Shown in pieces: positions 1 through 15,048 of a DNA stretch of 15,048 nucleotides. How positions within the stretch are numbered: position 1 is the first letter of the stretch; the number at the start of each line of letters is the position of its first letter. The position numbers and the translations under genes are program-made. This DNA comes from Candidatus Omnitrophota bacterium (lineage in GTDB: Bacteria; Omnitrophota; Gorgyraeia; 2-02-FULL-51-18; JAGOUK01), in contig JAGVCY010000251.1 in the NCBI GenBank assembly GCA_020058965.1, forward strand, positions 1-15,048. The letters run 5' to 3'. A model generated the notes under the pieces. It worked only from the letters and a program-made list of their open reading frames with translations, made no database searches and was not told where the DNA came from.

Positions 1-689
1 GCCGAGCCGATGCGGATCTTGATATCCTCGGAGGTGCGCTCGCCGATCATCAGATTGTAAGTTTTTTTGATGTGGTCGACGATCGCCTCGTCCAGTTCAT
101 CACCTGCGATGCGGATCGATTTGGCAAATACGATGCCGGCAAGCGAGATCACGGCGATTTCAGTCGTTCCGCCGCCGATGTCGATGATCATGTTTGCGGC
201 GGGATCCTGAATCGGTAAGCCGACTCCGATCGCCGCGGCGATAGGCTCTTCAACCAAATAAACTTCCCTCGCGCCGGCGGAGGTGGCGGAGTCTTTGACG
301 GCGCGCTTTTCGACGGCGGTGATACCGGACGGAACGGCGATAACGATGCGGGGACGAACCAAGTGGCGGCGCTTGTGCGCCTTCGAAATGAAGTAGCGGA
401 GCATGCTCTCGGTGATTTCAAAGTCCGCGATGACGCCGTCCTTCATGGGACGGATGGCCGCGATGGATCCGGGGGTACGGCCCAGCATTTTTTTGGCTTC
501 ATCACCGACCGCAATGACCTTGCCGGTAGCTTTCTCAATGGCCACGACGGACGGCTCAGATATGACAATGCCTTCTCCACGGACGGTCACCAGGGTGATG
601 GCAGTACCCAAGTCGATTCCCATATCGTTGGAAAAAATACCGATGATGCGATTAAAAATATTACGAAAGAGAAGGCCTATCTTGTCCAA
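1..689 (-). CDS. mreB: Rod-shape-determining protein MreB, N-terminal 229 residues (gene runs off the left edge)
   Basis: MreB is the bacterial actin that polymerises under the inner membrane and guides lateral wall synthesis. The visible part holds the first phosphate loop (IDLGTA, residues 25-30), EPSVVAI (45-51), the EEPIAAAIG segment (147-155), the second phosphate loop [11 protein letters not shown] (169-179) and, at the edge, [17 protein letters not shown]-binding motifs are therefore intact. The best start is TTG at 689-687: AGAGG lies 7 nt upstream (697-701) and a stop codon lies in frame five codons before the TTG. This gives a 22-residue N-terminal tail, alternating hydrophobic and basic, which could be a membrane-binding amphipathic helix. 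The residue after DLGTA is Ile where Asn is usual. The gene has its own promoter at 740-768. Identity is certain; the start is probable. Confidence 0.97.
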
Positions 690-696
690 AACATTG

Positions 697-701
697 CCTC
701 T
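697..701 (-). promoter_or_regulatory. Ribosome binding site that decides the mreB start
   Basis: AGAGG on the minus strand sits 7 nt before TTG 689-687. The only ATG nearby in another frame meets a stop after five codons, and the first in-frame ATG (residue 23) has no Shine-Dalgarno sequence and would leave almost nothing before the conserved IDLGTA motif. This supports the TTG start. Confidence 0.6.
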
Positions 702-739
702 TTAAGTGGGAAAAACCAATTTCCAAATTTGAAGTCTAG

Positions 740-768
740 AGTATAGGACAATGGTTCGGGGGTGTCAA
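740..768 (-). promoter_or_regulatory. Sigma70-type promoter of mreB
   Basis: On the minus strand a perfect -35 box TTGACA (763-768) is followed by a 17-nt spacer and TATACT (740-745), five of six matches to the -10 consensus. The -35 box overlaps the TGA stop codon of aroA. Transcription would begin near 733 and leave a leader of roughly 40 nt before the TTG start of mreB. It is the clearest promoter in the window and implies mreB can be expressed independently of the upstream operon. No promoter activity can be proved from sequence alone. Confidence 0.75.
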
Positions 769-2111
769 CCAGCAGTCTGCTGCTGACTGTATTTTGCCCC
801 TGCTTTCACTAGAAGCTCGAAGAAATTTGGAAAACTGGTCGCGATGCAGGCGGTGTCCTTGATCCGGGTTTGCCCGTCCGCGATCATTCCGGCCACGATG
901 AAGCTCATTGCGGTGCGGTGATCACCATAGGACTGCAGCGGGGTCTTGGAGGCGCGCAAAGGAGTCGGGCCGTCCACCCACACGCTGTTTCCCTTCACCC
1001 CGATCCGCGCGCCCATCAATTTCAGCTGATCGACCATCGACGCGACACGATCCGTCTCTTTAACGCGCAATTCCTCAACTCCATGAAACCAACTCTTGCC
1101 CTGCGCCTGCGTCGCGATCACCATCAGGATTGGAAGCTCATCGATCAGCGACGGCACTTCGGATGGCTGGACCGTTGTGGCGCGGAGCGCCCGGGGGCTC
1201 ACCTCAAAATCAGCGGTTATTTCGGGCCCCTGCTGATGCAGACACGAGGGCTTGATTCCCGCACCCATACGATTGAGCGCGCGGATGATACCGATGCGAA
1301 CCGGATTCCATAGCACGCGCTTGAGCGAAATCCGTGAGCCCGGAACCAGCAGGCCGATCGCGATCAAAAAGGCCGCGCTCGAAATATCTCCCGGCACTTC
1401 GATCTTGAACGGCCGCGGCTCACGACCTGGATGGAGCGTGATCTTATGTCCGGATTGGGTCAGGTCCAAACCTGTGTATTTAAAAAACCGCTCCGTATGG
1501 TCGCGTGTGGGAATCTCCTCGATCACTGTGGTCGGTCCTTCCGCAAAAAGTCCCGCCAAAAGCGCAGCTGACTTGACCTGAGCGCTGGCAACCGGCAGTC
1601 GATAAGTCGTGCCTTTAAGCTGCCGTCCGCAGATCGTGAGCGGCGCGGTGATTTTTGCGCCTTTTCCTTTAATGTCAGCACCCATCAGTATCAGCGGAGC
1701 GGCCGCCCGATTCATAGGCCTGCCGGAAAGAGACGGGTCACCGGCGAGGCGGGTTGTAAATGGCTGAGCGGCCAGGATGCCGCTCATCAGCCGCATCGTG
1801 GTTCCGGAGTTTCCGCAATACAGCGTCGTTTTGGGTTTGCGAAGTCCCTTTAAACCCACTCCATCGATGATAAGCCGGTTTTTGGACCGTGCCTCGCGTC
1901 GTATCTTGACACCCATCGCCTCAAAGATTTTGGCCGTATTCTGACAATCTTCCGATGTCAAAAAATTTTTTACGCGGCTTTGGCCCTTTGCCAACGCACC
2001 CATCATTATGGACCGATGCGAAATCGATTTGTCGCCCGGAAGCGCTGTCGTGAGTTTGAGCGGCTTTTGGCGGGAAATGACGACGCTGCGCATCGGACCG
2101 GCAGATTTCAT
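765..2111 (-). CDS. aroA: 3-phosphoshikimate 1-carboxyvinyltransferase (EPSP synthase)
   Basis: This enzyme transfers the enolpyruvyl group of PEP to shikimate-3-phosphate, the sixth step of the chorismate pathway, in the cytoplasm. The 448 residues match the family length. Visible motifs in order: PGDKSISHR (25-33), YCGNSGTTMRL (98-108), GDPSLSGRPM (124-133), SAQVKSA (176-182), RDHTE (203-207), LIDELP (322-327, catalytic Asp), VKETDR (350-355) and GDHRTAMS (396-403). GDK-S, SAQ-K and R-D-H-T-E together resemble the class II group of EPSP synthases; that class call is by eye. The ATG at 2111 overlaps the rluD stop as ATGA, implying translational coupling. After the usual C-terminal FPNFFELLVKAGA comes a short KYSQQQTAG tail; the tail's DNA resembles the joined ends of the repeat at 10615-10719. 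Its TGA stop lies inside the mreB -35 box. Confidence 0.97.
   Translation of the reverse strand: MKSAGPMRSVVISRQKPLKLTTALPGDKSISHRSIMMGALAKGQSRVKNFLTSEDCQNTAKIFEAMGVKIRREARSKNRLIIDGVGLKGLRKPKTTLYCGNSGTTMRLMSGILAAQPFTTRLAGDPSLSGRPMNRAAAPLILMGADIKGKGAKITAPLTICGRQLKGTTYRLPVASAQVKSAALLAGLFAEGPTTVIEEIPTRDHTERFFKYTGLDLTQSGHKITLHPGREPRPFKIEVPGDISSAAFLIAIGLLVPGSRISLKRVLWNPVRIGIIRALNRMGAGIKPSCLHQQGPEITADFEVSPRALRATTVQPSEVPSLIDELPILMVIATQAQGKSWFHGVEELRVKETDRVASMVDQLKLMGARIGVKGNSVWVDGPTPLRASKTPLQSYGDHRTAMSFIVAGMIADGQTRIKDTACIATSFPNFFELLVKAGAKYSQQQTAG
773..793. repeat. Possible footprint of the CAGTCTGCTG-type repeat inside the 3' end of aroA
   Basis: Positions 773-782 read CAGTCTGCTG, identical to the left end of the inverted repeat at 10615. 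Positions 785-793 read GACTGTATT, identical to the right end and outer flank of that repeat at 10715-10723. Here the two ends are separated by only two bases instead of about 90, as if the centre had been lost. The segment encodes part of the SQQQT tail of AroA. Chance similarity of such short matches cannot be excluded. Confidence 0.3.
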
Positions 2112-3046
2112 TTGGCGCGTTCCCGCTTGAGCAGTTTTTTAAAATCATCCGGCAGCGGCGCTTCAAATGTGACGGTTTTGTGAGTCGTTGGGTGCGTGAA
2201 GGTTATTTTGTGCGCGTGCAAGGCCAGGCGCATCGTCTCTGCTTTGCCATACAGGGGGTCGCCCAAAACCGGATGACCTAAATAGCTCATATGCACGCGG
2301 ATCTGATGGGTGCGGCCCGTGACCGGATGCAGCTTTAAATAGGTGGATTGCGGGAACCTTTCCGCAACGACATAATGGGTGACGGCATCTCGCGGAATTT
2401 GCGGATTGACCGCGGTCATCTGGGTTCGGATATGCGGGTCGCGGCCTACCGGCTGTTCGACGCGGCCCTGCATGCGATCCACCCGCCCCATGACCACCGC
2501 CGCGTATTCCTTGTGTACTTCGCGCGAACTAAACGCCTTGCTGAGAGCCCGATGCGCCCGGTTGCTTTTAGCCACGATCAACAAACCCGAAGTATCGCGG
2601 TCCAGCCGATGAACAATGCCCGGCCGATCACCGCCCCCGAGATCGGACAGCTTTCGGCGCGTACCGACCAGCGCGTTGACGAGCGTTCCAGTTTGATTGC
2701 CTGATCCCGGGTGCACGACAAGACCGGATGGCTTGTTGACGATTAAAATATCGGCATCCTCAAAGATCACGCCGAACGGAATCTTCTGTCCGAGCATTTT
2801 TGTTTTTGCTTCGTGAACCATCATAATATCGACCACATCCCCCGTCTTCATGGCACGGTCAGGATCCGCGCACAGCTCGCCGTTCAGCGCGACCGACCCC
2901 TGAAGGATCAATTTTTTGACGATCTTGCGCGAAAAAACCGCATTGCCCGAGCGCGTCGCCACAAATTGGTCGAGGCGGCGGCCCGCATCCACCGGACTGC
3001 AAACGATCGGAACGGTCTTGGGTTTTGATTTACGAACCGGCATCAT
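2108..3046 (-). CDS. rluD: RluA/RluD-family 23S rRNA pseudouridine synthase
   Basis: The protein isomerises specific uridines of large-subunit rRNA to pseudouridine, acting on ribosome assembly in the cytoplasm. It has 312 residues from the chosen start. An S4 RNA-binding domain lies at about 22-75 (RRLDQFV, then KKLILQGSVALNG), followed by the catalytic domain with NKPSGLVVHPG (104-114) and HRLDRDTSGLLIVAK (146-160), whose Asp149 is the family's catalytic residue; GRTHQIRVH follows further on. The reading frame is open up to 3082, but ATG 3046 is preferred because AAAGGA lies just upstream and the ATG overlaps the lgt stop as ATGA. The TGA stop likewise overlaps the start of aroA. Domain order fits RluD best, but RluA-family specificity (RluC or RluD) cannot be fixed by eye. 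Confidence 0.93.
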   Translation of the reverse strand: MMPVRKSKPKTVPIVCSPVDAGRRLDQFVATRSGNAVFSRKIVKKLILQGSVALNGELCADPDRAMKTGDVVDIMMVHEAKTKMLGQKIPFGVIFEDADILIVNKPSGLVVHPGSGNQTGTLVNALVGTRRKLSDLGGGDRPGIVHRLDRDTSGLLIVAKSNRAHRALSKAFSSREVHKEYAAVVMGRVDRMQGRVEQPVGRDPHIRTQMTAVNPQIPRDAVTHYVVAERFPQSTYLKLHPVTGRTHQIRVHMSYLGHPVLGDPLYGKAETMRLALHAHKITFTHPTTHKTVTFEAPLPDDFKKLLKRERAK

Positions 3047-3795
3047 TTTTCCTTTAAACCTGCTTGTATCTGGGCTCGACACAGAAGAACGAAGCCCGAC
3101 ACCAAAAATAAAATTGCGGACATCAGCTGCGGAAGTGAAAGGCCCAGCGCGGCCGTCGTCTGGTCTCCACGAAAGTATTCCGTCACAAATCGAATCGTTC
3201 CATAACCGATTCCATAAAACCAGATCAGATTGCCTGTCTGCTTCACCCGCCTAAAGCACTGATCCAGCGCCACAAATAGCAACAGCAGGAGTGCGGTATT
3301 CAAGAGTTGAACGGGAAAACGGCATCCCAGCCCTTCCGGCAAACATATTCCAAGGGGTGGATGGGCCTCAAAACCATAACAGCAGCCGTTCAAAAAACAC
3401 CCGATCCTGCCGGCCGCCTGCGCCAGCGCCAATCCCGGCATAAAGATATCAAAAGTCAATCCGACCGCCAGCCCGCGGACTCGCGTATATAGGAAAGCGG
3501 CAAGAACTCCACCGGCGAAGCCACCATACCACACCAACCCCCCGTGGTTCAGGAGAACCATCTCGAGCGGATGGCGGACAAAATAACTCCAATCCAGCGC
3601 CACATACAGCGCCCGGGCGCCCGCAATCCCGCCCAACAGCGCGGCAAAAGCAACATTGGTTAGTTGCTCGGCGTCCACACCACGCGTTCGGCCTCGACGG
3701 CGCACATCCGCCAGGCAGAGCAAAAAACCAACCGCCATCATCAGCCCATACGCGTACAAAGTCACCGGGCCCCATTGGAACAGTATCGGCTTCAT
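3043..3795 (-). CDS. lgt: Prolipoprotein diacylglyceryl transferase
   Basis: Lgt is an inner-membrane enzyme that moves diacylglycerol from phosphatidylglycerol to the lipobox cysteine of prolipoproteins, the first step of lipoprotein maturation. The 250-residue product is highly hydrophobic with about seven membrane segments. It begins with the family-typical ILFQWGPVTLYAYGLM, carries the signature GRIGCFLNGCCYG (129-141; the common form is GRxGNFxNGE, the Cys-rich variant also occurs in the family), and has the late IRFVTEYFRGD (201-211) with conserved arginines. An in-frame ATG at 3843 would overlap lspA by about 50 nt and add a basic, non-conserved leader. ATG 3795 overlaps the lspA stop as ATGA and has GGGCGGG upstream, so it is preferred. 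It sits next to lspA, which performs the following step on the same substrates. Confidence 0.96.
   Translation of the reverse strand: MKPILFQWGPVTLYAYGLMMAVGFLLCLADVRRRGRTRGVDAEQLTNVAFAALLGGIAGARALYVALDWSYFVRHPLEMVLLNHGGLVWYGGFAGGVLAAFLYTRVRGLAVGLTFDIFMPGLALAQAAGRIGCFLNGCCYGFEAHPPLGICLPEGLGCRFPVQLLNTALLLLLFVALDQCFRRVKQTGNLIWFYGIGYGTIRFVTEYFRGDQTTAALGLSLPQLMSAILFLVSGFVLLCRAQIQAGLKEK
3050..3055 (-). promoter_or_regulatory. Ribosome binding site deciding the rluD start
   Basis: AAAGGA on the minus strand, 3 nt from ATG 3046 and 6 nt from the following ATG 3043. It lies in the last codons of lgt and favours these starts over the upstream ATG at 3082, which would overlap lgt by 40 nt. Confidence 0.6.
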
Positions 3796-4277
3796 AAACC
3801 CGCCCTGCCTTCCCCGTCGTTTTTCCGTCTCAGCAGCATGCACAAGACCCAGAGCACAAAACCGGCGGTGATGGCCGAATCGGCCACATTAAAAATCGGC
3901 CAAACCTTCAAATCAATAAAATCAATGACCGCGCCTTCCCGGAACCGGTCGAGCAAATTGCCCGCGGAGCCGCCCAAGATCAGCGCAAGCGCCAGAGATT
4001 CGGCGGCGCGGTTTTTTTCCATAACGATCCGCATCCACCAAACAGCGAGAACCAGCGTCAGGACGGCCGCGAATAGCGCCAGCGCCCGGGGCGCGTGTGA
4101 ACCCAAGCCGAACGCGGCACCCGCGTTGCGATGCAGCGTGAACGCGAGCCAGGGAGAAGCGATTTCGACGGAGCGGGACTCGTCCAGGAAACGGACAGCC
4201 CAAATTTTGGTCAGACGGTCAGCGACCCAAACCACTACGGCGGCCGTCGACGATATAAAAATGCGTCGAAGGGGCAC
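3792..4277 (-). CDS. lspA: Lipoprotein signal peptidase (signal peptidase II)
   Basis: LspA is an inner-membrane aspartyl protease that removes the signal peptide from diacylglycerol-modified prolipoproteins. From the GTG start at 4277 it has 161 residues, normal for the family. Visible: ADRLTK (19-24) in the first membrane helix, FTLHRNAGAAFG (46-57), and the two catalytic aspartates in GNLLDR (Asp110) and FNVADSAITAG (Asp133). About four membrane segments are apparent. The frame stays open to a TTG at 4343, which would overlap the upstream dksA-like gene by 62 nt; GTG 4277 lies 4 nt after that gene's stop and leaves a short basic N-terminus before the first helix. Neither start has a good Shine-Dalgarno sequence, so translation is probably coupled. 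The stop overlaps lgt as ATGA. Confidence 0.94.
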   Translation of the reverse strand: MPLRRIFISSTAAVVVWVADRLTKIWAVRFLDESRSVEIASPWLAFTLHRNAGAAFGLGSHAPRALALFAAVLTLVLAVWWMRIVMEKNRAAESLALALILGGSAGNLLDRFREGAVIDFIDLKVWPIFNVADSAITAGFVLWVLCMLLRRKNDGEGRAGL

Positions 4278-4281
4278 GCGA

Positions 4282-4677
4282 TTAGCGCTTGGGCTTAAAA
4301 TTTTTCTCGTCCGTTGACTGGCAGGGAACGCAGTATTCGGCAAAGGGCACGACCTTCAGACGCGACTTGTTGATGGGCTTGCTGCATTCCAGACAAATAC
4401 CGAAGGATTTGTCATCAATGCGCTTGAGGGCTTCATCAATTTTGTACAAAATTTCCTGGCCGTTGCCGGCAAGGTTCAGCGCGAACTCGCGATCGTAGTT
4501 GTCCGTCGCCTGATCGGCCATATGAAGGCTGTAGCCCGACAGATCCCCGGACGAGTCCTTGGTGGACTGATTCAGGTTGCCGCCCTTCACGCGATCGAGA
4601 CCGTCGTTTAATTTGAGTTGCAGGTCCTGCAGAGATTTTTTGAAGCCCTTGAGCTCCTGATCCGTCATGTGCTTCAT
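4282..4677 (-). CDS. TraR/DksA-family zinc-finger transcriptional regulator
   Basis: A 131-residue member of the DksA/TraR family, proteins that bind the secondary channel of RNA polymerase and modulate initiation, often with ppGpp. The N-terminal part (about 1-35 and 55-90) is predicted coiled coil. The C-terminal zinc finger has four cysteines, CLEC (95-98) and CVPC (116-119), followed by a basic tail. By eye the coiled-coil tip lacks E. coli DksA's DxxDxA spacing and reads ADQATD (54-59), so it may belong to a sister group with different activity. ATG 4677 overlaps the ileS stop as ATGA and has AAGGA 8 nt upstream (4686-4690), which favours it over the Met at residue 4. Position between ileS and lspA suggests co-expression with growth genes. 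Exact subfamily is unsure, so no symbol is given. Confidence 0.92.
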   Translation of the reverse strand: MKHMTDQELKGFKKSLQDLQLKLNDGLDRVKGGNLNQSTKDSSGDLSGYSLHMADQATDNYDREFALNLAGNGQEILYKIDEALKRIDDKSFGICLECSKPINKSRLKVVPFAEYCVPCQSTDEKNFKPKR

Positions 4678-7478
4678 CGCTTCAATCCTTTCACCGCGCC
4701 ATCACAGCGCAGGCATAAATCCGGGTGTTCAGCGCTTTGTCCCACATCGTCCCGCCAAATCCAGCATCGGGCGCACTTGGTTCCGCCCGATCGCTTCACT
4801 TGGATAACGGTGCCGCCCGCAGATTCGCGGACGCTGAGTTTAGAAACCAAAACTACGAGCGCCAGCAATTCGCGCTCCACAGTCAAAAAATTAAGATCCG
4901 GTCCCTTCGAAGTGTGCAATTCTACCTCAGCCTCGAGCGAATTTCCAATTTCTTTTTGCTCGCGTTTTTCTTCGAGCGCCTTCAGGATGCGGTCGCGCCA
5001 TTCCAACAGCGTGACCCACTTGTCTTCCAGTGCCGGATCTTTTTGGCGGATGGCCTCCGATGGCCATTCGCCATGATGCACGCTCGCTTCCCGGCCCTCG
5101 GCCGTCGGTAAAAAGCCCCAGGCTTCTTCCGCCGTGAACGGGAGAATGGGCGCCAACAACTTGATCAAAGCAACACAGATCTGATGCAGGGCCGTGCGGC
5201 AGGAGCGGCCGGACCGGGACGACGCAGGATCCGTGTAAAGCCGGTCTTTGAGGAGATCAAAATAAACCGCCGAGAGATCCTTCACACAAAATTGATACAT
5301 CACTTGATAAAAACGATGGAATTCGCAGGCGTCATAAGCCGCGGTCGCTTCTTCGGTCACCATCGCAAGCCGGGACAGCGCCCAGCGATCCGATTCCATC
5401 AATTCCACCGCGGCCAGCCCGTCCCGCTGCGGGTCAAATCCATGGAGATTACCCAGCATGAACCGCACGGTGTTCCGAAATTTTCGGTAGCTGTCAGCGA
5501 TCCGGTCAAAAATATCCTTCGAAACGCGAATGTCTTCCGAATAATCGGAGGATGCGACCCAAAGCCGTAAAATATCGGCTCCGAGCTGCTTCATGATGAC
5601 CTCCGGCGCAACGACATTGCCGACGGACTTGGACATTTTGTGACCCTGCCCGTCCACGACAAATCCGTGCGTGAGCACCGACTTGAACGGTGCCTTGCCC
5701 TGCACCGCGCAGGACAACAGCAGCGATGATTGAAACCACCCGCGATGTTGATCACTGCCTTCCAGGTACATATCCACGGGATGACTTGCGTCCGATTTCA
5801 GCCGCCGTGCGCTTACGGCCCGCCAACTGGAGCCGGAGTCGATCCAAACATCGAGTGTGTCCGTACCCTTTTTGATCCCGGCCGACGGTGCCAGGCCAAG
5901 CCGCGCGGCCAGCACCGCGTCAGCTTCCGTGAACCAGACATTCGTCCCCTCTTTTTCAGCCACATCCGCAAACCGCCGCACCGTGGCCGCGTCCAAAATA
6001 CTTTTTCCGTCCGCGTCATAAAAAACGGGGATCGGCACGCCCCAAGTCCGTTGACGCGAAATGCACCAATCCGCCCGCGATCCCACGCTGCCCTCGATGC
6101 GGTTCCTGCCCCACGCGGGGATCCATTGAACCGTCGGGATCACATCGAGCGCTTGCTGCCTAAAAGCGTCGACGCGGATGAACCACTGCTTCACGGAACG
6201 GAAAATGATCGGAGTCTTGGACCGCCAGCAATGCGGGTAGCTGTGCGAATAAGGTTCGGCCGCGATGAGCGCGCCGCGCTCTCCGAGCAGGACGACGATC
6301 TGGGCGTTGGCTTCAAATACATTCACACCGACAAGGGTTGGAAGTCCGGCATCGGCCGTCAGGCGGCCGCGGTCGTCGACCGGAGAAAACGGAGGAAGGT
6401 TGTTTTTTTGGCCGAGAGCGTAGTCGTCCTGTCCGTGGCCCGGCGCGATGTGGACAAAACCCGTGCCGGATTCTGAGGTCACGAAGTCAGCGGTCAAGAT
6501 GCGGCCGCCGTGATCGGGTAAAAATGGATGCCGGTACCGGACGCCGCGCGATTCCAGCTCGCGGCCGTGAATGCTTTGAAGATGCTTGTAAGATTTTTTG
6601 GAAGCGCGCTCAAGCTCCGACAACCGGGCCCGCGCGATCAGCAGGATTTCGGATTCGTCCGCGATAAAGAGGTACTCCAGCTCCGGGTGGGCCGCGATGG
6701 CCAGATTTGCAGGCAGCGTCCAGGGCGTGGTCGTCCACGCGACCAAGCTCACGGGCGCCGACGCCGGCAGCCCTGCGCGGCGGCGCGCTTCGTCAGCCAG
6801 AATTTTTCCATGACCGGTTGTGTCCGAACCGTTGATCTCAAAACGCACAAAAACCGCCGTGTCGGTCCGATCCTGATATTCAATTTCCGCTTCCGCGAGC
6901 GCGGTCTGGCAGCCGGTGCTCCAATAAACCGGTTTCAACCCCTGATACACCAGGCCTTTTTCGACCAAGTCCGCGAAGTTGCGTAAAATATCCGCTTCGT
7001 ATGCCGGACTCATGGTCAGATACGGTTCGTCCCACTCTCCCCACACACCGAGCCGTTTGAACTGCTCCCGCTGGATATCAATAAATTTTTGGGCGAAGTC
7101 CGCAGATTCGCGCCGTATGCGCGCGGGATTTTTATCTTCCGGCTTGAGGGTCTTCATCACCTGATGCTCGATCGGAAGGCCGTGACAATCCCAACCCGGG
7201 ATGTACGGCGCGTCAAAGCCGCGCATCGTCTTGTACCGGACGATGAAGTCCTTGAGCGTCTTGTTGAGCACATGCCCCAGATGAATTTCGCCGTTGGCGA
7301 AAGGAGGGCCGTCGTGAAGCACAAAGCGCGGGCGGTTTTGCACCTTTTCGCGAAGCGCGCGGTAGGTTCCGGCATTTTTCCAGCGGTCGAGAATTTCTTT
7401 TTCGCGATTGGGCAGATCCGCCTTCATCGGGAAGTCAGTCTTCGGAAGATTCAGCGTGTCTTTGTAATTGACGCTCAT
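4674..7478 (-). CDS. ileS: Isoleucyl-tRNA synthetase
   Basis: IleRS charges tRNA-Ile and hydrolyses mischarged valine. The 934-residue length is normal for bacterial type IleRS. In order: the class I HIGH motif as HLGH (66-69) within GPPFANGEIHLGHVLNKTLKD; GWDCHGLPIE (95-104); the editing domain with VAWTTTPWTLPANLA (246-260) and FVHIAPGHGQDD (341-352); DVWIDSGSSW (543-552); EGSDQHRGWFQSS (573-585); KMSKS (614-618); the anticodon-binding domain; and a C-terminal zinc finger with CARC (902-905) and CLRC (922-925). It is thus complete. ATG 7478 lies 26 nt after yggT and has no Shine-Dalgarno sequence; TAGAAT, a good -10 hexamer, sits 9 nt before it, but no matching -35 is visible. Its stop overlaps the next gene as ATGA. 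Confidence 0.98.
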   Translation of the reverse strand: MSVNYKDTLNLPKTDFPMKADLPNREKEILDRWKNAGTYRALREKVQNRPRFVLHDGPPFANGEIHLGHVLNKTLKDFIVRYKTMRGFDAPYIPGWDCHGLPIEHQVMKTLKPEDKNPARIRRESADFAQKFIDIQREQFKRLGVWGEWDEPYLTMSPAYEADILRNFADLVEKGLVYQGLKPVYWSTGCQTALAEAEIEYQDRTDTAVFVRFEINGSDTTGHGKILADEARRRAGLPASAPVSLVAWTTTPWTLPANLAIAAHPELEYLFIADESEILLIARARLSELERASKKSYKHLQSIHGRELESRGVRYRHPFLPDHGGRILTADFVTSESGTGFVHIAPGHGQDDYALGQKNNLPPFSPVDDRGRLTADAGLPTLVGVNVFEANAQIVVLLGERGALIAAEPYSHSYPHCWRSKTPIIFRSVKQWFIRVDAFRQQALDVIPTVQWIPAWGRNRIEGSVGSRADWCISRQRTWGVPIPVFYDADGKSILDAATVRRFADVAEKEGTNVWFTEADAVLAARLGLAPSAGIKKGTDTLDVWIDSGSSWRAVSARRLKSDASHPVDMYLEGSDQHRGWFQSSLLLSCAVQGKAPFKSVLTHGFVVDGQGHKMSKSVGNVVAPEVIMKQLGADILRLWVASSDYSEDIRVSKDIFDRIADSYRKFRNTVRFMLGNLHGFDPQRDGLAAVELMESDRWALSRLAMVTEEATAAYDACEFHRFYQVMYQFCVKDLSAVYFDLLKDRLYTDPASSRSGRSCRTALHQICVALIKLLAPILPFTAEEAWGFLPTAEGREASVHHGEWPSEAIRQKDPALEDKWVTLLEWRDRILKALEEKREQKEIGNSLEAEVELHTSKGPDLNFLTVERELLALVVLVSKLSVRESAGGTVIQVKRSGGTKCARCWIWRDDVGQSAEHPDLCLRCDGAVKGLKR

Positions 7479-7504
7479 AAGGCGGTTATTCTATCAAAAA
7501 ATCA

Positions 7505-7807
7505 CTAGCGAAGGCGGGCGGCGATTTCGAGCAGGGATTGGACGAGGAAGGCGCGGATAAAAATGATCGCGAGCATCGCCAGGAGCGGCGAAAGGTCGAT
7601 GCCTCCGACCCGTTCCGGCGGAACCAGGCGGCGCAGCGGTTCGAGCACCGGCTCCGTCGCCCGTTGAAGAAAAATAATAATGGGGTTGTAAGGGTCCGGG
7701 TTCACCCAGCTCACCAGGGCTCGAATGAGCAGGATCCACCAGTAAATATTGAGCAGCACATCCAGCACCTGCGCGACGGCTGACAAAAAATTAGCGACGA
7801 TGAACAT
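7505..7807 (-). CDS. YggT-family integral membrane protein
   Basis: A 100-residue inner-membrane protein of the YggT family (YlmG in cyanobacteria and Gram-positives). The family's role is not firmly established; it is linked to division, osmotic tolerance and organelle or nucleoid organisation in different hosts. Two clear hydrophobic segments (about 8-33 and 72-95) flank the conserved central motif: RALVSWVNPDP (29-39), then FLQRATEPVLEPLRR and LVPP, then IDLSPLLAMLAI. That is one complete YggT repeat. ATG 7807 overlaps the 3' end of proC by 17 nt and has AGGG stretches a few bases upstream, so translation is probably coupled. The yggS-proC-yggT order is conserved widely downstream of ftsZ, though ftsZ itself is missing here. 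Confidence 0.93.
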   Translation of the reverse strand: MFIVANFLSAVAQVLDVLLNIYWWILLIRALVSWVNPDPYNPIIIFLQRATEPVLEPLRRLVPPERVGGIDLSPLLAMLAIIFIRAFLVQSLLEIAARLR

Positions 7808-8642
7808 TGCCCTGTCCCTGTGTTGATAGTTCTCCGGCGCGGCGTTGCGCGGCGGTCATCGCTTCACGAACGACCTTTCCAAAACCCCTGCTGCGAAAAA
7901 CCTTGAGCGCCGCTTCCGTGGTTCCCCCCTTCGACGCCACGCGCGCAATCAGCGTATCCGGATCGTCCCCGCCGGCCACCATCATCTTGGCGCTTCCCAA
8001 AAAAGTTTGATACACGAGTTTTTTGGCGACATCGGATTTCATCCCAAGTTCGTACGCGGCCTCGATCATTTTTTCTGCGAGCAAAAAGCAATAGGCCGGT
8101 CCGGAACCCGAAACCGCCGTGACCAGGTCCATCATCGGCTCCTTCACTTCCACCGCGGATCCGATCGCCTTTAAAATGAGCTCCGTAATTTGCCGGTGGC
8201 GCGCCGTGGACCCTGAGCCAAGCGCATAAGCCGAAATACCCTCACCGATCAGCGCGGGCAGGTTGGGCATCACGCGGACCACGGGGTTTTTGTCTTTAAG
8301 ATGTTTTTGGATGCGGGCAATGGGCACGCCTGCGGCGATGGAGATGATGAGCGCCGATTCAGGGAGAGCGGAGGACAGGTCATCGACGACCGAATCGAGG
8401 ACCTGGGGCTTGACGGCCAGGATCACCGCGTCCGCCACACTGGCCGCCTGCCTATTGGACTTGGCGATTTTAACGCCCAAATCTCGCTTGAGCGCCTGCG
8501 CTTTTTTAGCGTCCGAATCCGTGATGTGGAGATTCTGAGGATAAAACGACGCCTCCACCAGCCCGCGGATGATGCTGGCGCCCATATTTCCGCATCCGAT
8601 GACGGCTACTTTGAGATTTTTTGGAACAACGGTCTGTTTCAT
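7791..8642 (-). CDS. proC: Pyrroline-5-carboxylate reductase
   Basis: ProC reduces pyrroline-5-carboxylate to proline with NAD(P)H, the last step of proline synthesis. The 283-residue protein starts with a Rossmann fold, VAVIGCGNMG (12-21), continues with LAVKPQ (75-80), SIAAGVP (101-107) and VRVMPNLPALIGEG (122-135), and ends with the helical dimerisation domain containing the family signature: VSGSGPAYCFLLAEKM (177-192) and VASKGGTTEAAL (235-246). All substrate-binding motifs are present. ATG 8642 follows yggS by 33 nt; no Shine-Dalgarno sequence is seen. The end overlaps yggT by 17 nt. It belongs to the conserved group that trails division genes in many bacteria, although its enzymatic role has no direct link to division. 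Confidence 0.97.
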   Translation of the reverse strand: MKQTVVPKNLKVAVIGCGNMGASIIRGLVEASFYPQNLHITDSDAKKAQALKRDLGVKIAKSNRQAASVADAVILAVKPQVLDSVVDDLSSALPESALIISIAAGVPIARIQKHLKDKNPVVRVMPNLPALIGEGISAYALGSGSTARHRQITELILKAIGSAVEVKEPMMDLVTAVSGSGPAYCFLLAEKMIEAAYELGMKSDVAKKLVYQTFLGSAKMMVAGGDDPDTLIARVASKGGTTEAALKVFRSRGFGKVVREAMTAAQRRAGELSTQGQGNVHRR

Positions 8643-8675
8643 AGAGGTTACTTTATCACACCCATTCGCATGGAG

Positions 8676-9383
8676 TTACATCCGCTCCGCAGCAGATGTC
8701 GGTCGAGTCCCAAAAATGGCGCTGCCGATACGGACCATCGTGCTGCCGGCAGCGATGGCTTCTTCGAGATCGGCGCTCATGCCCATCGAGAGCGTGTCCC
8801 AGGGAAGACCCGCGGCCTTGCCCTCTTCAAAGAGGTTTTTGAGACGGTTGAAGGAGCGGCGGATGAGCGCGCGGTCATCGGTGTTCGGCCCAATTCCCAT
8901 AAGGCCTCGGATTTTTAAATATTTAAATCTGCTCCAATCAACGGAGGAGATCAGTTCCTCAAGTTCCGAAATCTCAAACCCCGCTTTTGAGATTTCTCCC
9001 GAAATCTGCACTTCGATCAGCCCATCGCACTTTGCGCCCCGCGCGGCAAGAAGCTTTTCCGCTTTTTCCAATACTTCAAGCCGATCAAACGATTGCACCA
9101 TCGAAAAACATTCCAAAATCCGATTCAGCTTGTTGGTCTGTATCTGCCCCAAAAAATGCCAGTTCATCGGCTGCCCCCGCAGTTCGGCAATTTTGGTCTC
9201 CGCCTCCTGAAACCGATTCTCCCCAAAGTCCGTCAACCCCGCCGCCGCCGCCTCCCGCACCGACTCCACCGGAAAAGTCTTACAAACCGCCACCACTGCC
9301 ACTTCCGACCGCACCCGCCCCGCCGCCCGGCAAGCCACCCCAATCCTCTCCTCCACCCTTCTAAGATTTTCAGCAATCATCAT
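8676..9383 (-). CDS. yggS: YggS/PROSC-family pyridoxal phosphate homeostasis protein
   Basis: A 235-residue member of the YggS (PLPBP/PROSC) family, single-domain fold III proteins that bind pyridoxal 5'-phosphate and keep its level balanced; no enzyme reaction is established. The PLP lysine is Lys35 in VAVCKTFP. Further motifs are DFGENRFQEA (52-61), WHFLGQIQTNK (75-85), LMGIGPNT (161-168), LSMGMSADLEEAI (198-210) and the phosphate-binding VRIGSAIFG (217-225). Two consecutive ATG codons (9383 and 9380) are possible starts; the first follows a weak GATGAG. The gene lies after a 180-nt gap holding an inverted-repeat element, where ftsZ would be expected. In many bacteria yggS is the first gene after ftsZ or pgeF and is followed by sepF; here proC follows directly. 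Confidence 0.95.
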   Translation of the reverse strand: MMIAENLRRVEERIGVACRAAGRVRSEVAVVAVCKTFPVESVREAAAAGLTDFGENRFQEAETKIAELRGQPMNWHFLGQIQTNKLNRILECFSMVQSFDRLEVLEKAEKLLAARGAKCDGLIEVQISGEISKAGFEISELEELISSVDWSRFKYLKIRGLMGIGPNTDDRALIRRSFNRLKNLFEEGKAAGLPWDTLSMGMSADLEEAIAAGSTMVRIGSAIFGTRPTSAAERM

Positions 9384-9405
9384 ATTTTCTCATCTTCATT
9401 TAGTT

Positions 9406-9557
9406 TGAGGCGCACGCGGAGGACAGGAGTCATCGGAGGGCTTTTGCGTTGCAAGGCGTCCCCGCCGCAGCGACGCAATGGAGTTCGCGCGCCTAGTCTT
9501 AGACAGCGTGCGAACGGCTCTGCCCGCAGAGGACTCCTGTCCTCCGCGTGCGCCTCA
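9406..9557. repeat. 152-nt inverted-repeat element with perfect 26-bp arms between the ftsA-like gene and yggS
   Basis: The outer arms 9406-9431 and 9532-9557 are exact reverse complements over 26 bases. Inside the 100-nt centre are further hairpins: GTTCGCGCGC (9483-9492) pairs with GCGTGCGAAC (9506-9515) with one G-T mismatch, CTCTGC (9518-9523) pairs with GCAGAG (9526-9531), and TTGCGT (9444-9449) pairs with ACGCAA (9473-9478). The single strand could fold into a long branched stem. It starts 6 nt after the ftsA-like stop and ends 22 nt before yggS. No T-run follows on the minus strand, so it is not a standard intrinsic terminator. It looks like a non-coding palindromic repeat or a small non-autonomous mobile element; copies elsewhere are untested. 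Confidence 0.85.
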
Positions 9558-9563
9558 GCACGA

Positions 9564-10607
9564 CTAAAAATATTCTTCGACGAAAGACTGCGCCCGACTC
9601 TTCACGCTGTCAAAAATCGACATCCACTGAACCGTTCGTATCGGGATTCGTTTGGAGGTGGTCGTCAAAAGGGCGAGACCGACAAGTACCGAGTGGCGCT
9701 CCATCTCGAGCTTGGTTCCGGCCGCGAGCGATGAGCGAAGGGTCCAGCGGTTACCCCACGCCTGCCGCAGACTCTCGCCCCAAGAATCAGATTCGATCGC
9801 CTCTCCGGTTACAAAAACGGCGGTTTCGGGCGTAGGGGCACTTTTGTTTAAAAAATCAGCGAGCCGCTCCGCTTCCGCGGCGGCATAGCCATGCGGCACC
9901 AAAAAGGATTTGTATTCCTGAATCGCATAGCGCTCAAAAAGCACTTGATGACATGCTCGGGCGCCGGCCAAAATCACCACCGTTCGACGGGCCATCTCTT
10001 CAGGATTAAGGATCCCAAACACCCCCGCCAAGCCGGACGGAAAAAGCCGCTTGGCCTCATATCCGGCTCTTTCACAGACAAGCCGCAGGGTCTGGGCATG
10101 CGCCGAATCCGAAAAAAGCAAATGCATGACCACCGTTAGTTCCTTGCCGCAAATCCCGATCGGATTATGCAAAGAATCCATCCGGTCGATCAAAAAACCA
10201 GATTCCTTCTGATAAACCAGATGCTGGTCGATCGGTTCCAATGCCTGCATCGCGCGGGCTTTGGCTTCCCGGATATGCCGCGGCGCGAATTCCTGATCCG
10301 AACCGTCCTGAAACGATACTCCCCGGACCCGGACGCTCCGCAGCCCCGGGTCATCCAGCGATGCTGTAAGCTTATGAATCTTGAGCCCGCTTTGGCGGCG
10401 CGCTTCGCGGGCGGCAAACCAAATGCTGTCGGTGAGATTCGCCAAATGCCTGAAGGTTCCGTTTTCCATCCCGCGCGTCGGACGCTCAGCCACACCGAGA
10501 ACATCCACAAAGGGCGCCCGCAAACGAACCCGGACATGAGCCACCCGCGTACGGTGTCCGTTCAGTTCAAGCAGCGCCAGGGGTTGTGACCAAGACCACG
10601 AATTCAT
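9564..10607 (-). CDS. ftsA: Divergent FtsA-like protein lacking the ATP-binding motifs
   Basis: FtsA is an actin-like ATPase that anchors FtsZ to the membrane. This 347-residue product, shorter than the usual ~400, follows ftsQ and keeps recognisable parts: a region like the 1C (SHS2) domain at about 45-165, including FRHLANLTDSIWFAAREA, a PRHIREAKARAM helix and HNPIGICGKELTV (147-159); AGYEAKRLFPSGLAG (181-195); VFVTGEA (264-270), echoing the adenosine motif; and VLVGLAL (307-313). Both phosphate loops are lost: the DIGT position reads ELNG (14-17) and the DIGGGT position reads LAGARA (213-218). The C-terminus, WMSIFDSVKSRAQSFVEEYF, looks like the amphipathic membrane-targeting helix of FtsA. 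ATG 10607 is the earliest possible start (TAA directly precedes it) and has no Shine-Dalgarno sequence. It may be a pseudo-ATPase scaffold; other FtsA/PilM-type roles are possible. Confidence 0.72.
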   Translation of the reverse strand: MNSWSWSQPLALLELNGHRTRVAHVRVRLRAPFVDVLGVAERPTRGMENGTFRHLANLTDSIWFAAREARRQSGLKIHKLTASLDDPGLRSVRVRGVSFQDGSDQEFAPRHIREAKARAMQALEPIDQHLVYQKESGFLIDRMDSLHNPIGICGKELTVVMHLLFSDSAHAQTLRLVCERAGYEAKRLFPSGLAGVFGILNPEEMARRTVVILAGARACHQVLFERYAIQEYKSFLVPHGYAAAEAERLADFLNKSAPTPETAVFVTGEAIESDSWGESLRQAWGNRWTLRSSLAAGTKLEMERHSVLVGLALLTTTSKRIPIRTVQWMSIFDSVKSRAQSFVEEYF

Positions 10608-10614
10608 TTATGCG

Positions 10615-10719
10615 CAGTCTGCTGAAAAAGACTCGTCTGCTTCGTTGCTCGTCGCTCACGTACACGAAGAGTACGCATCGCTCCTCGCGCCTCGCAGCCG
10701 AGGCTTTTTGAGCAGACTG
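10615..10719. repeat. 105-nt imperfect inverted repeat between ftsQ and the ftsA-like gene
   Basis: The ends 10615-10630 (CAGTCTGCTGAAAAAG) and 10704-10719 (CTTTTTGAGCAGACTG) are complementary at 15 of 16 positions. Pairing continues inward with CTCG/CGAG (10632-10635 with 10699-10702) and CTGC/GCAG (10637-10640 with 10694-10697), and CGTAC/GTACG (10659-10663 with 10671-10675) forms a central hairpin with a 7-nt loop. The whole can fold as one long stem on either strand. It ends only 7 nt upstream of the ftsA-like ATG, so it would mask the ribosome-binding region. It resembles dispersed extragenic hairpin repeats with such termini that I recall from several bacterial genomes; this is recollection, not a search. 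Its arms are unrelated to those of the 9406-9557 element. Confidence 0.8.
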
Positions 10720-10731
10720 TATTGAGGAACA

Positions 10732-11571
10732 TCATCGGGGGCCGACGACGATGTCGTCGAAGCGAAGGTCGATGTAGCGGATTTTTAGAGGGCTCATGTC
10801 TTCGGGTTTGGTTTCAACATAGGCCGCGAGACGATCCAGTTTTTCGCTTAGCTTAGAAACCATTCGCTCTTCCATCGAACCCAGTCGCACCTCTATGTCC
10901 TGATCGACTCTCAGAATGAGATTCTTGGAGTCCGAAATATCAATTTGTGTGAGGTCGTGATTTTTGAGAATATTCCGTGTGTCGATAATGGCCGCCACAC
11001 GGATCGCCACCGACAAAAGATTAGACCGAACCTGGGATCCGACGGCAACTCCCCCCATCCCCTTTCCTTTTCCGGACGAAAGGCCGGTGATGATCGGCGA
11101 CCGCGCGTCGGGCTCTGTGCTGACGGCGAGGATCACGCCGGTGGTGTCGATCCAGTAAAGCTTGTCGAGCAGAAGCCGTGCGGCCGCCAGGCGGCGTCGC
11201 AAAAAAATGTCAATCCGGTTGGGGAGCTTGCGCCGGACCCTCACATCCTGAAACTCCGGATGAAACCGCCGGATGTGCCGCTCGATCTCCTGCAAGTCAA
11301 CCGCTGTCTGATTGATGTTGGGGCGAATTCCGGCAAATTGAAACGGATTCTGAACCGCAAGCACCCGGCGCGCGGTCAGATCAAACACCCCGACATCCCG
11401 TATGACAAAAAGTTGGGACTGCTCGGCAAAGGCAAGCGATCCGCCGATGAGGAGACCGAGCGCGCCGAACGAAAATAAAAATGGCAGCAATCCAAATACC
11501 GTGTTGAGCGTTTTGGATCGGCCGGAGCGGAGTGATTGGCGTTTTTCTTTAGGAGCTTGGGATTTAGCCAT
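10732..11571 (-). CDS. ftsQ: Cell division protein FtsQ
   Basis: FtsQ is a bitopic inner-membrane protein linking early and late divisome proteins through FtsB and FtsL. The 279-residue product has a basic cytoplasmic tail (1-22), one membrane helix (about 24-48), then a POTRA domain: LFVIRDVGVFDL (54-65) and a pattern running through the IERHIRRFHPEFQDVRVRRKLPNRI segment up to RRRLAAARL. The LYWIDTTGVIL segment and the later region up to LRVDQDIEVRLG match the beta domain of the FtsQ family; the LYWID-GVI pattern is characteristic. Identity rests on this architecture and on the position between ddl and ftsA. The ATG at 11571 overlaps the ddl stop by 8 nt. A 124-nt gap with an inverted repeat follows, the first break in the tightly packed cluster. 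Confidence 0.92.
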   Translation of the reverse strand: MAKSQAPKEKRQSLRSGRSKTLNTVFGLLPFLFSFGALGLLIGGSLAFAEQSQLFVIRDVGVFDLTARRVLAVQNPFQFAGIRPNINQTAVDLQEIERHIRRFHPEFQDVRVRRKLPNRIDIFLRRRLAAARLLLDKLYWIDTTGVILAVSTEPDARSPIITGLSSGKGKGMGGVAVGSQVRSNLLSVAIRVAAIIDTRNILKNHDLTQIDISDSKNLILRVDQDIEVRLGSMEERMVSKLSEKLDRLAAYVETKPEDMSPLKIRYIDLRFDDIVVGPR

Positions 11572-12490
11572 GGAATTTTACTTGTTTAAGCGATTCTTCC
11601 ATCATCATAACACAAAGGTCGGCGAACGGAATCCCATCACGAGCCGCCTCTTTGGGCAAAAGACTCGTCGCGGTCATCCCGGGGCTCGCGTTCACTTCTA
11701 GCGGAAAATCATCTTCAGCCGTTACGATGAGATCCACCCGGGAGTATCCGCCGCAACCCAAAGCGCGGTGCGCGCGCAGCGCGGATGCCCGGATCCGCTG
11801 CTGCCGCTCCTCGGATATATCGTCTGGAAAAACATAAAGCGTCCCGGCATTTGTGTATTTGGCGGCGTAATCATAAAAATCCCGTGCCGGCCGGATCTCG
11901 ATCGCCGGCAGCGCGCGGTCCCCGAGGATTCCGACGGCCATTTCGCGGCCGCTGATCTTAGATTCCACGATAATTTTATCATCCTCGGCAAATGCCGCAG
12001 CCAGTGCCGAGGGAAGGTCGTCAGATGCCCGAACCTGGCTCACTCCGATGGATGATCCCCCGCAGCACGGCTTCACAAAAATTGGATAATTAAATTCGTT
12101 CGGTCCCAGCGTCTCTCCGGTCCTCAAAACTTTCCAGCGGGGTTCGGACAACCCCGCCTTACGAAAGGCCTGTCTCGAAACCTCTTTGTCCATCGCCCGG
12201 CGGCAAGCCTCCGGGCCCGACCCGGTGTATGCGATCCCCGCCTTTTCAAGCGCCGACTGAATCTGCCCGTCCTCGCCGAACGCTCCATGCAGCGCAATAA
12301 ACACCAGATCGGCTCCCACGGCCTGAATTTGGCTGACCGCGTTTGTGTCGACATCCAAAAGCTGCGCAGCAAGACCTTTTGAGCGAAGGGCAGCGTGCAC
12401 GGCCGCTCCCGAACGAAGTGACACTTCCCGCTCGGACGAAACCCCGCCCGCAACCACCGCGATACGATAGCGGGCAAGATCCGCGCTCAT
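11564..12490 (-). CDS. ddl: D-alanine--D-alanine ligase
   Basis: Ddl joins two D-alanines with ATP to make the dipeptide that ends the peptidoglycan stem peptide. The 308-residue ATP-grasp enzyme shows VVAGGVSSEREVSLRSG (12-28) with the conserved Glu, ALHGAFGEDGQIQ (66-78), YTGSG (88-92), KPCCGGSSIGV (140-150), a FYDYAAKY loop (205-212) with the tyrosine typical of D-Ala rather than D-lactate ligases, and the metal- and ATP-binding RVDLIV and EVNASPGMT (251-256, 265-273). The last motif is usually EVNTLPGMT; the key Glu, Asn and Gly are kept. ATG 12490 overlaps the murB stop as ATGA, and the end overlaps ftsQ by 8 nt, so it is part of the murG-ftsQ operon. Confidence 0.97.
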   Translation of the reverse strand: MSADLARYRIAVVAGGVSSEREVSLRSGAAVHAALRSKGLAAQLLDVDTNAVSQIQAVGADLVFIALHGAFGEDGQIQSALEKAGIAYTGSGPEACRRAMDKEVSRQAFRKAGLSEPRWKVLRTGETLGPNEFNYPIFVKPCCGGSSIGVSQVRASDDLPSALAAAFAEDDKIIVESKISGREMAVGILGDRALPAIEIRPARDFYDYAAKYTNAGTLYVFPDDISEERQQRIRASALRAHRALGCGGYSRVDLIVTAEDDFPLEVNASPGMTATSLLPKEAARDGIPFADLCVMMMEESLKQVKFHG

Positions 12491-13392
12491 TTAAAAACCC
12501 TGATCTCGCGCCGCAGACGAACCCCAAATTTCTCAAAAACGGTTTTTTCCGCCAAATCCATCACCGCAGCAACATCTCCCGCGGTCGCGCCCCCATAATT
12601 CATCACAAAATTACCGTGCACCGTCGATACGCCCGCGCCGCCGATGCGGCATCCTTTGAGTCCTGCTTCGTCTATCAACCGGCCGGCCGATTTCTGTCCC
12701 TCAGGATTTGCGAACATGCAGCCGCAATTGGGGTTTTTTAAGTCTTGAGTCTTTTGCCGATATTCCTGATAGGTCGCGATATTGGCCCGCGTCACTTCAG
12801 GCGCGACGCGCGGAAAACCAAAGACCGCCTCCGTCACGATGCTTCCGCCCAGCGCGCTGGACCGATAGCCAAACCGAGCCGCCGCACGGTCAAATTTTAT
12901 GATACCTCCCAAAGAATCCACCCGGGTTCCTTCAATAAAATATCCATCCACCCAGCGCGATGAGCTTCCCGCGTTCATTGCCACCGCTCCCCCGACTTGC
13001 GCCGGAATCCCGTACAAGAATTCACACTCACCATAGCCCTGATCGATCAAATATTTTAGCAGCAGTCCAAGCGGCAAAGCCGCGCCGGCCCGCACCGTTC
13101 CATCCTCGCGCGCTTCCACGCCTCCGAACGCTGCGGCTCCTGGATCCAAATGGATCACCAGCCCCCGCACACCCTCGTCCGCCGCCAGCGCGTTGCTCCC
13201 TCCTCCCATCACCCGCCACGGAACTCCGGCCTCGCCCGCCAATTTTACGGCCCGCGCCAGCGCCGCCAAGTCCGACGGCTCGAACCACGCTTCGGCCGGC
13301 CCGCCGACCCGTATGCTGGTGTGACGCGACAAAGGCTCCTCCCGCTTCCATGCACCGGGACACTCCGCGCTCAATCGTTCAAACCAATTCAT
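12487..13392 (-). CDS. murB: UDP-N-acetylmuramate dehydrogenase (UDP-N-acetylenolpyruvoylglucosamine reductase)
   Basis: MurB is an FAD enzyme that reduces UDP-GlcNAc-enolpyruvate to UDP-MurNAc with NADPH. The 301 residues fit the shorter type II form. Seen are the FAD-binding segments HTSIRVGGPAEAWFEP (24-39), GGGSNALA (63-70), GIPAQVGGAVAMNAGS (128-143), then GYRSSALG (175-182) with the conserved Arg177, and NCGCMFANP (222-230), KSAGRLIDEAGLKG (234-247) and VSTVHGNFVMN (255-265). Position 225, where E. coli has the proton donor Ser229, is cysteine. Glu296 near the C-terminus fits the third catalytic residue. ATG 13392 overlaps murC by 14 nt; the stop overlaps ddl as ATGA. The assignment is firm. 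Confidence 0.97.
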   Translation of the reverse strand: MNWFERLSAECPGAWKREEPLSRHTSIRVGGPAEAWFEPSDLAALARAVKLAGEAGVPWRVMGGGSNALAADEGVRGLVIHLDPGAAAFGGVEAREDGTVRAGAALPLGLLLKYLIDQGYGECEFLYGIPAQVGGAVAMNAGSSSRWVDGYFIEGTRVDSLGGIIKFDRAAARFGYRSSALGGSIVTEAVFGFPRVAPEVTRANIATYQEYRQKTQDLKNPNCGCMFANPEGQKSAGRLIDEAGLKGCRIGGAGVSTVHGNFVMNYGGATAGDVAAVMDLAEKTVFEKFGVRLRREIRVFK

Positions 13393-14746
13393 GCGTGTAC
13401 GCGTCCTTCAATTCTTCGCACAGCCGTCCAATATCTCCCGCGCCCATGCACAATAGAATTCCTTTAAGATGAACCGCTTTCTTCAATTCCTGATGAAGCC
13501 GGTCCCTCGGGACATAACGAACTTCGCCGCCGCGCGCATCCCGGATCTGCCGCGCCAGCAATTCGCCGCTCACGCCCGCGATCGGACTCTCCGACGCGGC
13601 ATAAACATCCGTAATGATCACCTCGTCCGCATCGTTAAACGCCGTCGCGAATTCATCCGCCAAAGCCAGGGTACGCGAATACCGATGCGGCTGAAAAACC
13701 GCCGTAAGCTTCGACGGCTTAAAACTTCTAGCCGCGTTCAGTGTCACCCGGATCTCCGCTGGATGATGGGCGTAATCATCCACCAAAATAAAGTCCTTCC
13801 CTTTAAACCTGATATCAAAGCGACGCGATGCCCCGCGAAACGACTCCAGCGCCTTCGCCACGGCGCTCCAGGAGCAGCCGGATTCCAGCGCCAGCGCCGC
13901 CGCGCCCAGCGAATTAAGCACATTGTGAACCCCGGGCACTCCGAGCCTCAGTTCCCCAAGAACTCCCGTCGGTCCCCACACCGTGTAGCGGCTCCCGCCC
14001 GCCGTCAACTCGACCTGCGCCGCAAGGTACCGCGCATCCTCGCTAAATCCATAGCCGATCCCGCCCGCTTCCTTTAATAATTTTCGGGTTTGCGGACATT
14101 CGGTGCAGCCGTACCACTTTCCGCCGCTCTTCAATTGCCGGGTGAAGCCCAAAAAAGTATTATATATTTCATCCAAATCCAAAAAATGATCCATGTGATC
14201 GCGATCGATGTTGGTCACGATGATCGCGTCAGGTTCGTAGGCCAAAAATGAGGAGTCGCTTTCGTCCGCCTCCAGCACCATCATTCCGCCGGACCCCATC
14301 ACCGCATTGCCGCCCAGCTCCGGCACCTTCGCGCCAACGATCACCGTCGGCATCCGTCCCTCCTCTTGAAAAATCCGTCCCAACATGGCGGTCGTTGTCG
14401 TTTTGCCATGCGTTCCCGAAACCGCGGCCGTCCACTGCCCCTGCGACAAAAATGCTAGCGCCTCCGACCGATGGTGAACGGCCAACCCGCGCCGCTTGGC
14501 CTCTTGAATTTCAGGATTATCTTCACGGATGGATGAGGAATACACGATGCATTCGGCCGTTCCGATATTTTTGGCATGGTGGCCGACATGAACCGCAATG
14601 CCTTGTTGATTGAGCGCCCGGGTCATGGCGTTTTCTTCCACATCCGAACCGGTCACGAGAAATCCCTTACGGGCCAGCATCTGGGCGATCGCGCTCATTC
14701 CGATCCCGCCGATCCCGATAAAATGATAGGACGCGTGGCGCTTCAT
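13379..14746 (-). CDS. murC: UDP-N-acetylmuramate--L-alanine ligase
   Basis: MurC adds the first stem-peptide residue, L-alanine, to UDP-MurNAc using ATP, in the cytoplasm. The 455-residue enzyme has the three Mur ligase domains. The N-terminal UDP-binding domain begins YHFIGIGGIGMSAIAQML (7-24) and GSDV. The ATP loop is SGTHGKTTTTAMLG (120-133), followed by EADESDSSFL and NIDRDHMDHF with the metal-binding histidine. The C-terminal domain carries DDYAHHPAEI and the FQPHRYSRT motif. ATG 14746 begins directly after the murG TAG stop, without any spacer, so translation is probably coupled; only a weak GGA is seen upstream. It overlaps murB by 14 nt. No fusion to Ddl, as occurs in Chlamydiae, is present. 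Confidence 0.98.
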   Translation of the reverse strand: MKRHASYHFIGIGGIGMSAIAQMLARKGFLVTGSDVEENAMTRALNQQGIAVHVGHHAKNIGTAECIVYSSSIREDNPEIQEAKRRGLAVHHRSEALAFLSQGQWTAAVSGTHGKTTTTAMLGRIFQEEGRMPTVIVGAKVPELGGNAVMGSGGMMVLEADESDSSFLAYEPDAIIVTNIDRDHMDHFLDLDEIYNTFLGFTRQLKSGGKWYGCTECPQTRKLLKEAGGIGYGFSEDARYLAAQVELTAGGSRYTVWGPTGVLGELRLGVPGVHNVLNSLGAAALALESGCSWSAVAKALESFRGASRRFDIRFKGKDFILVDDYAHHPAEIRVTLNAARSFKPSKLTAVFQPHRYSRTLALADEFATAFNDADEVIITDVYAASESPIAGVSGELLARQIRDARGGEVRYVPRDRLHQELKKAVHLKGILLCMGAGDIGRLCEELKDAYTHELV

Positions 14747-15048
14747 CTATGATTTTCCATCCAGATCTTCCACCAAATCCACGAGCGCGTTGGCGCCGTC
14801 TGTTTTTAAAACTTGCGAACAGCGCGCGCCCATTCCGCGAAGTGCGGCGGGATCCGCGGCGGCCTGATCGATCAGGCCCCTCATCTGATCGAGCGTGCAC
14901 TCCGCTTCTTCAAGCATCCAAGCCGCTTCCCCGTCCACCAACACCCGGGCGTTACGCACCTGATGCGCGTTGGCGTGCGGATACGGGATCAGAATCGCCG
15001 GTTTTGAAAAATAAGAAAGTTCATGCAAAGTTGCCGAGCCGGCGCGGC
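14747..15048 (-). CDS. murG: Undecaprenyldiphospho-muramoylpentapeptide beta-N-acetylglucosaminyltransferase MurG, C-terminal 99 residues (gene enters from the right edge)
   Basis: MurG is a peripheral inner-membrane glycosyltransferase that adds GlcNAc to lipid I to make lipid II. Only the C-terminal part of the second Rossmann domain is inside the window. It opens with RAGSATLHELSYFSKPAILI, the conserved donor-binding (S)RAG-TL-E motif, and continues with PYPHANAHQVRNARVL, whose His-Gln and Asn-Ala match the UDP-GlcNAc contact region of the family. The remaining residues form the C-terminal helices. The frame is open to the window edge, so no start is assigned inside. TAG at 14749-14747 is followed at once by the murC ATG. 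The neighbours murC and murB are the usual dcw partners. Confidence 0.95.
   Translation of the reverse strand, partial: RAGSATLHELSYFSKPAILIPYPHANAHQVRNARVLVDGEAAWMLEEAECTLDQMRGLIDQAAADPAALRGMGARCSQVLKTDGANALVDLVEDLDGKS

Follow-up and report, generated by a model that had tools for sequence, protein, structure and literature searches.

Omnitrophota keep the division protein FtsA and appear to have lost FtsZ

It is still an open question how division proceeds in bacteria that have no FtsZ; most work has been done on Chlamydia and Planctomycetes, which have lost FtsA as well. In passages of a 2025 survey (PMC12283558), Chlamydiae and Planctomycetes are described as lacking FtsZ at the level of the phylum and, with few exceptions, FtsA too, while FtsK is kept and Chlamydiae also retain most wall genes. 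Two further papers assign FtsK and MreB leading roles in the division of FtsZ-less Chlamydia (PMC11975371, PMC7029139). Where the canonical pair is present, FtsA is described in a passage of PMC9098913 as attaching to the membrane through its final helix and to FtsZ through subdomain 2B, and a passage of PMC5832921 reports that mutants in the FtsA ATP site are mostly inactive.

The published statements on Omnitrophota disagree. A figure legend in PMC8178401 places Omnitrophica among the PVC phyla without FtsZ and does not list FtsA as missing. The relevant passage of a 2016 review (PMC5147048) gives FtsZ for one of three Omnitrophica genomes (OLB16) and leaves the rest open. The passage on Omnitrophota in PMC12283558 reads otherwise, counting them among the phyla with highly conserved dcw genes, and the main text of PMC10066038 contains no word beginning with 'Fts'. 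The absence of FtsZ is thus already in print in that one legend, with which our claim agrees, but the legend passage does not describe the FtsA proteins; our result bears on its disagreement with the survey. A literature search covering titles and abstract openings returned no description of an FtsA without subdomain 2B. Omnitrophota could show how bacteria divide without FtsZ: in a large phylum that has FtsA and the wall machinery but no FtsZ, the functions of the two proteins can be told apart, and an order with an FtsA devoid of the FtsZ-docking stretch offers a natural experiment on the functions that FtsA has besides tethering FtsZ.

The window, by which we mean the whole stretch of 15,048 nt that was analysed, lies on contig JAGVCY010000251.1 of assembly GCA_020058965.1 (Candidatus Omnitrophota bacterium). 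Open reading frames and Pfam matches gave the minus-strand order murG(partial)-murC-murB-ddl-ftsQ-ftsA-[180 nt]-yggS-proC-yggT-ileS-dksA-like-lspA-lgt-pseudouridine synthase-aroA-mreB(partial) (Table 1). A previous reading of the letters without database searches (the sequence-only reading) had reported that ftsZ is missing between ftsA and yggS in an otherwise conserved order, ftsQ-ftsA-X-yggS-proC-yggT-ileS. Both observations were confirmed, and nothing resembling ftsZ was found in the 180 nt. The wall genes said to be kept were also all identified by Pfam, namely ftsQ, murC, murB, ddl and the partial murG. The mreB gene, which had been called intact, is in fact cut by the contig end. No known RNA family was found in the window at the gathering threshold, and a scan of viral contigs for yggS gave no match.

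Table 1. Coordinates of the features of the window
Feature	Position	Strand	Basis
mreB, 5' part, 229 aa, cut by contig end	3..689	-	PF06723
ileS	4674..7478	-	
yggT	7505..7807	-	Pfam
proC	7791..8642	-	Pfam
yggS	8676..9383	-	PF01168
Spacer between ftsA and yggS, without ftsZ	9384..9563	.	ORFs, profile search
Outer arm, 23 nt, particular to this copy	9406..9428	.	
106-nt repeat core	9429..9534	.	30 other matches in assembly, 7 in G001
Outer arm, complementary to 9406-9428	9535..9557	.	
Short FtsA, 347 aa	9564..10607	-	
FtsA C-terminal helix, residues 323-347, ending EYF	9567..9641	-	Modelled at low confidence
Approximate place of the stretch missing relative to long FtsA (residues 237-246; about E. 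coli 237-314)	9870..9899	-	Alignment
ftsQ	10732..11571	-	PF03799 + PF08478
ddl	11564..12490	-	Pfam
murB	12487..13392	-	Pfam
murC (Mur ligase)	13379..14746	-	Pfam
murG, 3' part	14747..15046	-	PF04101

We searched for FtsZ with the tubulin/FtsZ profile PF00091. There was no match in the window's own assembly (1,680,464 bases, 307 contigs, 72% complete), nor in any of 59 genomes comprising this assembly and 58 relatives, 40 of the 59 being of high quality and one (G038) a single contig. In a draw of 384 genomes across the phylum Omnitrophota, which is a sample and not the whole phylum, the profile matched in two; only one of the 248 high-quality genomes gave a match, and that protein is TubZ-like. 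As a positive control, 13 of 14 well-known genomes were matched. The two positive genomes, G219 and G305, do not convince as bearers of FtsZ. The FtsZ of G305 scores 332 bits (cut-off 295) on a 3,659-base contig, beside an FKBP with an FKBP26 IF domain; because we take this neighbour to be archaeal, the contig is probably foreign. As FtsZ, proteins of 427 and 420 aa in G219 and G305 reach 50 and 53 bits, respectively; they match the TubZ-like and Tubulin_2 models. These TubZ-like/Tubulin_2-like proteins (L002 1012-2295 and L003 999-2261) have a lysine-rich N-terminus.

Since rpoB gave no match in the window's own assembly, phylum placement rests on relatives, of which G002 belongs to the same family. 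An RpoB tree was made from 20 of the 26 genomes with an rpoB match, six with split or partial matches being left out. Representatives of the window's family (G002), order (G004), class (G029, G049) and phylum (G060, G063) fell in one clade with named Omnitrophota (support 99/97), apart from Verrucomicrobiota and Tritonobacter; two long branches, L066 and L075, are of unsure position. This grouping, through G002, indicates that the window belongs to Candidatus Omnitrophota. The window's own IleS sits at the base of Verrucomicrobiota in a quick tree (SH-aLRT 100) and not with named Omnitrophota, which disagrees with the RpoB of its family; an old transfer of ileS is possible.

A scan of named genomes with IleS gave at least 80 loci, and 30 of those genomes were then searched for FtsZ, which was found in 15. 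The bearers included all eight Verrucomicrobiota (one match partial, 3.0e-12), Tritonobacter, Desantisbacteria, Sumerlaeia, an Elusimicrobiota, one further bacterium and, weakly (5.7e-9), one of four Planctomycetota. FtsZ was not found in the other three Planctomycetota, in one Nitrospiraceae MAG or in 11 of the 12 genomes titled Omnitrophota. The twelfth, L075 (JAMWBY010000053.1, titled Candidatus Omnitrophota), has an FtsZ match of 2.7e-42; two trees place it, on long branches, apart from the other Omnitrophota. A quick IleS tree without bootstrap unites the 11 FtsZ-less Omnitrophota in one fork with support 86, and L075 and an Elusimicrobiota stand just outside it (joint group support 98); in the RpoB tree L075 is again outside the others, on a long branch. 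Its placement in the phylum is doubtful, and it is either mislabelled or another lineage.

We compared gene order at 30 loci around FtsA, 26 of which had a visible next gene, a comparison that the sequence-only reading had proposed. An ftsQ-like gene directly precedes ftsA in 28 of the 30. The gene after ftsA is yggS in eight (the window included), ribBA in 11, another gene in seven and unseen in four; identities of ribBA and yggS were checked on examples by Pfam (for the f2 ribBA, on one). In the sister family f2 (L006-L016), ribBA takes the place of yggS in all 11 loci. The adjacency of ftsA and yggS therefore recurs, and the two genes are 2 nt apart in G002 and 180 nt apart in the window. 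The gap had been read as the position normally occupied by ftsZ. It holds no ftsZ, as stated, but it is not an emptied ftsZ place, given the 2-nt spacing in G002 and the finding that the gap is a dispersed repeat, which also led us to reject a remnant of ftsZ in the spacer. We conclude that the spacer arose later, when a genus-restricted repeat was inserted, and that it had no part in the loss of ftsZ.

Two explanations would make the missing gene an artefact, and both had been foreseen in the sequence-only reading as an ftsZ elsewhere in the genome or an assembly collapse at the spacer. FtsZ might lie on unassembled contigs or be too divergent for the profile. The incompleteness of the window's MAG and the fact that 384 genomes are a sample of the phylum speak for this, yet the profile detected FtsZ in 13 of the 14 controls and in all eight Verrucomicrobiota, and among high-quality genomes it found none in the relatives' set and a single TubZ-like protein in the phylum draw. 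We regard an overlooked FtsZ as very unlikely; the missing 28% of this MAG cannot explain the absence, because the phylum sample is almost entirely without FtsZ, and MAG incompleteness was rejected on that ground. It is less probable still, to the point of being negligible, that the assembler linked ftsA and yggS across the repeat with ftsZ lying between them. The repeat does have 30 other matches in the assembly, ten of which stop within 10 bases of a contig end. However, the outer arms of this copy pair fully with each other and match no other examined copy, ftsA and yggS are also neighbours in G002, and ftsZ is nowhere in the assembly; a wrong join was rejected accordingly. The loss of the ftsZ gene in Omnitrophota is well supported, and it is phylum-wide rather than peculiar to the window's lineage.

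Other division genes, for which the sequence-only reading had suggested a search, are present. FtsW/RodA matched in 379 of 384 genomes in a phylum-wide draw of this kind and in 247 of 248 high-quality ones. FtsK matched in 59 of 59 genomes, 58 of them over the cut-off, and MreB also in 59 of 59, with weak matches in G001, G009 and G054 that are possibly other actin-like proteins. Of 381 FtsA matches, about 64 by eye fall short of 1e-30 and could instead be PilM or MreB. In the window's order there was no FtsA match in three of 16 genomes (G001, G010, G011), all less than 82% complete. In another family, f47, the members seen match FtsA weakly at best (about 1e-9 to 1e-24), and FtsA may there be lost or altered beyond recognition.

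The ftsA of the window had been called degenerate, and the protein is indeed altered in specific places. We used two alignments: one of 26 of the 30 ORFs (L024 and L030, cut by contig ends, and L029 and L031, with over-long starts, were left out), and one of 13 sequences from 13 of the order's 16 genomes. FtsA is short in all 13, about 60 residues below the long forms. In alignment, the profile of the order's FtsA skips E. coli FtsA 237-314, including R286 of subdomain 2B beside the FtsZ-tail docking site. We take residues 237-314 to be most of subdomain 2B, so that most of this subdomain, with the FtsZ-tail site, is absent from the order's FtsA. The edges of the missing stretch are approximate, as the same profile ran through V. 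maritimus FtsA 210-309 at low quality before matching 310-391. Elsewhere in the class, long FtsA has the 2B stretch even though FtsZ is absent; loss of FtsZ therefore does not force loss of 2B, and the retention suggests a continuing role of 2B there in FtsA polymers or in nucleotide binding.

In other respects the protein resembles canonical FtsA (E. coli 7q6d, T. maritima 1e4f/4a2a): it has the fold with the inserted SHS2 (1C) domain, a C-terminal amphipathic helix and an acidic-aromatic end. FtsA structures score 28.4 to 33.8, which, with the ftsQ-ftsA context, sets the protein apart from PilM, the actin-like adaptor of pili. An EYF or DYF end is found in 28 of 30 FtsA ORFs, the other two being cut by contig ends. 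The mean hydrophobic moment of the last 15 residues, 0.39 for the order and 0.53 for the other FtsA proteins, exceeds that of shuffled sequences (0.24-0.25) and compares with 0.61 for the E. coli helix, which fits a predicted amphipathic membrane helix. Within the order 17 columns are invariant, among them G38, G46, D141, D144, P149, G151, G154, L157, G268, G310, Y346 and F347.

The nucleotide site is a less clear case. In the window protein phosphate-1 is E, which E. coli FtsA shares, whereas the G that follows is replaced by N, the phosphate-2 Asp by L and the adenosine GG by GE. The phosphate-2 D is present in 10 of 13 sequences of the order and nine of 13 long forms, and the adenosine GG in none of the 13 and nine of 13, respectively; nine of 11 members of the order outside the window's family carry D at phosphate-1 and phosphate-2 alike. 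The idea that the window's family is marked by a loss of ATP binding was weakened, since E. coli FtsA also has E at phosphate-1 and four of 13 long forms are without the phosphate-2 Asp. Loss of the 2B stretch is shared across the order, and weakening of nucleotide binding may extend more widely. Among three of the proteins tested against the NCBIfam equivalog TIGR01174 (cut-off 175.85 bits), the window's FtsA scored 79, below the cut-off, L006 109 and the long form L018 218.

We consider it probable that Omnitrophota have an FtsZ-free divisome that keeps FtsA, ftsZ having been lost in an ancestor and FtsA serving as a scaffold or adaptor. The ancestor would have retained the remaining division and wall genes, with FtsA as a membrane-bound scaffold for the late septal wall apparatus (FtsQ, FtsW, FtsK) in cells that form no tubulin ring; if a dynamic polymer exists, MreB would supply it, as in Chlamydia. 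The FtsA of the window's order would be a simpler adaptor, no longer able to take FtsZ. The sequence-only reading had proposed a lineage that divides without FtsZ or has a remodelled divisome, and the phylum-wide gene content, from which we infer division without FtsZ, supports it. Its comparison with Chlamydiae and Planctomycetes stands for the absence of FtsZ (exceptions L075, G219 and G305) but not for FtsA, which Omnitrophota keep beside ftsQ. The fuller proposal is tentative and somewhat less likely than not: that FtsA organises a tubulin-free divisome, the actin-like member of the ancient FtsA-FtsZ pair having survived the tubulin-like one throughout the phylum, and that one order's FtsA shed the FtsZ-docking subdomain to become a plain membrane-to-septal-synthase adaptor.

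Alternatively, the order's FtsA could be a decaying or repurposed actin-like protein no longer used for division. The changed phosphate-2 and adenosine motifs of the window, its low score against the ftsA cut-off and the three genomes of the order without a match fit this reading. Decay would not, however, preserve a frame that is open in all 13 sequences and in every case immediately follows an ftsQ-like gene, together with the C-terminal end of the long forms and the invariant columns, and we judge it unlikely. Somewhat less unlikely is that another filament replaced FtsZ outright, either the combination of MreB and RodZ known from Chlamydia or TubZ-like proteins. MreB is found throughout the relatives' set, weakly in three genomes, and chlamydial MreB and RodZ can direct division in E. 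coli according to PMC7029139. But MreB is equally present in FtsZ-bearing bacteria, TubZ-like proteins occur in just two of the 384 genomes, and a replacement filament would be compatible with FtsA as a scaffold rather than exclusive of it.

The repeat in the spacer has a 106-nt core. A search of the window's own assembly (G000) gave 33 matches, which leaves 30 once this copy and its own two inverted arms are set aside; several of the 30 are partial and some are perhaps halves of one copy. Seven matches were found in the same-genus G001 and none in nine other genomes; the repeat is genus-restricted. We examined 22 copies, 20 of them complete (14 in G000, 6 in G001), leaving out 15 of the 30 other G000 matches and one of the seven in G001. 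The copies are mostly intergenic, with three of the 20 inside a mechanical ORF. Many dispersed copies and inverted ends are MITE-like traits, the flanks seen being inverted repeats.

Copies of the repeat (window 9406-9557; L243-L260) lie inside palindromes whose arms of ~22 nt do not travel with the core. In each of the 20 complete copies the two 22-nt flanks pair with one another (complementarity 0.87 on average, lowest 0.59), whereas flanks compared across copies have a mean complementarity of 0.40 and a highest value of 0.73 (380 comparisons), which three of the own values do not exceed. Cores 92-94% alike carry unrelated arms (0.36-0.45); in one pair with cores 90% alike the arms reach 0.68. 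Because the arms pair within copies and not across them, the core moves, and each copy sits at the tip of a palindrome of its own. Insertion may make the palindrome by inverted duplication, or it may target existing palindromes. Insertion into ordinary terminator hairpins is not favoured, as a search of 64,716 bases of this assembly, made up of the window and 12 copy-bearing stretches, gave no free-standing hairpin with a score of at least 14 and a loop under 40. MITE, REP/BIME, ERIC and RUP elements are small dispersed repeats of bacteria, and the window's repeat resembles them as a palindromic repeat of about 106 nt with many copies, mostly between genes; it differs in sitting inside palindromes whose ~22-nt arms stay behind.
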